The position numbers were made by a program, and so were the translations under genes. The notes beneath the pieces were generated by a model. That model did not search any database, had not been told where the DNA came from, and was given only the letters and a program-made list of their open reading frames with translations. This document shows, in pieces, positions 1-64,000 of a stretch of 64,000 nt of DNA. Numbering within the stretch: position 1 is the stretch's first letter; every line of letters begins with the position of its first letter. The stretch covers positions 5,580,001 to 5,644,000 of the forward strand of contig NZ_CP109013.1 of the NCBI RefSeq assembly GCF_036226745.1, read 5' to 3'. This DNA is from Streptomyces sp. NBC_00683. Lineage in GTDB: Bacteria > Actinomycetota > Actinomycetes > Streptomycetales > Streptomycetaceae.

Positions 1-1
1 G

Positions 2-1033
2 CAGCTGCTCGCCTCGGTCGCCGCGGCCGCCGTGCTGATCGTCGGCGCGGGCCGCGTCGACAACGGCACGCTCACCACGGGTGCGCTGGTCGCCTACCTC
101 CTCTACATCGACCTGTTCTTCGCCCCCGTGCAGCAGCTGTCCCAGGTCTTCGACGGCTACCAGCAGGCCACGGTCTCCCTCGGCCGGATCCAGGAACTCC
201 TGCGGGAGCCCACCTCCACGGCCGACCACGACGCGCCGCAGGACGTCTCCTCGCTGCGCGGCGAAATCGCCTTCGAGGACGTCTCCTTCGCCTACGGCGC
301 CTTCGACGGAGAGAAGGGTGAGGAAGAGGCCCTCACAGGCATCGATCTGCGGATCCCGGCCGGTCAGACGGTCGCGTTCGTCGGCGAGACCGGCGCGGGC
401 AAGTCCACGCTCGTCAAGCTCGTCGCCCGCTTCTACGACCCGACGAGCGGCCGGGTCACGGCGGACGGCACCGATCTGCGCGCACTCGACATGACGGCGT
501 ACCGGCACCGCCTCGGAGTCGTACCGCAGGAGGCCTACCTCTTCGCCGGTACGGTCCGCGACGCCATCGCCTACGGTCTGCCGGACGCCACCGACGCGCA
601 GGTGGAGGCGGCGGCCAGGGGAGTCGGCGCGCACGACATGATCGCCACCCTGGAGGACGGCTATCTGCACGAGGTCGCCGAGCGCGGCCGCAACCTCTCG
701 GCCGGCCAGCGCCAGCTGATCGCCCTCGCCCGCGCCGAGCTGGTCGACCCCGACATCCTCCTCCTCGACGAGGCGACCGCCTCCCTGGACCTCGCCAGCG
801 AGGCGCTGGTCAACCAGGCCACCGACCGGCTGACCGGCCGCCGCACCACGCTCGTGGTGGCCCACCGGCTGACGACGGCCGCCCGCGCCGACCGGGTCGT
901 GGTGATGGACCACGGCAGGGTCGCCGAGGACGGCACGCATGACGAACTGCTCGCCAGGGACGGGACGTACGCCCGGCTGTGGCGCACCTTCATAGGAGAG
1001 GACATAGGGGAGGACACACCGGCGGGTGTGTGA
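2..1033 (+). CDS. ABC exporter, permease-ATPase half-transporter (5' truncated)
   Basis: The reading frame is open from the left edge, so the N-terminus and most membrane helices are missing. What remains is the last part of a type I exporter membrane domain, followed by a complete nucleotide-binding domain. Visible motifs are Walker A (GETGAGKST), a Q-loop (VPQEAYLF), the signature NLSAGQRQ in place of the classical LSGGQ, Walker B with catalytic Glu (ILLLDEATASLD) and the switch His (VVAHRL). The linker EEEALTGIDLRIPAG is typical of half-transporters that pair with an adjacent gene to form a heterodimer. The substrate cannot be told from this part. The gene ends just before an unrelated secreted protein. 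Confidence 0.9.
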   Translation, partial: QLLASVAAAAVLIVGAGRVDNGTLTTGALVAYLLYIDLFFAPVQQLSQVFDGYQQATVSLGRIQELLREPTSTADHDAPQDVSSLRGEIAFEDVSFAYGAFDGEKGEEEALTGIDLRIPAGQTVAFVGETGAGKSTLVKLVARFYDPTSGRVTADGTDLRALDMTAYRHRLGVVPQEAYLFAGTVRDAIAYGLPDATDAQVEAAARGVGAHDMIATLEDGYLHEVAERGRNLSAGQRQLIALARAELVDPDILLLDEATASLDLASEALVNQATDRLTGRRTTLVVAHRLTTAARADRVVVMDHGRVAEDGTHDELLARDGTYARLWRTFIGEDIGEDTPAGV

Positions 1034-1102
1034 CACCGTCCGGCCACTCCACCCGTTCCCGGAACCTTTCGGCCCGCCTCGGCGTCGTACGCACATACGT
1101 AC

Positions 1103-1588
1103 ATGTGTCTGGCGAGGCTCGGAATGTTCGATGGAACAGACGGAACAGGTGGGGTGGACGGGGTGGTGGGACCGCTGAGGTCGTCGAGACCGTCGGGAGG
1201 ACCCGCCGGGAGACGCGCGGCGGTCCTCCTGTTCGTCCTGCCGCTGCTCGGAGCCGTCGGGCTGGTGCTCGGCACCTCGGGCAGCTCCCCGGCGCACGCC
1301 GCCGCGGCCTGCTCCGGACGGCTGGTCAAGACGGTGGCGTTCTCCACCGGCTCCCTGCGCGTCTACGAGAGCCGCGCCTACGCGTGCGCCGTCACCGTCG
1401 CCAACAAGCCCGGTGCGCGCCGCGACATGCGCGTGTCCCTGCAGCCGCGCGGCGGCCGGGCGGCCGTCGACAGCGGCAGGTTCACCAAGCTGGCCGGTCC
1501 CGTCACGGTCCACGCTCTCAACCGCTGCGTCCGCGCGTCCGGTTCCATCGCGGGCAAATCGGCATCCACTGGATGGATCCTGTGCTGA
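1103..1588 (+). CDS. small secreted protein of unknown function
   Basis: The 161-residue product has a long N-region, then a strong hydrophobic segment (VLLFVLPLLGAVGLVLG) and an Ala-rich cleavage region (PAHAAAA), so it is probably exported by Sec. The mature part is only about 100 residues, basic, with four cysteines (near the start of the mature part, mid-domain, in NRCVRAS and as the very last residue), which could form two disulfides. ATG at 1124 is an equally possible start and would shorten the N-region. I do not recognise the family. Similar small Cys-containing secreted proteins are common in Streptomyces. Confidence 0.6.
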   Translation: MCLARLGMFDGTDGTGGVDGVVGPLRSSRPSGGPAGRRAAVLLFVLPLLGAVGLVLGTSGSSPAHAAAACSGRLVKTVAFSTGSLRVYESRAYACAVTVANKPGARRDMRVSLQPRGGRAAVDSGRFTKLAGPVTVHALNRCVRASGSIAGKSASTGWILC

Positions 1589-1665
1589 CGCACAACTGGG
1601 TCTGGCGTTGCAGGTGTTACCCCGGCTAGGTTCGCGGCGACTGTCGTGAATCAAGGGGAGGGTGC

Positions 1666-3150
1666 ATGCGCAAGGCGCTCAGAGGGGTCCTGTCGCTCGC
1701 GGTGCTCATAGGCACAGTGAGTGCGACGGGTGCCTCGGCCGGTGCGGCCACCGCCGCGGAACCGACCGCGAAGCAGAGCAGCGGCTCGACCAGCAGCAGC
1801 GAGAGCAGCAGCGAGGACATCAAGGACCGCATCCTGGCCATCCCGGGCATGAGTCTGATCGAGGAGAAGCCGTACCCCGGGTACCGCTACTTCGTCCTCA
1901 ACTACACCCAGCCGATCGACCACAAGAGGCCGTCCAAGGGCACGTTCCAGCAGCGCATCACCCTGCTGCACAAGGACACGAGCCGCCCGACGGTCTTCTT
2001 CACCAGCGGCTACAACGTCTCGACCAACCCCAGCCGCAGCGAGCCGACGCAGATCATCGACGGCAACCAGGTCTCGCTGGAGTACCGCTTCTTCACCCCG
2101 TCCCGCCCCGCGCCGGCGGACTGGTCGAAGCTCGACATCTGGCAGGCCGCCAGTGACCAGCACCGCGTCTTCACCGCGCTGAAGAAGATCTACTCCGAGA
2201 ACTGGCTGACCACCGGCGGCTCCAAGGGCGGCATGACCGCCACCTACTTCGAGCGCTTCTACCCGAAGGACATGGACGGCGTCGTCGCCTATGTCGCGCC
2301 CAACGACGTGGTCAACAACGAGGACTCGGCGTACGACCGCTTCCTCGCCCGCGTCGGCACCAAGGAGTGCCGCGACCGGCTCTCCGGTGTCCAGCGCGAG
2401 GCCCTCGTCCGGCGTGAGCCGCTGGAGAAGAAGTACGAGGCGTACGCCGCCGAGAACGGCTACACCTTCACCACCGTGGGCTCGCTCGACAAGGCGTACG
2501 AAGCCGTCGTCATGGACTACGTCTGGGCGTTCTGGCAGTACAGCCTGCTCGCCGACTGCGAGGCCATCCCGGCCGACGCCGCCAAGGCGACCGACCAGGA
2601 GATCTGGGACTCGATCGACGCCATCGCCGGCTTCTCGGCCTATGCCGACCAGGGCCTGGGGACGTACACGCCGTACTACTACCAGGCGGGCACACAGCTC
2701 GGATCGCCCGACATCAGGCAGCCGTGGCTCGGCAACCTGAGCCGGTACGGCTACCAGCCGCCGCGCAACTTCGTACCGCGCGACATCTCCATGAAGTTCC
2801 AGCCGTCGGCGATGCGGGACATCGACAGCTGGGTCAGGAACAACGCCCGGCACATGCTGTACGTCTACGGGGAGAACGACCCGTGGGGTGCCGAGCCCTT
2901 CCGCCTCGGCAGGGGGGCGCGTGACAGCTACGTCTACACCGTGCCGGGCGGCAACCACGGCTCCAAGGTCGCCGGTCTCGTCGCCGACGAGAAGGCGAAC
3001 GCCACCGCGGCCATCCTGCGCTGGGCCGGAGTGGCCCCCGCGGCCGTCGAGGCCGACCCGGCGAAGGCGAAGCCGCTCGCGAAGTTCGACGCGCGTCTGG
3101 ACAAGCGCGACGCCGAGCTCGAGCGGAACCTCGGCACGCTGCGGCCGTAG
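1666..3150 (+). CDS. secreted S37-family tripeptidyl/prolyl aminopeptidase
   Basis: The 494-residue protein has a Sec signal peptide (about residues 1-30) and a low-complexity Ser-rich linker. The catalytic domain resembles the Streptomyces PS-10 / prolyl tri-tetrapeptidyl aminopeptidase group (MEROPS S37). The nucleophile Ser lies in GGSKGGM (about residue 186), the Asp in YGENDPWG (about 406) and the His in GGNHGSKV (about 431). Enzymes of this family remove tripeptides from the N-termini of secreted proteins during extracellular protein processing. The start is ATG, ten bases after a GGGGAGGG ribosome site. A strong hairpin follows the stop codon. The gene appears monocistronic. Confidence 0.88.
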   Translation: MRKALRGVLSLAVLIGTVSATGASAGAATAAEPTAKQSSGSTSSSESSSEDIKDRILAIPGMSLIEEKPYPGYRYFVLNYTQPIDHKRPSKGTFQQRITLLHKDTSRPTVFFTSGYNVSTNPSRSEPTQIIDGNQVSLEYRFFTPSRPAPADWSKLDIWQAASDQHRVFTALKKIYSENWLTTGGSKGGMTATYFERFYPKDMDGVVAYVAPNDVVNNEDSAYDRFLARVGTKECRDRLSGVQREALVRREPLEKKYEAYAAENGYTFTTVGSLDKAYEAVVMDYVWAFWQYSLLADCEAIPADAAKATDQEIWDSIDAIAGFSAYADQGLGTYTPYYYQAGTQLGSPDIRQPWLGNLSRYGYQPPRNFVPRDISMKFQPSAMRDIDSWVRNNARHMLYVYGENDPWGAEPFRLGRGARDSYVYTVPGGNHGSKVAGLVADEKANATAAILRWAGVAPAAVEADPAKAKPLAKFDARLDKRDAELERNLGTLRP

Positions 3151-3190
3151 TCGGGCAGCGGTGAGGCAGTAGTCCGGCCGATACGCCGAC

Positions 3191-3235
3191 GTGGGCTGTG
3201 CGCACCGGGGTTCACACCCGGCGCGCGCAGCCCAC
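3191..3235. terminator. bidirectional terminator hairpin
   Basis: Arms GTGGGCTGTGCGC (3191-3203) and GCGCGCAGCCCAC (3223-3235) pair over 13 bp with one G-U, and an inner CCGGGG/CCCGG pairing is possible. The hairpin lies between the convergent aminopeptidase and lipoprotein genes and overlaps the 3' end of the latter. There is no U-tract, as is usual in Streptomyces. Confidence 0.6.
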
Positions 3236-3826
3236 CGGCGTTTCCCCGCCCAACTGCACGAAGAGATCAGTCGTGTCCGGGCACAGACCGCGCCGCTCCA
3301 CCGCGGAGCCGACCTCGAACTCCGGTGGCCGCTCACCCGATCCGTCGCAGGCCGTCTCCCTGACCTCGCCCTTGCGCGAGCCGTAGACGCAGTCCCCGAC
3401 GACCGTCAGGGGGCCTCCGCCCTGCCCGGGATCGCCCGGATGCGGGGACTCCAGATTGCGCATGCACGCGTACCCGCCGGGCACGGCGGGCTCCTGGGAG
3501 GGGCCGCTCCGCGAGATGTGCAGCACGAAATCGGTCGAGGGCGGGCAGGCCGGACCCTCCGGAGGCGCACCCGTGTGCCGGGCCAGTACCCGTGCCGCCG
3601 CCTTCTCGCTGCGGCACGACACCTCACGGACCACGTCCCCGCGCGAACTGCAGTCGGCGGGGCCCAGGAACACCACCCCGTAGCCGGACGGCGCGGTACT
3701 GTCCCGCAGCCCGTCGGCCCCGGGCCCCGACGCGCCGCCCACGGGCTGCTGACAGGCACTCAGGGACAGCGCCGCGAGTGCGGACAGCAGGACGCGCAGG
3801 ACCCCCGGGACACGGTGCTCGTACAT
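3212..3826 (-). CDS. putative lipoprotein of unknown function
   Basis: The chosen ATG at 3826 gives a 204-residue product with a short basic N-region, a hydrophobic core (LRVLLSALAALSL) and a lipobox LSAC, so the mature protein should be lipid-anchored at Cys. The rest is soluble, rich in Gly and Pro, and has about eight further cysteines (for example ADCSS, VSCRS, YACMR, GDCVYG), which suggests disulfides outside the cell. A longer in-frame start exists upstream but would place the signal peptide internally. I do not recognise the family. Confidence 0.65.
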   Translation of the reverse strand: MYEHRVPGVLRVLLSALAALSLSACQQPVGGASGPGADGLRDSTAPSGYGVVFLGPADCSSRGDVVREVSCRSEKAAARVLARHTGAPPEGPACPPSTDFVLHISRSGPSQEPAVPGGYACMRNLESPHPGDPGQGGGPLTVVGDCVYGSRKGEVRETACDGSGERPPEFEVGSAVERRGLCPDTTDLFVQLGGETPVGCARRV

Positions 3827-3950
3827 GGTCGACCCCCCGTTACGTCCGTGAAGACGTACACCCAGCGTGACCCGCAGGAGCGGGTACACGCCAGGCGAGC
3901 GGGGGGCTTTGCGCTCTTCGGTGTCGGTACGCCTAGGGTGCGGCGTACGT

Positions 3951-5780
3951 CTAGTACGACAGTCCGTAGCCGACCGGGTACAGCGCCTGTGCCGGGACGT
4001 CCGCACGCTGCACCGGGACCGGCAGCTTGCCCCGGGGCTCGGCCCGCCCCGCGATCACCCGGGCGGCTGCCCGGAGTTCGACGTCCGTCCAGGAGTACGC
4101 GGCGAGGCTCGCGGCGTAACCGGTGCCGGCCAGCTGGGCGATGTCGTACGGGTTGCGGATCGCGACGGTGATCACCGGGACCCCGGTCGCCGCGAGGGCC
4201 GCCACGAGGGTGCGCTGGGAGCTCGTCGCGGTGACGTTGTACGTCCCCACGACCACGGCGTCCTTGCCCTGCGCGGCGGCCACCGCTTCGGCGATCTTCG
4301 CCGGGGCGGGAGCGGTGCCGGTGGACAGGGCGGTGGCCGTGTACCCCAGCTCCTCGAACGCCGCGGCGAGCGTCGTGGTCGGTGGTCCGGTCGTGCCCGA
4401 CGGGGAGGCGGGATCGGCGCCGACCACGAGCAGGTTCCGGTGGGAGCGGCGCGAGAGCGGCAGCAGCGAACCGGTGTTGGCGAGCAGCGTGGTCGTGCGC
4501 TCGGCGATCCGGTCGGCGGCGGCGAGATGGGTACGGATGCCCACCGTGCGGTCCACGCCCCGGTGGGTGACGTAGGGGTCCCGGAACAGGCCCAGCTTCG
4601 ACTTCAGCCGCAGGATGCGCAGGATCGATTCCTCGATGCGGGCCTCGCTGATCTCGCCGTTCCGCACGGCGCCGAGGACGGCATTCCACGCCACGGAGAG
4701 GTTCGGCGGGTTGAGCAGCTGGTCGACGCCTGCCTGCAGGGCGAGCACGGGGACGCGTTCGTCGCCGTACTTCGTGCGCACGCCCTCCATGCCGAGCGAG
4801 TCGGTCACCACGACACCGTCGTAGCCGAGCTCCTCGCGCAGGATGCCGGTGAGGATCGGCCGGGACAGGGTGGCCGGATCCTCCGAGGGGTCCAGGGCGG
4901 GCACCACGATGTGGGCCGTCATGATCGAGTCGATGCCCGCGGCGACGGCCGCCCGGAACGGCGGGGCGTCGAGCTCCGCCCACTGCTCGCGGGTGTGGTG
5001 GATGTAGGGCAGGCCCGTGTGGCTGTCGGTGCTGGTGTCGCCGTGGCCGGGGAAGTGCTTGGCCGTGGAGGCGATTCCGGAGCTCTGGTAGCCCTTCACC
5101 TGCGCGGCGACCAGGCCGGCCACCGACTCCGGGTCGGAGCCGAAGGAGCGTACGCCGATGACCGGGTTGGCCGGGTTGACGTTGACGTCAGCGTCCGGCG
5201 CGTAGTTCTGGTTGATGCCGAGCGCGGCCAGCTCGGCCCCCGCGATCCGGCCGGCCGTGCGCGCGTCGGAGCGCGAGCCGCCCGCGCCCAGCGCCATCGC
5301 GCCGGGCATCAGGGTGGCGGGCTCACCGACGCGGCAGACGATCCCGTGCTCCTGGTCCGTGGAGACGAGGAGCGGCAGGGGAGTGGGCCCGGCGAGCCCG
5401 GCGCGCTGGATGCCGTTGGACAGGTCGGCGATCTGGTGCGGGTCGCGGGTGTTGTGCGCCCAGGCGAAGTAGATGATGCCGCCGACGTGGTACGTGGAGA
5501 TCAGCTCGGCCGCGGTGCGCACACCGATCTCGGCGAGGTTGGCGTCGATGTCCGCCTGGTCGGGTGCGGTGGCGGAGTGCCCGTACACCCGCATCACGAA
5601 GAGCTGGCCGACCTTCTCCTCCAGGCTCATCCGGGCGATGAGCCGCTTGAGGCGGCTGTCCGTGGAGGTGCCCGTGGATGCCTGGGCGGCCCCGGGAGCG
5701 GCGGCGACGCCCGTCGCTGCCGCGGCGACGGTGGCCGCGGTGGCGGTGAGAAGAGTGCGTCTGGAGGTGCGGTGGTGCAC
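3951..5780 (-). CDS. Tat-exported GH3 beta-N-acetylhexosaminidase
   Basis: The 609-residue product begins with a twin-arginine signal (SRRTLLTATAA) and Ala-rich cleavage region. The GH3 N-terminal TIM barrel includes the NagZ-type loop KHFPGHGDTSTDSHTG (about residue 240), which carries the His/Asp acid-base pair, and the nucleophile Asp in VVVTDSLGM (about 335). A C-terminal alpha/beta sandwich follows, as in the larger secreted GH3 enzymes. The expected activity is release of GlcNAc from chitin-oligosaccharides or peptidoglycan fragments outside the cell. The gene stands alone, with its own promoter at 5822-5850. Confidence 0.87.
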   Translation of the reverse strand: MHHRTSRRTLLTATAATVAAAATGVAAAPGAAQASTGTSTDSRLKRLIARMSLEEKVGQLFVMRVYGHSATAPDQADIDANLAEIGVRTAAELISTYHVGGIIYFAWAHNTRDPHQIADLSNGIQRAGLAGPTPLPLLVSTDQEHGIVCRVGEPATLMPGAMALGAGGSRSDARTAGRIAGAELAALGINQNYAPDADVNVNPANPVIGVRSFGSDPESVAGLVAAQVKGYQSSGIASTAKHFPGHGDTSTDSHTGLPYIHHTREQWAELDAPPFRAAVAAGIDSIMTAHIVVPALDPSEDPATLSRPILTGILREELGYDGVVVTDSLGMEGVRTKYGDERVPVLALQAGVDQLLNPPNLSVAWNAVLGAVRNGEISEARIEESILRILRLKSKLGLFRDPYVTHRGVDRTVGIRTHLAAADRIAERTTTLLANTGSLLPLSRRSHRNLLVVGADPASPSGTTGPPTTTLAAAFEELGYTATALSTGTAPAPAKIAEAVAAAQGKDAVVVGTYNVTATSSQRTLVAALAATGVPVITVAIRNPYDIAQLAGTGYAASLAAYSWTDVELRAAARVIAGRAEPRGKLPVPVQRADVPAQALYPVGYGLSY

Positions 5781-5821
5781 GTGAGCTCCTTCCGGTGCTG
5801 AAAGAAACTTCCAAGAAGGTA

Positions 5822-5850
5822 CGGATATATGGAAAGTAACTACCAGTCAA
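5822..5850 (-). promoter_or_regulatory. sigma70-type promoter of the GH3 gene
   Basis: On the minus strand, TTGACT (5845-5850) and TATCCG (5822-5827) are separated by 17 bp. This puts the transcript start about 35 bases before the ATG at 5780. The leader contains CTTC-TTG-GAAG and other GGAA/TTCC inverted elements that could be an operator. I see no clear DasR box. Confidence 0.5.
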
Positions 5851-5954
5851 GAGGACCACCCGATAAAGGCAGTGACACGCGGGAGGACGGGTGGACATGC
5901 CCGGACATGGCCCACACCCGTGCCGTGCGGCGGCAAGCCGCGTCCAGGCGACGG

Positions 5955-6863
5955 CTACGTCAGCCCCGCCCCCGCGCCGTGGCCCTGAAGTGCCGCCACC
6001 GCAGCGGTGATCGCCGGTCGCCGTGCCGCCTCCGTGCGCCACAGCGCGTACAGCCGCCGCACCGGTACGGGATCCAGCCGCACCTCCACCACGCCGGGCG
6101 GGAGCGGCCCCCGCCCCAGCCGCGGAATCATCGCCACGCCGAGCCCCGCGGCGACCAGGGCCAGCTGGGTGTGGTTCTCCTCGGCCCGGTGGCGGATGTC
6201 CGGCTCGTACCCCGCAGCCCGCAACGTCCGTACGAGCCAGTCGTGGCACACCGTGCCGGGCGGCTGGCACACCCACCGCTCCCTGGCCAGCTCCTCGCGC
6301 CGCACCGCCGTCCGCCCGGTGAGCGCGTGCCCCTCCGGCACCAGCAGATCGCACCGGTCGTCGCCGATGACCGCCTGCGCCACCCCCTCCGGAGCGGGCA
6401 GCGGCGCGATGTCCCAGTCGTGCGCCACGGCGAGATCGATCACGCCCTTCGCCACCAGATCGACCGAGAGGTGCGGGTCGACCTCGGTGAGCCGGGCGTC
6501 CAGCGAGGGGTGCTCCTGCTGCAGCCGCGCCAGCACGCCGGGCAGCAGCCCCCGCGCCGCGGACGCGAACGCGCCGATCGACAACCGCCCCGTCGGCAGC
6601 CCCCTGCGCTCCTCCAGCGTCGTCTCCGCCTGCTCCACGATGGCCAGCAACTGCTGTGCCGTGGCCGCGAGATGGAGCGCGTCCTCGGTGAGCGCCACCC
6701 CGCGCCCGCGCCGCTCGAGAAGAGTCGTCCTGGTCTCCCGTTCCAGCTTGGTGATCTGCTGGGAGACCGCCGAGGCCGTGTAGCCGAGCGCGGCGGCCGC
6801 GCCCGCGACGGAGCCGTGGACGGAGACGGCGTGCAGGGCGCGCAGCCGGGACAGATCGAGCAC
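5955..6863 (-). CDS. LysR-family transcriptional regulator
   Basis: The N-terminal winged helix-turn-helix starts LDLSRLRALHAV and continues through AAAALGYTASAVSQQITKLE, followed by the linker helix and a periplasmic-binding-like effector domain: the usual LysR plan and length (about 300 residues). I prefer GTG at 6863, directly before LDLSRL. An ATG at 6887 would add eight residues. The gene is divergent from the EamA transporter at 6960, with under 100 bp between them, the standard arrangement for a LysR protein controlling its neighbour. The effector is unknown. Confidence 0.85.
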   Translation of the reverse strand: MLDLSRLRALHAVSVHGSVAGAAAALGYTASAVSQQITKLERETRTTLLERRGRGVALTEDALHLAATAQQLLAIVEQAETTLEERRGLPTGRLSIGAFASAARGLLPGVLARLQQEHPSLDARLTEVDPHLSVDLVAKGVIDLAVAHDWDIAPLPAPEGVAQAVIGDDRCDLLVPEGHALTGRTAVRREELARERWVCQPPGTVCHDWLVRTLRAAGYEPDIRHRAEENHTQLALVAAGLGVAMIPRLGRGPLPPGVVEVRLDPVPVRRLYALWRTEAARRPAITAAVAALQGHGAGAGLT

Positions 6864-6959
6864 GGGAACCTCCCGGGAGCGAAGCATGAGCAGCGCTTAA
6901 TCCAATCATGAAGAAATCCGCGCTGGTGCTACACGGTCCCCGCATCCGATCCTCGGTGC

Positions 6960-7859
6960 ATGCGTCCCCTCCACATCGCCCTGGCCGCGCTCGTCGCCGC
7001 CGTCTGGGGTGTGAACTTCGTCGTCATCGAGGTCGGCCTCGCCCACTTCCCGCCCCTGCTCTTCTCCGCCCTGCGCTTCCTCGTCGCCGCACTGCCGGCC
7101 GTGTTCCTCGTCGGGCGGCCCACTGTCGCGTGGAAGTGGATCATCGGCGTGGGCCTCGTCCTCGGGGTGGCCAAGTTCGGGCTGCTCTTCATCGGCATGG
7201 ACCGAGGCATGCCCGCCGGGCTCTCCTCCCTCGTCCTCCAGGTCCAGGCGGTCTTCACCGCCCTGTTCGCGGCCCTGGCGCTCGGCGAACGGCCGGGCAG
7301 GGTACGAGTGCTGGGGATGGGCGTGGCCCTCGCGGGCATCGGGGTCGCGGCCGTCGACGAGGGGGCGGGCGGGCCCGTGCTCGCCTTCGTCCTGGTCGTG
7401 GCGGCGGCAGCCTGCTGGGGCGTGTCGAACGTCCTCACCCGCAAGGCCGCCCCGTCGGACTCCCTCAACTTCATGGTGTGGGTGTCGACGGTGCCCGTAC
7501 TGCCGCTGCTCGGCCTGTCCCTGCTCATCGAGGGACCGGACCGCGACGCCGAGGCCCTCGCGGCACTCGACTGGAGCGGCGTCGGCATCATCGTCTACGT
7601 CGCCTGGATCACCACGGTCTTCGGCTTCGGGGCATGGGGCTTCCTCCTCCGCCACCACCCGGCATCGTCCGTGGCCCCGTTCACCCTGCTCGTGCCGGTC
7701 TTCGGCATGTCCTCCGCCGCACTGTTCCTCGGCGAATCGGTGAGCCCGCTGCGATGGTGTGCGGCGGCGCTGCTGGTCGGCGGAGTGGCACTGACGTCCC
7801 TGGCGGGGCGGCGCGCGACCGCGCCGCAGGCGCCGGAGGCGCAGGCGGTCCGCGTCTGA
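6960..7859 (+). CDS. EamA/DMT-superfamily permease
   Basis: The 299-residue product has ten predicted transmembrane helices in two homologous EamA halves. The first begins LHIALAALVAAVWGVNFVVIEVGL and the second follows VLAFVLVVAAAACWGVSNVLTRKAA. Members of this family export amino acids, cysteine metabolites or other small molecules. The divergent LysR gene at 5955-6863 probably regulates it. The C-terminus is short and basic. The substrate cannot be inferred. Confidence 0.87.
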   Translation: MRPLHIALAALVAAVWGVNFVVIEVGLAHFPPLLFSALRFLVAALPAVFLVGRPTVAWKWIIGVGLVLGVAKFGLLFIGMDRGMPAGLSSLVLQVQAVFTALFAALALGERPGRVRVLGMGVALAGIGVAAVDEGAGGPVLAFVLVVAAAACWGVSNVLTRKAAPSDSLNFMVWVSTVPVLPLLGLSLLIEGPDRDAEALAALDWSGVGIIVYVAWITTVFGFGAWGFLLRHHPASSVAPFTLLVPVFGMSSAALFLGESVSPLRWCAAALLVGGVALTSLAGRRATAPQAPEAQAVRV

Positions 7860-7888
7860 GGCCGGCTGCTCCGGGGCGGGCGCCGGCC
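7860..7888. terminator. hairpin between convergent genes
   Basis: GGCCGGC (7860-7866) and GCCGGCC (7882-7888) form a 7-bp stem with a 15-nt loop, placed exactly between the convergent EamA and TIM-barrel genes. Confidence 0.4.
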
Positions 7889-7894
7889 CGACGG

Positions 7895-8683
7895 CTACTG
7901 CTTCGGTGCGCCCAGCCGCAGCAGGTACTCCCGCGCCGCGGCCAGCAGGCCCGGCAGCTCCGGTGCGCCGGGGTGCCAGCGCTTCTCGTACTCCCAGCAG
8001 ACCCAGCTGTCGGCATCCAGCGTGTCCAGGCAGGCCCTCAGCGGCAGCACGCCGTCCCCGAGGGCCAGCGGTGCGGTGTCCTCGGCCGACGCGATGTCCT
8101 TCACCTGGACGTATCCCAGGTGCGGGGCGAGCACCGCATGGCTGGCCACCGGCTCCTCGCCCGCCAGCCAGGTGTGCATGATGTCCCAGATCGCGCCGAT
8201 CTGCCCGTGCCCGACGGTCCCCACCACACGGGCCACATCGGCCCCGGCGCGGTGCGAGTCGTGTGTCTCCAGCAGGATCCGTACGCCCATGTCGGCGGCG
8301 TGCGGAGCCGCGGCGCCCAGCCGCCGGGCGGCGGTCGCGTCGGCCTCGGCGGGCTCCTGTCCACCGCCGCCGGGGAACACGCGGACGTTCGCCGCCCCCA
8401 GGTCGCGGGCCAGTTCCACCAGCCCGGCGAGCTCGGCCAGCACCGGCTCGTCGTCACCCTCGGCGGCGATCCGTACATACCCGGCGAGGGTCAGGATCTC
8501 GACCCCGCCGTTCTTGAACTCCTCCACCACGGAGGCCCGTTCGAGCGGCGTGAGCCCCAGGTGCACGGGCTCCTCGGGGTGGGTGCGCAGTTCCACACCC
8601 TGGTACCCGTGCCCGGCGGCGAGGCGTACCACCTCGGCCACGGGCAGCCCCGGCACCCCGAGAGTCGAAAAAGCGAGCTTCAC
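7895..8683 (-). CDS. xylose-isomerase-like TIM-barrel sugar isomerase/epimerase
   Basis: The product (262 residues from GTG 8683, starting KLAFSTLGVPGL) is an AP-endonuclease-2/xylose-isomerase-like barrel. Metal-site residues are visible in VELRTHPEE, the ETHDSH segment and WDIMHTW. Such enzymes isomerise or epimerise keto-sugars or act as inosose dehydratases. It sits 59 bp downstream of, and on the same strand as, the LacI regulator at 8743-9810, next to the divergent dehydrogenase/DUF993 operon, and may belong to the same pathway. Longer in-frame starts upstream lack a family-like N-terminus. Confidence 0.8.
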   Translation of the reverse strand: MKLAFSTLGVPGLPVAEVVRLAAGHGYQGVELRTHPEEPVHLGLTPLERASVVEEFKNGGVEILTLAGYVRIAAEGDDEPVLAELAGLVELARDLGAANVRVFPGGGGQEPAEADATAARRLGAAAPHAADMGVRILLETHDSHRAGADVARVVGTVGHGQIGAIWDIMHTWLAGEEPVASHAVLAPHLGYVQVKDIASAEDTAPLALGDGVLPLRACLDTLDADSWVCWEYEKRWHPGAPELPGLLAAAREYLLRLGAPKQ

Positions 8684-8742
8684 GATGTAGTCCTTCCGTC
8701 GATGCCGGGCTGATCGGTACCCCCGTTTCCGCGAGGGAATCC

Positions 8743-9810
8743 TCACCCCACCCGCGGCGGCGCTGTCGAGCCGCGGACCATCAGTTCCGCCGCAATCGTC
8801 GCTATGCCGCCGGCCGGCGGCTTCTCCTTGCCCATCGCCAGCCGGCCCGCGCGTGCCCCGGCCTCGAACAGCGGCAGCCGTACGGTCGTCAGCGCCGGTA
8901 CCGCGTCCACCGAGAACGGCAGATCGTCGAAGCCCGCCACCGAGACGTCCTCGGGGATGCGCAGCCCGCGGTCCCGGATCGCCGCACCGGCACCCAGTGC
9001 CACGGTGTCGTTGGCGGCGACGACGGCCGTCACATCCGGTTCCCTGCGCAGGAGTTCGAGCGTGGCTTCGTAGCCGGACCGGCGGTCGTACGGGCCGTGG
9101 ACGGTGAGCCGCTCCTCGTCCCCGTACAGCCCCGCCGCCTTCATCGCCTCGCGGTGGCCCTCGAGGCGGTGCCGTGTGGTGGTGCGCTCCAGCGGCCCCG
9201 CGACGTACCCGATGCGCCGGTGGCCGAGCGAGACGAGGTGCTCGGTGAGCCGCCGGCCGCCGCCCCGGTTGTCGAAGGCGAGCGAGGCCACGACCGCGTC
9301 GGTGTCCGGCAGCGGCGGCCGCCCGCAGAACACGATGCGGGTACCGGCGTCCGCGAGTTTCGCCAGCTTGACGGCCATCGCGGCCTGGTGGGCCGGGTCC
9401 TCCAGGGCGCCACCGGTCAGGACGACCGCTGCGGCGCGCTGGCGCTGGAGCAGGGTCAGGTAGGTGAGTTCACGCTCGGGGGAGCCGCCGGTGTTGCAGA
9501 CGACGGCGAGCTTCTCGCCGCCCCCGCGGCCCGATCCGTCGCCGGGTCCGCCGATCTCGGTCTGTGCGGCCCCCGCCATGATCCCGAAGAAGGGGTCGGC
9601 GATGTCGTTGACCAGGATCCCGACCAGGTCGGACGTCGAGGCGGCGAGCGAACTGGCGGGGCCGTTCAGTACGTAGTCGAGGTCGTCGACCGCACGCAGG
9701 ACCCGCTCCCGGGTGGACGCGGCCACCGGGTAGTTGCCGTTCAGCACGCGGGACACGGTGGCCGGGGACACCCGGGCGCGAGCCGCCACGTCCGCCAGGG
9801 TGACTGTCAT
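8743..9810 (-). CDS. LacI-family transcriptional regulator
   Basis: The 355-residue protein starts with the LacI headpiece ([20 protein letters not shown]), a hinge ([11 protein letters not shown]) and a periplasmic-binding-like sugar domain. It lies divergent to the Gfo/Idh/MocA-DUF993-epimerase operon, and a LacI-type palindrome (AAGCGCTT core) sits in the 110-bp gap. It is therefore the probable repressor of that operon and of itself. The sugar ligand is presumably the operon's substrate or an intermediate. Confidence 0.9.
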
Positions 9811-9885
9811 CGCTCTCCTCCGAGGAGTTGTGGCGCGGCCCCTCTTGTCCGGGCCGCTGTCGGCAGGCTAGCGTCATACCAAATA

Positions 9886-9897
9886 GAAAGCGCTTGC
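9886..9897. promoter_or_regulatory. LacI-type operator
   Basis: AGAAAGCGCTTG has the perfect AAGCGCTT core with central CG that LacI-family repressors recognise. It lies 24 bp upstream of the dehydrogenase GTG and between the divergent regulator and operon. Confidence 0.6.
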
Positions 9898-9920
9898 TAC
9901 GGCTTTATGGAGGGAACTTC

Positions 9921-11072
9921 GTGACACGCAGGACAGTGCGCATCGCCATGAACGGCGTCACGGGTCGCATGGGATACCGGCAGCACCTGGTGCGCTCGAT
10001 CCTCGCGATCCGCGAGCAGGGCGGCCTCGACCTCGGCGACGGCGAGGTGCTGTGGCCCGAGCCCGTCCTCGTCGGCCGCCGCGCCCACGCGCTGGAGGCA
10101 CTCGCCGCACAGCACGGTCTGACCGAGTGGTCGACCGACCTGGACGCGGTACTCGCCGACGAATCGATCGACATCTACTTCGACGCCCAGGTCACCTCGG
10201 CCCGCGTCGAGGCGATCAAGAAGGCGATCGCCGCGGGCAAGCACATCTACACCGAGAAGCCCACCGCCACGGACGTCGAGGGCGCCCTGGACCTGGCCCG
10301 CCTCGCCCGCGACGCCGGAATCAAGCACGGCGTCGTCCAGGACAAGATCTTCCTGCCGGGCCTGCTGAAGCTGAAGCGCCTCATCGACGGCGGCTTCTTC
10401 GGCGAGATCCTCTCCGTGCGCGGCGAGTTCGGCTACTGGGTGTTCGAAGGCGACTGGCAGGAGGCCCAGCGGCCGTCCTGGAACTACCGCGCGGAGGACG
10501 GCGGCGGCATCGTCGTCGACATGTTCCCGCACTGGGAGTACGTGCTGCACGAGCTGTTCGGCCAGGTCACGAGCGTGTCCGCGCACGTGCAGACACACAT
10601 TCCGCAGCGCTGGGACGAGCAGGGCAAGCCCTACGCCGCCACCGCCGACGACGCCGCGTACGGCACCTTCCAGCTGGCGAGCGGTGCCGTCGCCCAGATC
10701 AACTCCTCCTGGACGGTCCGCGTCAACCGCGACGAGCTCGTCGAGTTCCAAGTCGACGGCACCCACGGCTCCGCCGTCGCCGGACTGCGCAACTGCCGCG
10801 TCCAGCACCGCTCGGCCACGCCGAAGCCGGTCTGGAACCCCGACCTCCCGGTCACCGAGCCGTTCCGCGACCAGTGGCAGGAAGTCCCCGACAACGCCGT
10901 CTTCGACAACGGCTTCAAGGCCCAGTGGGAGCTCTTCCTGCGCCACATCGTGCTCGACGAGCCCTACACCTGGGACCTGATGGCCGGCGCCCGCGGTGTC
11001 CAGCTCGCCGAGCTCGGCCTCAAGTCGTCCGCCGAGGGCCGCCGCTTCGACGTGCCGGAGCTGAGCCTGTGA
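9921..11072 (+). CDS. Gfo/Idh/MocA-family NAD(P)-dependent dehydrogenase
   Basis: The product (383 residues from GTG 9921) begins with a Rossmann fold (RIAMNGVTGRMGYRQH). The EKP motif of the family is seen in YTEKPTA, and a long C-terminal substrate domain follows (GGGIVVDMFPHWEY). The first glycine-rich loop is unusual for the family. The expected reaction is oxidation of a sugar, polyol or sugar acid. It is the first gene of a three-gene operon: its stop overlaps the GTG of the DUF993 gene (GTGA). The LacI operator lies just upstream. Confidence 0.82.
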   Translation: MTRRTVRIAMNGVTGRMGYRQHLVRSILAIREQGGLDLGDGEVLWPEPVLVGRRAHALEALAAQHGLTEWSTDLDAVLADESIDIYFDAQVTSARVEAIKKAIAAGKHIYTEKPTATDVEGALDLARLARDAGIKHGVVQDKIFLPGLLKLKRLIDGGFFGEILSVRGEFGYWVFEGDWQEAQRPSWNYRAEDGGGIVVDMFPHWEYVLHELFGQVTSVSAHVQTHIPQRWDEQGKPYAATADDAAYGTFQLASGAVAQINSSWTVRVNRDELVEFQVDGTHGSAVAGLRNCRVQHRSATPKPVWNPDLPVTEPFRDQWQEVPDNAVFDNGFKAQWELFLRHIVLDEPYTWDLMAGARGVQLAELGLKSSAEGRRFDVPELSL

Positions 11073-12211
11073 CCATCCACCTCCCGCAGGGCCCGTACGA
11101 GCCGCGCAGCACCCCGCTCGACCTCGCACCGGGCGGCGCGGCGCTCGCCTCCCGTACGGTCTTCTCGGCCGCCCACGTCGTCGCCGACCCGTACGCCGAC
11201 GTCAGCCCCGACGCTCCCGCCGTCGTCGACTGGGACGCCACCCTCGCCTTCCGCCGCCACCTCTGGTCGCACGGCCTGGGCGTCGCCGAAGCGATGGACA
11301 CCGCGCAGCGAGGCATGGGCCTGGACTGGGCGGGCGCCGCGGAACTGATCCGCCGGTCCTCCGCCGAGGCGAAGTCGGTCGGCGGCAGGATCGCCTGCGG
11401 TGTCGGCACCGACCAGCTCACCGGCCCCGCGACGCTCGCAGAGGTGCGTGCGGCGTACGAGGAGCAACTGGCCCTCGTCGAGGAGAGCGGAGCCCAGGCC
11501 ATCCTGATGGCCTCCCGCGCGCTGGCCGCCGCGGCGAAGGGACCCGAGGACTACCTGGAGACGTACGCCCATCTCCTGCGCCAGGCCACGGAACCGGTCG
11601 TCCTGCACTGGCTCGGCCCCATGTTCGACCCCGCGCTGGAGGGCTACTGGGGCTCCCCGGACCTCGACGCGGCCACGGACACCTTCCTGAAGGTCATCGC
11701 TGAACACCCGGACAAGGTCGACGGCATCAAGATCTCGCTCCTGGACGCCGAGCGCGAGATCGACGTCCGGCGCCGTCTTCCCAGCGGGGTGCGCTGCTAC
11801 ACCGGCGACGACTTCAACTACCCCGAGCTGATCGCCGGCGACGACCGGGGCTTCAGCCACGCGCTGCTCGGCATCTTCGACCCGCTGGGCCCTCTGGCCG
11901 CCCACGCGGTACGGGTCCTGGACACCGGGGACGTCGAGGGCTTCCGCGCCCTTCTCGACCCGACGGTCGAGCTGTCCCGCCACCTCTTCGAGGCCCCGAC
12001 CCGCTACTACAAGACCGGCGTGGTCTTCCTCGCCTGGCTGGCGGGCCACCAGGACCACTTCACGATGGTCGGCGGCCTGCAGTCCGCACGCTCGCTGCCG
12101 CACCTGGCGACGGCGTACGAACTCGCCGACCGCCTCGGCCTGTTCCCCGACCCGGAGCTGGCCGAAACCCGGATGCGCGCCTTGCTGGCCGTCCACGGAG
12201 GAGCACGATGA
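11069..12211 (+). CDS. DUF993 protein, dihydrodipicolinate-synthase-like barrel
   Basis: The 380-residue product matches what I know of DUF993 (PF06187), a TIM barrel distantly related to class I Schiff-base aldolases of the DapA group. The segment DGIKISLLD carries the Lys expected for a Schiff base. Other conserved-looking stretches are SHGLGVAEAMDTAQRG and HWLGPMFDP. It starts at a GTG overlapping the previous stop and overlaps the next gene (ATGA), so translation is probably coupled. With a dehydrogenase before it and an epimerase after it, an aldol cleavage step is a reasonable inference. No function is established to my knowledge. Confidence 0.75.
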   Translation: MTIHLPQGPYEPRSTPLDLAPGGAALASRTVFSAAHVVADPYADVSPDAPAVVDWDATLAFRRHLWSHGLGVAEAMDTAQRGMGLDWAGAAELIRRSSAEAKSVGGRIACGVGTDQLTGPATLAEVRAAYEEQLALVEESGAQAILMASRALAAAAKGPEDYLETYAHLLRQATEPVVLHWLGPMFDPALEGYWGSPDLDAATDTFLKVIAEHPDKVDGIKISLLDAEREIDVRRRLPSGVRCYTGDDFNYPELIAGDDRGFSHALLGIFDPLGPLAAHAVRVLDTGDVEGFRALLDPTVELSRHLFEAPTRYYKTGVVFLAWLAGHQDHFTMVGGLQSARSLPHLATAYELADRLGLFPDPELAETRMRALLAVHGGAR

Positions 12212-13041
12212 GCACCGCCCTTTCCCGCCTCTCCATCAACCAGGAGACCATCAAGCAGTGGTCCCTGCCCGAGCTCACCGAGGGCTGCGTCAAGGCGGGC
12301 ATCGGACAGGTCGGCCTGTGGCGGGCCCCCGTACAGGAGTACGGGGTCGAGCGCGCCGCACAACTGGTGAAGGACGCGGGCCTCACCGTCACCAGCCTCT
12401 GCCGGGGCGGCTTCCTCACCGCGGTCGACCCCGCCGAGCAGGCCCGCGCCCTGGACGACAACCGGGCGGCGGTCGACGAGGCCGCGGCCCTGTCCACCGA
12501 CACCCTGGTCCTGGTCTCCGGCGGACTCCCGTCCGGAGAGAAGGACCTGTACGCCGCCCGGGAGCGGATCGCCGACGCCCTGGGCGAGTTGGGCCCGTAC
12601 GCGCAGGAGCGGGGCGTACGGCTGGCGATCGAGCCGCTGCACCCGATGTTCGCCTCGGACCGCTGCGTCGTCTCCACCCTGTCCCAGGCCCTCGACCTCG
12701 CAGAGCGCTTTCCGGCCGAGCAGGTCGGCGTGGTCGTCGACGCGTACCACATCTGGTGGGACGACCAGGCTCCCGCACAGATCGCCCGGGCGGGCGCGGG
12801 CGGCCGGATCCACTCCTTCCAGCTGGCCGACTGGATCACTCCGCTTCCGGCGGGCGTCCTGGTGGGCCGGGGCCAACTGGGCGACGGGTGCGTGGACTTC
12901 AGGGCCATGCGCCGGCAGGTCGAGGCCACCGGCTTCGACGGCCCGATCGAGGTCGAGATCTTCAACGAGGACCTGTGGGCGCGTGACGGCGCCGAGGTGC
13001 TGGCGGAGGTCGCTTCCCGCTACCTGGAACATGCCTGCTGA
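12208..13041 (+). CDS. xylose-isomerase-like TIM-barrel sugar isomerase/epimerase
   Basis: The 277-residue barrel has metal-ligand segments LAIEPLHP, VVDAYHIWW, SFQLADWI and the terminal PIEVEIFNEDLW, as in AP-endonuclease-2-like sugar epimerases and isomerases. Its ATG overlaps the DUF993 stop. As the last gene of the LacI-controlled operon it probably isomerises or epimerises a keto-sugar intermediate. It is only distantly like the second barrel enzyme at 7895-8683, so the two likely act on different intermediates. Confidence 0.8.
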   Translation: MSTALSRLSINQETIKQWSLPELTEGCVKAGIGQVGLWRAPVQEYGVERAAQLVKDAGLTVTSLCRGGFLTAVDPAEQARALDDNRAAVDEAAALSTDTLVLVSGGLPSGEKDLYAARERIADALGELGPYAQERGVRLAIEPLHPMFASDRCVVSTLSQALDLAERFPAEQVGVVVDAYHIWWDDQAPAQIARAGAGGRIHSFQLADWITPLPAGVLVGRGQLGDGCVDFRAMRRQVEATGFDGPIEVEIFNEDLWARDGAEVLAEVASRYLEHAC

Positions 13042-13228
13042 GAGCGTGTCCGGCGGACATTGGTAAAGAGAACGTCAAGGCGTGCAACCTTTACGCACCT
13101 TGCCCGGTCGTACTCAGCGTCGGGACTTCCGGGGAGGGGTCCGGGGGGATCGGGAAGACCCGACGGAGGGGGACAGCGAGGGGGGTCCGGCCTGGTGGCC
13201 GGGCCCCATTCCGCTTTTACGGGACGCA

Positions 13229-13260
13229 GGCTTCCCGGAACGCCGGCTTCCCGGAACGAC
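13229..13260. repeat. 16-bp tandem repeat
   Basis: GGCTTCCCGGAACGCC and GGCTTCCCGGAACGAC lie head to tail with one mismatch, 46 bp before the hypothetical gene at 13306. The function is unknown. Confidence 0.6.
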
Positions 13261-13305
13261 GGCGCCGCGGCGGAGGCCCGTCGCCTGTCTGGCAGGATCG
13301 CCGAA

Positions 13306-13875
13306 ATGGCGAAGGATTCACCAGTGACCTACAGAAGCGTCGGCGCGCTCCTCCACGAGACCGGCATGGTGTCCGCGGAGAAGATGCACAGCGTCCTCGA
13401 AGGACTTGCCGCCTACGCGGACGACGAGCTGGCCCCCGCCGAGGCGGCCGGTGCCTTGGTGGAATTCGGTGCGGCGGTCTCGGTGCACGTCGACGACATC
13501 GACTCCATCTATGAGGACTACGCACCCCTGCTGGCAGGCGCCGCCGAGGTCGCGGGCGGCAGAGTCACCGTCACCGACGTCCGGATCGTCAAGGGCGAAG
13601 GCGGATTCGAGGGTGGCGGCCGCTGTGATCTTCTGGAGTTCGAGAGGAACGGCACGCTCGTCTCCCTCGTGGCCGAGCACTTCTCGGAGGACTACTACGA
13701 CCATGAGACGGCCTACCTGGCCATCAGGGAGACCGCCCATGACGACGACCCCCGGTCATGGCGCAACGTCGACTTCGCGCGGGAGCCGGGCTCCATCCAC
13801 GACAGCATCATCGTCCTGGCCACGCCCGCGCAGGGCGAAGCGCTCACCGAGCATCTGGGTCTGACGCTTCTCTGA
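13306..13875 (+). CDS. hypothetical acidic protein
   Basis: The ATG at 13306 gives 189 residues starting AKDSPVTYRSVGALLHETG. An in-frame extension upstream is low-complexity and looks non-coding. The protein is soluble and acidic, with alternating helices and strands and a DDIDSIYEDYAPLL segment. No catalytic motif stands out. It converges on the methyltransferase gene at 13905. I do not recognise the family. Confidence 0.6.
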   Translation: MAKDSPVTYRSVGALLHETGMVSAEKMHSVLEGLAAYADDELAPAEAAGALVEFGAAVSVHVDDIDSIYEDYAPLLAGAAEVAGGRVTVTDVRIVKGEGGFEGGGRCDLLEFERNGTLVSLVAEHFSEDYYDHETAYLAIRETAHDDDPRSWRNVDFAREPGSIHDSIIVLATPAQGEALTEHLGLTLL

Positions 13876-13904
13876 GTGGGCGCGCGGCCGGTCCGCCGGG
13901 ACAG

Positions 13905-14630
13905 TCAACGGGCCTTCCTGAACAGCGCGGTCCAGAGGAACTCCTCGCCGAAACAAGGGGAGTCGGCCGGTTCGTCCCGCATCCGGCGCAGTTCGACCTC
14001 CGTCAGTTCGGAGAAGATCCAGCGCAGCGACTCCGGCGTGTAGGCGAGCCCGCCCTGGAGTCCCGCCTCACGGTAGAAGTCCGCGTCCGGCAGCTCGGAG
14101 CCCATCGCACCCGAGGCGAAGCAGCTGAGGGACAGGTGCCCGCCGGGGGCGAGGACACGGTCCACGAACGCGAGGTAGCTGACGCGGCGGTGGGGCGGCA
14201 GGTGGTGGAAGCAGCCGGAGTCGTGGACCAGGTCGTACGGCCCGGCCGGTGCGTCCTCGGCGAAGGCGTCTCCGCAGTGGAAGCGGATGTCCGCCCCGGC
14301 CTCATGGGCCCGCTCCCCGGCCCAGGCGATGGCCCCGGGCGACAGATCGACCGCGTCCACCTCGAAGCCCCGCGAGGCGAGGTGCAGCGCGTTGCGCCCC
14401 GGCCCGCAGCCGAGGTCGAGCGCCCGGCCCGGGGCGACCAGGCCCCGGTCGAGGTACGAGACGAGGCTCTCGTCCGGCTTCGCCACGAAGAACGGCACGG
14501 GCTTCGACCGGTCCGCGTAGAACCCGTCCCACCATGTGCCCGCCCCACCGGTCCACCGGTCGGCCCCCGGTGCGAACAGGCTGTCCATGAGCTTCAGTAC
14601 GTCGTCCACCGAGCGTATGTTCCGGTCCAT
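13905..14630 (-). CDS. class I SAM-dependent methyltransferase
   Basis: The 241-residue product has a Rossmann-type SAM site: motif I is ALDLGCGPGRNALH, the acidic residue follows in FEVDAVDLS, and motif II/III are in YDLVHDSGCFHHLPPH and VLAPGGHLSLSCFA. The last pattern (DSGCFHH) resembles the thiopurine/thiol and small-molecule methyltransferase groups in actinobacteria. It is monocistronic and divergent from nothing nearby. The substrate is unknown. Confidence 0.85.
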   Translation of the reverse strand: MDRNIRSVDDVLKLMDSLFAPGADRWTGGAGTWWDGFYADRSKPVPFFVAKPDESLVSYLDRGLVAPGRALDLGCGPGRNALHLASRGFEVDAVDLSPGAIAWAGERAHEAGADIRFHCGDAFAEDAPAGPYDLVHDSGCFHHLPPHRRVSYLAFVDRVLAPGGHLSLSCFASGAMGSELPDADFYREAGLQGGLAYTPESLRWIFSELTEVELRRMRDEPADSPCFGEEFLWTALFRKAR

Positions 14631-14873
14631 CCGGACCCCCTTCCCGAGGCCCCAATTCTAGGCGGAGTTGCTGCATCATCCCAGGTCAGAGCCGTTTGGT
14701 GATGAGTCCTGACGGGCGGCTGCGCGCCTTTCGCGAGAGGGTCGGGCGGCAGGGGCGGGGGAAGGGCGGGAGCGCTCCGGGCGGCCCTCCCGAGGGCCTG
14801 GACGGGGCACTGGGCGGGGTGCCCGGATGTGTTTCTCGAACAATTCCCGGCGCCGGGCCGGGGCGTGCCGGGC

Positions 14874-15383
14874 TCAGTCGAACAGGTCGACCAGCCCGTT
14901 CACCCAGACCGCCACGAGGAGGAACGTCCCCGCACACCCCGCGACACGGCGCATGCCGCCCGTGTCAGGCTCCTCCTCCTCGCCGGTGAAGGTGTCCCAG
15001 TCGACGGCACGGCCCAGCGACTCCGCACAGGCGGCACGGACAGCGGTCAACTGCGCTTCGGCGAAAGCGGATCCGGCCAGCGATTCATGCCCCCGCCAGG
15101 CCAGTGCGCGCATGCGCCGGGCAGGCTCGCCGTACCGGTCCTCGAAGGCGGCCGTCTCCACCGGATCGCGGTCCTCCTCCAGGTACATCCACCGTCCCGC
15201 CTGCTCCGGTTCGCCGTACAGCCGGTAGATCTCCGCCAGGCGCCGGCGTACCTCCGCACTCGCGGGGTAGGCCTGGACGAGCCCGCGAAGCCGGGTGCGG
15301 GCCATGGGTATGCGTCCGGCGGCGAGGTCGGCGTCCGCGCGCGCCAGGGTGTCGGTCAGTGCCATGCGCACATCATCGGCCAC
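14874..15383 (-). CDS. DUF6584-like hypothetical protein
   Basis: The 169-residue product has a tetratricopeptide-like N-terminal half (ARADADLAAGRIPMARTRLRG and RRRLAEIYRLYGEPEQAGRW) and ends in a single hydrophobic segment (GTFLLVAVWVNGLVDLF) that could anchor it. It looks like the family I know as DUF6584. ATG at 15365 is an alternative start. It is divergent from the helicase gene at 15484 by 100 bp. The function is unknown. Confidence 0.7.
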   Translation of the reverse strand: MADDVRMALTDTLARADADLAAGRIPMARTRLRGLVQAYPASAEVRRRLAEIYRLYGEPEQAGRWMYLEEDRDPVETAAFEDRYGEPARRMRALAWRGHESLAGSAFAEAQLTAVRAACAESLGRAVDWDTFTGEEEEPDTGGMRRVAGCAGTFLLVAVWVNGLVDLFD

Positions 15384-15483
15384 CGGGCGCGGTCCGCCGA
15401 ACGGTTAACCACGCCCCCCCGGCCGCCCGCAGGAGGGCGACCGGCCCCGTCCGGCTGTCGGCGCCGACCGGTAACGTCGTCGT

Positions 15484-17715
15484 ATGTCCAACATGGCTGT
15501 CCTCGAAGGGGTCCTGGAGAGGATCACGTACGCCAACGAGGAGAACGGGTACACGGTCGCGCGCGTCGACACAGGGCGCGGAGCCAACGACCTGCTCACC
15601 GTCGTCGGTTCGCTGCTCGGCGCGCAGCCCGGCGAATCACTGCGCATGGAGGGCCGTTGGGGCTCCCATCCGCAGTTCGGGAAACAGTTCACCGTCGAGA
15701 ACTACACGACGATCCTCCCCGCCACGATCCAGGGCATCCGCCGCTACCTCGGCTCCGGCCTGATCAAGGGCATCGGACCGGTGATGGCCGACCGCATCAC
15801 CACGCACTTCGGCGTCGACACCCTGGACATCATCGAGCAGCAGCCCAAGAGGCTCGTCGAGGTGCCCGGCCTCGGCCCGAAGCGGACGAAGATGATCGCC
15901 GCGGCCTGGGAGGAACAGAAGGCGATCAAGGAGGTCATGGTCTTCCTGCAGACCGTGGGCGTCTCGACCTCCATCGCCGTCCGTATCTACAAGAAGTACG
16001 GGGACGCCTCGATCTCCGTCGTGAAGAACCAGCCCTACCGGCTGGCCGCCGACGTCTGGGGCATCGGTTTCCTCACCGCCGACCGCATCGCCCAGGCCGT
16101 CGGCATTCCGCACGACAGTCCGGAGCGGGTCAAGGCCGGACTCCAGTACGCGCTGTCGCAGTCCACGGACCAGGGGCACTGCTTCCTGCCCGAGGAGCGG
16201 CTCATCGCGGATGGGGTGAAGCTCCTCCAGGTGGACACCGGGCTCGTCATCGACTGTCTCGCCGAGCTCGCCGAGGACCCGGAGGGCGTCGTACGGGAGA
16301 AGGTGCCTGGCCCCGAGGACGGGGTGCCCGTCACCGCTGTGTACCTGGTGCCCTTCCACCGCGCCGAGATCTCCCTCGCCGCCCAGGTGCAGCGCCTGCT
16401 GCGTACGCCGGAGGACCGGATGCCGGCCTTCCAGGACGTGGACTGGGAGAAGGCGCTGGCCTGGCTCGCGCAGCGCACGGGGGCCACTCTGGCACCGGAG
16501 CAGGAGGCGGCCGTCCGGCTCGCGCTCAGCCGGAAGGTGGCCGTCCTCACCGGCGGTCCCGGCTGCGGCAAGTCGTTCACGGTCCGGTCGGTCGTCGAGC
16601 TGGCCCGCGCCAAGAACGCGAAGGTGGTGCTGGCCGCACCCACCGGGCGGGCGGCGAAGCGGCTCTCGGAGCTGACGGGCGCGGAGGCGTCCACCGTGCA
16701 CCGGCTGCTGGAGCTGAAGCCGGGCGGGGACGCCGCGTACGACCGCGACCGGCCGCTGGACGCCGACCTGGTCGTCGTCGACGAGGCCTCGATGCTCGAT
16801 CTGCTGCTGGCCAACAAACTCGTGAAGGCGGTGGCACCCGGTGCCCATCTCCTGCTGGTGGGCGATGTCGACCAGCTGCCCTCGGTCGGCGCCGGGGAGG
16901 TGCTGCGGGATCTGCTCGCCGAGGGCGGCCCGGTGCCGGCCGTCCGCCTGACCACGATCTTCCGTCAGGCCCAGCAGTCCGGCGTCGTCACCAACGCCCA
17001 CCGGATCAATTCGGGGGTGCCCCCGCTGACCGAGGGGCTGAGCGACTTCTTCCTCTTCGTGGAGGACGAGACGGAGGACGCCGGGGTGCTCGCCGTGGAC
17101 GTCGCGGCACGCCGCATCCCCGCCAAGTTCGGCCTGAACCCCCGCCGTGACGTGCAGGTTCTCGCCCCGATGCACCGCGGCCCCGCGGGTGCGGGCCATC
17201 TCAACGGGCTGCTCCAGCAGGCCATCACGCCCGGCCGCCCCGATCTGCCCGAGAAGCGGTTCGGCGGCCGGGTCTTCCGGGTCGGCGACAAGGTCACCCA
17301 GATCCGCAACAACTACGACAAGGGGGAGAACGGCGTCTTCAACGGCACGGTCGGCGTCGTCACCGCCCTCGACGTCGACGAGCAGAAGCTGACGGTCCTC
17401 ACGGACGAGGACGAGGAGATTCCGTACGATTTCGACGAGCTCGACGAGCTCGCCCACGCCTACGCGATGACGATCCACCGCTCCCAGGGCAGCGAGTACC
17501 CGGCGGTCGTCATCCCCGTGACCACCAGTGCCTGGATGATGCTGCAGAGGAATCTGCTGTACACGGCGGTGACACGGGCCAAGAAGCTTGTCGTGCTGGT
17601 CGGTTCACGCAAGGCCATCGGCCAGGCGGTCCGCACGGTTTCCGCAGGCAGGCGCTGTACGGGGCTGGATTTCCGGCTCCGTGGGGTGCCCGTCGCAGAC
17701 TTCGCGGAAAAATGA
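15484..17715 (+). CDS. recD2: RecD-like (RecD2) ATP-dependent DNA helicase
   Basis: The 743-residue product is a superfamily 1B helicase of the RecD2 type, which acts without RecBC. An N-terminal OB-like region is followed by helix-hairpin-helix elements (VPGLGPKRTKMI), then motif I/Walker A (GGPGCGKSFT), Walker B (VVVDEASMLD), motif III (LLVGDVDQLPSVGAG) and the C-terminal UvrD-like motif VI (MTIHRSQGSEYP). It unwinds DNA 5' to 3' and is linked to replication-fork repair in related bacteria. Its place directly before citrate synthase matches what I recall of Streptomyces gene order. Confidence 0.92.
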   Translation: MSNMAVLEGVLERITYANEENGYTVARVDTGRGANDLLTVVGSLLGAQPGESLRMEGRWGSHPQFGKQFTVENYTTILPATIQGIRRYLGSGLIKGIGPVMADRITTHFGVDTLDIIEQQPKRLVEVPGLGPKRTKMIAAAWEEQKAIKEVMVFLQTVGVSTSIAVRIYKKYGDASISVVKNQPYRLAADVWGIGFLTADRIAQAVGIPHDSPERVKAGLQYALSQSTDQGHCFLPEERLIADGVKLLQVDTGLVIDCLAELAEDPEGVVREKVPGPEDGVPVTAVYLVPFHRAEISLAAQVQRLLRTPEDRMPAFQDVDWEKALAWLAQRTGATLAPEQEAAVRLALSRKVAVLTGGPGCGKSFTVRSVVELARAKNAKVVLAAPTGRAAKRLSELTGAEASTVHRLLELKPGGDAAYDRDRPLDADLVVVDEASMLDLLLANKLVKAVAPGAHLLLVGDVDQLPSVGAGEVLRDLLAEGGPVPAVRLTTIFRQAQQSGVVTNAHRINSGVPPLTEGLSDFFLFVEDETEDAGVLAVDVAARRIPAKFGLNPRRDVQVLAPMHRGPAGAGHLNGLLQQAITPGRPDLPEKRFGGRVFRVGDKVTQIRNNYDKGENGVFNGTVGVVTALDVDEQKLTVLTDEDEEIPYDFDELDELAHAYAMTIHRSQGSEYPAVVIPVTTSAWMMLQRNLLYTAVTRAKKLVVLVGSRKAIGQAVRTVSAGRRCTGLDFRLRGVPVADFAEK

Positions 17716-17788
17716 TCGATCAAAACGGTGGGAAACATCACGGAGGCCTTCCGGAACCGGATTCCAGGGGGCAGGATGAGTAAGTTGG

Positions 17789-17803
17789 CGGCACTCAGTG
17801 CCG
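17789..17803. promoter_or_regulatory. perfect palindrome upstream of citrate synthase
   Basis: CGGCACT-C-AGTGCCG is a perfect 7-bp inverted repeat, 110 bp upstream of the citrate synthase start. It may be an operator, or the terminator of the helicase gene 73 bp upstream. Confidence 0.4.
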
Positions 17804-17912
17804 TCAGTAGGTCCAATGGACGACCCCGAGTGCACTCTCCTGAGCCAAATGGGGGAGGGTGGAGACAGTCAGGGCACCTCGAAGAAGAGGCACTACGTCG
17901 GTGAGGGATGAC

Positions 17913-19202
17913 GTGAGCGACAACTCTGTAGTACTGCGGTACGGCGATGACGAGTACACCTACCCGGTGATCGACAGCACCGTCGGCGACAAGGGCTTCG
18001 ACATCGGGAAGCTCCGGGCCAATACGGGCCTGGTCACGCTGGACAGCGGATACGGCAATACGGCCGCGTATAAATCCGCCATCACCTACCTCGACGGCGA
18101 GCAGGGCATCCTGCGGTACCGCGGATACCCGATCGAGCAGCTCGCGGAGAGCTCGACGTTCATCGAGGTCGCCTACACGCTGATCAACGGTGAGCTTCCG
18201 AAGGTCGACGAGCTGTCGGACTTCAAGAACGAGATCACCCAGCACACGCTGCTGCACGAGGACGTCAAGCGGTTCTTCGACGGCTTCCCGCGCGACGCCC
18301 ACCCGATGGCCATGCTGTCCTCGGTCGTCAGCGCGCTGTCCACGTTCTACCAGGACAGCCACAACCCGTTCGACGAGGAGCAGCGCCACCTCTCGACGAT
18401 CCGGCTGCTGGCCAAGCTCCCGACGATCGCGGCGTACGCGTACAAGAAGTCGATCGGTCACCCGTTCGTCTACCCGCGCAACGACCTCGGCTACGTCGAG
18501 AACTTCCTGCGCATGACCTTCTCGGTCCCCGCCCAGGAGTACGTGCCGGACCCGGTCGTCGTCTCGGCGCTGGAGAAGCTGCTCATCCTGCACGCGGACC
18601 ACGAGCAGAACTGTTCGACCTCCACCGTGCGTCTGGTCGGCTCCTCGCAGGCGAACATGTTCGCCTCGATCTCCGCCGGTATCTCGGCCCTGTGGGGACC
18701 GCTGCACGGTGGCGCCAACCAGTCGGTGCTGGAGATGCTCGAGGGCATCCAGGCCAACGGCGGCGACGTCGACTCCTTCATCCGCAAGGTGAAGAACAAG
18801 GAGGACGGCGTCCGGCTGATGGGCTTCGGCCACCGCGTCTACAAGTCCTTCGACCCCCGCGCCACGATCATCAAGGCCGCGGCGCACGACGTGCTCTCCT
18901 CGCTCGGCAAGTCCGACGAGCTGCTCGACATCGCGCTCAAGCTGGAGGAGCACGCGCTCTCCGACGAGTACTTCGTCTCGCGCAACCTCTACCCCAACGT
19001 GGACTTCTACACGGGTCTGATCTACCGGGCCATGGGCTTCCCGAGCGAGATGTTCACCGTGCTCTTCGCGATCGGCCGGCTCCCCGGCTGGATCGCCCAG
19101 TGGCACGAGATGATCAAGGAGCCGGGATCCCGCATCGGCCGCCCGCGCCAGATCTACACCGGCGAGGTCCTGCGCGACTTCGTCCCGGTCGAGAGTCGCT
19201 GA
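17913..19202 (+). CDS. citrate synthase
   Basis: GTG 17913 gives the 429-residue length usual for the Streptomyces enzyme (N-terminus SDNSVVLRYGDDEYTYPVID). It condenses oxaloacetate and acetyl-CoA to citrate in the TCA cycle. The active-site His residues are in LWGPLHGGANQ and MGFGHRVYK, and the Asp in NVDFYTGLIY. The bacterial type II N-terminal domain is present, so NADH inhibition and a hexamer are possible. A longer in-frame start lacks the conserved N-terminus. It is followed by a hairpin terminator and then a small-RNA-like region. Confidence 0.95.
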   Translation: MSDNSVVLRYGDDEYTYPVIDSTVGDKGFDIGKLRANTGLVTLDSGYGNTAAYKSAITYLDGEQGILRYRGYPIEQLAESSTFIEVAYTLINGELPKVDELSDFKNEITQHTLLHEDVKRFFDGFPRDAHPMAMLSSVVSALSTFYQDSHNPFDEEQRHLSTIRLLAKLPTIAAYAYKKSIGHPFVYPRNDLGYVENFLRMTFSVPAQEYVPDPVVVSALEKLLILHADHEQNCSTSTVRLVGSSQANMFASISAGISALWGPLHGGANQSVLEMLEGIQANGGDVDSFIRKVKNKEDGVRLMGFGHRVYKSFDPRATIIKAAAHDVLSSLGKSDELLDIALKLEEHALSDEYFVSRNLYPNVDFYTGLIYRAMGFPSEMFTVLFAIGRLPGWIAQWHEMIKEPGSRIGRPRQIYTGEVLRDFVPVESR

Positions 19203-19264
19203 ATCCGGCTCCCGCACCTGCTGCAGTACCCGGCCGCATCGGCCGACTGCCTTCGCCCCGCGTG

Positions 19265-19288
19265 CCGCGCTCGCTGATCAGAGCGCGG
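19265..19288 (+). terminator. citrate synthase terminator
   Basis: CCGCGCTC (19265-19272) pairs perfectly with GAGCGCGG (19281-19288) around an 8-nt loop, 63 bases after the citrate synthase stop. Confidence 0.6.
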
Positions 19289-19352
19289 TGTCCGGGGCGT
19301 TTCGGCGTTCCTGGGGGCCTTGCGACGGCGCCACGAGGCTGCCGGAGTGCGA

Positions 19353-19473
19353 GAAACGCCCCGCCGCCGATCCCCCCACGGGTCGACGGACAGGGCGCTT
19401 CCCATATCCCGGAGCGGATTCCCCCCACGGGATCCGGCCGGGCGTCTGCAGGGAGCCGAGGCTCCCGTTGTTT
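19353..19473 (+). ncRNA. 6C-like small RNA with twin C6 loops
   Basis: Two successive hairpins share one design and the identical 12-nt loop TCCCCCCACGGG. Hairpin 1: outer stem CGCCC/GGGCG (19357-61 with 19393-97), small internal loop, inner stem CCGCCGA/TCGACGG (19364-70 with 19383-89, one mismatch). Hairpin 2: CCCGG/CCGGG (19408-12 with 19438-42), internal loop, CGGAT/ATCCG (19415-19 with 19432-36). A Rho-independent terminator follows. The plan of two stem-loops with runs of six C in the loops is that of the actinobacterial 6C RNA family. The 5' end is uncertain: no good promoter is seen, so it may be processed from citrate synthase read-through. Confidence 0.65.
19451..19473 (+). terminator. 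Rho-independent terminator of the 6C-like RNA
   Basis: GGGAGCC (19451-19457) and GGCTCCC (19460-19466) form a perfect 7-bp stem followed by GTTGTTT, one of the few T-rich tails in the window. Confidence 0.7.
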
Positions 19474-19588
19474 GGCTGGTGGTGCGTATTCAGTTCGGTC
19501 CTGCTGTGCGGTCTGCCGGGGTACGTACGAACGGGAGGGCCGCTCAAAGCTCCCCGGTGCACGTGCCCCGGCCAACGCTTGCCAGGAG

Positions 19589-19626
19589 CGTCCCCCAAGA
19601 CACTCCACTGGACGTCCCCCAAGACA
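19589..19626. repeat. two direct copies of a C-rich 14-mer
   Basis: CGTCCCCCAAGACA occurs at 19589-19602 and 19613-19626 (24-bp period). The first copy is framed by CCAGGAG and CTCCACTGG and the second by GGA and TCC, so both can sit in hairpin loops on the plus strand, as in the upstream RNA. Confidence 0.6.
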
Positions 19627-19708
19627 TCCTTGGCATCGCACTCTTAGACTCACCAACCCATCAGATGGTTACCCTCGAATCGGTGTGATCTAAGTCTCTT
19701 TGTGGAAA

Positions 19709-22135
19709 TTACGTGAAGGAGCGCAACCGCAGACTGTTCGTCACGACGAAGACCGACGAAAACGCCATTGCCGCACCTGCGATCATGGGGCTGAGCAGCC
19801 CGAACGCAGCCAGAGGCAGCGCGGCAACGTTGTAGCCGAAGGCCCAGAAGAGGTTGCTTCTGATGGTCGACAGCGTACGCCGTGACAGCCGGATGGCGTC
19901 AGCGGCCACCTTAATATCTCCACGAACGAGTGTGAGGTCGCCGGCCTCGATCGCCGCATCCGTCCCGGTACCCATCGACAGACCCAGATCGGCCACGGCG
20001 AGCGCGGCGGCGTCGTTGACCCCGTCACCGACCATGGCGACGGAACGCCCCTCGGCCTGGAGGCGCCGGACGACCTCCACCTTGTCCTGCGGCATGACCT
20101 CCGCATGGACCTCGTCGATCCCGACCGCGCGTGCCACGGCGTCCGCGACGGCACGGTTGTCGCCGGTCAGCAGAATCGGCCGGAGGCCCAGGGCGCGCAG
20201 CTCCGCGACGGCCGCTGCACTGCTCTCCTTCACCGCGTCGGCGACCTCCAGCACGCCCCGCGCCTCGCCGTCCCAGGCGACGGCGACTGCCGTACGGCCC
20301 TGGCTCGCGGCGTCCGCCATGGCGTCGGCCAGCGGCTGTGTGAGCGCGATCCCGGCGTCGGTGAGCAGCCTCGTGCGGCCCGCCAGCACCTGGTGTCCTT
20401 CGACGGTGCCGCGTACCCCGAGGCCGGGGATTCCGGTGAAGGACTCGGGGGAGGGGAGGGGGGCCGCGGTGCGGTCGGCCGCTCCGGCGGCGATGGCCTG
20501 CGCGATGGGGTGTTCGGAGGCGTGTTCGATGGCGCCCGCAAGGCGGAGGACGTCGGCCTCGGTCGTGCCGACGGCGGTGTGGACGCGCCCGAGGGTCATC
20601 CGGCCGGTGGTGACGGTGCCGGTCTTGTCGAGGACGATCGTGTCGACGCGGCGGGTGGTCTCCAGGACTTCGGGGCCCTTGATGAGGATGCCGAGCTGGG
20701 CGCCGCGCCCGGTGCCGACCATGAGGGCGGTGGGCGTGGCGAGCCCCAGGGCGCAGGGGCAGGCGATGATGAGGACGGCGACGGCCGCGGTGAACGACGC
20801 GGTGATGTCGTCGGTGGCGAGCAGCCAGGCGACGAGGGTACCCAGGGCGATCAGCAGGACGACGGGGACGAAGACCGCCGAGATCCGGTCGGCGAGGCGC
20901 TGGGCCGCCGCCTTGCCGTTCTGGGCGTCCTCGACGAGCTTGGCGATCCGGGCCAGCTGGGTGTCCGCGCCGACGCGGGTGGCTTCGACCACGAGCCGTC
21001 CGGACACGTTGAGCGTGGCTCCGGCCACGGAGTCGCCCGTGGCGGTGTCCACCGGTACCGACTCACCGGTGAGCATCGAGGCGTCGACGGCGGAGAACCC
21101 CTCGACGACGGTGCCGTCCGTGGCGATCTTCTCGCCGGGGCGGACGACGAAGAGGTCGCCCACGGCGAGCCGGCCGACGGGGACGCGTACCTCCGTACCC
21201 CCGCGCAGGACTGTCACGTCCTTCGCGCCCAGGTGCATCAGTGCACGCAGGGCGGAACCCGCAGCCCGCTTGGACCGTGCCTCCAGGTAGCGGCCCAGCA
21301 GGATGAAACCGATGACCCCGGACGCCACCTCCAGGTAGATCGTGGAGGCGGGGTCGGAGCGGGAGACGGTGGCGTCGAACCCGTGCCGCATGTCCGGCAT
21401 GCCGGCGTCGCCGAAGAACAGCGCCCACAGCGACCAGCCGAACGCCGCGAGGGTGCCCACCGACACCAGGGTGTCCATCGTCGCGGCACCGTGCCGGAGG
21501 TTGGTCCAGGTGGCGCGGTGGAAGGGCAGCCCGCCCCAGACGACGACCGGGGCGGCGAGGGTGAGGGAGAGCCACTGCCAGTTGTCGAACTGGAGCGCGG
21601 GAACCATGGCCATCAGGACGACCGGTACGGCGAGTGTCGCCGACACCAGCAGACGCTGGCGGAGCGCGGCGAGAGCTTCGGCGGCCGTTCGGTCGGCCGC
21701 GTCCTGGGCGCCTTCGCGATCCCGGTCCGCCGCCCCGGTTTCCTGGCCCGGCGCGGCTGCCGGCGCCTCCCCGTCGTGCGAGGCTTCCCCACCCCGCGCG
21801 GGGTCCTCGCCCTGCGCGTGTTCCCCGTCGTGCACGGGTTCCCCGCTCCGGGAGTCCGGGGCGGCCTGAGGCGGCTCGGGGGCCGGACGGGGTACGGGCT
21901 GCGCCGTGTAGCCCGTCTTCTCGACCGTGGCGACGAGGTCGTCGAGCGCGGTTCCGGCGCCGAAGGAGACGCGGGCCTTCTCCGTCGCGTAGTTGACCGT
22001 GGCGGTGACACCGTCCATGCGGTTGAGCTTCTTCTCGACGCGGGCCGCGCAGGAGGCGCAGGTCATCCCGCCGATCGTGAGCTCGGCCTCGGAGGTCTCC
22101 GCGGCCGGGGCCGCGGCTGCTGTGGTGCTCGCCAT
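19709..22135 (-). CDS. copA: Cu(I)-exporting P1B-type ATPase
   Basis: The 808-residue pump has one N-terminal heavy-metal domain (GMTCASC, about residues 23-29), then an acidic, His-containing linker of about 60 residues ([18 protein letters not shown]) that is longer than usual. The core contains TGES (actuator), CPC in [21 protein letters not shown] (phosphorylated Asp), the [10 protein letters not shown] loop and [10 protein letters not shown]. The last helices carry YN (GYNVAALPL) and MxxSS ([10 protein letters not shown]), the Cu(I) selectivity signature. It exports cytosolic copper. It lies 152 bp downstream of copZ on the same strand and probably shares its copper-responsive promoter. 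Confidence 0.93.
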
Positions 22136-22169
22136 GTCCGGACTCCTGGGTAAAGCAGGTCGGGCCGCT

Positions 22170-22200
22170 CCCTACCAGTATCTGCCGCATCTGGTGAGGG
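22170..22200. repeat. imperfect inverted repeat between copZ and copA
   Basis: CCCTACCAG (22170-22178) and CTGGTGAGGG (22191-22200) pair with one bulge. It could be an attenuating hairpin in the copZ-copA transcript. It does not match the CsoR box seen upstream. Confidence 0.35.
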
Positions 22201-22287
22201 AATCGGCCCGAGGGGAATTGGTGCGTGGTGCGGTCCGGTGGAGGACCTGTTCCAAGGATGCCGCAGGCCGCTCGGGCCCCGGATCGC

Positions 22288-22593
22288 TCAGGCCAGGCCC
22301 ACGAGCTCGTAGCCCGCCTCGTCGACGGCGGCGCGCACCGCGTCCTCGGTCAGCGGGGCCCTGGAGGCGACGGTCACCCGGCCGGTGGAGGCCTCGGCCT
22401 TCACCGAGGTGACGTCCTCGATCCCGGAGATCTCCTCGGAGACGGCTCCTTCGCAGTGGCCGCAGGTCATGCCCTTCACCTCGTACACGGTGGTGACGCC
22501 GCCCACCTGGACGTCGGCCGCCCCGTCGTGGCAGGAACCGGTGGACGAGCAGCAGGAGCCGGCGGTCCGGGGGATCTCGGTCTCGGCGGTCAT
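22288..22593 (-). CDS. copZ: CopZ-like copper chaperone (HMA domain)
   Basis: ATG 22593 gives 101 residues. A Cys/His-rich N-terminal tail (SCCSSTGSCHDG) precedes a single ferredoxin-like heavy-metal domain with the Cu-binding KGMTCGHC (about residues 40-47). The C-x2-C site and the position before copA indicate delivery of Cu(I) to the ATPase. The extra CCxxxxxCH tail is not part of the minimal chaperone and may bind further metal. A palindrome typical of CsoR operators lies in its promoter. Confidence 0.88.
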   Translation of the reverse strand: MTAETEIPRTAGSCCSSTGSCHDGAADVQVGGVTTVYEVKGMTCGHCEGAVSEEISGIEDVTSVKAEASTGRVTVASRAPLTEDAVRAAVDEAGYELVGLA

Positions 22594-22671
22594 GACGTTC
22601 TCCTCTTCGCGAGCACACATGGACGTGGCGTGAGGGGACACCGGAAGGCCGGTTCGCCCCACCCGTCCCAG

Positions 22672-22691
22672 ACTATACCCCTAGGGGGTAT
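22672..22691 (-). promoter_or_regulatory. CsoR-type operator and -10 box of copZ-copA
   Basis: ATACCCC-TAG-GGGGTAT (22675-22691) is a perfect 7-bp inverted repeat of the kind bound by the copper sensor CsoR. On the minus strand, TATAGT (plus positions 22672-22677) is a good -10 box partly inside it, so repressor binding should block RNA polymerase. The central TAG/CTA is also the stop codon of the upstream tetR gene. No csoR gene is in the window. Confidence 0.65.
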
Positions 22692-23385
22692 CAATCGGCG
22701 CGGGTGTCGTCCCCGTGGGCCCCTCGCAGACCAGTGGATCCAGGTAGCGGTACATCACCGTCTTCAACTCCCTGATGTACGCCTCCCGTTCGTCTCCCTC
22801 GTGGGACATGATCAGGTCAAGTCCGGACTTGAAGAGGACGAAGGACATGGCGGCGATGCGGGTGACCTGGTCGGCCTGGAGCTCCGGCAGGTAGGCGCCG
22901 ATGAGCTGCTCGACCCTGGTGGCCATCGTGGCGTGCAGGATGTCGTGCTCCTGGGTGATCACGCCGGGGATCTCGGAGCCGTGGGTGAGGACGGCGAAGG
23001 CCGGGTTCTCGCAGTTGAAGGCGATCAGCGGGTCGAGGATCGCGTCCAGCATCCGGTCGAGGGGGAGCTCCATGTGGCTGGGGACGAACGCGGCGCCGTA
23101 CGTCTCGCGCCAGCGGTGCATGAGCCGGTCGCCGAGCTCGACGGCGATGGCCTCCTTGTTGGGGAAGAACTGGTAGAGCGTGCCGGGTGAGACGCCGGCC
23201 TCGCGGGCGATGGCGTTGGTGCTGGCGCCGTAGTAGCCGCTGGTGCAGAAGACGCTCGCTGCGGCATCGAGCAGCTGGGCGATGCGGGCCTCGCCGCGTG
23301 CCTGGCGGCGGCGCGGCCGGGCGGCCCCGGCCTCCTTGGCGCTCTGTGCGGGCGAGGTGGCCTCTCCGGCCCTGGCCTCCGACAC
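22681..23385 (-). CDS. TetR-family regulator of the MMPL transporter
   Basis: GTG 23385 gives 234 residues: an Ala/Arg-rich N-tail, then the TetR helix-turn-helix (IAQLLDAAASVFCTSGYYGASTN and VSPGTLYQFFPNKEAI), then an all-helical ligand domain. It is divergent from the MMPL exporter at 23544, with operator-like palindromes between, so it probably represses that exporter and itself. A longer in-frame start would run into those palindromes and is unlikely. The gene ends inside the copZ operator. Confidence 0.87.
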   Translation of the reverse strand: MSEARAGEATSPAQSAKEAGAARPRRRQARGEARIAQLLDAAASVFCTSGYYGASTNAIAREAGVSPGTLYQFFPNKEAIAVELGDRLMHRWRETYGAAFVPSHMELPLDRMLDAILDPLIAFNCENPAFAVLTHGSEIPGVITQEHDILHATMATRVEQLIGAYLPELQADQVTRIAAMSFVLFKSGLDLIMSHEGDEREAYIRELKTVMYRYLDPLVCEGPTGTTPAPIDTP

Positions 23386-23412
23386 GGTCAATCCCCAGCT
23401 TTCAAGACGCGG

Positions 23413-23471
23413 TTGACAAACACGAGCACCCGCTCGCATTCTTGGGAAACGCGAGCGCTGACTCGTGTTTG
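23413..23471. promoter_or_regulatory. double inverted-repeat operator with embedded promoter
   Basis: CAAACACGAG (23417-23426) pairs with CTCGTGTTTG (23462-23471), and inside them CGCTCGC (23431-23437) pairs with GCGAGCG (23451-23457), with 4-bp gaps on both sides. A consensus -35 TTGACA (23413-23418) overlaps the left arm and reads toward the MMPL gene. The layout fits a TetR operator that controls both directions. Confidence 0.6.
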
Positions 23472-23487
23472 CCAGTGTAAGTGGCAA
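23469..23487. promoter_or_regulatory. second palindrome in the tetR-MMPL gap
   Basis: TTGCCA-N7-TGGCAA is a perfect 6-bp inverted repeat of 19 bp total, overlapping the end of the larger operator, 57 bp before the MMPL start. It could be a second repressor half-site. Confidence 0.5.
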
Positions 23488-23543
23488 CGACTGACCCATG
23501 CTGCCTCGTGCTGCCCGGGTCTGGGTGAAGGGGACACCGCACC

Positions 23544-25829
23544 ATGTCCGAAGTCAACAGCCCGGAGCGTGTCGGGGGCTGGACCCGTTTCGTCACCGCA
23601 CGGCCACGGCTGGCGTTGCTGGCAGCCCTGGTCATCACGGCGCTCGCCGTGTTCGCGGGAAGCGGTGTGGCCGACCGGATGGGCAGCGGCGGCTGGGAGG
23701 ACCCCGACGCCGAGTCGACCTATACGACCCAGGTGCTGGAGCGCGAGTTCCCCGCTTCGCAGCCCAATCTGCTGCTGCTCGTCGACAGCGGGAGCGCCTC
23801 TGTCGACGATCCCGCGGTCGCCGCGGAGGCTGCCCGGCTCACCGAGCGGCTGGCCGCCGAGGAGGGCATCACCGGCGTCGGCTCGTACTGGCGGAGCGCG
23901 TCCCCCGCTCTGCGCTCCGAGGACGGCCACGAAGCGATCGTCGCCGCGCGGATCGAGGGTGACGAGAAGGCCGCCGGTGAGATCCTCGACCGCATAGCAC
24001 CCGCTTTCCGGGGTGTGAACGGCCCGGTGGAGGTCTCCGTCGGCGGACCCGTCGCCGTACGGCACGAAATGCAGACGATCATCCAGGACGACCTGCTGCG
24101 GGCCGAGCTCATCGCCCTGCCGGTGACGCTGGTGCTGCTGGTCATGGTCTTCGGCAGCGCGATCGCGGCCCTGCTGCCGCTCGCTGTCGGCATCGTCGCG
24201 ATCCTGGGAACGAACGCGGTGCTGCGGGGCATCACCGAGTTCACCGACGTCTCGGTGTTCGCCCAGAACCTCACCACAGCTCTCGGCCTCGGACTCGCCA
24301 TCGACTACGCCCTGTTCATCGTGCGCCGGTTCCGCGAGGAGCTGGCCACAGGGGCGGACACCCGTACGGCCATCGGCACCACACTGCGCACAGCGGGACG
24401 CACGGTGCTCTTCTCCGCCCTGACGGTGGCGGTGTCGCTGGCGGCGATGATGGTCTTCCCGCAGTACTTCCTGCGTTCCTTCGCCTATGCGGGCATCGCC
24501 GTGGTGCTGCTGGCCGCAGCCGCAGCCCTGATCCTGCTGCCGGCCGCGCTGATGCTGCTCGGGCCCCGGGTCAACTCGCTGGACCTTCGCCGGCTGCTGC
24601 GGCGCCGCGCCAGGGGCAAGCAGGCCGGGCCGGATGCGGCAGACAGGGCGGGCGGTGCCTCCGACGGTTCGGGCACGGGATGGGGACGCTTCGCGCTGCT
24701 GGTGATGCGCAGGGCACCGGTCTTCGCCGTCGTCACCACGGTCGGGCTCGTACTCCTGGGGCTGCCGTTCCTCGGGGTGAAGTTCGGTACGGCGGACGAC
24801 CGCCAGCTGCCCGCGAGCGCCGAGTCCCGCGTCGTCCAGGAGCACATACGGGACGGCTTCCCCGGCAGTCCGGGCGGCGGCCTCGAAGTGCTCGCCGAAG
24901 GCGCGGCGACACCCGCCCAGTACGCCGACTTCCGCACCAGGATCGCCGCGCTCCCCGGGGTGCAGCGTGTGGACGGCCCGGTCGCGGGAGACGGGTCCGC
25001 GTACTTCGCCGTGCTGCCCGACGGGGAGTCCGTCGGCCAGGGCGCCCAGCAGCTCGTCCAGGATCTCCGGGCCGAGCCCGCACCGTTCGAAACCTCGGTG
25101 ACCGGCACGGCGGCCGTCCTGGTCGACTCCAAGGACGCCATCGCCGACCGGCTGCCCTGGGCGGTGGGGATCATCGTCGTGGTGACCCTGCTGCTGGTCT
25201 TCCTGCTCACCGGCAGCGTGCTGATACCGATCCAGGCGGTGGTGCTCAACGCCCTGAGCCTGACCGCGATGTTCGGAGCGGTGGTCTGGGTCTTCCAGGA
25301 CGGGAATCTGTCCGGGCTGCTCTCCTTCACCAGCACGGGTGACATAGAGACGACCCTGCCCGTGCTGATGTTCTGCGTCGCCTTCGGTCTCTCCATGGAC
25401 TACGGCGTGTTCCTGCTCTCCCGGATCAAGGAGGAGTACGACCGCACCGGCGACCACGAGCACTCGGTGACGTTCGGACTGCGGCACACGGGCGGGCTGA
25501 TCACCGCCGCCGCAGTGATCCTGGCGGTGGTGATGGTGGCCATCGGCACCTCGCGGGTGACCAACACCAAGATGCTCGGGCTCGGCATCGCGCTGGCCGT
25601 GCTGATGGACGCCATGGTGGTGCGCAGCCTCTTGGTGCCCGCGGTCATGAAGCTGATGGGCAGGGTCACCTGGTGGGCCCCCGCGCCGCTGCGCGCCTTC
25701 CACCAGAGGTTCGGGCTGAGCGAAGGGGAGTCCGCACAGGCCCCCGCCGAGGACCTGGCCGCCGAGGAGATACCCGGGACATCCCGGGCGGGGGACGAGG
25801 AGCGGGACAAGGTCACGGCCGAAGCGTAG
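23544..25829 (+). CDS. MMPL/RND-family membrane transporter
   Basis: The 761-residue product has the MMPL plan: one N-terminal helix, a first extracytoplasmic domain, five helices (including FAQNLTTALGLGLAIDYALFIVRRF with the charged Asp), a central loop, helix 7, a second extracytoplasmic domain and five more helices (VLMFCVAFGLSMDYGVFLLSRI). These proteins move lipids, siderophores or drugs outward using proton flow. The tail after about residue 735 is acidic and disordered. Divergent TetR control suggests an inducible efflux role. The substrate is not evident. Confidence 0.9.
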   Translation: MSEVNSPERVGGWTRFVTARPRLALLAALVITALAVFAGSGVADRMGSGGWEDPDAESTYTTQVLEREFPASQPNLLLLVDSGSASVDDPAVAAEAARLTERLAAEEGITGVGSYWRSASPALRSEDGHEAIVAARIEGDEKAAGEILDRIAPAFRGVNGPVEVSVGGPVAVRHEMQTIIQDDLLRAELIALPVTLVLLVMVFGSAIAALLPLAVGIVAILGTNAVLRGITEFTDVSVFAQNLTTALGLGLAIDYALFIVRRFREELATGADTRTAIGTTLRTAGRTVLFSALTVAVSLAAMMVFPQYFLRSFAYAGIAVVLLAAAAALILLPAALMLLGPRVNSLDLRRLLRRRARGKQAGPDAADRAGGASDGSGTGWGRFALLVMRRAPVFAVVTTVGLVLLGLPFLGVKFGTADDRQLPASAESRVVQEHIRDGFPGSPGGGLEVLAEGAATPAQYADFRTRIAALPGVQRVDGPVAGDGSAYFAVLPDGESVGQGAQQLVQDLRAEPAPFETSVTGTAAVLVDSKDAIADRLPWAVGIIVVVTLLLVFLLTGSVLIPIQAVVLNALSLTAMFGAVVWVFQDGNLSGLLSFTSTGDIETTLPVLMFCVAFGLSMDYGVFLLSRIKEEYDRTGDHEHSVTFGLRHTGGLITAAAVILAVVMVAIGTSRVTNTKMLGLGIALAVLMDAMVVRSLLVPAVMKLMGRVTWWAPAPLRAFHQRFGLSEGESAQAPAEDLAAEEIPGTSRAGDEERDKVTAEA

Positions 25830-25874
25830 ATTCGCCGGACCCGGCAGGCGGGGCACGAGCGAAGGGCGGGGCCG

Positions 25875-26927
25875 ATGCGGGCAGTGGTGTTCGAGGAGTT
25901 CGGGCAGGAGGCCCGTGTCCAGGACCTCCCGGATCCCGCGCCCTCCGCCGGGGGAGTCGTGGTCCGGGTCGGGGCCACCGGGCTGTGCCGGAGCGACTGG
26001 CACGGCTGGATGGGCCATGACCCGGACATCGTCCTCCCCCATGTCCCCGGTCACGAACTGGCCGGGGTGGTCGAGGCGGTGGGCTCCGGTGTGTACAACT
26101 GGCGCCTCGGGGACCGGGTCACCGTTCCCTTCGTCTGCGCCTGCGGCCACTGCGCCGCCTGCGCGGCCGGCGCCCAGCAGGTCTGCGAGAGGCAGACCCA
26201 GCCGGGCTTCAGCCACTGGGGATCGTTCGCCGAGTACGTGGCGCTGGAACAGGCCGACGTCAATCTGGTCGCCGTGCCCGAGGGCATGCCGTTCGGCACG
26301 GCGGCGGGGCTCGGATGCCGGTTCGCCACGGCGTTCCGGGCCGTGGTCGGTCAGGGCCGGGTCTCGCCGGGGGAGTGGGTCGCCGTGCACGGGTGCGGCG
26401 GGGTCGGGCTGTCGGCCGTGATGATCGCGGTGGCGTGCGGAGCCAGGGTCGTGGCCGTCGATGTCTCGCCGCACGCCCTCGAACTGGCGCGGGCCTTCGG
26501 CGCGGCGGAGTGCGTGGACGCCTCCGCGTATCCCGTCGGCGCGGACGAGGCGGTACGCGAACTGACCGGCGGCGGTGCGCATCTGTCGCTCGATGCCCTG
26601 GGTTCCCCGGTCACCTGTGCCGCTTCGGTGCGGAGCCTGCGCCGGCAGGGCCGCCACGTCCAGGTCGGGCTGCTGCCGTCGGCAGCCGGGGACCCGGTCG
26701 TGCCGATGGCACGGGTCATCGGCCTGGAGCTGGAGATTCTCGGCAGCCACGGCATGGCCGCGCACGACTACCCGCCGATGATGGACATGGTCCGGGCAGG
26801 CACCCTGCGCCCCGACCTGCTGGTGACCTCCACCATCTCTTTGGACGCCGCCCCGGCGGCGCTGGCCGCCATGGGCGGAGCGCCGGGGGCGGGCGTGACG
26901 ATCATCGAACCGGCACGGGAGGAGTGA
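25875..26927 (+). CDS. zinc-dependent medium-chain alcohol dehydrogenase
   Basis: The 350-residue MDR enzyme has catalytic-zinc ligands in [10 protein letters not shown] and PGHELAG. A structural-zinc loop with four Cys ([15 protein letters not shown]) and a Rossmann fold ([17 protein letters not shown] then AVDVS, suggesting NAD) follow. The pattern with a preceding Trp-His-Gly-Trp is that of a Streptomyces group annotated as zinc-dependent alcohol dehydrogenases. It oxidises an alcohol or polyol, but the substrate is unknown. It follows the MMPL gene by 45 bp but need not be co-transcribed. It converges tightly (4 bp) on the small HTH gene. Confidence 0.87.
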
Positions 26928-26931
26928 GGCC

Positions 26932-27123
26932 TCAGCGGCCCCGGTTGCTGGGGCGGGAGGCGACCCAGGCGAGGACCGTGTCCACGTACCAGTAGGGCTT
27001 TCCGTGCTGGACATCGTCGGGCGGGGGGAGGAGTCCGTGTTTGCGGTACGAGCGGATGGTGTCGGGCTGGACCCGGATGTGCGCGGCAATGTCCTTGTAC
27101 GACCAGAGCCTTCTGTCCGTCAT
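26932..27123 (-). CDS. small MerR-like helix-turn-helix protein
   Basis: ATG 27123 gives a 63-residue protein that is essentially one winged helix-turn-helix: SYKDIAAHIRVQPDTIRSYRKHGLLPPPDD, then PYWYVDTVLAWVASRP. The size and layout recall the BldC/excisionase-like MerR subgroup common in Streptomyces. It probably binds DNA as a small regulator. A longer in-frame extension upstream has no family-like content. Its target is unknown, though the convergent dehydrogenase is a possibility. Confidence 0.72.
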   Translation of the reverse strand: MTDRRLWSYKDIAAHIRVQPDTIRSYRKHGLLPPPDDVQHGKPYWYVDTVLAWVASRPSNRGR

Positions 27124-27355
27124 GAATGACACCTCTCTGTACCTCCGTACTGCGCACCGCGGCGGCGGCGGGGGCCGTCGGGGGAGCCCCGGTGCGCACG
27201 CTGACGACCACTCAGCGTCTGTCCGGCCCAACGACGGGCCGGCGGGCTGGGCTGGGGGCGTCGCGCGCCTGTGACGCAAACCCTGCGGAACGGAGATATA
27301 CGTGACGAAGAAGTGACTGCTGTGACGGAGGGGGATCCAGGGAGAGCGGGAGGGA

Positions 27356-28282
27356 TCAGGCGGAGGGCCGCGCGGGTCCGCAGCCGCGGAGGAACTCGCG
27401 GGTGCGGCGGGCGATGGGGAGGGGCTTGTCGGGCGGACACGGGTACATGTCCTGCTCGACGATCGCGAACAGGTCGGTGCCCAGGGCGCGCGCGGCCTCC
27501 AGTACGGGTTCCAGCGCGGGCACCCCGCCCGGCGGCTCACACATCACGCCGCGCGCCACTGCCGGGCCGAACGGCACCTCGTTCGCCACGACATCGGCGA
27601 GGACCACCGGATCGACCTGCTTGAGGTGGAGGTAGCCGATCCGTTCGCCGTAGGTCTCGATGAGCTTGACGCTGTCCCCGCCGCAGTACGCGTAGTGCCC
27701 GGTGTCGAGGCAGAGCGAGACCAGTTCGGGGTCGGTGGCGTCGAGGAAGCGGTTGACGTTCTCCTCGCTGTCGATGTGCGTATCGGCGTGCGGGTGCACG
27801 ACGATCCGCAGTCCGTAGCGGTCCCGGACCTCGCGGCCCAGCCGCTCCGTCTGGGTGGTGAGATCGCCCCACTGCGCCGCCGTGAGCGTGCGGTCCTCCA
27901 GCACCTCGCCGCTCTTGTCGTCCCGCCAGAACGACGGGATGACCACCAGGTGTTCGGCGCCCATGGCCCGGGTGAGTGCCGCGATGCCGGCGACATGCTC
28001 CCAGGTCCGGTCCCAGACGTCAGGACCGTGGTGCAATCCGGTGAAGACGGTTCCCGCGGAGACGGTGAGGCCGCGGCGGGCGGTCTCGTCCGTGAGCCGG
28101 GCCGGATCGGTCGGCAGGTAGCCGTACGGGCCGAGCTCGATCCACTCGTAGCCCGCTTCGGAGACCTCGTCGAGGAACCGTTCCCAGGGCACCTGCTGCG
28201 GATCGTCGGGGAACCACACCCCCCATGAGTCGGGTGCCGAGCCGATGCGGATGCGAGCCGGAGCCGGTACGGAGGAGGTCAT
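27356..28282 (-). CDS. IolE-like sugar isomerase / inosose dehydratase-type barrel
   Basis: The 308-residue TIM barrel (start ATG 28282, TSSVPAPARIRIGSAPDSWGVW) belongs to the xylose-isomerase-like group. Metal ligands are in EWIELGPYGY, VVHPHADTHID, LCLDTGHYAY and YLHLKQVD, with the last Glu in AIVEQDM. The position divergent to iolC with a shared promoter region points to inositol catabolism. There it would be 2-keto-myo-inositol dehydratase (IolE) or an IolH-like isomerase; which one cannot be decided from the sequence. Confidence 0.75.
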   Translation of the reverse strand: MTSSVPAPARIRIGSAPDSWGVWFPDDPQQVPWERFLDEVSEAGYEWIELGPYGYLPTDPARLTDETARRGLTVSAGTVFTGLHHGPDVWDRTWEHVAGIAALTRAMGAEHLVVIPSFWRDDKSGEVLEDRTLTAAQWGDLTTQTERLGREVRDRYGLRIVVHPHADTHIDSEENVNRFLDATDPELVSLCLDTGHYAYCGGDSVKLIETYGERIGYLHLKQVDPVVLADVVANEVPFGPAVARGVMCEPPGGVPALEPVLEAARALGTDLFAIVEQDMYPCPPDKPLPIARRTREFLRGCGPARPSA

Positions 28283-28331
28283 ATCGCCCACCCTTCAGCC
28301 CTCGGAAGGGAGTGTCAAGAGTTCGTCCGAA

Positions 28332-28341
28332 TGTCCGGACA
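28332..28341. promoter_or_regulatory. palindromic operator in the iol divergent region
   Basis: TGTCCGGACA is a perfect 10-bp palindrome just upstream of the iolC -35 box and between the divergent iolE-like and iolC genes. A half-site GTCCG lies 9 bp further left. The form suits a GntR-type repressor, but no regulator gene is in this window. Confidence 0.5.
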
Positions 28342-28346
28342 AAGTG

Positions 28347-28375
28347 TTGACAGGGTCCCGGGTGCGGGTTAGACC
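28347..28375 (+). promoter_or_regulatory. promoter of the iolC operon
   Basis: TTGACA (28347-28352), 17 bp, TAGACC (28370-28375): a near-consensus vegetative promoter ending 17 bp before the iolC ATG, which leaves a very short leader. Confidence 0.6.
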
Positions 28376-28392
28376 TGGGGGCAGCCGAAGGG

Positions 28393-29514
28393 ATGCGTAT
28401 GCCTGAGCCGTACGACGTGATCACCATGGGGCGGATCGGGGTGGACATCTACCCACTCCAGACCGGCGTACCGCTGTCCAGGGTCGAGACCTTCGGGAAG
28501 TTCCTCGGCGGCTCGCCGACCAATGTGGCCGTCGCCGCCGCCCGCCTGGGCAGGCGCACGGCCGTGGTCACCAGGACCGGCAAGGACGCCTTCGGCGACT
28601 ATCTCCACCAGGCACTGGAGGAGTTCGGAGTGGACGACCGGTGGGTGACACCCGTCGCGGAGTATCCGACCCCGGTCACCTTCTGCGAGATCTTCCCGCC
28701 CGACGACTTCCCGCTCTACTTCTACCGGCAGCCCAAGGCGCCCGACCTGGAGATCCACGCGGAGGAGCTCGACCTGGACGCGGTGCGTGCCGCGCGGGTC
28801 TTCTGGATGACCGGCACCGGGCTGTGCGCCGAACCCAGCCGCACCGCGACCCTCACCGCACTCCGTGCCCGGAGCGCTGCACGGGCGGCCGAGGACGGTG
28901 CGACACGGACGGACGGGACCCCGCGCGCCACGGTCTTCGACCTCGACTGGCGGCCCATGTTCTGGGACGGGTCCCTGACGGCCGCGCACACCTCGACCGC
29001 CCCCGCCCGCTACCGCGAGGCCCTCGCCCACGCCACGGTCGCCGTCGGCAACCTCGACGAGTGCGAGATCGCCACCGGCGAACGCGAACCGCACGCGGCC
29101 GCCCGCGCCCTGCTGGCCGCCGGGGTCGAACTCGCCGTCGTCAAACAGGGCCCCGCAGGCGTCCTCGCCGTCCACCGCGACGGCACCACCGCCCGGATCC
29201 CGCCCCTCCCCGTGGACGTCGTCAACGGGCTCGGTGCCGGGGACGCGTTCGGCGGCGCCCTCTGCCACGGGCTGCTCGCCGGCTGGGAGACGGAACGCAT
29301 CATGCGCTACGCGAACGCCGCAGGGGCCATCGTCGCGTCCCGCCTCGCCTGTTCGTCCGCGATGCCGTTCCCGTACGAGGTCGAACAGGCCCTCGCCGCC
29401 GGAGCCGTCGACGGAACGGGAGCAACGGGAGAACCGGGAACCCCCGGAACCCCCGGAACCCCCGGAACCTCGGGAGCGACCACTGAGACCGGAGCCACCG
29501 GAGCCGCCCCATGA
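28393..29514 (+). CDS. iolC: 5-dehydro-2-deoxygluconokinase
   Basis: The 373-residue pfkB-family kinase phosphorylates 5-dehydro-2-deoxygluconate in myo-inositol breakdown. It shows the N-terminal substrate part (TMGRIGVDIYPLQTGVPL, FGKFLGGSPTNVAVAAARLG) and the C-terminal anion-hole/catalytic GLGAGDAFGGAL. The last 35 residues are a Gly-Thr-Pro repeat (see 29437-29469) that is not part of the fold. It starts the operon iolC-aldolase-iolB-iolD-iolA, and its stop overlaps the next ATG (ATGA). Confidence 0.9.
   Translation: MRMPEPYDVITMGRIGVDIYPLQTGVPLSRVETFGKFLGGSPTNVAVAAARLGRRTAVVTRTGKDAFGDYLHQALEEFGVDDRWVTPVAEYPTPVTFCEIFPPDDFPLYFYRQPKAPDLEIHAEELDLDAVRAARVFWMTGTGLCAEPSRTATLTALRARSAARAAEDGATRTDGTPRATVFDLDWRPMFWDGSLTAAHTSTAPARYREALAHATVAVGNLDECEIATGEREPHAAARALLAAGVELAVVKQGPAGVLAVHRDGTTARIPPLPVDVVNGLGAGDAFGGALCHGLLAGWETERIMRYANAAGAIVASRLACSSAMPFPYEVEQALAAGAVDGTGATGEPGTPGTPGTPGTSGATTETGATGAAP
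29437..29469 (+). repeat. 9-bp tandem repeat in the iolC tail
   Basis: GGAACCCCC is repeated three times perfectly with a fourth partial copy, encoding Gly-Thr-Pro triplets. It is a low-complexity C-terminal extension that could vary in number by slippage without shifting the frame. Confidence 0.8.
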
Positions 29515-30398
29515 CACCGCCCGCCTCCTCCGTCGCCGATCTCGTCCGGCTGCGCACCCACCACCCCGAGGCCGTCGCCGAGGCAGCCGCCCGACGGGGC
29601 AGGCGTCCCCTGGTCGGCGCCACGGGGCGCCTGATGATCATCGCGGCGGACCATCCCGCCCGCGGTGCCCTGGCCGTGGGCGAGGACGAACTCGCCATGG
29701 CCAACCGCTTCGACCTCCTGGAACGGCTCTGCCTCGCCCTCTCGCGACCGGGCGTCGACGGGGTCCTCGCCGGCGCCGACGTCCTCGACGACCTGCTGCT
29801 GCTCGGAGCCCTGGAGGACAGGGTCGTCATCGGCTCCATGAACCGCGGCGGTCTCGCGGGAGCCGCCTTCGAGCTCGACGACCGCTTCACCGGCCACCGC
29901 CCCGTCGACCTCGCCCGGTACGGCTTCGACGCGGGCAAGCTCCTGCTGAGAATCGACTACGGCGACCCCGGCTCCCTGGACACCCTCCACACCGCCGCCC
30001 GCACCGTCGACGCGATGGCGGCCCACCGGCTGCCCGTGTTCGTGGAGCCGTTCCTGTGCCACCGCACCGACGGCAGGCTCCGCACCGATCTGGGAGCAGC
30101 AGCCGTCACCACCTCCATCGCCATCGCCTCGGGGCTGGGCGGCACCTCCGCGTACACCTGGCTCAAGGTCCCCGTCACCGAGAACCCCGACGACATGGCA
30201 CGGGTGATGGAGACCTCGACGCTCCCCGCCGTCCTGCTCGGCGGCGAGGTCAAGGGAGACCTGGACGGCGCGTACGAGAAATGGCGCGGGGCGCTGCGAC
30301 TGCCGACCGTTCAGGGACTGGTCGTCGGTCGCTCGCTGCTCTATCCGGCCGACGGGGACGTGGCGGGCGCGGTCGACACCGCCGTGGGACTTCTGTGA
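29511..30398 (+). CDS. Cgl0159-family class I aldolase-like barrel
   Basis: The 295-residue (beta/alpha)8 protein begins after a short N-tail with LMIIAADHPARGAL, a typical class I aldolase beta-strand. Candidate Schiff-base or substrate Lys residues lie in GGTSAYTWLKVPV and GGEVKGDLD. It matches the family named after C. glutamicum Cgl0159, found inside inositol clusters. By position it should cleave 6-phospho-5-dehydro-2-deoxygluconate to DHAP and malonate semialdehyde, in place of IolJ, which is absent here. That role is inference. It overlaps iolC by 4 bp. Confidence 0.78.
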   Translation: MTPPASSVADLVRLRTHHPEAVAEAAARRGRRPLVGATGRLMIIAADHPARGALAVGEDELAMANRFDLLERLCLALSRPGVDGVLAGADVLDDLLLLGALEDRVVIGSMNRGGLAGAAFELDDRFTGHRPVDLARYGFDAGKLLLRIDYGDPGSLDTLHTAARTVDAMAAHRLPVFVEPFLCHRTDGRLRTDLGAAAVTTSIAIASGLGGTSAYTWLKVPVTENPDDMARVMETSTLPAVLLGGEVKGDLDGAYEKWRGALRLPTVQGLVVGRSLLYPADGDVAGAVDTAVGLL

Positions 30399-30430
30399 GC
30401 GACGCGCAGGGATACGGGTAGGGATGGAGC

Positions 30431-31315
30431 ATGACGACGCGCGACGAGCAACAGCGGTACCACCTCCGGGCCGGCGACGCCGCGAGCGGCCCCTACGCCC
30501 TCCATATCGACCCGAAGCGGGCCGGATGGGACCGGTCGAGTCTGCGTGTACTGGAGCTCGAGCCCGGTGGTGTTCATACCTTGGTAACCGGGGAGAGCGA
30601 GTGGGTCGTTCTGCCGTTGGCCGGTGGCTGTACGGTGCACACGGCGGATGATGTATTCGAACTCGCGGGCAGGGAAAGCGTGTTCAGTTCGGTGACGGAT
30701 TTCGCCTATCTACCGCGTGACGCCCGCGCACAGATCGCCTCCGGCGCAGGAGGCCGCTTCGCCCTGGCAGGAGCGAAGTGCGAGCGACGACTCCCCGCTC
30801 GCTACGGCCCCGCGCCGGAGGTACCGGTCGAGCTCCGCGGTGCCGGGAACTGCTCGCGCCAGGTCAACAACTTCGCCGCCGCGGACACGTTCGAGTGCGA
30901 CCGCCTCATCGCCGTCGAGGTCCTGACCCCCGGCGGCAACTGGTCCTCGTACCCGCCCCACAAGCACGACGAGCACCACCCCGGTGTCGAGTCGGAGCTG
31001 GAGGAGATCTACTACTTCGAGGTCGAGGACGACGGCCTCGGCTACCACCGGGTGTCGCCGTCCCGCGCAGGCGGTACGGACGTCCTCGCCGAGGTGGCCA
31101 CCGGTGACGCCGTCCTCATTCCCGACGGCTGGCACGGCCCGTCCATCGCCCCGCCCGGCCGCACCCTCTACTACCTGAACGTGATGGCGGGCCCGGGGGA
31201 GCAGCGCGAGTGGCTGATCCGCGACCACCCCGGCCACAGCTGGATCCGCGAGACCTGGCCGGCCCAGCCCGTCGACCCACGGCTTCCGCTCCACGGTCCG
31301 GAGGCCGTCCAGTGA
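30431..31315 (+). CDS. iolB: 5-deoxy-glucuronate isomerase
   Basis: The 294-residue two-cupin protein carries the metal site seen in the C-terminal cupin (YPPHKHDEHHP, LEEIYYFEV and later IPDGWHGPS). It isomerises 5-deoxy-glucuronate to 5-dehydro-2-deoxygluconate. The start ATG 30431 follows a GGGATGGAG site and lies 32 bp after the aldolase gene. Its 3' end (last codons and stop) is repeated once immediately downstream. Confidence 0.92.
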   Translation: MTTRDEQQRYHLRAGDAASGPYALHIDPKRAGWDRSSLRVLELEPGGVHTLVTGESEWVVLPLAGGCTVHTADDVFELAGRESVFSSVTDFAYLPRDARAQIASGAGGRFALAGAKCERRLPARYGPAPEVPVELRGAGNCSRQVNNFAAADTFECDRLIAVEVLTPGGNWSSYPPHKHDEHHPGVESELEEIYYFEVEDDGLGYHRVSPSRAGGTDVLAEVATGDAVLIPDGWHGPSIAPPGRTLYYLNVMAGPGEQREWLIRDHPGHSWIRETWPAQPVDPRLPLHGPEAVQ

Positions 31316-31360
31316 CCCCGGCGCTTCCGCTCCACGGTCCGGAGGCCGTCCAGTGACCCC
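31282..31360 (+). repeat. 41-bp tandem duplication of the iolB 3' end
   Basis: A 38-bp stretch containing the last iolB codons, the stop TGA and the following CCCC occurs at 31282-31319 and again, identical, at 31323-31360. The second copy lies outside any gene, in the iolB-iolD gap. Confidence 0.9.
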
Positions 31361-31390
31361 ACCACGCACTCCCGGCCCGGAGGCAAGCCG

Positions 31391-33283
31391 TTGACCACGT
31401 CGCACGCCACCCGCAGACTCACCACCGCGCAGGCCCTCGTCGCCTTCCTGGCCCGCCAGTACACCGAGCGTGACGGCCGCCGCCAGCGGCTGATCAGCGC
31501 CACCTGGGGCATCTTCGGCCATGGGAACGTCGCGGGCATCGGCCAGGCACTCGTCGAGTCCGGCTCCGCGATGCCCTACTTCCAGGGCCGCAGCGAACAG
31601 GCCATGGTGCACGCCGCCGTCGGATACGCCCGCCAGTCGGGCCGGCTCTCCGCGCACGCCGTCACGACCTCCATCGGCCCCGGCGCCACCAACCTCGTCA
31701 CGGGTGCCGCCCTCGCCACCGTCAACCACCTCCCGGTCCTGCTGCTGCCCGGCGACACCTTCGCGACCCGCCCCGCCGACCCCGTACTGCAGCAGCTCGA
31801 AGTGCCGCACGCGGGCGATGTCTCGGTCAACGACTGCCTGCGCCCCGTCTCCCGCTACTTCGACCGGATCACCCGCCCCGAGGCGCTGATCCCGGCCGCC
31901 CTGCAGGCCATGCGGACCCTCGCCGACCCGGCGGACACCGGCGCCGTCACGCTCGCGCTGCCGCAGGACGTGCAGGCCGAGGCGTACGACTGGCCGGCGG
32001 AGTTCTTCGCCGAACGCGTCTGGCACGTGCGCAGGCCCGCCCCCGACCTGGCCGAACTCGAACAGGCGGTCCGGGCCGTCCGCACCGCGCGCCGCCCCCT
32101 GATCGTCGCGGGCGGCGGCGTCCACCACAGCGCGGCGCAGGAGACCCTCGCCGCCTTCGCCGCGGCCACCCGGATCCCCGTCGCCTCCACCCAGGCCGGC
32201 AAGGGCTCCCTGCGCCACGACCACCCCGCCGACGTGGGCGGCATCGGCCACACCGGCACCGCCACCGCCGACGACCTGGCCCGCGAGGCGGACCTCGTGA
32301 TCGGGATCGGCACCCGCTACACGGACTTCACCACCGCGTCAGGCACTCTCTTCGCCGACCCGGCGGTCCGCTTCCTCAACCTCAACATCACCGGCTTCGA
32401 CGCCCACAAGCTCGCCGCCCTCCCGCTCGTCGCGGACGCCCGGACCTCCCTCGAAGCCCTCGGCGCCGCGCTCGCCGCACGCGGTTACCACGTCGACGCC
32501 GCCTACGAGACCGAGTACACCGACGCCAAGGACCGCTGGGAACAGCGCGTCGACGTGGCCTTCACCGCCGACGACCCGGACGCCCGCCCCACCCAGGCCC
32601 AGGTGCTCGGACTGCTCGACGCCCTCGTCACCGAGGACGACATCCTGATCAACGCGGCGGGCTCGCTCCCCGGCGACCTCCACAAGCTGTGGCGGACCCG
32701 CTCCCCGCAGCAGTACCACGTCGAGTACGGCTACTCCTGCATGGGATACGAGATCCCGGCAGCCCTCGGCGTCCAGCTCGCCGCCCCCGGCCGCCCCGTC
32801 TGGGCCCTGGTCGGCGACGGTACGTATCTGATGAACCCCACCGAGATCGTCACCGCCGTGCAGCAGGGCCTGCCCATCAAGCTCGTCATCCTGCAGAACC
32901 ACGGGTACGCGTCCATCGGCGGCCTCTCCGAGTCCGTCGGCGGCGAACGCTTCGGTACGGCCTACCGGCACCGCGCCGCGGACGGCGGCTTCACCGGCAC
33001 CCCGCTCCCCGTCGACCTCGCGGCCAACGCGGCCTCGCTCGGCATGCGCGTGCTGCGCGCGAACTCCGTGAAGGACCTGCGTCACGCCCTCGCCGAGGCA
33101 CGCGGCGCGGACCGTCCCACTTGTGTCTACGTCGAGACCGAAACGCCAGACACAGTGTCGGGGCCCCCTCCCGCACAGGCGTGGTGGGATGTTCCTGTGG
33201 CCGAGACCGCGACCCGCCCGTCGGCGGTGGAGGCACGCAAGGAGTACGACCGGCAGACCGCTGCCCGACGCCGACACCTCTGA
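31391..33283 (+). CDS. iolD: 3D-(3,5/4)-trihydroxycyclohexane-1,2-dione hydrolase
   Basis: The 630-residue thiamine-diphosphate enzyme opens the inositol ring to give 5-deoxy-glucuronate. The N-terminal PYR domain shows GRSEQAMVHAAVGYAR (with catalytic Glu), the middle domain VAGGGVHHS, and the C-terminal PP domain the GDGTYLMNPTE...QNHG metal/ThDP motif. The start is a TTG at 31391, 31 bp after the duplicated iolB tail. It is the fourth gene of the iol operon. Confidence 0.92.
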   Translation: MTTSHATRRLTTAQALVAFLARQYTERDGRRQRLISATWGIFGHGNVAGIGQALVESGSAMPYFQGRSEQAMVHAAVGYARQSGRLSAHAVTTSIGPGATNLVTGAALATVNHLPVLLLPGDTFATRPADPVLQQLEVPHAGDVSVNDCLRPVSRYFDRITRPEALIPAALQAMRTLADPADTGAVTLALPQDVQAEAYDWPAEFFAERVWHVRRPAPDLAELEQAVRAVRTARRPLIVAGGGVHHSAAQETLAAFAAATRIPVASTQAGKGSLRHDHPADVGGIGHTGTATADDLAREADLVIGIGTRYTDFTTASGTLFADPAVRFLNLNITGFDAHKLAALPLVADARTSLEALGAALAARGYHVDAAYETEYTDAKDRWEQRVDVAFTADDPDARPTQAQVLGLLDALVTEDDILINAAGSLPGDLHKLWRTRSPQQYHVEYGYSCMGYEIPAALGVQLAAPGRPVWALVGDGTYLMNPTEIVTAVQQGLPIKLVILQNHGYASIGGLSESVGGERFGTAYRHRAADGGFTGTPLPVDLAANAASLGMRVLRANSVKDLRHALAEARGADRPTCVYVETETPDTVSGPPPAQAWWDVPVAETATRPSAVEARKEYDRQTAARRRHL

Positions 33284-33296
33284 AGGAGACCCCGTC

Positions 33297-34796
33297 ATGA
33301 AGACCGTCAACCACTGGATCGGTGGCAAGACCGTCGAGGGCACGTCGGGCAACTACGGGCCGGTCACCGACCCGGCGACCGGCGCCGTCACGACCCAGGT
33401 CGCACTCGCCTCGGCCGAGGAGGTCGACGCCGCGGTCGCCGCCGCGAAGAGCGCGTACGAGACCTGGGGCACGTCCTCCCTCGCGGCCCGCACCGCCGTC
33501 CTCTTCCGCTACCGGGCCCTGCTGGACGCCCACCGCGACGACATCGCCGCGCTGATCACGGCCGAGCACGGCAAGGTCCACTCCGACGCGCTCGGCGAGG
33601 TCGCGCGCGGCCTGGAGATCGTCGAGCTGGCCTGCGGCATCACGACCCAGCTCAAGGGCGAGCTGTCCACCCAGGTCTCCAGCCGGGTCGACGTCTCCTC
33701 GATCCGCCAGTCGATCGGCGTCGTCGCGGGCATCACCCCGTTCAACTTCCCGGCCATGGTGCCGATGTGGATGTTCCCGCTGGCCATCGCCTGCGGCAAC
33801 ACCTTCGTCCTCAAGCCCAGCGAGAAGGACCCCTCGGCCGCCAACCTGCTGGCCGAACTGGCCGCCGAGGCGGGCCTGCCCGACGGCGTCCTGAACGTCC
33901 TGCACGGTGACAAGGTCGCCGTCGACGGCCTCCTGGCCCACCCCGACGTCGCTGCCGTCTCCTTCGTCGGCTCCACCCCGATCGCCCGCTACATCCACGC
34001 CACGGCCTCCGCGAACGGCAAGCGCGTCCAGGCGCTCGGCGGCGCGAAGAACCACATGCTGGTCCTCCCGGACGCAGACCTGGACGCCGCGGCCGACGCC
34101 GCCGTGTCGGCCGCGTACGGCTCCGCCGGCGAGCGCTGCATGGCCATCTCCGCCGTCGTCGCCGTGAGTTCCGTCGCCGACGACCTGGTGGCCCGGATCA
34201 AGGAGCGCGCCGAAAAGATCAAGATCGGCCCGGGCAACGACCCCACGTCCGAGATGGGCCCGCTGATCACCGCCGCCCACCGCGACAAGGTCGCCGGCTA
34301 CGTCACCGGCGCCGCCGCCCAGGGCGCCGACGTCGTCCTCGACGGCACGGGCCACACGGTCGAGGGCTTCGAGGACGGCCACTGGATCGGCCTGTCCCTC
34401 CTCGACCACGTCTCCACGGACTCCGACGCCTACCGGGACGAGATCTTCGGCCCGGTCCTGTGCGTCCTGCGCGTCGACACGTACGAAGAGGGTGTCGCCC
34501 TCATGAACGCCTCGCCGTTCGGCAACGGCACCGCGATCTTCACCCGCGACGGCGGCGCGGCCCGCCGCTTCCAGCTGGAGATCGAGGCCGGCATGGTCGG
34601 CGTCAACGTCCCGATCCCGGTGCCGGTGGGCTACCACTCCTTCGGCGGCTGGAAGGACTCCCTCTTCGGGGACCACCACATCTACGGCAACGACGGCGTG
34701 CACTTCTACACCCGCGGCAAGGTCGTCACCACCCGCTGGCCCGACCCGGCCGACGCCCCGTCCGGCGTGGACCTCGGCTTCCCCCGCAACCACTGA
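33297..34796 (+). CDS. iolA: CoA-acylating methylmalonate/malonate-semialdehyde dehydrogenase
   Basis: ATG 33297 gives 499 residues and follows a strong GAAGGAG site; longer in-frame starts run back into iolD. The catalytic Cys is in GSAGERCMAIS (about residue 284). NAD-site segments ITPFNFPAMVPMW and GSTPIARY identify the CoA-dependent MMSDH subgroup. It converts malonate semialdehyde from inositol (or methylmalonate semialdehyde from valine) to acetyl-CoA (or propionyl-CoA). It is the last gene of the iol operon and is followed by a very strong terminator. Confidence 0.92.
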   Translation: MKTVNHWIGGKTVEGTSGNYGPVTDPATGAVTTQVALASAEEVDAAVAAAKSAYETWGTSSLAARTAVLFRYRALLDAHRDDIAALITAEHGKVHSDALGEVARGLEIVELACGITTQLKGELSTQVSSRVDVSSIRQSIGVVAGITPFNFPAMVPMWMFPLAIACGNTFVLKPSEKDPSAANLLAELAAEAGLPDGVLNVLHGDKVAVDGLLAHPDVAAVSFVGSTPIARYIHATASANGKRVQALGGAKNHMLVLPDADLDAAADAAVSAAYGSAGERCMAISAVVAVSSVADDLVARIKERAEKIKIGPGNDPTSEMGPLITAAHRDKVAGYVTGAAAQGADVVLDGTGHTVEGFEDGHWIGLSLLDHVSTDSDAYRDEIFGPVLCVLRVDTYEEGVALMNASPFGNGTAIFTRDGGAARRFQLEIEAGMVGVNVPIPVPVGYHSFGGWKDSLFGDHHIYGNDGVHFYTRGKVVTTRWPDPADAPSGVDLGFPRNH

Positions 34797-34809
34797 CACA
34801 CCCACGCAC

Positions 34810-34852
34810 CGCCTCCGCCCCCGCCCGGACGCACCGGGCGGGGGCGGAGGCG
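34810..34852. terminator. very strong bidirectional terminator
   Basis: A perfect 19-bp stem (34810-34828 with 34834-34852) around the 5-nt loop ACGCA lies exactly between the convergent iolA and membrane-protein genes. Confidence 0.8.
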
Positions 34853-34857
34853 TCGGG

Positions 34858-35547
34858 TCAGACGCCCTTGCGGGTCTCCTCCTCGATCATCCGCACCATC
34901 GGGACGACCGCCAGCGGGCCGGAGACGATGAACGTCAGCGTGATCGTCACCGACACGATCACCGCACCGAGCCAGACCATCGTGTCCACCGGCACCGTGT
35001 AGGCACCCACCACCCGCACCACGCACTCGGCCAGCAGCGCCGCACCCCACAGCACCGAGAACCGCCGCTCGGCCCGCCGGAATCGGTCCGACCCTGCCGA
35101 CAACCGCTCCCGGGCGGCATCGCGGTCCGCCCGCCCCCGGGTCAGCCACGGCCCCAGGACCGAGGACATCAACGGGCGTCCCCGCAGCGCCGACACCAGG
35201 ACCACGAGCCCGATCGTGCTGCTCACCCCGCTGTCCTTGGCCAGCATCAGCCGCGCGTCCCCGGTCACCGTGCTGAGCAGCAGCCCCACCACGCTCACCG
35301 CGAGGATCAGACCCGCCAGGGCATTGATCCTGCGGTCCCGCACCCACCCCCACACGATGCGTCCCGCGGGCAGCACACTGCTGACCGCCAGCGCCCCCAG
35401 GGTTCCCATCCCCGCCGCCCTCAGCAGGTAGTACGCGGCGATCGGCGCCCCGGCGTCCAGGACCAGCGGCGCGAAGCCCGCCAGCAGCGCCTTGCGGGGG
35501 CCCGCGGCGACAGGAGCAGGGGCGGGAACGGTGGCCGTGGTGGTCAT
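34858..35547 (-). CDS. VC0807-family integral membrane protein
   Basis: ATG 35547 gives 229 residues with about six transmembrane helices (LLAGFAPLVLDAGAPIAAYY, INALAGLILAVSVVGLL, FSVLWGAALLAECVVRVV, MVWLGAVIVSVTITLTFIVSG). An Arg-rich cytoplasmic loop is in the middle. The layout fits the VC0807 family, whose function is unknown. It is monocistronic, with a short Pro/Ala-rich N-terminus. Confidence 0.72.
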   Translation of the reverse strand: MTTTATVPAPAPVAAGPRKALLAGFAPLVLDAGAPIAAYYLLRAAGMGTLGALAVSSVLPAGRIVWGWVRDRRINALAGLILAVSVVGLLLSTVTGDARLMLAKDSGVSSTIGLVVLVSALRGRPLMSSVLGPWLTRGRADRDAARERLSAGSDRFRRAERRFSVLWGAALLAECVVRVVGAYTVPVDTMVWLGAVIVSVTITLTFIVSGPLAVVPMVRMIEEETRKGV

Positions 35548-35753
35548 GACGGGGTTCCTTCCAGGGGTACGGACTCGGGACCGGGGCGGTTTCGACGCCC
35601 GCTCCCGACACCCACACTCTGGCCGCCGGGGCACGGTGCGCGGCAGGGCCCGGCGTCCTGACCTCCGTATGACAGATGTCAGCAGCCGTACATGACAGGG
35701 CAGTCGGGGAAATCCGCTGGCCCGCCCGGCGTGCGGGGTGCTGGGATGGCGCC

Positions 35754-36455
35754 ATGACCGCATCCGCGCCCGACCGCGAACTGCCGGTTCCTCAGCACGA
35801 GATCCGCGCACAGCACACCGCCACCACAGTGACCGTCTACCAGGCGTACCCGCCCTCCATCGGCCTCCCGGCCGCCCGCGACGGACGCTTCCCCGCCGTC
35901 TGGAAGCGCGACCGCATGACCTGGATCAAGCCGAGCTTCCTGTGGATGATGTACCGCTGCGGCTGGGCCACGAAGCAGGACCAGGAGACGGTCCTGGCCG
36001 TCGAGATCGCCCGCGAGGGCTTCGACCAGGCCCTCGACGGAGCCGAACTCTCCCACTACGTCGAGGGCGTTCACCCCGACCACGCCACCTGGCGCCGCAA
36101 CCTGCGCCGCGCCCCGGCCCGGGTCCAGTGGGACCCCGAACGGGACCTCCACCTCGACCGGCTCCCGTACCGCTCCCTCCAGCTCGGCCTCTCCGGTGAG
36201 GCGTCGCGCCGCTACGCCGACGAGTGGACGGTCTCCATCCGGGACGTCACGCCGCTCGCCCGGGAGATCCACGGGCTGGTGCGGGCGGGACAGGACGACG
36301 CGGCGACCGCGCTGCTGCCCCGGGAGCTGCCCTACAGCCCCGGCGGCGCCCAGCCGGTTCCCGGTCTCCGCGCGGACCGCTTTCAGCGCGGACCGTCGAA
36401 CTCCCACGCCAGCATGGCGAACACACCGTCGTCGACCGCCCCCGCCGAGCCGTAG
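35754..36455 (+). CDS. DUF4291 protein
   Basis: The 233-residue product matches DUF4291: EIRAQHTATTVTVYQAYPP, RMTWIKPSFLWMMYRCGW, HLDRLPYRSLQLGLSG and RDVTPLAREIHGLV. The family is widespread with no known role. The usual protein ends near LPRELPYSP. Here about 35 further residues of low complexity run to the stop and overlap the 3' end of the convergent GNAT gene by 73 bp, so the natural stop seems to have been lost. Confidence 0.8.
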   Translation: MTASAPDRELPVPQHEIRAQHTATTVTVYQAYPPSIGLPAARDGRFPAVWKRDRMTWIKPSFLWMMYRCGWATKQDQETVLAVEIAREGFDQALDGAELSHYVEGVHPDHATWRRNLRRAPARVQWDPERDLHLDRLPYRSLQLGLSGEASRRYADEWTVSIRDVTPLAREIHGLVRAGQDDAATALLPRELPYSPGGAQPVPGLRADRFQRGPSNSHASMANTPSSTAPAEP

Positions 36456-36802
36456 GTGGCAAGAGCGGCCTCGTTGTCGCGGTCCACGCCCACCCACATC
36501 CCGTAGCAGCCGCGCTCCCGGGCCTCGGCCGCCAGGGCGTCCGTCAGCGCCCGGCCGATGCCGCGGCGGCGGTGGGCCTCGTCCACCGCGAGTTCGTACA
36601 GGCACATCTCCGAGCCCTTGTCCGGGTGCAGCATCTCGACGCCGGAGACGAACCCCGCCGGTGCCCCGTCCACGTACGCGATCAGCATCAGGTGCCCGCC
36701 CGCCGCCAGGAAGCGGGACGCCCACTTCGGGGTCGCGGGACCGTCGTACAGGTGCGAGGCCGCGAGGAGCTCCGCGGTGGTGGTGGCGCGGCGGATGTCC
36801 AT
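36383..36802 (-). CDS. GNAT N-acetyltransferase, AAC(3)-I-like
   Basis: The 139-residue single-domain GNAT protein has the acetyl-CoA loop in ELAVDEAHRRRGIGRALTDAL and the downstream RGCYGMWVGVDRDNEAALATYGSAG. Length and pattern (LYELAV...RRRGIG...YG) recall the AAC(3)-I aminoglycoside acetyltransferase group. The similarity is partial, and many such proteins have other substrates. It converges with the DUF4291 gene and stands alone. Confidence 0.75.
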   Translation of the reverse strand: MDIRRATTTAELLAASHLYDGPATPKWASRFLAAGGHLMLIAYVDGAPAGFVSGVEMLHPDKGSEMCLYELAVDEAHRRRGIGRALTDALAAEARERGCYGMWVGVDRDNEAALATYGSAGAVDDGVFAMLAWEFDGPR

Positions 36803-36933
36803 GGACGTGCCCTTCGTGACGGTGATGTACCACGTACGGAGTACGGGGCGGTCCTGCTGTACCTCTCAGGGATGCGGGGTACCTCACCCTGGCGGCACCT
36901 CGGGGCCCGGCGCGCGCCCTTTAGGGTCGAGTC

Positions 36934-39588
36934 ATGGAGAAACCGACTTCCCGGTGGCGGCTGCTGCCCCGTACCCGAGGCCGGTGGGCCGCGGTGCTCG
37001 CCGTGCTGGCCGTCCTCGCGGGTGCCGGTACCTGGACCGCCGTTGCCGACGACAGTGTGCCGTCCGTGCACCGCGAGGACCGGATGATGCGGATGAACGG
37101 GGTGTCCGTCGACACCTCGTACTTCACGACCGGTGGTTCGCAGCGCAGGCCCGCCGTCCTCATCGGGCACGGCTTCGGCGGCAGCAAGAACGATGTGCGC
37201 GCCCAGGCCGAGAAGCTGGCCGCCGACGGGTACGCCGTGATGACCTGGTCGGCCCGCGGGTTCGGGAGGACCAGCGGGGAGATCACGCTCAACGCCCCCG
37301 ACGGCGAGGTCAAGGACGTCTCGGGGCTCATCGACTGGCTGGCGGGCAGGCCCGAGGTGGAGCTCGACGCCAAGGGCGACCCGCGGGTCGGGGTCACCGG
37401 CGCCTCGTACGGGGGCGCGGTGTCGCTCCTCGCCGCCGGCTACGACAAGCGGGTCGACGCCATCGCCCCGATGATCACCTACTGGAACCTGGCCGACGCC
37501 CTCTTCCCCGACGGAGTGTTCAAGAAGCTCTGGGCCGGGATCTTCGTCACCACCGGCGGCGGCTGCCAGAAGTTCGAGAAGCAGCTGTGCGACATGTACG
37601 AGCGGGTCGCCGTCAGCGGCACACCGGACGCGGCCGCGCGTGAGCTCCTGACGGAACGTTCCCCCGTCGCCGTGGCCGACCGCATCGACGTGCCCGCACT
37701 CATCGTGCAGGGCCAGAGCGACTCCCTCTTCCCGCTCGGCCAGGCCGACGCCATGGCCAGGGCCATCAGCAAGAACGGCGCCCCCGTCTCCGTCGACTGG
37801 ATCGCGGGCGGACACGACGGCGGCGACATGGAGGGCGACCGCGTCCAGAACAGGATCGGCGCGTGGTTCGACCGGTACCTGAAGGACGACAAGGGCGCCG
37901 ACACCGGCCCCGCCTTCCGCGTCACCCGCACCGGAGGAATCGACTCCACCGACGGGGCGGCCCTCAAGCGCGGCGCGGACGGCGACACCTACCCGGGCCT
38001 GGTCAGCGGCGGCGAGCAGATCGCACTCGGCGGCGAGCGGCGGACCCAGACGTTCCGTAACCCCGCGGGGGCCAACCCGCCCTCCGTCTCGGCCCTTCCC
38101 GGCATCGGCGGCGGGCTCTCCCAGCTGTCCTCCCTCGGCGTCGGCCTCTCCCTAGACTTCCCCGGGCAGTACGCGCGCTTCGACTCCGCCCCACTGGACA
38201 AGTCCCTCCGCGTCACCGGCTCACCCACGGTCCGCGTGAACGTGAAGGCGGACCGGGGCGACGCCGTGCTGTTCGGCAAGGTGTACGACGTCTCACCGGA
38301 CGGGAAGCAGCAGGTGCTGCCCTCCCAGCTCGTCGCGCCCTACCGGATCGCCCCCGAGGAGCAGGGGAAGCCCGTCGAACTGGCCCTGCCCGCCATCGAC
38401 CACGAAGTGGACTCCGGGCACCGGCTCCGCCTCGTCCTCTCCGCGACCGACCTCGGCTACGCGTCACCCGCCGAGCCGGCCACGTACACCGTCTCCCTCG
38501 ACGGGCCCCTGACCGTCCCCACCGCGCCCGCCGTCAGGACCGCGGCGGCCACCCTGCCCTGGTGGACGTGGGGGCTCCCCGCCGCGGCCGTGGTGATCGC
38601 CGCCGTACTCCTGCTCACCGCACGCAGGCGCACCGCGACCCCCGCACCCGACCCGGCACTCGAGGACGTACCGCTGCGGATCACGGACCTGTCCAAGAAG
38701 TACGCCAAGTCCTCGGACCGGTACGCCGTACGCGACCTCGGCTTCCAGGTCGAGAAGGGCCAGGTGCTCGGCCTCCTCGGACCGAACGGCGCCGGCAAGA
38801 CCACCACGCTGCGCATGCTGATGGGGCTCATCACCCCCGACGCCGGAGAGATCCGGGTCTTCGGGCACGCCATCCGGCCCGGCGCCCCCGTGCTGTCACG
38901 GGTCGGCTCCTTCGTCGAGGGCGCCGGCTTCCTGCCGCACCTGTCGGGCCGCGCCAACCTCGAGCTGTACTGGCAGGCCACCGGACGGCCCGCCGAGGAC
39001 TCGCACATCGACGACGCCCTGGAGATCGCCGGACTCGGCGACGCCCTGGCCCGTGCCGTGCGCACCTACTCGCAGGGCATGAGGCAGCGGCTGGCCATCG
39101 CCCAGGCCATGCTCGGCATGCCGGACCTGCTCATCCTCGACGAACCGACCAACGGCCTCGACCCGCCCCAGATCCGCGAGATGCGGGACGTGATGATCCG
39201 GTACGCGGCCGGGGGCCGCACCGTCATCGTCTCCAGCCACCTCCTGTCCGAGGTCGAACAGTCCTGCACCCACCTCGTGGTCATGGACCGGGGCCGGCTC
39301 GTCCAGGCGGGCCCCGTCGCCGAGATCACCGGCTCGGGGGACATGCTGCTCGTCACCACCGCGGACGAGGTCACGGAACCCCTCGTGGACAAGGTGGCAG
39401 CTTTGCCAGGCATCGGCTCCGCCGTCCGCGTGGGCGACGGCCACGGACTGCTGGTCCGCCTCGACGGCACCACAGCGGACCGGCTGGTCGCCGACCTGGT
39501 CCGTCTCGACGTACCGGTGACGGGTGTCGGGCCGCACCGCCGCCTGGAGGACGCGTTCCTCACCCTCATCTCCGGAGGATCCGCATGA
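36934..39588 (+). CDS. membrane alpha/beta hydrolase fused to an ABC-transporter ATPase
   Basis: The 884-residue protein has two parts. Residues about 18-35 are a membrane helix. An alpha/beta hydrolase of the CocE/X-Pro-peptidase kind follows (oxyanion region GHGFGGSKND, nucleophile GASYGG about 157, Asp in VQGQSDSLFP, His in AGGHDGGD), with a jelly-roll-like C-terminal domain. A second helix (LPAAAVVIAAVLLLTA, about 545-560) leads to a complete ABC ATPase: Walker A GPNGAGKTTT (about 615), signature YSQGMRQRLAI, Walker B LLILDEPTNGLD, switch His VSSHLLSE. The predicted layout is hydrolase outside and ATPase inside. Its stop overlaps the ATG of the permease gene. Confidence 0.85.
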   Translation: MEKPTSRWRLLPRTRGRWAAVLAVLAVLAGAGTWTAVADDSVPSVHREDRMMRMNGVSVDTSYFTTGGSQRRPAVLIGHGFGGSKNDVRAQAEKLAADGYAVMTWSARGFGRTSGEITLNAPDGEVKDVSGLIDWLAGRPEVELDAKGDPRVGVTGASYGGAVSLLAAGYDKRVDAIAPMITYWNLADALFPDGVFKKLWAGIFVTTGGGCQKFEKQLCDMYERVAVSGTPDAAARELLTERSPVAVADRIDVPALIVQGQSDSLFPLGQADAMARAISKNGAPVSVDWIAGGHDGGDMEGDRVQNRIGAWFDRYLKDDKGADTGPAFRVTRTGGIDSTDGAALKRGADGDTYPGLVSGGEQIALGGERRTQTFRNPAGANPPSVSALPGIGGGLSQLSSLGVGLSLDFPGQYARFDSAPLDKSLRVTGSPTVRVNVKADRGDAVLFGKVYDVSPDGKQQVLPSQLVAPYRIAPEEQGKPVELALPAIDHEVDSGHRLRLVLSATDLGYASPAEPATYTVSLDGPLTVPTAPAVRTAAATLPWWTWGLPAAAVVIAAVLLLTARRRTATPAPDPALEDVPLRITDLSKKYAKSSDRYAVRDLGFQVEKGQVLGLLGPNGAGKTTTLRMLMGLITPDAGEIRVFGHAIRPGAPVLSRVGSFVEGAGFLPHLSGRANLELYWQATGRPAEDSHIDDALEIAGLGDALARAVRTYSQGMRQRLAIAQAMLGMPDLLILDEPTNGLDPPQIREMRDVMIRYAAGGRTVIVSSHLLSEVEQSCTHLVVMDRGRLVQAGPVAEITGSGDMLLVTTADEVTEPLVDKVAALPGIGSAVRVGDGHGLLVRLDGTTADRLVADLVRLDVPVTGVGPHRRLEDAFLTLISGGSA

Positions 39589-40472
39589 GCTCCGCCACCG
39601 AAGTCCGGGGCCACGCCGAAGCCCCCGGCTACCACGCCCGCCGCACCCTGCCCCTGCGCGTCGAAGCGATGCGGCAGCTCCGCAGGCGCCGCACCCTGCT
39701 CATGGGCGGGGTGCTGGCCGCCCTGCCGTTCATCCTGATCATCGCCTTCGCGATCGGCGGCACCCCGGGCGGCGAAGGGGGCGGCGGCGGGGGCGGCTCG
39801 CGGATCAACCTCATGGACGTCGCCACCGAGTCCGCGGCGAACTTCGCCGCGACCTGCCTGTTCGTCTCCGCCGGCTTCCTGCTGGTGGTGCCGGTGGCGC
39901 TGTTCTGCGGCGACACCGTCGCCTCCGAGGCGAGCTGGTCCTCGCTGCGCTACCTGCTGGCGGCACCCGTACCCCGCTCCCGGCTGCTGTGGAGCAAGCT
40001 CGTCGTGGCGCTCGGCTTCAGCCTGGCGGCGATGGTGCTGCTGCCGGTCGTCGCACTGGCCGCGGGAGCCGCCGCGTACGGCTGGGGTCCGCTCCAGCTG
40101 CCCACCGGCGGAGCGCTCGGCACCGCCGACACCGTGCCGCGCCTCGCACTCGTCGTCGGGTTCATCTTCGTGTCCCAACTCGTCACCGCGGGACTGGCGT
40201 TCTGGCTGTCGACCAAGACCGACGCCCCGCTCGGCGCGGTCGGCGGCGCGGTCGGCCTGACCATCGTCGGCAACGTCCTGGACGCCGTCACCGCGCTCGG
40301 CTCCTGGCGGGACTTCCTGCCCGCGCACTGGCAGTTCGCCTGGGCCGACGCCCTCCAGCCCGATCTTGAATGGAGCGGAATGGCGAAGGGCGCAGCCATC
40401 TCGGTGACGTATGCCCTGATTCTGTTCGCGTTCGCGTTCCGGGGGTTCAGTCGTAAGGACATCGTGTCCTGA
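39585..40472 (+). CDS. ABC transporter permease (ABC-2 type)
   Basis: The 295-residue product has about six helices (LLMGGVLAALPFILIIAFAI, ATCLFVSAGFLLVVPVAL, LVVALGFSLAAMVLLPVV, LALVVGFIFVSQLVTAGL and others) and a Gly-rich outside loop of nine glycines in a row. It partners with the ATPase part of the preceding fusion, whose stop it overlaps (ATGA). Together they should form one exporter or a signalling/resistance pump. The substrate is unknown. Confidence 0.88.
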   Translation: MSSATEVRGHAEAPGYHARRTLPLRVEAMRQLRRRRTLLMGGVLAALPFILIIAFAIGGTPGGEGGGGGGGSRINLMDVATESAANFAATCLFVSAGFLLVVPVALFCGDTVASEASWSSLRYLLAAPVPRSRLLWSKLVVALGFSLAAMVLLPVVALAAGAAAYGWGPLQLPTGGALGTADTVPRLALVVGFIFVSQLVTAGLAFWLSTKTDAPLGAVGGAVGLTIVGNVLDAVTALGSWRDFLPAHWQFAWADALQPDLEWSGMAKGAAISVTYALILFAFAFRGFSRKDIVS

Positions 40473-40598
40473 CCTTGACGTTCCGCCCCGCCGTCGCACG
40501 CTGTTGCCGCATCGAGACGGATCCGCAACACATTCGTCCGATCCTGACAGGCGCCCCGTACGTCACATTCACAGATGTCGACGACGTGGGGGGTACGG

Positions 40599-42188
40599 AT
40601 GCAACGCCTGACAAGGACTCATCAGGGTGCGCTGGTTCTGCTGCTGGCGGGCGGGATGCTGCTGACCGGCTGCGGCGGATCGGGCAACGAGTCCGCCGCG
40701 GACAAGACCAGTGGCAGCGGCGGACCGCGCGGCGTGCAGCCCGCGCCCGCGGCGCCGTCCGCCGCACCGGAGCAGCAGGAGGACGGTGCGCAGAGCAAGG
40801 AGGACGGCGATACGCGGGAGGTCGCGCCGCCCGACTACCTGTCGACCTTCGCCCTGGACGTGGACACCGCCAGCTACGGCTACGCGCGCCGTCTGCTCGG
40901 CGACGGGAAGATGCCCGCGTCGGAGACCGTGCGGCCGGAGGAGTTCGTCAACAGTTTCCGGCAGGGCTACGAGCGGCCGAAGGGCAACGGCTTCTCGGTG
41001 AACGTCGACGGCGCGGCGGTCGGCGCCGGGGCCGCCGACTGGTCGCTCGTACGGGTCGGCCTGGCGACCGGGGCCGCCACCGACGCGGGGGAACGCCCGC
41101 CCGCCGCACTGACCTTCGTCGTCGACATCTCCGGATCGATGGCCGAACCGGGCCGTCTCGACCTGGCGAAGAAGTCGCTGGGCATCCTCACCGACGAGCT
41201 GCGCGACGACGACTCCGTCTCCCTGGTCACGTTCAGCGGGGAGGCCGAGACCCGGCTGGCGATGACCCGGCTCGGCGGCAACCGCACCAAGATCCGGGAC
41301 GCCGTCGACGAGCTGGAACCCGCGGACTCCACCAATGTGGCAGCCGGCGTCGAGCGGGGCTACGACGAGGCGGTCAAGGGCCACCGCAAGGGTGCCAACA
41401 ACCGCGTCGTCCTGCTCTCCGACGCGCTCGCCAACACCGGTGAGACCGACGCCGACGCGATCCTGGAACGGATCGGCGACGCACGCAAGGAATTCGGGAT
41501 CACCCTGTTCGGCGTCGGCGTCGGCAGCGACTACGGCGACGCGCTGATGGAACGCCTCACCAACAAGGGCGACGGCAACACCACCTACGTCGGCGACGAG
41601 ACCCAGGCCAGGAAGGTCTTCGTCGACCAGCTGCCCGCCCATGTCGAACTGCGGGCCCGCGACGCCAAGGCCCAGGTTTCCTTCGACCGCAAGACCGTCA
41701 AGCAGTTCAAGCTCATCGGCTACGAGAACCGCAAGGTCGCCGACGAGGACTTCCGCGACGACAGCGTCGACGGCGGCGAGGTCGGCCCCGGCCACACCGT
41801 GACGGCGCTCTACGCCGTACGCCTGCGCGACGGTGCCTCCGGGCACGTGGCGACGGCGACGGTGCGCTGGCTGGACCCGAAGACGCGGAAGGCGTACGAG
41901 GAGACCGGTTCGGTGGGGACCGGCGCGATCGACGACAGGCTCTGGGGCGGTGACAACCCTCGGCTCCAGGTGACGGCGGTGGCCGCGTACTTCGCGGACG
42001 TGCTGCGCGGCGGCGACCTGCCCGGCACCCCCACGCTTGCCGAACTCGCCACCCGGGCGGGCAAGTTGGCGGACAGCACCGAGGACAGCTCGGTGGCGAA
42101 GCTGGCGACGGCGATCGAACAGGCCGAAGGGATGAGGAGCGGCGACGAGGAGAAGCCGGCCGGCGACGGGGAGGGCGAGCTCGGCTGA
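40599..42188 (+). CDS. VWA-domain lipoprotein (YfbK-like)
   Basis: ATG 40599 gives 529 residues with a lipoprotein signal (LVLLLAGGMLLTGCGG). After a disordered Ala/Pro/Gln linker come a conserved N-terminal block (FALDVDTASYGYARRLL), a von Willebrand A domain with the MIDAS motif VVDISGSMAEPGRL, and a C-terminal DUF3520-like part (AKAQVSFD, YAVRLRDG). Such proteins sit on the cell surface and bind metal-dependently to partners. An ATG at 40575 would add eight residues. The gene is not linked to a MoxR ATPase here. Confidence 0.85.
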   Translation: MQRLTRTHQGALVLLLAGGMLLTGCGGSGNESAADKTSGSGGPRGVQPAPAAPSAAPEQQEDGAQSKEDGDTREVAPPDYLSTFALDVDTASYGYARRLLGDGKMPASETVRPEEFVNSFRQGYERPKGNGFSVNVDGAAVGAGAADWSLVRVGLATGAATDAGERPPAALTFVVDISGSMAEPGRLDLAKKSLGILTDELRDDDSVSLVTFSGEAETRLAMTRLGGNRTKIRDAVDELEPADSTNVAAGVERGYDEAVKGHRKGANNRVVLLSDALANTGETDADAILERIGDARKEFGITLFGVGVGSDYGDALMERLTNKGDGNTTYVGDETQARKVFVDQLPAHVELRARDAKAQVSFDRKTVKQFKLIGYENRKVADEDFRDDSVDGGEVGPGHTVTALYAVRLRDGASGHVATATVRWLDPKTRKAYEETGSVGTGAIDDRLWGGDNPRLQVTAVAAYFADVLRGGDLPGTPTLAELATRAGKLADSTEDSSVAKLATAIEQAEGMRSGDEEKPAGDGEGELG

Positions 42189-42197
42189 CCGGGAGAC

Positions 42198-42223
42198 GGG
42201 GCCCGCACGGAGGTGCGGGCCCC
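42198..42223 (+). terminator. terminator of the VWA gene
   Basis: A perfect 11-bp stem GGGGCCCGCAC/GTGCGGGCCCC with loop GGAG starts 10 bases after the stop. Confidence 0.75.
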
Positions 42224-42308
42224 GCCTCCGGCTCACACGGAGGCTGCGCGCCGCGCGGCTCGTACGGACGTGCGGAAAACCCTGTACGAGCCCCGCGCCC
42301 GCGTCATC

Positions 42309-42866
42309 ATGAGCCGCATGTCCTTCGTGCTCATGCTGGCCGCCGTGCTCACAGCCGGCCTCTATGCCGGCTTCATGCTGACGTTCCTGATCGCGATCAT
42401 GCCCGGCCTCGCGGCCCTGCCGGACGATCAGTTCACCTCAGCGATGCGCCGCTTCAACGAGAAGGTGCCCGGACCGTCCTTCCTCGTCCTCTTCGCCGGG
42501 GTGATCGTCTTCCCGGCCGCCGTGCTCATCGCGGGGACGTCCCACTGGCCGACGGTCCTCGGCGCGCTCCTCTGCGCCGTCGTCGGCCACCTGATCACGA
42601 TCGCCGGCAACATCCCGCTGAACACGGCTCTCGCCGGGGCGGAGGGCGGCGACGACAGCGCGGCGCGCACCGCGTTCGAGTCCCGGTGGAACAGCCTCCA
42701 CCAGGCCCGGACCGCGCTCTCGCTCGCCGCCTTCGTCCTGCTCGTGGTGGCTGTCCTGCAGTCCGGACCGTCCTGTAGTCCGGACCTCCGGAGAGCGGGC
42801 GTACAGGCGGTGGCGCCCGTACAGTTGCTGGCCGCTGCCGGCATGCCGGGGCCGGGACCCCCCTGA
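42309..42866 (+). CDS. DUF1772 (anthrone-oxygenase-like) membrane protein
   Basis: The product from ATG 42309 is 185 residues with four helices (SFVLMLAAVLTAGLYAGFML, FLVLFAGVIVFPAAVLIAG, VLGALLCAVVGHLITIAG, ALSLAAFVLLVVAVLQ). The motif NIPLNTAL with the RFNEKVPGPS and WNSLHQART stretches is typical of DUF1772. Some members act as anthrone oxygenases, but most are unassigned. The last 35 residues are outside the family and follow a small repeat of AGTCCGGAC, perhaps a displaced stop. It converges on the rhaM gene. Confidence 0.75.
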   Translation: MSRMSFVLMLAAVLTAGLYAGFMLTFLIAIMPGLAALPDDQFTSAMRRFNEKVPGPSFLVLFAGVIVFPAAVLIAGTSHWPTVLGALLCAVVGHLITIAGNIPLNTALAGAEGGDDSAARTAFESRWNSLHQARTALSLAAFVLLVVAVLQSGPSCSPDLRRAGVQAVAPVQLLAAAGMPGPGPP

Positions 42867-42896
42867 CGAGGAGCCCCGGCCCTGACCGGGCAGACC

Positions 42897-43211
42897 CTAG
42901 GCGAGGTGGAAGACCTCCGTCAGCGGGGCCATCGCCTCGTCCGGCGCCTCGGGCTGCTCGAAGAACTCCGCCATCTCCCGCTGCCACCGGGCGTTGACCT
43001 CGGTCGCGGCCATCGCCTCACGTGCCGCGTCGAAGTCCTCCGTCTCCAGGTAGCCGACGAGGAGACCGTCCTCGCGCAGGAAGAGCGAGTAGTTGTGCCA
43101 GCCGGCCTCCGACAGCGCGGCGAGCATCTCCGGCCACACCGCGGCGTGCCGCTCGCGGTACTCGTCCTTGCGGTCCTCGCGGACCTTCAGCAGAAAACAG
43201 ACTCGCTGCAT
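42897..43211 (-). CDS. rhaM: L-rhamnose mutarotase
   Basis: The 104-residue protein matches RhaM: a dimeric alpha/beta-barrel with VCFLLKVREDRKDEYRERH, VWPEMLAALSEAGWHNYSLF (catalytic His) and VGYLETEDFDAAREAM. It interconverts the anomers of L-rhamnose. It is the last gene of the sugar importer operon (rhaT-rhaP-rhaQ-rhaS-rhaM order), 17 bp after the binding-protein gene, which is what points to rhamnose as the substrate. Confidence 0.88.
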   Translation of the reverse strand: MQRVCFLLKVREDRKDEYRERHAAVWPEMLAALSEAGWHNYSLFLREDGLLVGYLETEDFDAAREAMAATEVNARWQREMAEFFEQPEAPDEAMAPLTEVFHLA

Positions 43212-43228
43212 GAAGAGGGCTCCCGCGC

Positions 43229-44314
43229 TCAGAAGTCGAACTCGTCGATGTTCTTCGAGTCGAAGACCGTGGGCTCGCCGAGGATGACCTCGCCGTCCTT
43301 GCCGATCGTGTACTCGCCGAGCTTGCCCGCCTTGAACTTCTCGCCCTCCGCGCCGGTGATCTGACCCGACGCCAGGGCGGCGGCGGCGTACGAGCCGAGG
43401 TAGCCGAGCTCCTCCGGGTTCCACAGCGAGAACTGCTCGACGGTGCCGTCCTTGACGTACTTGCGCATCTGGTTCGGCGTCCCCAGGCCGTTGAGGACGA
43501 CCTTCCCCTTGTACGAGGAGTCGCTCAGGTAGCGTGCCGCGGCGGCGATGCCGACCGTCGTGGGCGAGATGATGCCCTTGAGGTCGGGGTAGGCCTGCAT
43601 GAGGCCCTGCGTCTGCTGGAACGACTTCTGGTCCGCGTCGTCGCCGTACGCGACCTTGACGAGCTCCATGCCCTTGTACTTGGGGAGCTTGAGCTCCTCC
43701 TTCATGAACTCGATCCAGGTGTTCTGGTTGGTCGCGTTCTGGGTGGCCGAGAGGATCGCGACCTTGCCCTTGTAGTTCAGCTGCTCGCCGAGGTGCTGGA
43801 CCAGGCTGCGGCCGATCTCCTCGGAGCTGGCCTGGTTGATGAAGAGCTGACGGCAGTCCTTCGCCGTGTCGGAGTCGTACGCGACGACCTTGATGTCCTT
43901 CTTCATGGCCTGCTTGAGCGGGCCGCACACCGCGTTGGGGTCGTTCGCCGCGACGAGGATGGCGTCCTGGCGCTGCTGGATCAGGGTGTTGATGTAACTG
44001 ACCTGCGAGGAGGCGCTGGCGTCGGACGGGCCGACCTCCTTGCCCGTGCCGCCGTACTCCTTCGCCGCGGCGATGCCCGCCTCGTCGACGATCTTCTCGT
44101 ACGGGTTGTTGATCTGCTTGGGCAGGAAGGCGATCTTCAGGCCCTTCTTCAACGGTGCGCTCGGGTCGGCCTTCGCGGAGCCGGCGGCCTTCTCGCCACC
44201 GGTGTCCTTGCTGTCCTTCGTGGTGCCGGAACAGGCGGTGAGGGCGAGCGCGAGGGAGACGGCGGTGGCGGCGGTCGCGACGGCGCGGCGCCCAGCGGCA
44301 TTGCGGAGCATCAT
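43229..44314 (-). CDS. rhaS: rhamnose-type ABC transporter substrate-binding lipoprotein
   Basis: The 361-residue protein has a lipoprotein signal (LALALTACSGT) and a periplasmic-binding-protein type I fold of the sugar class (KIAFLPKQINNPYEKIVDEAG, VAANDPNAVCGPLKQAMKK, YDSDTAKDCRQLFINQASSEE). It closely follows the RhaS pattern of rhizobial and actinobacterial rhamnose importers. It captures the sugar outside the membrane for the permeases encoded just upstream. Confidence 0.88.
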   Translation of the reverse strand: MMLRNAAGRRAVATAATAVSLALALTACSGTTKDSKDTGGEKAAGSAKADPSAPLKKGLKIAFLPKQINNPYEKIVDEAGIAAAKEYGGTGKEVGPSDASASSQVSYINTLIQQRQDAILVAANDPNAVCGPLKQAMKKDIKVVAYDSDTAKDCRQLFINQASSEEIGRSLVQHLGEQLNYKGKVAILSATQNATNQNTWIEFMKEELKLPKYKGMELVKVAYGDDADQKSFQQTQGLMQAYPDLKGIISPTTVGIAAAARYLSDSSYKGKVVLNGLGTPNQMRKYVKDGTVEQFSLWNPEELGYLGSYAAAALASGQITGAEGEKFKAGKLGEYTIGKDGEVILGEPTVFDSKNIDEFDF

Positions 44315-44370
44315 GGCGGCGTTGTGCCTTTCGGAGAGGTACGGGGGAAGGGGCGGTGGTGACGACGCGG

Positions 44371-45441
44371 TTACGACGACCGGGACGCGGGGGTGTTCGC
44401 GGCCCGCCTGGGCCGTCGTTCGACGACGGTGGCGATGACCCGTGGGGTGAGGACGGACGCCACGAGCAGCAGGCCGGTCACGATGACCTGCACCTCGTTG
44501 GCGATGTCGTTGAGGGTGAGCAGGTTCTTCAGGACACCGATCAGCAGGACACCGGCGACCGCGCCGAAGAGCGTGCCCTTCCCGCCGTCGAAGTCGATGC
44601 CGCCGAGCAGCACGGACGCGATGACGAGCATCTCGAAGCCGAGTCCGTTGTCCGCGCGGGCACTTCCGTAACGGAGGGTGAAGACGACACCCGCGAAGGC
44701 GGAGAACAGCCCGGTCACGACGAAGAGAAGCAGCTTGATCCGCTTGACCCGGATGCCGGCGAAGTACGCGGCCTCCTCCTGGGCTCCGATCGCGAAGAGC
44801 GAGCGGCCCAGGCCGGTGGCGTGCAGCACCACCGCGGTCACAGCGGCCAGCACGAGGAAGAGCAGGACCGGGTAGGTGAGGAAGGTGCCGGGCACGGTCG
44901 TGGTGTCGACGGCCCAGTCCGCGTACGTCTGCGGGAAGTCGGTCACCGCGTCACTGCCGAGGGCCACGGAGGCGAGGCCGCGGTAGAGCGCGAGGGTGCC
45001 GATGGTGACGGCCAGGGACGGCAGCCCCACCCGGGTGACCAGCCAGCCGTTGAGGAGGCCTCCGGCGACGCCCACCAGGAGCACCACCGGCACGATCATC
45101 TCGAAGGCCCAGCCCGCCTCCCACAGCGCACCGGTCAGCGCGCTGCCCAGGCCCAGCATGGAGGCGACCGACAGGTCGACCTGCCCGGCGACGACCAGGA
45201 GGGTCATCGGGAGCGCGATGATGGCGACTTCGGCGATGTCGTTGAAGGCGAACGCCAGGTTCTCCGTCGAGCCGAAACCCTCCGTGCTGCCGAGGCCGAC
45301 GACGAGGACGGCCACCAGCAGGACGCCGACGGCGGTGTCCCAGCGCAGTGCGAGGCTCCGCAGGGAGCCGGCCGGGGGCCGGGGCGTCCTCTTCGAGCCC
45401 TGTGAGCCCTGTGTGGCCTGCTTTTCAGGCGCCGTGGTCAT
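44371..45441 (-). CDS. rhaQ: rhamnose-type ABC transporter permease
   Basis: ATG 45441 gives 356 residues with eight to ten helices of the ribose/rhamnose permease family (BPD_transp_2). The segments TLLVVAGQVDLSVASMLGL, IGTLALYRGLASVALG, AIGAQEEAAYFAGIRV and VIASVLLGGIDFDGGKGT carry the coupling-loop motif EAA-like. It overlaps the neighbouring permease gene by 4 bp. The two permeases form the transport channel. Confidence 0.87.
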   Translation of the reverse strand: MTTAPEKQATQGSQGSKRTPRPPAGSLRSLALRWDTAVGVLLVAVLVVGLGSTEGFGSTENLAFAFNDIAEVAIIALPMTLLVVAGQVDLSVASMLGLGSALTGALWEAGWAFEMIVPVVLLVGVAGGLLNGWLVTRVGLPSLAVTIGTLALYRGLASVALGSDAVTDFPQTYADWAVDTTTVPGTFLTYPVLLFLVLAAVTAVVLHATGLGRSLFAIGAQEEAAYFAGIRVKRIKLLLFVVTGLFSAFAGVVFTLRYGSARADNGLGFEMLVIASVLLGGIDFDGGKGTLFGAVAGVLLIGVLKNLLTLNDIANEVQVIVTGLLLVASVLTPRVIATVVERRPRRAANTPASRSS

Positions 45442-46478
45442 GAACGGGCGCTCCTCTTCCTCAGTGCGGCGGTCATCCGCAGGTTCACGATCCGGTCGAC
45501 GCTGATGGCCAGCAGGAGGAGCGCACCGGTGATGGCGCCCTGCCAGAAGGAGTCCACCTTCAGCACGACCAGGACGCTGCCGATGGTGGTGAGCAGCAGG
45601 GCGCCGAGCGCGGCGCCCCAGACGCTGCCGGTACCGCCGGTGATGGCGACACCGCCGACGACGACGGCGCTGACGACGGTCAGTTCCCAGCCGTGAGCGT
45701 TGTCCGCGACGACGGTGCCGAAGCGGGCCAGCCACAGGGCACCCGCGAAGCCGGCGACGGCACCGGAGAACGCGTACGCGGCGAGCACCCGGCGGCGGAT
45801 CGGGATACCGGCGAGGCGGGCGGCCTCGGGGCTCGAACCGATCGCGTACAGCTCACGCCCCGAGCGGTAGCTGCGCATGAAGTACGCGGTCGCGGCGAGC
45901 AGTACGAGGGCGATCAGCGGCAGGTACGGCACCCCCAGGAAGCTTCCGCTGCCCAGCCCCAGAACGGCGTCCGGCACATCGGAGGCACTGATCTGCTCGC
46001 CCTGCGCCCACCAGTAGTCGACGCCCTGGATGATGTAGAGCATCCCCAGGGTCACGACGAGCGCGGGGACCTTGCCGAAGCTGACGAGGGCCCCGGAGAC
46101 CAGTCCGCAGACCACACCGATGGCGATGCCGAGCAGCATCACGGTCAGCACGCCGTGGTCGCTTCCCGCGACGAACTTGCCGCAGGCGAAGGCGGAGAGG
46201 CCCACGACGGAGCCGACCGACAGGTCGATGTTGCGGGTGATCACCACTGCGGACTGGCCGACCGCGAGCAGCACCAGGATCGAGGCGTTGAGCAGCAGGT
46301 CCTTGATGCCCTGGTCGGACAGGAAGCGCGGGTTGGCCAGATAGGTGCCGAGGATCAGCAGGACCAGCGCCCCGGCGATGGAGATCTCGCGGGCCCGGAA
46401 GACGGTGTCCACGAGGGAGGCGGCGCTCCGTTCCGGGGCCTTCGCCGTGTCCGGAGGACTCTCGATGGTGGTGGTCAT
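45438..46478 (-). CDS. rhaP: rhamnose-type ABC transporter permease
   Basis: The product from ATG 46478 is 346 residues, paralogous to the permease downstream: [53 protein letters not shown] and [20 protein letters not shown]. It overlaps both its neighbours by 4 bp (translational coupling in the operon rhaT-rhaP-rhaQ). A long in-frame extension upstream lies inside the ATPase gene and is not real. Confidence 0.87.
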
Positions 46479-47998
46479 GCCGCTGCCCTCTCGTTGCGTC
46501 CGGTGGCCGCCGCCATGACCGACTCCTCGGTGGCGCTCTCGCGCGGGATCTCGGCGACGAGCCGGCCCTCGTGCATCACGAGCACCCGGTCGGCCATGCC
46601 GATCACCTCCGGCAGGTCGGAGGAGATCATCAGTACGGCGAGGCCGTCCGCCGCGAGCGAGGACAGCAGGCGGTGCACCTCGGCCTTGGTGCCGACATCG
46701 ATTCCGCGGGTCGGTTCGTCGACGATCAGCACGGCCGGGCCGGTCGCCAGCCACTTGGCCAGCACGACCTTCTGCTGGTTGCCGCCGGACAGCACACCCA
46801 CGGTGTCGGCCAGCCGGTTGTACTTGAGCTGGAGGCGCACCGCCCAGTCGGCTGCCCGGTCGTGCTCCAGGGCCCGGCTGACGAGCCCTCGCTTACGGAC
46901 CTCGTCCAGGCCGGTGAGGCCGATGTTGCGCTCGATCGACATATCCATGACCAGCCCGCGCTGCCGCCGGTCCTCGGGTACGAGCGCGATCCCGGCGGCC
47001 ATCGCGGCGGTCGGTGAACCGGGCCGCAGCACCGTGCCGCCCACCTTCACCTCGCCCGCGTCGGCACGGTCCACGCCGAACACCGCCTGCGCGACCTCGG
47101 TGCGCCCGGCGCCGACGAGCCCGGCGAGCGCGACGATCTCGCCGCGGCGGACGTCGAAGGACACATCACGGAAGACGCCCTCGCGGGTCAGCCGGTGCAC
47201 CGACAGGGCGACCTCGCCGACCTCCGCGTCCTGCTTGGGGTAGAGGTCGTCGAGGTCACGGCCGACCATCCTGCGCACCAGGTCGTCCTCGGTCAGCCCC
47301 TCCAGCGGCTCCGAGGAGATCCACCTGCCGTCGCGCAGCGTCGTGACGCGCTGGCACAGCTCGAATATCTCGTCGAGCCGGTGCGAGATGAACAGCACCG
47401 CCGCGCCCTCGGCGCGCAGCGTCTGCACGACGGAGAAGAGCCGGGCCGTCTCGCTGCCGGTCAGGGCGGCGGTCGGCTCGTCCATGATCAGGACGCGGGC
47501 GTCGAAGGAGAGCGCCTTGGCGATCTCGACGATCTGCTGGTCGGCGATCGACAGCCCCCGGGCCGGCCGATCGGGGGCCAGATCGACACCGAGCCGGCGC
47601 ATCAGCCCGGCGGTGGTGGCGTGCACGGCCCTGCGGTCGATGCGGCCCAGCGTCCGCCGCGGCTGGCGGCCCATGAAGATGTTCTCGGCGATCGACAGGT
47701 CGGGGAAGAGCGTCGGCTCCTGGTAGATGACCGCGATGCCGGCGTCCCGGGCGTCGGCGGGGCCGTGGAAGACGACGGGCCGCCCGTCGAGCTGCACCTC
47801 GCCGCTGTCCGGGCGGTGGACCCCGGCGAGGGCCTTGATCAGGGTCGACTTGCCTGCGCCGTTCTCCCCGGCGAGTGCGTGTGCCTCGCCGGGGAACAAC
47901 TGCAGGGAAACGTCCTGCAGGGCCCGTACGGCACCGAAGGACTTGCTCACGCCCTTCAGGGCCAGGACCGGGGCCGGGTCAGGGGCGGACTGGTTCAT
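46475..47998 (-). CDS. rhaT: rhamnose-type ABC transporter ATP-binding protein
   Basis: The 507-residue protein has two ABC domains in one chain, as in the ribose/rhamnose class. Domain 1 has Walker [10 protein letters not shown], signature [15 protein letters not shown] and Walker [13 protein letters not shown]. Domain 2 has a degenerate Walker A ([10 protein letters not shown]), signature [15 protein letters not shown] and Walker [13 protein letters not shown]. The first domain probably hydrolyses ATP and the second is regulatory. It is the first gene of the operon, with its promoter and a LacI-type operator at 48040-48095. Confidence 0.9.
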
Positions 47999-48039
47999 GG
48001 GAGCTCCTCAGCGGTGGGACTGCGTCGCTCCACTCGCCG

Positions 48040-48095
48040 TGAAAGGTTTCAATGAGGTTGCTCGGAAGCTAAACGGGGATTGCGGGCGCAGTCAA
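48040..48095 (-). promoter_or_regulatory. rha operon promoter with LacI-type operator
   Basis: On the minus strand, TTGACT (plus 48090-48095), 18 bp, TAGCTT (plus 48066-48071), then a LacI-type box TGAAACCTTTCA (plus 48040-48051) just after the expected transcript start. The repressor would block early elongation. No LacI-family gene is beside it. Confidence 0.6.
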
Positions 48096-48165
48096 TGGGT
48101 TGATGGCGAGAAGTTCATGCCGGAGAGGGGATGTGCGGACCGAATGGGGTGAATGGGGAGAACCC

Positions 48166-48216
48166 TTGACAGTCTCCGAGGTCAGCAACTATGTTGCCCG
48201 TCTCTGAATCGATTCA
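48166..48216 (+). promoter_or_regulatory. rightward promoter with perfect LacI-type operator and no gene
   Basis: TTGACA (48166-48171), 18 bp, TATGTT (48190-48195), then the perfect palindrome TGAATCGATTCA (48205-48216). The layout mirrors the rha operon promoter, but only two hairpins follow before a gene on the opposite strand. Confidence 0.6.
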
Positions 48217-48268
48217 TATAACGGTCGTGCATCGCTCCTCTTACACGTGCGCACCAGGTGGCCCGAGT

Positions 48269-48294
48269 CCCTGCCGCGGCGAGTGGCGGCAGGG
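48269..48294. terminator. hairpin downstream of the orphan promoter
   Basis: CCCTGCCGC and GCGGCAGGG form a perfect 9-bp stem around an 8-nt loop. Confidence 0.55.
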
Positions 48295-48311
48295 GGATGG
48301 CATCGTTGTCG

Positions 48312-48343
48312 GCCGCACCGGAGCCGCATCGCTCCGGTGCGGC
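48312..48343. terminator. strong hairpin, probable GNAT terminator
   Basis: GCCGCACCGGAGC and GCTCCGGTGCGGC form a perfect 13-bp stem with loop CGCATC, 43 bp after the stop of the leftward GNAT gene. It would also stop rightward transcripts. Confidence 0.7.
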
Positions 48344-48386
48344 TGCAGTGCCCCGATCCGTGCCCCGGAAGCGGTACCCGTACGCC

Positions 48387-48947
48387 TCAGCCGGTGGTGC
48401 GGATGCCGGCCGGATGCTGCGGCCCCAGCAGCACGACAAGTCCCGCCCTGCCCGGAACGGGTGCGGGGATCTGATGCCAGCCGGCGCGTCGGTAGAAGCG
48501 CAGCGTGTCCTCGGCCCGGACCGAGGTGAGCAGCCAGCACCGTCCGTCGGGGGCCGCCTCGGTGACTGCTGCCAGCAGCGCCGCGCCCAGCCCGGCGCCG
48601 CGCGCCGCGGGGCCGACGGCCAGTTCGTCCACCTCGACTGCCCCGCACAGCCACTCCGCGACCCGGTCGGGCCCGAGGGCTTCGGCGACGTGCCCGTAGC
48701 TGCGGTCGCCCGGGAAGGGATCGGGCGTGGTCCAGGCGGTGGCGAAGCCGGTCACGGTGCCGGCGTCCAGGGCGAGCGCGGCGGTGAATCCCGGTCGCTC
48801 CGCATCGCTGGCGAGGCGCTCGGCGTACGACGCGGCCGCCGCGGGGTCCTCGTTCCACGGGGGCGCCGAGAACACGTCCGCGTACACGCGCCGTATCCCG
48901 TCGGCGTACGCCGGGACACCCGCGCCGTTCACGGTCCTGACCTGCAT
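48387..48947 (-). CDS. GNAT-family N-acetyltransferase
   Basis: ATG 48947 gives 186 residues. The N-terminus (VYADVFSAPPWNEDP) is that of a Streptomyces GNAT group. The acetyl-CoA site is VDELAVGPAARGAGLGAALLAAV, followed by WLLTSVRAEDTLRFYRRAGWHQI. It acetylates an amine on an unknown small molecule or protein. A much longer in-frame extension upstream would overlap the next gene and is rejected. It is monocistronic. Confidence 0.83.
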   Translation of the reverse strand: MQVRTVNGAGVPAYADGIRRVYADVFSAPPWNEDPAAAASYAERLASDAERPGFTAALALDAGTVTGFATAWTTPDPFPGDRSYGHVAEALGPDRVAEWLCGAVEVDELAVGPAARGAGLGAALLAAVTEAAPDGRCWLLTSVRAEDTLRFYRRAGWHQIPAPVPGRAGLVVLLGPQHPAGIRTTG

Positions 48948-49006
48948 GGACTGCCCCTCCCGCCGCCGTGCGTGTCCGGGGGACAGGATAGGGCGGCGGG
49001 CTCGTA

Positions 49007-50281
49007 CTAACCGGCCTGGGGCACCAGGTGCGTGGTGAACCAGTCCTGGGCCAGATCCGCCACCAGGCCCAGCGCGCCCGGTTCCTCGAAGAGGTGGGTG
49101 GCGCCCGGGACGATCTCCAGCCGGTTCTCGCAGGACAGTGCCGCCTGCGCCTGCCGGTTCAGATCGATCACCGTGGTGTCGTTGCCGCCCACGATGAGCA
49201 GCGTCGGCGCCCGCACCCCGGACAGGTCCGCCCCCGCGAGGTCGGGGCGCCCGCCGCGGGAGACCACGGCGCCGATGCCGGAGTCGGCCGCGGCGGCGGC
49301 CCGCAGCGCCGCCGCCGCCCCGGTGCTCGCCCCGAAGGACCCGACCGGTACGGACACCCGGCGCCGCAGCCACTCGGTGGCACCCGCCAGCCTCCCGGCC
49401 AGCAGCCCGATGTCGAAGACGTTGGCCCGGTACGTTTCCTCCCCCGGCGTCAGGAGGTCGAAGAGCAGGGTGCCGAGGCCGGCCCGGTTCAGGGCCGTGG
49501 CCACGGAGCGGTTGCGTGGACTGTGACGGCTGCTGCCGGAGCCGTGGGCGAACACCACAACCGCCGCGGTGCCGTCCGGGAGTACGAGATCCCCGGCGAG
49601 CCCGATGCCGCCCGCGTCCACCTCGACCTGTTCGGAGGAACCGCGGCCCTCGGGGGTTCGCGCCAGCAGGGAGACGACCTCCTCGTCGGAGGTCTGGGAG
49701 AAGTCCCGGTACCACTCACCGACAGCGGAGAAGAGCTGAGGCGTGGACAGGCACACGACCTCGTCCACCTCGGAGCGCAGCCGGTCGGCCACATCAGGAG
49801 ATGCCACCGGAACGGCGAGCACGACATAGGCGGCTCCCTGTGCCCGCACCACCTGGCACGCGGCCCGCGCGGTCGCGCCGGTGGCGACCCCGTCGTCCAC
49901 GACGATCACCGCCCGGCCCTCCAGCGGGAGGCGCGGCCGGCCGTCCCGGTACGTCCGCGCCCGCCGTACGAGCTCCGCCTCCTCGGCGCGCTCGACCGAC
50001 ACCAGGTCCTTCTCGCGGACCCCGGCGTGCCGGACGATCTCGTCGCTGATGACCCTGACCCCGCCCTCGCCGATGGCACCGAAGCCCAGCTCCGGGTGGT
50101 ACGGGACCCCCAGCTTGCGGACCACGATCACATCGAGCGGGGCACCGAGGAACTGCGCCACTTCGAATGCCACCGGGACCCCGCCCCGGGGCAGTCCCAG
50201 GACGACGGGCCGACGCGTCTCCAGGTGTCCGAGCGCCTGGGCGAGCCGCCGCCCGGCGTCCGTGCGGTCGGTGAACTGCAC
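49007..50281 (-). CDS. phosphoribosyltransferase-alpha/beta hydrolase fusion
   Basis: GTG 50281 gives 424 residues. The first half (about 1-205) is a type I PRTase with the PRPP loop VIVVDDGVATGATARAA, LGLPRGGVPVAFEVAQ and VIVVRKLGVPYHPELGFGAIGEGG. The second half (about 220-424) is a dienelactone-hydrolase-like domain with AVVVFAHGSGSSRHSPRN, the nucleophile in GSFGASTGAAAAL, Asp in IVGGNDTTV and His in GATHLFEEPG. Both halves keep their catalytic residues. Such fusions occur in actinobacteria without an assigned function. The gene is divergent from a HAD phosphatase by about 100 bp. Confidence 0.85.
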   Translation of the reverse strand: MQFTDRTDAGRRLAQALGHLETRRPVVLGLPRGGVPVAFEVAQFLGAPLDVIVVRKLGVPYHPELGFGAIGEGGVRVISDEIVRHAGVREKDLVSVERAEEAELVRRARTYRDGRPRLPLEGRAVIVVDDGVATGATARAACQVVRAQGAAYVVLAVPVASPDVADRLRSEVDEVVCLSTPQLFSAVGEWYRDFSQTSDEEVVSLLARTPEGRGSSEQVEVDAGGIGLAGDLVLPDGTAAVVVFAHGSGSSRHSPRNRSVATALNRAGLGTLLFDLLTPGEETYRANVFDIGLLAGRLAGATEWLRRRVSVPVGSFGASTGAAAALRAAAAADSGIGAVVSRGGRPDLAGADLSGVRAPTLLIVGGNDTTVIDLNRQAQAALSCENRLEIVPGATHLFEEPGALGLVADLAQDWFTTHLVPQAG

Positions 50282-50383
50282 AGTGGTTCGCCTCCAAGGA
50301 GGGGAGACCGGAACGAACACACACCCCCACCTTCGAAACAATCCCATTTGCACCTGTTCGGCAAGTCGGGGACGGTCGACGGT

Positions 50384-51187
50384 ATGGAACGAATCGGAGC
50401 GGTCCTGATCGACATCGACGGCGTACTCACGGTGTCCTGGGAGCCGTTGCCCGGTGCCGTGGAGGCCATGGAGCAGCTGAGGGCTGCGGAAATCCCTCTG
50501 GCACTGGTCACCAACAACACCTCACGGACACGCGCCGGGATCGCCGAACAGCTGGCCGGGTCGGGCTTCCCCGTCAGCGCCGACGACATCCTCACCGCCC
50601 CGGCGGTGACCGCCGCGTATCTGCGCGAGCACCACCCCGAGGCCCGCTGCCTGCTGATCAACACCGGCGACGTACGGGACGACCTGTCGGGCGTGACGCT
50701 CGTCGAGGAGGAGGACAGCGAGGGCGCCGTACCGGACGTCATCGTCCTCGGCGGAGCCGGCGCCGCGTTCACGTACGAGGCACTCAACCGCGCCTTCCGC
50801 CACGTACAGCAGGGCGCCCGGCTCGTGGCCATGCACCGGAACCTGTACTGGCGCACCGCCGGCGGGCTCGACCTCGACACCGGGGCGTTCCTCTACGGTC
50901 TGGAGCGGGCGGCCCGCACGGAGGCGGAGATCACCGGCAAGCCCGCCGGGGCGTTCTTCGAAGCCGCCCTCGACCACCTCGGCGCCGACCCGTCCGAGTC
51001 GCTGATGGTGGGCGACGACATCGAGTCGGACGTGCTGGCGGCCCAGCGCGGCGGAATCACCGGCGTGCTGGTCAGGACAGGCAAGTACCTGCCCGAGACC
51101 CACGCGGCAGCGGACGGCACCCCGGACCACGTCCTCGACTCCTTCGCGGACGTGCCCGCGCTGGTGGAACGGCTGGTGCACGCCTGA
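50384..51187 (+). CDS. HAD-IIA family phosphatase
   Basis: ATG 50384 gives 267 residues. HAD motif I is LIDIDGVLT (Asp nucleophile in DIDGV rather than the usual DxDGT), motif II VTNNTSRTRAG, and motif IV MVGDDIESDVLAAQRGG, with a IIA-type cap between. It belongs with NagD/phospholysine-phosphohistidine phosphatase-like HAD enzymes. The substrate is probably a small phosphate ester or nucleotide. It is divergent from the PRTase fusion, which would suit nucleotide salvage or sugar-phosphate recycling, but this is only inference. Confidence 0.85.
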   Translation: MERIGAVLIDIDGVLTVSWEPLPGAVEAMEQLRAAEIPLALVTNNTSRTRAGIAEQLAGSGFPVSADDILTAPAVTAAYLREHHPEARCLLINTGDVRDDLSGVTLVEEEDSEGAVPDVIVLGGAGAAFTYEALNRAFRHVQQGARLVAMHRNLYWRTAGGLDLDTGAFLYGLERAARTEAEITGKPAGAFFEAALDHLGADPSESLMVGDDIESDVLAAQRGGITGVLVRTGKYLPETHAAADGTPDHVLDSFADVPALVERLVHA

Positions 51188-51333
51188 AGCCCTCCCCAAG
51201 CCTCCCCGCGTGCGGGCACGGTGCGGCCGGGGGCCACTCGGTCCGCTCAGCGGACCTCGAACCGAACGCGACCGCGGACAGGGCAGTCGGACGCAGCGGG
51301 GCGTTGTCGGTGGTGCTGGCTAACCTGCGGGGC

Positions 51334-51816
51334 ATGGGAAATTTCGGCGGTTCACTCGCGATCGGATCCCCGGCAGAGCTCCGCGACTTGCTGAAGGCGA
51401 CGGGCTATGTCGGCATCGAGGACACGGACGTTCTGGCGGAGGGCTGGCAGACGGTGGAATTCGCCGACGCGGATCAGCGCAGCCTGCCAGGACTCGTGGA
51501 GAAGACCGGGGCGCCGGCGGTCATGGTGTCGTTCCTGGACAGCGATGTGGGGTTCGTCGAGGCCATGACGCCGGACGGCGGAGCCTGGGACGGGCTGCTC
51601 AACCGCGGTATGGCGGAGAGCTACGACATACCGCTGGAGGATTTCCCGGCGGAGCACGCCGTAGCGGGCGCACTCGCGTGGTCGGAGGCTGCCGGGCTGA
51701 CCCCCGACGCGGAAGTCGTCCGACAGGCGCTCACCGGGTCCGCCACCTTCGCGGAAGAGCTGTACGGGCTCCTCCTTGTCGGCCTGGGCATTCCCGGGCT
51801 CTCATCGGCCGCGTAG
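51334..51816 (+). CDS. hypothetical protein
   Basis: The 160-residue acidic, soluble protein starts GNFGGSLAIGSPAELRDLL. It contains VEKTGAPAVMVSFLDSDVGFVEAM and ends FAEELYGLLLVGLGIPGL. I chose ATG 51334 over an upstream TTG at 51304. No known motif is seen. It may be an immunity-like or small regulatory protein, but there is no direct evidence. Confidence 0.5.
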   Translation: MGNFGGSLAIGSPAELRDLLKATGYVGIEDTDVLAEGWQTVEFADADQRSLPGLVEKTGAPAVMVSFLDSDVGFVEAMTPDGGAWDGLLNRGMAESYDIPLEDFPAEHAVAGALAWSEAAGLTPDAEVVRQALTGSATFAEELYGLLLVGLGIPGLSSAA

Positions 51817-51973
51817 CCCGCCGTCTGCCGGCTGCTCCGCGGCGGGCGGTCGTCGACGACGTGCTTCATGAACAGTCCCCCCAGGACTGCCGGAGCCAAC
51901 CCCGGCTCACCCGGTAAAGTGGCGATCTTCGGTCGGCGGAAGCCGTACGGAGTCCTCGAAGGCCGGGCACACC

Positions 51974-52738
51974 ATGCATCTCGCCGACCATCCCGCACGC
52001 CGCCGACTCGGCGCTGCCCTGGACGACCTGGCTGTCACCTTCCGCGGCATGACCGCGCGTCCCGATGAAGCCAACTGTGAGTGCCACTGGGGAAGTCGGG
52101 ACGAGCTCTCGCTCCTGAAGACGCCGGACGTGGAGCTGGAGCCGGACCTCCTTCGCCGTACCTGGCAGGCCACCGACTGGACCGATTCCGCGGCCGTACT
52201 GCGCCGAGTCCTGCCGCAGTTCGCGAAGGTCCTGGTCGCCGGTCGGGCAGACCCCCTGTTCGGACTGCAGGAGGCCGGGCAGTCCTTCGCCCGCGGCGGC
52301 TGGCAGCAGTGGCCCGACGATCACGCCGGTCCCGTACGCGAGTTCCTGCACGCGTGGTGGGTGCACAGCCTCACCGATCCGGATGCGGCCGTCCCGGCGC
52401 ACGAGGTCTTCGTGATGTGCGCCGAGGCGTCCGGAACGGTCGGACCCTGGCTTGCCGAGTGGGAGGAGCAGACCGGCCATCTCAGCGACCGACGCCTCGT
52501 GGAGGCAGCGGCCGTATGGGAGTACGAGCTGCTGGGAGACAGCCTGCCGTGGAGCGGCTGGTACGGGCACGACGAGGAGGAGATGCGCACCGAACTGGTC
52601 GCATGGCTCCTCGGCCACGCCGCGGTGCGGCTCCGCGAGTCGGGGGCATCGGAGGATCTGCAGCACCGGATACGGCTGCTCGGCCTCACCGACGAGGACC
52701 GCTGGATGGATCCGCACTGGCCCGGCCACCGCTACTGA
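51974..52738 (+). CDS. hypothetical protein
   Basis: The 254-residue soluble protein is rich in Trp (TWQATDWTD, GGWQQWPDD, FLHAWWVHSL, LPWSGWYGHDEEE) and Glu/Asp. It includes a CECHWGSRDEL segment with Cys-x-Cys-His that might bind metal. I have no family for it. It resembles uncharacterised Streptomyces proteins of the same size. It sits in a cluster of three short hypothetical genes. Confidence 0.6.
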   Translation: MHLADHPARRRLGAALDDLAVTFRGMTARPDEANCECHWGSRDELSLLKTPDVELEPDLLRRTWQATDWTDSAAVLRRVLPQFAKVLVAGRADPLFGLQEAGQSFARGGWQQWPDDHAGPVREFLHAWWVHSLTDPDAAVPAHEVFVMCAEASGTVGPWLAEWEEQTGHLSDRRLVEAAAVWEYELLGDSLPWSGWYGHDEEEMRTELVAWLLGHAAVRLRESGASEDLQHRIRLLGLTDEDRWMDPHWPGHRY

Positions 52739-52771
52739 CGACCAGCGGGTGCTGCGGCTCCGGCTCTGCTG

Positions 52772-53212
52772 CTACCAGGCCGGTCGCGGATCTTGCTGCT
52801 CGGTCGAGAGTTTCGCCGGCACAGTGCTGCCCGCGTCGGTCCGCCACAAATACCCCGGACTCGGGGCGTATTCGTCGGAGGGCGGAGCCGGGGAATGGAA
52901 GCGCTGGGTGCGTGGAAGCGGCACCTCGACCAGTCTGCCGTCGTGAATCATCCACAGGCCGAAGCAGTCGTCCTCCTCGTCGTGGATCAGGACCTGCACA
53001 TGGCCCGGGTTGGGCCACGGAAGTGATTCGAGATGCTTCAACAGCCCGGTGCGCGGCCCCACACGGTTGAACTCAATGACCCATCCGCCTACGAACAGGT
53101 CGAGGGGCTGGAAGTGACCTCGCCAGCTACGTGACTCGTCAGGGCGGGTCAGCGGTTCCATGACCTCGTCCGCGTACGTCGCCAACACGATGACCTGCGC
53201 AATTCTGCTCAT
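52772..53212 (-). CDS. hypothetical protein
   Basis: ATG 53212 gives 146 residues beginning SRIAQVIVLATYADE and running through FQPLDLFVGGWVIEFNRVG and VQVLIHDEEDDCFGLWMIHDGRLVEV. It is a small alpha/beta protein with many aromatic residues and no catalytic motif that I recognise. The pattern (name of a city-like YADE, then PW..P..V and HDEEDD) recurs in Streptomyces hypothetical proteins, from memory. It converges with the Trp-rich protein gene. Confidence 0.6.
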   Translation of the reverse strand: MSRIAQVIVLATYADEVMEPLTRPDESRSWRGHFQPLDLFVGGWVIEFNRVGPRTGLLKHLESLPWPNPGHVQVLIHDEEDDCFGLWMIHDGRLVEVPLPRTQRFHSPAPPSDEYAPSPGYLWRTDAGSTVPAKLSTEQQDPRPAW

Positions 53213-53536
53213 GCCGGAGTATCGCCGTATGCCGCCCGTCAACGGCAATCCATTTTCGGAGCGGCGCTGCCTCGGTCACCTGCCCTGGACGGCGGCCCGT
53301 TGATCCGGGTGTCCGGGGGCGGAACCGATGGCTCAGGCGAGCCGGCGGGGCGCCGTCCAGGAGAGCGCCCCGGTCCAGCGCTCGGGCGCTTCGAACCAGT
53401 GGGGCGAAAGGTCTGCCGAGCCCGTACCCGGGGACTGCTGGACGGGATCTGGCCTGGGGCCAGTTGTGTCGGTCCGCTGCTCTACACTTCGGCTCTCGCA
53501 AGATTCAGAGATCATTTCCCGGGGGGGGAAAACAGC
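53213..53536. other. gene-free stretch upstream of the zinc-ribbon-like membrane protein
   Basis: No convincing gene. It has an 11-bp perfect inverted repeat, CCTGGACGGCG (53284-53294) and CGCCGTCCAGG (53351-53361), and an 8-base G run (53521-53528) just before the next start. A minus-strand frame between them looks protein-like for about 25 residues and could be a remnant. Confidence 0.45.
53521..53528 (+). promoter_or_regulatory. G8 tract serving as ribosome site
   Basis: Eight G in a row, ending eight bases before the ATG at 53537, occupy the Shine-Dalgarno position. Such homopolymers can slip. Confidence 0.45.
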
Positions 53537-54250
53537 ATGGCGACACCGCCGCAGAACATTGATCCGTATCCAGTCCCGCCCACTCAGCCCGCACCCGCAC
53601 CCGTACCTGCACCCGCAGCCGTACCGCTCCCGGGGCTTGTAGGGGCCGACTCGCAGTCCTGCCAATTCTGCGGCGGGATGCCGGCGCTCAGAGCCACGAT
53701 CCGGGGCCATCAGGGCTTTCTCATCGTCATGCGGTTCCTCAAGGTGCGGGGTCACTTCTGTCGCACCTGCGGCATCGCCACGCACCGTGAGATGAGCACC
53801 AAGACGCTGTGGCAGGGGTGGTGGGGCATCGCCTCCTTCGTCATCGCCCCGGTCACCCTGATCTCCAACCTCGTCGCTCGCTTTCGCTTCGGCCGGATGA
53901 CGCCTCCCGCCGACGGCCTGCGACCTCCGCTCGACCCCAGAAAGCCGGTCATACGACGTGTCGAGGCGTTTGGCGTCCTCGCGCCGTTCCTCATCGTCGG
54001 GTTCTTCGCGATCGCCGCGGAGCTGGACGACAGCGCGAACACCGCCAGGGTCGGTGAGTGCGTGCGCGTCAGCGGAACGGAAAGCGCTCCTGAAGTCGCT
54101 GTTGTCGACTGCGGTTCGGCCGAGGCGGAGTTCAAGGTTGCGGAGCGGCACGAGGGCAGTGATGCCCGCTGCGACCGCACCAACTTTTCCGAGTACGCCG
54201 AGTACGGAGGCCGAGACAGCTTCACCCTGTGCCTCGCTCCGCTCGACTGA
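53537..54250 (+). CDS. membrane protein with cysteine ribbon (LppU-like)
   Basis: The 237-residue protein has a Pro/Ala-rich N-tail of about 35 residues, a CxxC ribbon (CQFCGG) with a second CRTC further on, and two hydrophobic segments (WGIASFVIAPVTLISNLVA, GVLAPFLIVGFFAIAAEL). A C-terminal outside domain with four Cys follows (GECVRVSG, VVDCGS, DARCDR, LCLAPLD). The C-terminal part matches what I know as the LppU/SCO3897 family. The function is unknown. It is followed by a terminator-like hairpin. Confidence 0.72.
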   Translation: MATPPQNIDPYPVPPTQPAPAPVPAPAAVPLPGLVGADSQSCQFCGGMPALRATIRGHQGFLIVMRFLKVRGHFCRTCGIATHREMSTKTLWQGWWGIASFVIAPVTLISNLVARFRFGRMTPPADGLRPPLDPRKPVIRRVEAFGVLAPFLIVGFFAIAAELDDSANTARVGECVRVSGTESAPEVAVVDCGSAEAEFKVAERHEGSDARCDRTNFSEYAEYGGRDSFTLCLAPLD

Positions 54251-54368
54251 GGGCTGTCCCGTCACTCGTGATGGATCGGTGCGCAGCGGCAGATGCGGTG
54301 CATCACTGATGTCGATGCCGATGCCGGCGACCGAGCCCGCCGCGCCAGACAGCTCTGCGTAGTGTTCC

Positions 54369-54395
54369 GGCTCCGTGGCATCCGGCCACGGAGCC
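54369..54395. terminator. strong hairpin
   Basis: GGCTCCGTGG and CCACGGAGCC form a perfect 10-bp stem with loop CATCCGG, 118 bp after the previous gene; probably its terminator. Confidence 0.6.
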
Positions 54396-54477
54396 CGCGC
54401 AGGAAACCGCTTGGCGGACCACGGCGACCCTTGCTACGTTTCCGGAGGCCGTGCGAGAGAACGAGGAGGTGGTACCC

Positions 54478-54531
54478 GTGAACGCAGTATCGACATGGGT
54501 GCTCCCCTCCGGGGCCACGGTCGGGCGATAG
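54478..54531 (+). CDS. possible 17-residue leader peptide
   Basis: GAGGAGG (54463-54469) lies at ideal spacing before GTG 54478, which opens a 17-codon frame (VNAVSTWVLPSGATVGR) ending in TAG at 54529-54531. The stop abuts a nested inverted repeat that reaches the next ATG at 54576. A leader that couples translation to that structure is possible. Nothing else shows it is made. Confidence 0.3.
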   Translation: MNAVSTWVLPSGATVGR

Positions 54532-54575
54532 GTCGTCCGGGAGCGCCGTTCTGAGCACTCCCGAAAGGCACGACC
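54531..54575 (+). promoter_or_regulatory. nested hairpin covering the hydrolase ribosome site
   Basis: GGTCGT (54531-54536) pairs with ACGACC (54570-54575) and GGGAG (54539-54543) with CTCCC (54558-54562). The likely ribosome site (GAAAGG, 54563-54568) lies between the two right-hand arms. Confidence 0.4.
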
Positions 54576-55322
54576 ATGCAATTCACTTCCGAACAGCGCC
54601 TCGACGACGGCGTCCTCGAACGCGAATTCACCCTCGGTGAGATCCCCGGCATCCTGTGGACGCCCGCGTCCGCGCCCGCATCCGCCTCCGCACCGGCGCC
54701 CTTGATCCTTCTCGGCCATCCCCCGCTCGGACTGCACAGGATGTACCCCCGGCTGGCGGGACGGGCCCGGCAGGCCGTGGCGGATGGCTTCGCCGCCGCC
54801 ACCATCGAACTCCCCGGGAGCGGCGACCGGCCCCGTTGGGCCGCCGCCGAGCAGGCCCGCGCCGACCTGCGCCGGGTCATGGAAGCCGGCGAGCCGGTCA
54901 ACGACGAGATCATCGACGCCCTCGTCCTCCCGCTCGTCGAAAAGTCGGTCCCGGAATGGCAGGCCGCCCTGGACGCCCTCCTGTCGCTGCCGGAGATCGG
55001 CGGCCCGGTCGGGTACTCGGGGGGAGTGATCTCCATCGGCGTCCGGCTTGCGGTGGTCGAGCCGCGCATCGTCGCCGCCTGCTTCTTTGCCGGGAGTTTT
55101 GTGCCTCGCGCCATGTTCGAGGAGGCCCGCCGGGTCACCATTCCGCTGCATGTCCTGCTGCAGTGGGACGACGAAGGGAACGACCGGCAGGCGGCCCTGG
55201 ACCTGTTCGACGCCTTCGGCTCCGAGGAGAAGACGCTGCAAGCCAACATGGGCGGGCACACCGGCGTCCCGCAGTTCGCGGGGGACGATGCGGCCCGGTT
55301 CTTCGCCCGTCACCTGAAGTGA
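54576..55322 (+). CDS. alpha/beta hydrolase
   Basis: The 248-residue protein is a dienelactone-hydrolase-type fold: LILLGHPPLGLHRMYP (oxyanion region), FAAATIELPGSGDRP, VGYSGGVISIGVRLA (nucleophile GYSGG), VLLQWDDEGN (Asp) and GGHTGVPQFA (His). The esterase or lyase substrate is unknown. The upstream leader has a possible short peptide and a hairpin over the ribosome site. A strong terminator lies 103 bp downstream. Confidence 0.82.
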   Translation: MQFTSEQRLDDGVLEREFTLGEIPGILWTPASAPASASAPAPLILLGHPPLGLHRMYPRLAGRARQAVADGFAAATIELPGSGDRPRWAAAEQARADLRRVMEAGEPVNDEIIDALVLPLVEKSVPEWQAALDALLSLPEIGGPVGYSGGVISIGVRLAVVEPRIVAACFFAGSFVPRAMFEEARRVTIPLHVLLQWDDEGNDRQAALDLFDAFGSEEKTLQANMGGHTGVPQFAGDDAARFFARHLK

Positions 55323-55424
55323 GGCCGGTCCGTCAGGCCGACAGCAGCCGGTAATCCGTAAACGGTGTCGGCCAGGACGGTGCTCGTCGAGGACAGGCCC
55401 CGGCTCTCCTCGGCTCTCCGTAGT

Positions 55425-55458
55425 GCGGGCCCCTGCCAACTCTCCGGCAGGGGCCCGC
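55425..55458. terminator. bidirectional terminator
   Basis: GCGGGCCCCTGCC and GGCAGGGGCCCGC form a perfect 13-bp stem with loop AACTCTCC, between the convergent hydrolase and TetR genes. Confidence 0.75.
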
Positions 55459-55494
55459 CCTGCCCGGCCCGGCGTCGTGGTCCGTACCGACCGC

Positions 55495-56199
55495 TCAGCG
55501 ACCCAGCCGGGCCGCGAGCCCGTCGAGCACGCAGTCCAGGCCGAAGGCGAACTCGACGTCGGGGTCGGGTTCCTCGGCTTCGTGGACGCGGCGGGCGAGC
55601 ATCGGGTGTTTCCCCGCCGCGAGGACCTCGCTGATGTAGGGCCCGACGTTGCGCTGCCACTCCTCCTCGCTGAGCCCGGTGCGCTGTTCCGCGCGTCGAA
55701 GGGCCTGCTGGGCGGCGACCGAACCCAGTACGTACGCGTGCACGGCGCCGAGCGCCTGCGAGGCCAGGGTGATGTCGGGCGTGAGCGCGACGGCGGCGCG
55801 CAGCGCGGACTCGGACCGCCGAAGCGAGTTGGGGCCGAGCGCGGGCCTCCCCGTCAGTTCACCCGCCAGCCAGGGATGCCGCAGCAGCGTCGCACGCGAC
55901 GCGTGCGCGACCGCCCCCAGACCGGCACGCCAGTCCTCGGTGGACTCGGGCAGCGGATCCTCGCCCTGCGCCGCGTCGACCATCAGGTCCACCAGCTCGT
56001 CGCGGTTGGTGATGTACCGGTAGAGCGTGGCGGTCCCGGAACCGAGATCACCCGCGACCCGACGCATCGACACCGCCGCCAGTCCCTCCGCGTCCGCGAC
56101 GGCCAGCGCGGCGGCCACGTACTGGTCCACCCCGGGCGCGCGTCGCCGCGGTTCGGGGCGCGGCCGGGTCCACACCGACGAGGGAACGGGGTCGGTCAT
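55495..56199 (-). CDS. TetR-family regulator of the FAD monooxygenase
   Basis: ATG 56199 gives 234 residues. After a short basic tail comes the TetR HTH (ALAVADAEGLAAVSMRRVAGDLG, GTATLYRYITNRDELVDLM), then the helical ligand part of the TetR_C group (LRHPWLAGELTGRPALGPNSLRR). It is divergent from the monooxygenase at 56255, with only 55 bp between starts and repeated operator-like elements, so it should control that gene. The inducer is unknown, perhaps the monooxygenase's aromatic substrate. Confidence 0.87.
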   Translation of the reverse strand: MTDPVPSSVWTRPRPEPRRRAPGVDQYVAAALAVADAEGLAAVSMRRVAGDLGSGTATLYRYITNRDELVDLMVDAAQGEDPLPESTEDWRAGLGAVAHASRATLLRHPWLAGELTGRPALGPNSLRRSESALRAAVALTPDITLASQALGAVHAYVLGSVAAQQALRRAEQRTGLSEEEWQRNVGPYISEVLAAGKHPMLARRVHEAEEPDPDVEFAFGLDCVLDGLAARLGR

Positions 56200-56218
56200 C
56201 GGGGCGGTCCTTTCCTCG

Positions 56219-56248
56219 TTGACCCGCATCGTACCTTCTGGCTACGGT
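56219..56248 (+). promoter_or_regulatory. promoter giving a leaderless monooxygenase mRNA
   Basis: TTGACC (56219-56224), 18 bp, TACGGT (56243-56248). The expected start site falls at or within a base or two of the ATG at 56255, so the message would lack a leader. Confidence 0.5.
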
Positions 56249-56279
56249 GTATCCATGACGGAGACAGTGTATCCAGAAG
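56235..56279. promoter_or_regulatory. operator-like repeats over the monooxygenase start
   Basis: GTGTATCCA occurs at 56247-56255 and 56267-56275 (20-bp spacing). CTTCTGG (56235-56241) is inverted to CCAGAAG (56273-56279). They straddle the -10 box and the ATG and are the likely TetR sites. Confidence 0.5.
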
Positions 56280-57835
56280 TGCCGGTCCTCGTGGTCGGAG
56301 GTGGCAGCGTCGGCCTGCTCACCGCGGCGCTGCTCACCCACCACGGCGTCCCCGCGGTGCTCGTCGAACGCCGGTCCGGGCCGTCGGTGCACCCACGTGC
56401 CACCGGCATCGGACCGCGTACCGTCGAGGTCCTCCGCGAACTCGGGCTCGACACCGCCGTCGACGCCGCCGCGGTCGACCTCCGGGGCGGCGCGGGCAAG
56501 GCGGTGGCGCGGACCGTCGTCGAGATGGGCGCGGGTGACGTCGTGACCGTGCCCATGCCGGCTCCGTCCGCCGGCGAACTGGACGTGACACCGTTCAGGC
56601 TGCGAGGTGTCTGCGCCCAGGACCGGCTCGACGCCGTCGTGGCAGCCGACCTGGCACGCCGCGGAGTGGACCTGCGCTGGTCGACCCGACTGGTCGGCAT
56701 CGCGCAGGACGCCGACGGGGTCGACGTCGAACTGGAGGGACCGGACGGCCGCTACCCGTTGCGGTGCACGCGCGTGGTCGCCGCCGACGGCACGCACAGC
56801 ACCGTGCGGAGCGCCCTCGGCGTGGGCACCTCCGGGCCGGGCGACCTGGGCAAGTCGATGATCAACATCCTGTTCCGCGCCGACCTGCGACCGCACCTGC
56901 GGGGAATGTCCTTCGCCACCTGCACGATCACCACGCCGGAGGCGCCCGGCCTGCTGGCCACCGTGGACGGCGAGACGAACTGGGTCTTCCACGTCCCCTG
57001 CGACGTCGACGGCGGCGAACGCCCCGAGGACTTCACGCACGAGCGCTGCGCCGCGGTCGTCCGGCTGGCGGTCGGCGATCCCGGCCTCGACGTCGAGGTG
57101 CGCAGCGTGCTCTCGTGGCGGCCCCGGAGCGCGGCGGCCGAGAGCTTCGCCGTCGGCAGTGTGTTCCTCGTGGGCGACGCCGCGCACACCGTGTCGCCCC
57201 TGGGCGCGTTCGGCCTCAACACCGGGGTCGCCGACGCGCACAACCTGGCGTGGAAGCTGGCCGCCGTCCACCACGGCGAGGCCGGTGCCGGGCTGCTCGA
57301 CACCTACGCGCAGGAACGTGAACCGGTCGCCGCGGCGACACTGGACCAGGCGATGCGCAGGCTCGCCGACCCGGAGCTGCACTGGGGGCGCGGTCCCGAG
57401 GCAGACGCCGCCAGGGCGGCGGCGGGGGTGTGGGCGGCGCCGGTCGTGCACCTCGGCCAGAGGTACGACTCGGCCGCCGTCGTCGACCCGCGGCCGGAAC
57501 TCCCGTCCACAGTGGACCTGGTGCTGGACGGGTCGCCGGGTTCACGGGTGCCCCACGCGTGGATCGACGGAGTGTCCACGCTCGACATGGTGGCGTCCCG
57601 GTGGACCCTGCTGGTGGGCGACGCGGGCGAGCGCTGGCTCACCGCCGCGGCGGACGCCGCACTGCCCGCGCATCGCGTCGCGGTCCCGTGGCTGCCCGAG
57701 GAAGGGGCGCTGCTCGTCCGTCCGGACGGGATCGTCGCGATGCGCGCCACGGTGTCGCCGGCGGATCCGGCTCGGTTCCTCACCGAGGTCCTGGACCAAG
57801 TGCTGGCCAGGCCGGCCCCGGTGCCGAGCTCCTGA
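56255..57835 (+). CDS. class A FAD-dependent aromatic monooxygenase
   Basis: ATG 56255 gives 526 residues, the length of polyketide/rifampicin-type hydroxylases. The FAD site begins VLVVGGGSVGLLTAALLTHHG and ends in VLVERRSGPS. The second flavin motif is VFLVGDAAHTVSPLGAFGLNTGVADAHNLAWKL, and a thioredoxin-like C-terminal domain follows (SRWTLLVGDAGERW). These enzymes hydroxylate phenolic rings using NAD(P)H and oxygen. Divergent TetR control suggests drug or aromatic detoxification. A longer in-frame start upstream lies in the tetR gene and is rejected. Confidence 0.88.
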   Translation: MTETVYPEVPVLVVGGGSVGLLTAALLTHHGVPAVLVERRSGPSVHPRATGIGPRTVEVLRELGLDTAVDAAAVDLRGGAGKAVARTVVEMGAGDVVTVPMPAPSAGELDVTPFRLRGVCAQDRLDAVVAADLARRGVDLRWSTRLVGIAQDADGVDVELEGPDGRYPLRCTRVVAADGTHSTVRSALGVGTSGPGDLGKSMINILFRADLRPHLRGMSFATCTITTPEAPGLLATVDGETNWVFHVPCDVDGGERPEDFTHERCAAVVRLAVGDPGLDVEVRSVLSWRPRSAAAESFAVGSVFLVGDAAHTVSPLGAFGLNTGVADAHNLAWKLAAVHHGEAGAGLLDTYAQEREPVAAATLDQAMRRLADPELHWGRGPEADAARAAAGVWAAPVVHLGQRYDSAAVVDPRPELPSTVDLVLDGSPGSRVPHAWIDGVSTLDMVASRWTLLVGDAGERWLTAAADAALPAHRVAVPWLPEEGALLVRPDGIVAMRATVSPADPARFLTEVLDQVLARPAPVPSS

Positions 57836-57874
57836 ACGTGGGCGCCTCGACGTGGGCGCCTCCGCTTCCTGGTG

Positions 57875-60769
57875 TCAGGAACGGGCCATGAGGGCGGCAA
57901 GCCCCGCCCGGGTGGCGACGTCGGTCTTGCGAAACACCCGGGAGATGTGGGTCTCGACGGTACGCCGACTGAGGTAGAGCCTGGCCGCGATCGCCTGGTT
58001 GGTGAGGCCCTCGGCCACCAGTTCGGCGACCTCCCGTTCGCGTGCCGTCAAGGAGGCCAGCCACGGCGGGGCGGGGGAGGACGGCGCGGACGGCCGCGTC
58101 ATCTCCGCCAGGCCGACCAGCAGGCCCGCGCCCCCGCCGGTGGCCAGCCGACGGCCCTGTTCCCACATGGCCGCACCGCGCGCTCCGAACCCGGCAGCCG
58201 TCATCGCCGGGGCCGCGAGCAGCAGTGACCGCGCCTCCCAGAACACGGCACCGGACCGTGCGCATTCCGCCGCCGCCTCGGCGAGCAGCTTCGCCGCCCT
58301 GGCAGGGTCGCCGCCGTGCAGCGCGAGTTGTGCCGCACTGCGCATCGCGGAGGCGCGCTGCACGGGCAGGCCGAGCTGCTCCGCGTCCTTGCGGGCCCGC
58401 TCGGACCATGCGGACGCGGAGTCGACGTCCCCGGTGAAGAGGGCCGCCGTGACGAGAAGCTCCGACAGGAGGGGGCGCATCGAGGGCTGCAGGCCACGCA
58501 GGTCGTCGCCCCCGGCCCGGAGGAGGGCGTCCCGGGCACGGTGCGGATCACCGCCGGTGAGCGCCGCGTAGCCGAGCATGCACCAGGCCATGGAGGCCCG
58601 CCAGTTGTCGCTCGGCCCCATGGACGCGACGGCCTCCTCGGCGGCAGCCAGTGCTTCCGGGTCACCGGGTGCGGACGCCGCGATGCGTACCTGGGCCTTG
58701 TTGGCCAGGACGAAGGCGAGCAGTTCGCTGCTGCCGATACCGCGGGCGATGTCCTCGGCCTCGTCCGCCAGTTCACAGGCCGACGGGAGCCGGCAGGTCT
58801 GGATCCGTACGTGTGCCTTGCACAGCAGCAGGAGCGGCAGGAGGTAGACCTGTCCGCTGCGCCGGGCGATCCCGAGGCCCCGGTCCGCGTGGCGCTCGGC
58901 ATCGGTGAAGCGGCCGAGGAATGCCTCCGCCCAGGCCAGTCTGCCCAGCGGCTCGCACAGCGCCGTGAGGTCGTCGTCGGGCAGACCGTCCAGCAAATCG
59001 GCCGCCTGCGCGGCGTACGAGCCCGCCGCGGCCACACCGCCCTCGTAGGCCTCGCCGAACGCGGCGACCGCCAGTGCCCCCGCCTCGCCGAGTTCGTTGC
59101 CGAGGGCGCGGGCTTCCGCGAGGGTCCGTGCGACCTCGCCCCGCATCTGCGGATAGGAGGCGTTGTGCGGTGCGGACGAGCTCAGTTCGAGGCCGATCGA
59201 CACCCTGTCGGACGGCGACAGTTCCGGCCGGCTGCTCAACTCGCGGCGCAGGAGCGCGATTGCCTCCGGATACCTTCCGAGGTGGCGCTCCGTCAAGGCA
59301 CACAGCACGACCGCCGACGTCCTGACGCCCGCCTCGTCGGGACCGGCCGTGCTGATCACTTTGTGCAGCAGGTCGCGGCTCTCCCGCAGCCCGCCGGCAA
59401 CACCCAGTGCGCGGGCACGACGCAGTATCAGATCGCGCCGTTCGGCGGCGCGTTCGACCGTGTCGGGCAGCAGCCGGAGCGCGGCCCCGAGCCAGTGGGC
59501 GCAGCTCGTCGGGGCCGTCGACGCGGTCTGCTCGGCTGCCTGTCTCAGTACGGCGTACGCCTGCGGGTCCCACGAGGTCACCGACCGTTCGACGTGCCGG
59601 GCCTGCTCGACGGCCGGTGCGCGGGTGCGGGCCAGCTCGGCGGCTGCGGCGCGATGGATCTCGACGCGCCGCCGGGCGGCGGTGGACTCATGGACCAGGG
59701 TCCGGATCACCGGGTGGCGCAACACCATGCGCCCACCCGGGCCCGGCCGCACGAGGTCACGTCGCGCCAAGGCGTCCAGATCGTCGTCGAGCTCGGCATC
59801 GGTACGGCCGGTCGCCCTGCGGATCACCGGGGACACCGCGTGATCGCCGAGCACGGCGATCGCCTCCAGGGCCCGGTGCTGCGACGGGGTCAGCGGGGCC
59901 AGCTCGTTCAGCAGCAGTGCTCCGAGTCCGGTGGGCAGTTCGCCGAGACCGTTCTCGGCGGAGGCCGAGGAGGACGTAGGGCGCCGCGCGGCGCCCTCGC
60001 GGTGCGCGTGCAGGAGAGAGAGGAAGTAGAGCGGGTTGCCCTCGCCTGCGGCATAGAGTTGCGCGGCCCGGCCGCGCGGCAGATCGGGTGCGAGCTCTTC
60101 GACGCATTCCTGTTCGGCGAGCGGCGCCAGAGCGATCCGGAGAACCGCATCGGTGTCGACCCCGCGGGTGAGCGCCGCGGTGAGTGCGGTCGGAGTCTGC
60201 CGGTCGCGGCGGGCGACGACGAGGACGACCGGGCCGGGTACGGGATGCCGGACGAGATGGTCCAGGAGCTCCAGCGACGCCGGGTCCGCCCAGTGCACGT
60301 CGTCCAGCGCCACCACCAGGCCGCCGGCCCGCCCGAGCTGCGCCAACAGCCCTGCCACCGAACGGTGGAGGCCGAAGCGGTCGGCGGTGGCCGGCACCGG
60401 TCCGGGGGACGGCCCGGCGCCACGGCCGCCGAGGACCGGGGAGACCGCGTCGAGCAGGTCCGGTGCCGCGTGCGGCAGGCGGTCGTCCAGATCGGCGAAC
60501 GCGTCGGCGAACGGGTGGAAAGGGAGGTGCCGTTCGTACTCGGCCGCCCGGCCGCGCAGCACCGTCACCCCGCGTCGCCGTGCGCGCAGGCAGAGTTCCG
60601 CCATCAGCCGGCTCTTGCCGATCCCTGCCGCGCCGGTGATGTCGACGAAGGGCGGTGCCCCATGGCCCAGCCGGTCGATCACCGTGTCGAGCAGACCCAG
60701 TTCGGCCGTGCGGCCGACGAGGGGGCTCCCGCGGTCGTGAGGTGTGGCAGCGTCTTCCGACGCTCCCAC
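57875..60769 (-). CDS. large LuxR-family (LAL-type) ATP-binding regulator
   Basis: GTG 60769, preceded by GTAGGGAG, gives 964 residues. The N-terminal AAA/NTPase has Walker A TGAAGIGKSRLM and Walker B GGLVVALDDVHWADP. A long TPR-like helical middle follows. The C-terminal LuxR HTH is LTAREREVAELVAEGLTNQAI and YLSRRTVETHISRVFRKT. LAL proteins activate transcription after binding a ligand and ATP and often serve antibiotic or sugar clusters. No biosynthetic cluster is visible here, and the gene converges on the monooxygenase. Its target is unknown. Confidence 0.88.
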   Translation of the reverse strand: MGASEDAATPHDRGSPLVGRTAELGLLDTVIDRLGHGAPPFVDITGAAGIGKSRLMAELCLRARRRGVTVLRGRAAEYERHLPFHPFADAFADLDDRLPHAAPDLLDAVSPVLGGRGAGPSPGPVPATADRFGLHRSVAGLLAQLGRAGGLVVALDDVHWADPASLELLDHLVRHPVPGPVVLVVARRDRQTPTALTAALTRGVDTDAVLRIALAPLAEQECVEELAPDLPRGRAAQLYAAGEGNPLYFLSLLHAHREGAARRPTSSSASAENGLGELPTGLGALLLNELAPLTPSQHRALEAIAVLGDHAVSPVIRRATGRTDAELDDDLDALARRDLVRPGPGGRMVLRHPVIRTLVHESTAARRRVEIHRAAAAELARTRAPAVEQARHVERSVTSWDPQAYAVLRQAAEQTASTAPTSCAHWLGAALRLLPDTVERAAERRDLILRRARALGVAGGLRESRDLLHKVISTAGPDEAGVRTSAVVLCALTERHLGRYPEAIALLRRELSSRPELSPSDRVSIGLELSSSAPHNASYPQMRGEVARTLAEARALGNELGEAGALAVAAFGEAYEGGVAAAGSYAAQAADLLDGLPDDDLTALCEPLGRLAWAEAFLGRFTDAERHADRGLGIARRSGQVYLLPLLLLCKAHVRIQTCRLPSACELADEAEDIARGIGSSELLAFVLANKAQVRIAASAPGDPEALAAAEEAVASMGPSDNWRASMAWCMLGYAALTGGDPHRARDALLRAGGDDLRGLQPSMRPLLSELLVTAALFTGDVDSASAWSERARKDAEQLGLPVQRASAMRSAAQLALHGGDPARAAKLLAEAAAECARSGAVFWEARSLLLAAPAMTAAGFGARGAAMWEQGRRLATGGGAGLLVGLAEMTRPSAPSSPAPPWLASLTAREREVAELVAEGLTNQAIAARLYLSRRTVETHISRVFRKTDVATRAGLAALMARS

Positions 60770-60899
60770 GTGTGTGATCTCCCTACCGAACTCCACGTCA
60801 TTGTCTACCACGTTGAACGGAGGGCCGTTCGAGAGTCGTACACATGCCGCGTCCAGAACCTCCCCCGAGGACGCGGGGTCGTGGGCACCCCTCGCCTTC

Positions 60900-61451
60900 T
60901 CAGCCGAACAGGGCGATGGCGATCCAGGCGAGGATGCCGACCAGCACTCCGAGAATGAGGGCGGCAATCTCGGCGGCGATGAAGACCAGGACGTAGTCAC
61001 CGTTGTGGCTCCACGTGGCGTCCCGCGCGCAGGCGCGGAACGACAGCGACAGGGCGAGGAACGGTCCGAGGATGAGTCCGGTGACGGTGACCCACGTACC
61101 CAGCGCGTAGCCCGACGGTTCGTGGGCCCGGCCCCTCACCATCCGCACCTCCACGGTGCTGCCGGGCTCGTGCGTCTCGGCAGCCTTGTCCAGCGTGACC
61201 TCACGCCGGGGCTCACCCGCCGCGCGCGGCGTGTACATGCCTGTGCAGTCGGTGCCGTCCTGATAGCCCTGCGCGTCGGTGGACTCGTAGCACCTGCTGA
61301 TCCTCATGACGCCGTCCACAGGGCCGATGCCCAGGACCGCCGCCAGGTGGGGCCCCGGGAACAGCCATATCAGCCACCCGGCGACGGTGAGGCTGACCAC
61401 CGCTCCGGTCAGGCCCACCCTGCGTGCCCATGTCCCTGCCGTTCGCGCCAC
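60900..61451 (-). CDS. DUF3592-like membrane protein
   Basis: I chose GTG 61451 because a GGGGAGGG site precedes it at normal spacing; ATG 61541 upstream would add 30 residues. The 183-residue product has an N-terminal helix (LTGAVVSLTVAGWLIWLF), an outside domain with three Cys (SRCYESTD, TDCTGMYTPR), and two more helices (VTVTGLILGPFLALSLSF, IAAEIAALILGVLVGILAWIAI). The layout recalls DUF3592 membrane proteins of unknown role. It is divergent from a lipoprotein gene by about 300 bp. Confidence 0.6.
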   Translation of the reverse strand: MARTAGTWARRVGLTGAVVSLTVAGWLIWLFPGPHLAAVLGIGPVDGVMRISRCYESTDAQGYQDGTDCTGMYTPRAAGEPRREVTLDKAAETHEPGSTVEVRMVRGRAHEPSGYALGTWVTVTGLILGPFLALSLSFRACARDATWSHNGDYVLVFIAAEIAALILGVLVGILAWIAIALFG

Positions 61452-61753
61452 CCGCCTGCCCTCCCCGTAGGCAGCCGTCACGCATACCGCCTGTGACGTG
61501 TACGGCTCACCGGACCGACCGACCTCGACCCTCCCAGCCATCGCGGTGCCGCGCGTCCGTGGATTCCCTGACGGGCCTACGTAATTCAGGGCGTGTGCGG
61601 TCGACCGGCCGGCCAGTACGTAGCGAAGTACGTGAATCCACCGACGCCCTCGGCAGCGGATCCTGCGAGCGTCGGTCGCCGTGCCGCAGCAACAGCCACG
61701 TGCGGGCGCTGCAGGCATTCGGATGATTCACCGGTCGAACAAGAGGTGCTTTC
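61452..61753. other. gene-free divergent stretch with inverted repeats
   Basis: TCCGTGGATTC (61556-61566) pairs with GAATCCACCGA (61634-61644) with one mismatch. CCCTGA (61566-61571) pairs with TCAGGG (61586-61591), and AGTACGT is repeated directly near 61616-61632. No gene was seen. It may be a control region for one or both flanking genes. Confidence 0.45.
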
Positions 61754-62458
61754 GTGTCACACCGCGTCCTCGTCTCCCACATCCTCGGAGTGGTCCTGGC
61801 GCTGTCACTCACCGCCTGCGGATCCACGGCGGACAAGGACCCGGACGCCCCGGGCCCGGCGGCCGCGGGCAGTACGGCCGGCGGTGGCGCGGCCGACGAG
61901 GGCGGGTCACAGGACTGCCCCGACAAGCACGCGGTGACCGTCCAGGACGACAAATTCGGGGGGACGGCGGACATCGACCTGTGTGCCCGTCCCGAAGTGC
62001 ACCGGACAGCCGTCAGCGCGGACTGGGCCAGCGTGTACGACAGCGTCGGCGTGAGCCCGCCCCTCAACATCATGCCGGTCTCCTGCACGGGCGAGTCCGA
62101 GGACAGCTGCAAGGTGATCAAGGTCAGTGATGCCGAGCTGTGCAATCAGGCAAAGCCCGACTGCCACCCTCAGCGCGGCGAAGAGGTACCCGTGCTCTGT
62201 TCGGCCGTGGACAAGCTGAACTCCGACAGGCCGTACTACGGCGTGCTCCTCGACAGCAAGCGCCTGCTGTCCATGGGGACGGATCACGACCGGAGCTACA
62301 CCAAGGTCTTCACCGACAAGGGAGACATCCCCGTCGGCTACGTGGATGCCGAGAAACTGGAGAAGGTGCAGGGCCAACTGCCCTCCTGTGACGGCACCCT
62401 GCTCCATGGCTCGGGAGCCCGCACCCTCGGGCAGATGCAGGGCCTTCCCCTCGACTGA
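61754..62458 (+). CDS. putative lipoprotein
   Basis: GTG 61754 gives 234 residues with a lipoprotein signal (ILGVVLALSLTACGS), then a Gly/Ala/Pro-rich spacer and an outside domain. This domain has about nine cysteines (GSQDCPDK, DLCARPE, MPVSCTGESEDSCKV, AELCNQAKPDCHPQ, VLCSAVDK, LPSCDGTL), so it is probably disulfide-rich. I do not recognise the family. It follows a long repeat-containing intergenic region and precedes the tRNA on the opposite strand. Confidence 0.7.
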   Translation: MSHRVLVSHILGVVLALSLTACGSTADKDPDAPGPAAAGSTAGGGAADEGGSQDCPDKHAVTVQDDKFGGTADIDLCARPEVHRTAVSADWASVYDSVGVSPPLNIMPVSCTGESEDSCKVIKVSDAELCNQAKPDCHPQRGEEVPVLCSAVDKLNSDRPYYGVLLDSKRLLSMGTDHDRSYTKVFTDKGDIPVGYVDAEKLEKVQGQLPSCDGTLLHGSGARTLGQMQGLPLD

Positions 62459-62611
62459 CTCCGCGTGGGACGCGTCACCGTGTATTCACCGTGACCTCCC
62501 ACAAGAACCCGGCGACAACCGGACAGCGCCGGACCCTCCCCACCGTGACCTGGGGGCGGTCCGGCGCTTACGCGGTCGCTACGCCGCCCTCGCTACGGTG
62601 CTGTGACCTGC

Positions 62612-62635
62612 AAAAAAGACCCTCCCGAGGGAGGG
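62612..62635 (-). terminator. Rho-independent terminator of the tRNA gene
   Basis: On the minus strand, a 7-bp stem CCCTCCC/GGGAGGG with a two-base apex is followed by TCTTTTTT, the clearest intrinsic terminator in the window, 22 bases past the tRNA 3' end. Confidence 0.85.
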
Positions 62636-62656
62636 CCTGACGTCGTACGGGATGTG

Positions 62657-62729
62657 TGCCCCCGGCAGGACTCGAACCTGCGGCCAAGCGCTTAGAAGGC
62701 GCCTGCTCTATCCACTGAGCTACGGGGGC
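62657..62729 (-). tRNA. tRNA-Arg(UCU)
   Basis: The 73-nt cloverleaf has acceptor GCCCCCG/CGGGGGC with discriminator A, D-arm GCTCAGTGGATAGAGC, anticodon loop CTTCTAA (anticodon TCT, reading AGA/AGG) and T-arm GCAGGTTCGAGTCCTGC. CCA is not encoded. AGA is a very rare codon in this genome, so this is a low-demand tRNA. No integrase or duplicated 3' end was found next to it, so no element is inserted here. Confidence 0.95.
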
Positions 62730-63048
62730 CGGTGTCGGCCTCGATGGTCCGGAGGGCGCTGAATCAAGCCATCCGTGACCTTGCCGGGACAAGGATAGGG
62801 CTCAGATCGCCTCGTCCCGGTTGCTTCACCTGCGTGGCACGATGTGGAGGTTCGGTGAAGCGAACCGATAATCGCAGGTGGGTGCGATTCATGCACCGCT
62901 TTTGACGCCTCACGCCCCGGGTGTTGTGCACTCGTTATGCCTGCGCCCCACTCGTCCCCTCTGTCCCCCAACGTGGATCCGCCGCGCAGAGGGTGCCTAT
63001 ACGCTTCAAAAAGGCGTCAAAATTGGGCATTCTTCACATGTGGTAACC
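62730..63048. other. gene-free stretch between tRNA-Arg and the GTPase gene
   Basis: No coding frame. It holds an 11-bp perfect inverted repeat, TTTTGACGCCT (62900-62910) and AGGCGTCAAAA (63012-63022), each arm containing a -35-like TTGACG. Confidence 0.5.
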
Positions 63049-64000
63049 ATGGACGTACGGCCCCAGCTCATCGACGCACTTTCCGCCCTGCGCGACCGTG
63101 TCGCTGCCGTGCGTCTTCCACTCCCGCTGCCGGGAGCCGCGCGCTCCCGGCAGACGAGGACCGAACTGCTCGCCCAGCTCGACGACTATCTGGTGCCCAG
63201 GCTCAAGGATCCCGATGCGCCGCTCCTCGTGGTCATCGGGGGATCCACCGGCGCCGGCAAGTCGACGCTCGTCAACTCGCTCGTGGGATGCCGGGTCAGT
63301 GAGGCCGGTGTGCTGCGGCCGACCACCCGCACCCCCGTACTCGTCTGCCACCCGGACGATCACCACTGGTTCGCAGGGGTACGCGTGCTGCCGCAGCTGA
63401 CCCGGGTGTGGCTGCCGCCGGGGCAGGCCCCGGATCCGGACGGGCTCGACCACCTCGGCCCGGAGGGCGAGGACGACACCGTCCTGCGCGTGGAGACCGC
63501 GGCGACCCTGCCCCGGGGACTCGCGCTGCTGGACGCCCCGGACATCGATTCGCTCGTCGTACGGAACCGGGTGCTGGCCGCCGAACTCATCTGCGCCGCC
63601 GACGTATGGGTCATGGTGACCACCGCGTCCCGGTACGCCGACGCGGTGCCGTGGCATCTGCTGCGTACCGCCAAGGAGTACGACGCCTGCCTGGTCACCG
63701 TCCTGGACCGGGTACCGCACCAGGTGATCGGCGAAGTGTCCCGGCAGTTCGCGGCGCTGCTCACCCGGGCCGGACTGGGCGAGGTGCCCCGCTTCACCAT
63801 CCCGGAGCTGCCCGAGTCCGCGGAAGGCGGCAGCGGACTGCTGCCCACCACCGCCGTCGCGCCGCTGCGCTCCTGGCTCACCCACCGGGCACAGGATCCG
63901 GCGGCCCGTCAGCAGGCGGTGGGGCGTACGGCGTCCGGGGTCATCGAGTCGCTCAACGTGCGGATGCCCGAACTGGCCGGGGCGGTTGCCGCTCAGTACG
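63049..64000 (+). CDS. dynamin-like GTPase (3' truncated by the window)
   Basis: The frame opens at ATG 63049 ([18 protein letters not shown]) and stays open to the edge, giving 317 codons. It has a P-loop [15 protein letters not shown] (about residues 64-78), a switch-like PTTRTPVL segment, and a G3-like [10 protein letters not shown] with the Asp of Walker B. This fits a dynamin/YfjP-type GTPase of Streptomyces, often next to a second GTPase gene. The role is probably at the membrane, but the C-terminus that would show this is outside the window. Confidence 0.8.

Follow-up and report, generated by a model that had tools for sequence, protein, structure and literature searches.

Comparative analysis of the window (the whole stretch of 64,000 nucleotides of Streptomyces sp. 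NBC_00683 that was analysed) showed that the region between the citrate synthase gene and a copA-like gene holds an RNA of a family already described in Rfam. The locus is Scr2736 (RF02831), present in what the sequence evidence indicates to be its full-length form, an RNA of about 300 nt of which the 64-nt Rfam model would cover only a part. This evidence suggests a new definition of Scr2736, as an RNA of the family Streptomycetaceae that is longer than modelled, has its own promoter and repeats a recognition element. In the parts of the literature covered by our search, the length, the promoter, the family-wide plan, the repeated G-loop element, and the amplification and inversion appeared to be new. 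The features are listed in Table 1, in which the names citrate synthase and copA-like were taken from the preliminary description of this DNA and from a reading of the translations.

Table 1. Features of the Scr2736 locus and its flanks (positions are those of the window)
Feature	Position	Strand	Remark
Citrate synthase gene	17859-19202	+	convergent neighbour of the RNA in the window
Proposed RNA extent	19338-19640	-	predicted to start shortly downstream of the -10 and to end directly after P5
Hairpin P5	19351-19403	-	same loop element as P4; last conserved hairpin, terminator-like; pairs on both strands
RF02831 (Scr2736) match	19382-19444	-	81.1 bits; stops inside P5
Hairpin P4	19408-19442	-	CCC-GUGGG-GGG with bulged A; stem exchanges
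Lineage-specific hairpin between P3 and P4	19451-19466	-	plus strand terminator of the preliminary description; not conserved
Hairpin P3	19515-19572	-	apical loop CUUUGAGCGGCC at 19538-19549
Hairpin P2	19585-19606	-	loop UUGGGG; at least one TCTTGGGGG in 61/64 sequences; 6/9 pairs change on both sides
Hairpin P1	19610-19629	-	loop UUGGGG; two TCTTGGGGG copies in 45/64 sequences
Candidate ECF-type promoter GTAACC-N17-GTCTA	19645-19672	-	-35 at 19667-19672; -10 from 19649 down
Conserved box GATCACA	19684-19690	-	possible activator site; fixed distance upstream of the -35
copA-like gene	19709-22135	-	other flank of the intergenic region

Family assignment

RF02831 was the sole RNA family to match at the locus at gathering thresholds, with its score well above the cut-off of 43 bits, and it matched in 141 of 150 Streptomyces genomes, the own genome among them (E <= 0.01). 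The preliminary description had mentioned, as unconfirmed, a small RNA reported near the citrate synthase gene of S. coelicolor, and Scr2736, an sRNA of that species reportedly described by Vockenhuber et al. in 2011, fits this mention. PMC8388888 counts scr2736 among 11 RNAs whose expression was confirmed in S. coelicolor and gives a predicted homologue among the sRNAs of S. ambofaciens, and PMC8079986 marks RF02831 as not transcribed in S. lividans RNA-seq under the conditions used. The literature searched, in partial texts and with the original description outside it, gave no function for scr2736 or RF02831.

Membership of the 6C family, to which the preliminary description had likened the locus, was ruled out. 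The covariance model of 6C (RF01066) gave no match in 19200-19710 (511 bases), even at E <= 10, the locus matches RF02831, and the genome has a separate 6C gene at G000:C1:4691262-4691337 (43.4 bits against the RF01066 cut-off of 47). Matches to 6C were obtained in 59 of 61 genomes of the genus and 29 of 29 of the family (E <= 0.1). The cut-off of 47 was passed in 29 of the 61 genus genomes though 59 match at E <= 0.1, so it seems to miss many Streptomyces 6C genes.

One genome (G068) gave seven RF02831 matches, of which one was the locus with a full match (75.4 bits) and six were weak (31.6 bits). Two of the weak copies that were compared (among L258, L189 and L190) were identical over 597 bases, and the stretch around L258 encodes what we take to be a transposase, presumably IS30-like. 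The weak matches were rejected as extra members and regarded as chance similarity within identical copies of a transposase-like gene.

Twin loop copies

The 12-mer TCCCCCCACGGG occurs on the plus strand of the window at 19371-19382 and 19420-19431, each copy within a hairpin, and the two stems are unlike in sequence, yet paired. In the genome (8.52 Mb) this 12-mer was found four times on the plus strand and not at all on the minus strand, namely as the twin pair, in an intergenic hairpin (L008) and at G000:C1:1686593. Exactly two copies of CCCGTGGGGGG were found in 24 of 27 loci fetched via the citrate synthase protein alone; of the remaining three, L018, cut by a contig end, had one, and L025 and L034 had none. 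Loci fetched via Rfam had exactly two copies in 30/30, 74/76 and 57/59 cases (the groups of 76 and 59 overlap in genomes), with one or three copies in the others. The pair is kept across the loci of relatives and is thus beyond chance, so the identical twin loops of the preliminary description are real. Its presence in 64/64 rows of alignment A1 is partly by construction because the rows were picked by the 9-base core of the loop pair. What had been called a 12-nt loop is indeed an identical 12-mer, but it is better read on the minus strand as CCC-GUGGG-GGG-A, that is, three C-G pairs that enclose a 5-nt loop, with a single bulged A.

The site L008 (G000:C1:4404136-4404147) is a single hairpin GATCCCCCCACGGGATC after a gene with a dihydrolipoamide acyltransferase-like end, as read by eye. 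It was rejected as a second member or conserved target, with ATCCCCCCACGGGAT in only 7 of 101 genus genomes, and was dropped because, in the stretches compared, two of the seven sites (L326 and L329) were alike and none resembled the site of the own genome.

Two further observations were made in the window. A hairpin CCGCGCTC...GAGCGCGG at 19265-19288, just after the citrate synthase stop, may be a separate terminator in this lineage, and a tRNA gene lies at 62657-62729 on the minus strand.

Strand of the RNA

Folding of the single sequence gave z-scores of -3.62 for the minus and -3.15 for the plus strand and was set aside as a basis for the strand call, both strands folding equally well. A total of 83 orthologous intergenic regions, left after 4 of 87 had been dropped and with rows chosen by the 9-base core of the loop pair, were aligned, and RNAalifold on 80 of them gave -215.4 for the minus and -193.0 for the plus strand. 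The wobble test was restricted to the 66 pairs common to both strand folds, because the strand to which a structure was fitted would otherwise be favoured. Pairs that are G-U on the minus strand (A-C on the plus strand) made up 296 cells, against 94 for the reverse; 33 pairs leaned to the minus and 12 to the plus strand, as did 70/80 and 4/80 sequences, respectively, all counted over related rows that are not independent events. The minus to plus wobbles were 148:19 in P5, 40:6 in P2, 31:8 in a small 5' hairpin, 17:6 in P1 and 14:2 in P4, while the P3 helices were neutral or slightly opposite (25:25 and 4:11) and a long-range helix was neutral (17:17).

The strand of the RF02831 match and the wobble asymmetry agree, and for this reason the RNA is probably read from the minus strand. 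Its loops would then be G-rich and unable to pair with G-rich ribosome sites, so the pairing of C-rich loops with such sites that had been proposed falls away. The C-rich loops on the transcribed strand that mark 6C are likewise replaced by G-rich ones on the strand that the wobble asymmetry favours. This corrects the strand for readers who would take the C6 loops as those of a 6C relative.

Promoter and extent

Upstream of the hairpins, the pattern GTAACC-N17-GTCT was found in 79 of the 83 aligned sequences and NNAACC-N17-GTCT in the other four. The spacer was 17 bases long in 83/83 sequences and variable in sequence. An AAC-type -35, a GTC-type -10 and a constrained spacer (AACC-N17-GTCT in 83/83) are thus all present, and the promoter geometry is, as read from these sequences, of the ECF type. 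The candidate promoter resembles the sigmaE promoters of the AACC...CGTCT type that are listed in the part of PMC6767563 available. Of 21 family loci, 19 had GTAACC-N17-GTCT as well, L034 and L317 being the exceptions, and GTAACCATN15GTCTA had one occurrence in the own genome. A regulon defined by GTAACC-N17-GTCT was ruled out as a claim and none is made, because the exact pattern had three sites genome-wide and was no commoner than its reversed control, also with three.

Of the 83 sequences searched, 80 had a promoter hit, and in 75 of these the conserved box further upstream, as TCACA, TCACT or TCACG, preceded the start of the -35 by 16 bases. The distance was 17 in the other five, where the promoter was located with a fallback pattern whose anchor lies one base further on. 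GATCACA (GGTCACA in L321) was present in 19 listed family loci of the 21 searched.

Alignment of the orthologous regions showed that minus-strand conservation runs from about 19692 to about 19350, and the conserved block was seen as well in L026 and L031, whose fetched flanks showed no copA-like gene. The conservation, the compensatory changes, the ECF-type promoter with its fixed 17-base spacer and the terminator-like last hairpin together argue for an RNA of the proposed length. The preliminary description had proposed a small RNA, to be looked for as a transcript of 100-120 nt; a conserved structured RNA beside citrate synthase stands, and its 120-nt segment appears to be the 3' part of the longer element. 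The two loops are set apart by a distance that shifts in single-base steps (44 to 52 in the rows listed), an argument against a reading frame conserved across them.

Conserved secondary structure

Downstream of the promoter the order is P1, P2, P3, a lineage-specific hairpin, P4 and P5. P1 is missing in some relatives, or swapped for a hairpin with the loop CUCCCGGCGGA or similar. In L303-L322, a first hairpin with a CUCCCGGCGGA-like loop was seen in other genera and some Streptomyces in place of the UUGGGG hairpin, and such a loop could pair with GGGAG of P3. The P3 core TGAGCGGCC was present in 64/64 sequences, the rows not having been chosen for it, and CTTTGAGCGGCC had one occurrence in the own genome. 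The hairpin between P3 and P4 had been described as a plus strand terminator; in the window it is followed on that strand by GTTGTTT, but most relatives have other sequences there.

In P4, the inner stem showed G-C/C-G, A-U/G-C and U-A/A-U exchanges between clades with 100% of the helix cells paired, and CCC-GUGGG-GGG-A stayed unchanged while this stem was swapped. Alignment A4 of P4-P5 (30 sequences out of 39, including 11 from other genera, with rows chosen for the loop and not the stems) had 97.4% of its cells in standard pairs, and sliding the partner by one column lowered the pairing to 57-66%. Changes on both sides of a pair numbered 73 cells against 26.9 in shuffles, with 0 of 500 shuffles as high, which bears out the compensatory behaviour that had been ascribed to the differing stems. 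Alignment A2 of P2-P3 (27 of 59 sequences) had 95.2% standard pairs and 28 cells changed on both sides against 8.4 in shuffles (0/500 as high), and in A1 (64 rows) at least one both-side change was seen in 18 of the 44 predicted pairs.

Distribution, copy number and orientation

A model of P2-P3 (R1) gave matches (E <= 0.01) in 143 of the 249 genomes of the Streptomycetaceae, spread over 9 of the 17 genera sampled. In each of 20 family loci taken from its weaker matches, citrate synthase was a neighbour of the RNA, and the two converged in 19 of them and were co-oriented in L321. The loop element CCCGTGGGGGG occurred twice in 17 of these loci, six times in one (L316, genome G165), and not at all in L306 and L317. 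L306 had altered loops in both hairpins, while L034 (Kitasatospora humi) and L317 kept the P3 loop and a P1'-like hairpin and had lost the G loops. Nine Streptomyces genomes had no Rfam match. A diverged RNA that keeps the promoter and the P3 loop but has just one GUGGG hairpin was present in three of them (L367-L369), and no match was obtained in the remaining six at E <= 0.1. In L025, the fetched locus showed no loop pair and no P3 core. Many copies are thus not strictly needed, given the single hairpin of L367-L369, the altered loops of L306 and the loss of the G loops in L034 and L317.

A model of P4-P5 (R2) matched 22 of 246 genomes of the class, all Streptomyces (1 of 103 genera), a count limited by the poor P4 fold on which the model was built and by the strict filters under which it was run. 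Genome G165, of a non-Streptomyces genus of the family, had three tandem P4-P5 modules with six CCCGTGGGGGG copies beside citrate synthase (L316; L360 = G165:C52:1-5200), spaced by 45, 55, 45, 55 and 45 and carried on differing stems. Genome G093 had three copies in two fetched loci (L149 and L219). Over 183 loci, some of which overlap, two copies were counted in 173, one in 3 and none in 4.

The RNA and citrate synthase are co-oriented in the divergent Streptomyces loci L238, L239, L240, L241 and L321. A complete promoter lies between the citrate synthase end and the RNA in L321, and the form AACC-N17-GTCT lies between them in L238 and L240. Judged from these arrangements, the promoter and the RNA are inverted as one block and the RNA is its own transcription unit. 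That the RNA is inverted with its promoter where this was read (L238, L240 and L321) argues for a gene of its own over a 3' region of citrate synthase.

Proposed function and alternative explanations

The reading we prefer is an independent minus-strand gene with its own ECF-type promoter, whose RNA of about 300 nt carries repeated G-rich loops and acts by titration; taken as a whole, we give it slightly less than an even chance. Strand, extent, promoter geometry and structure draw support from the sequences, and we infer where the transcript begins and ends, which kind of sigma factor and partner it has and what it does in regulation. An active ECF sigma factor would lead to the minus-strand RNA being made from its own promoter. 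The RNA would end at P5, which may here also serve as a terminator for the convergent citrate synthase gene, and it would display several copies of one recognition element, as UUGGGG in P1/P2 and as CCC-GUGGG-GGG with a bulged A in P4/P5. It would then sequester a partner, most likely an RNA-binding protein, otherwise a C-rich RNA. Titration is favoured because an identical loop element sits on freely changing stems and its copies are multiplied (six in G165, three in G093), and a protein is preferred over simple pairing because the conserved CCC side and bulged base would be needless for base pairing alone.

A base-pairing sponge, in which the G-rich loops kiss and block the C-rich loops of 6C (UCCCCCC) or of other C-rich RNAs, is considered unlikely. 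The C runs of the 6C loops are complementary to GGGGGGA of P4/P5 and to GGGGGA of P1/P2, and 6C is widely co-present, but in genomes of this kind a match between G runs and C runs comes easily. The duplex energy of 6C with the RNA was set aside because such runs inherently score well against each other. Between genomes with and without G-loop hairpins, the C runs of 6C hardly differed, the C6-C6 pattern being found in 56 of 59 loci. Two of the three exceptions had no 6C in the stretch read, and the third, L355, from a genome with the RNA, had a run of five C; slight departures were seen both in L340, from a genome without an R1 match, and in L355. The loci compared gave no sign of co-evolution of 6C and the G loops. 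Since 6C is in nearly every genome and its C runs hardly change, the phyletic pattern gives this sponge no support.

The P3 loop, being invariant, could act as a seed or as a second binding site. A trans-acting sRNA with CUUUGAGCGGCC as its seed, in which the G-loop hairpins merely stabilise, would account for the invariance of the P3 core in rows not selected for it and for the survival of the P3 loop in L034 and L317, where the G loops are lost. The strict GUGGG repeats and their amplification would be left unexplained, and we assign this explanation a low probability.

P5 is a strong hairpin between the convergent genes of the window and able to end both transcripts, so a bidirectional terminator with untranslated region and no functional RNA was weighed as well. 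This explanation is very improbable, because the block spans about 300 nt, its loops are invariant, its stems change in a compensatory manner and its promoter has a fixed spacing, and because it is kept also where a copA-like neighbour is not found or where it is inverted. A plus-strand RNA 3' of citrate synthase with C6 loops and a 6C-like action, for which the good folding of that strand and the pairing of P5 on both strands could be cited, is hardly credible against the wobble asymmetry, the Rfam strand, the minus-strand ECF promoter, the lack of a 6C match and of a conserved plus-strand terminator, and the inverted loci.

Within the titration reading, a more specific and doubtful version is a Csr-like layer of the Streptomycetaceae that works without CsrA, in which an ECF-controlled RNA of about 300 nt would titrate a protein recognising CCC-GUGGG-GGG with the bulged A, and the dose of sites would be tuned by tandem duplication, up to six. 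P4, P5 and the P3 loop could serve as exact bait sequences for finding a possible post-transcriptional partner in these antibiotic producers.

Comparison with known RNAs

Titrating RNAs of the CsrB/RsmZ type carry several hairpins with one identical loop element, variable stems and a varying copy number. The RNA described here resembles them in the loop element shared by several hairpins, in its variable stems and in its varying copy number, with two copies being few for the class. The GUGGG loop with the bulged A is presumably not the CsrA element, and we know of no CsrA in Streptomyces. The likeness to 6C (RF01066) lies in two hairpins with a repeated homopolymer loop, whereas the loops here are G-rich on the supported strand, the covariance model gives no match and the genome has a separate 6C gene. 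Ms1/scr3559 of Streptomyces is also structured and a few hundred nt long, but lies at another locus, SCO3558-SCO3559, according to PMC9130861. The closest known system is Scr2736 (RF02831) itself, which has the same locus beside citrate synthase and the same strand in Rfam. Its model runs from the start of P4 to inside P5, and the RNA here adds the promoter, P1-P3 and the complete P5, with a P2-P3 module that reaches genera outside Streptomyces.
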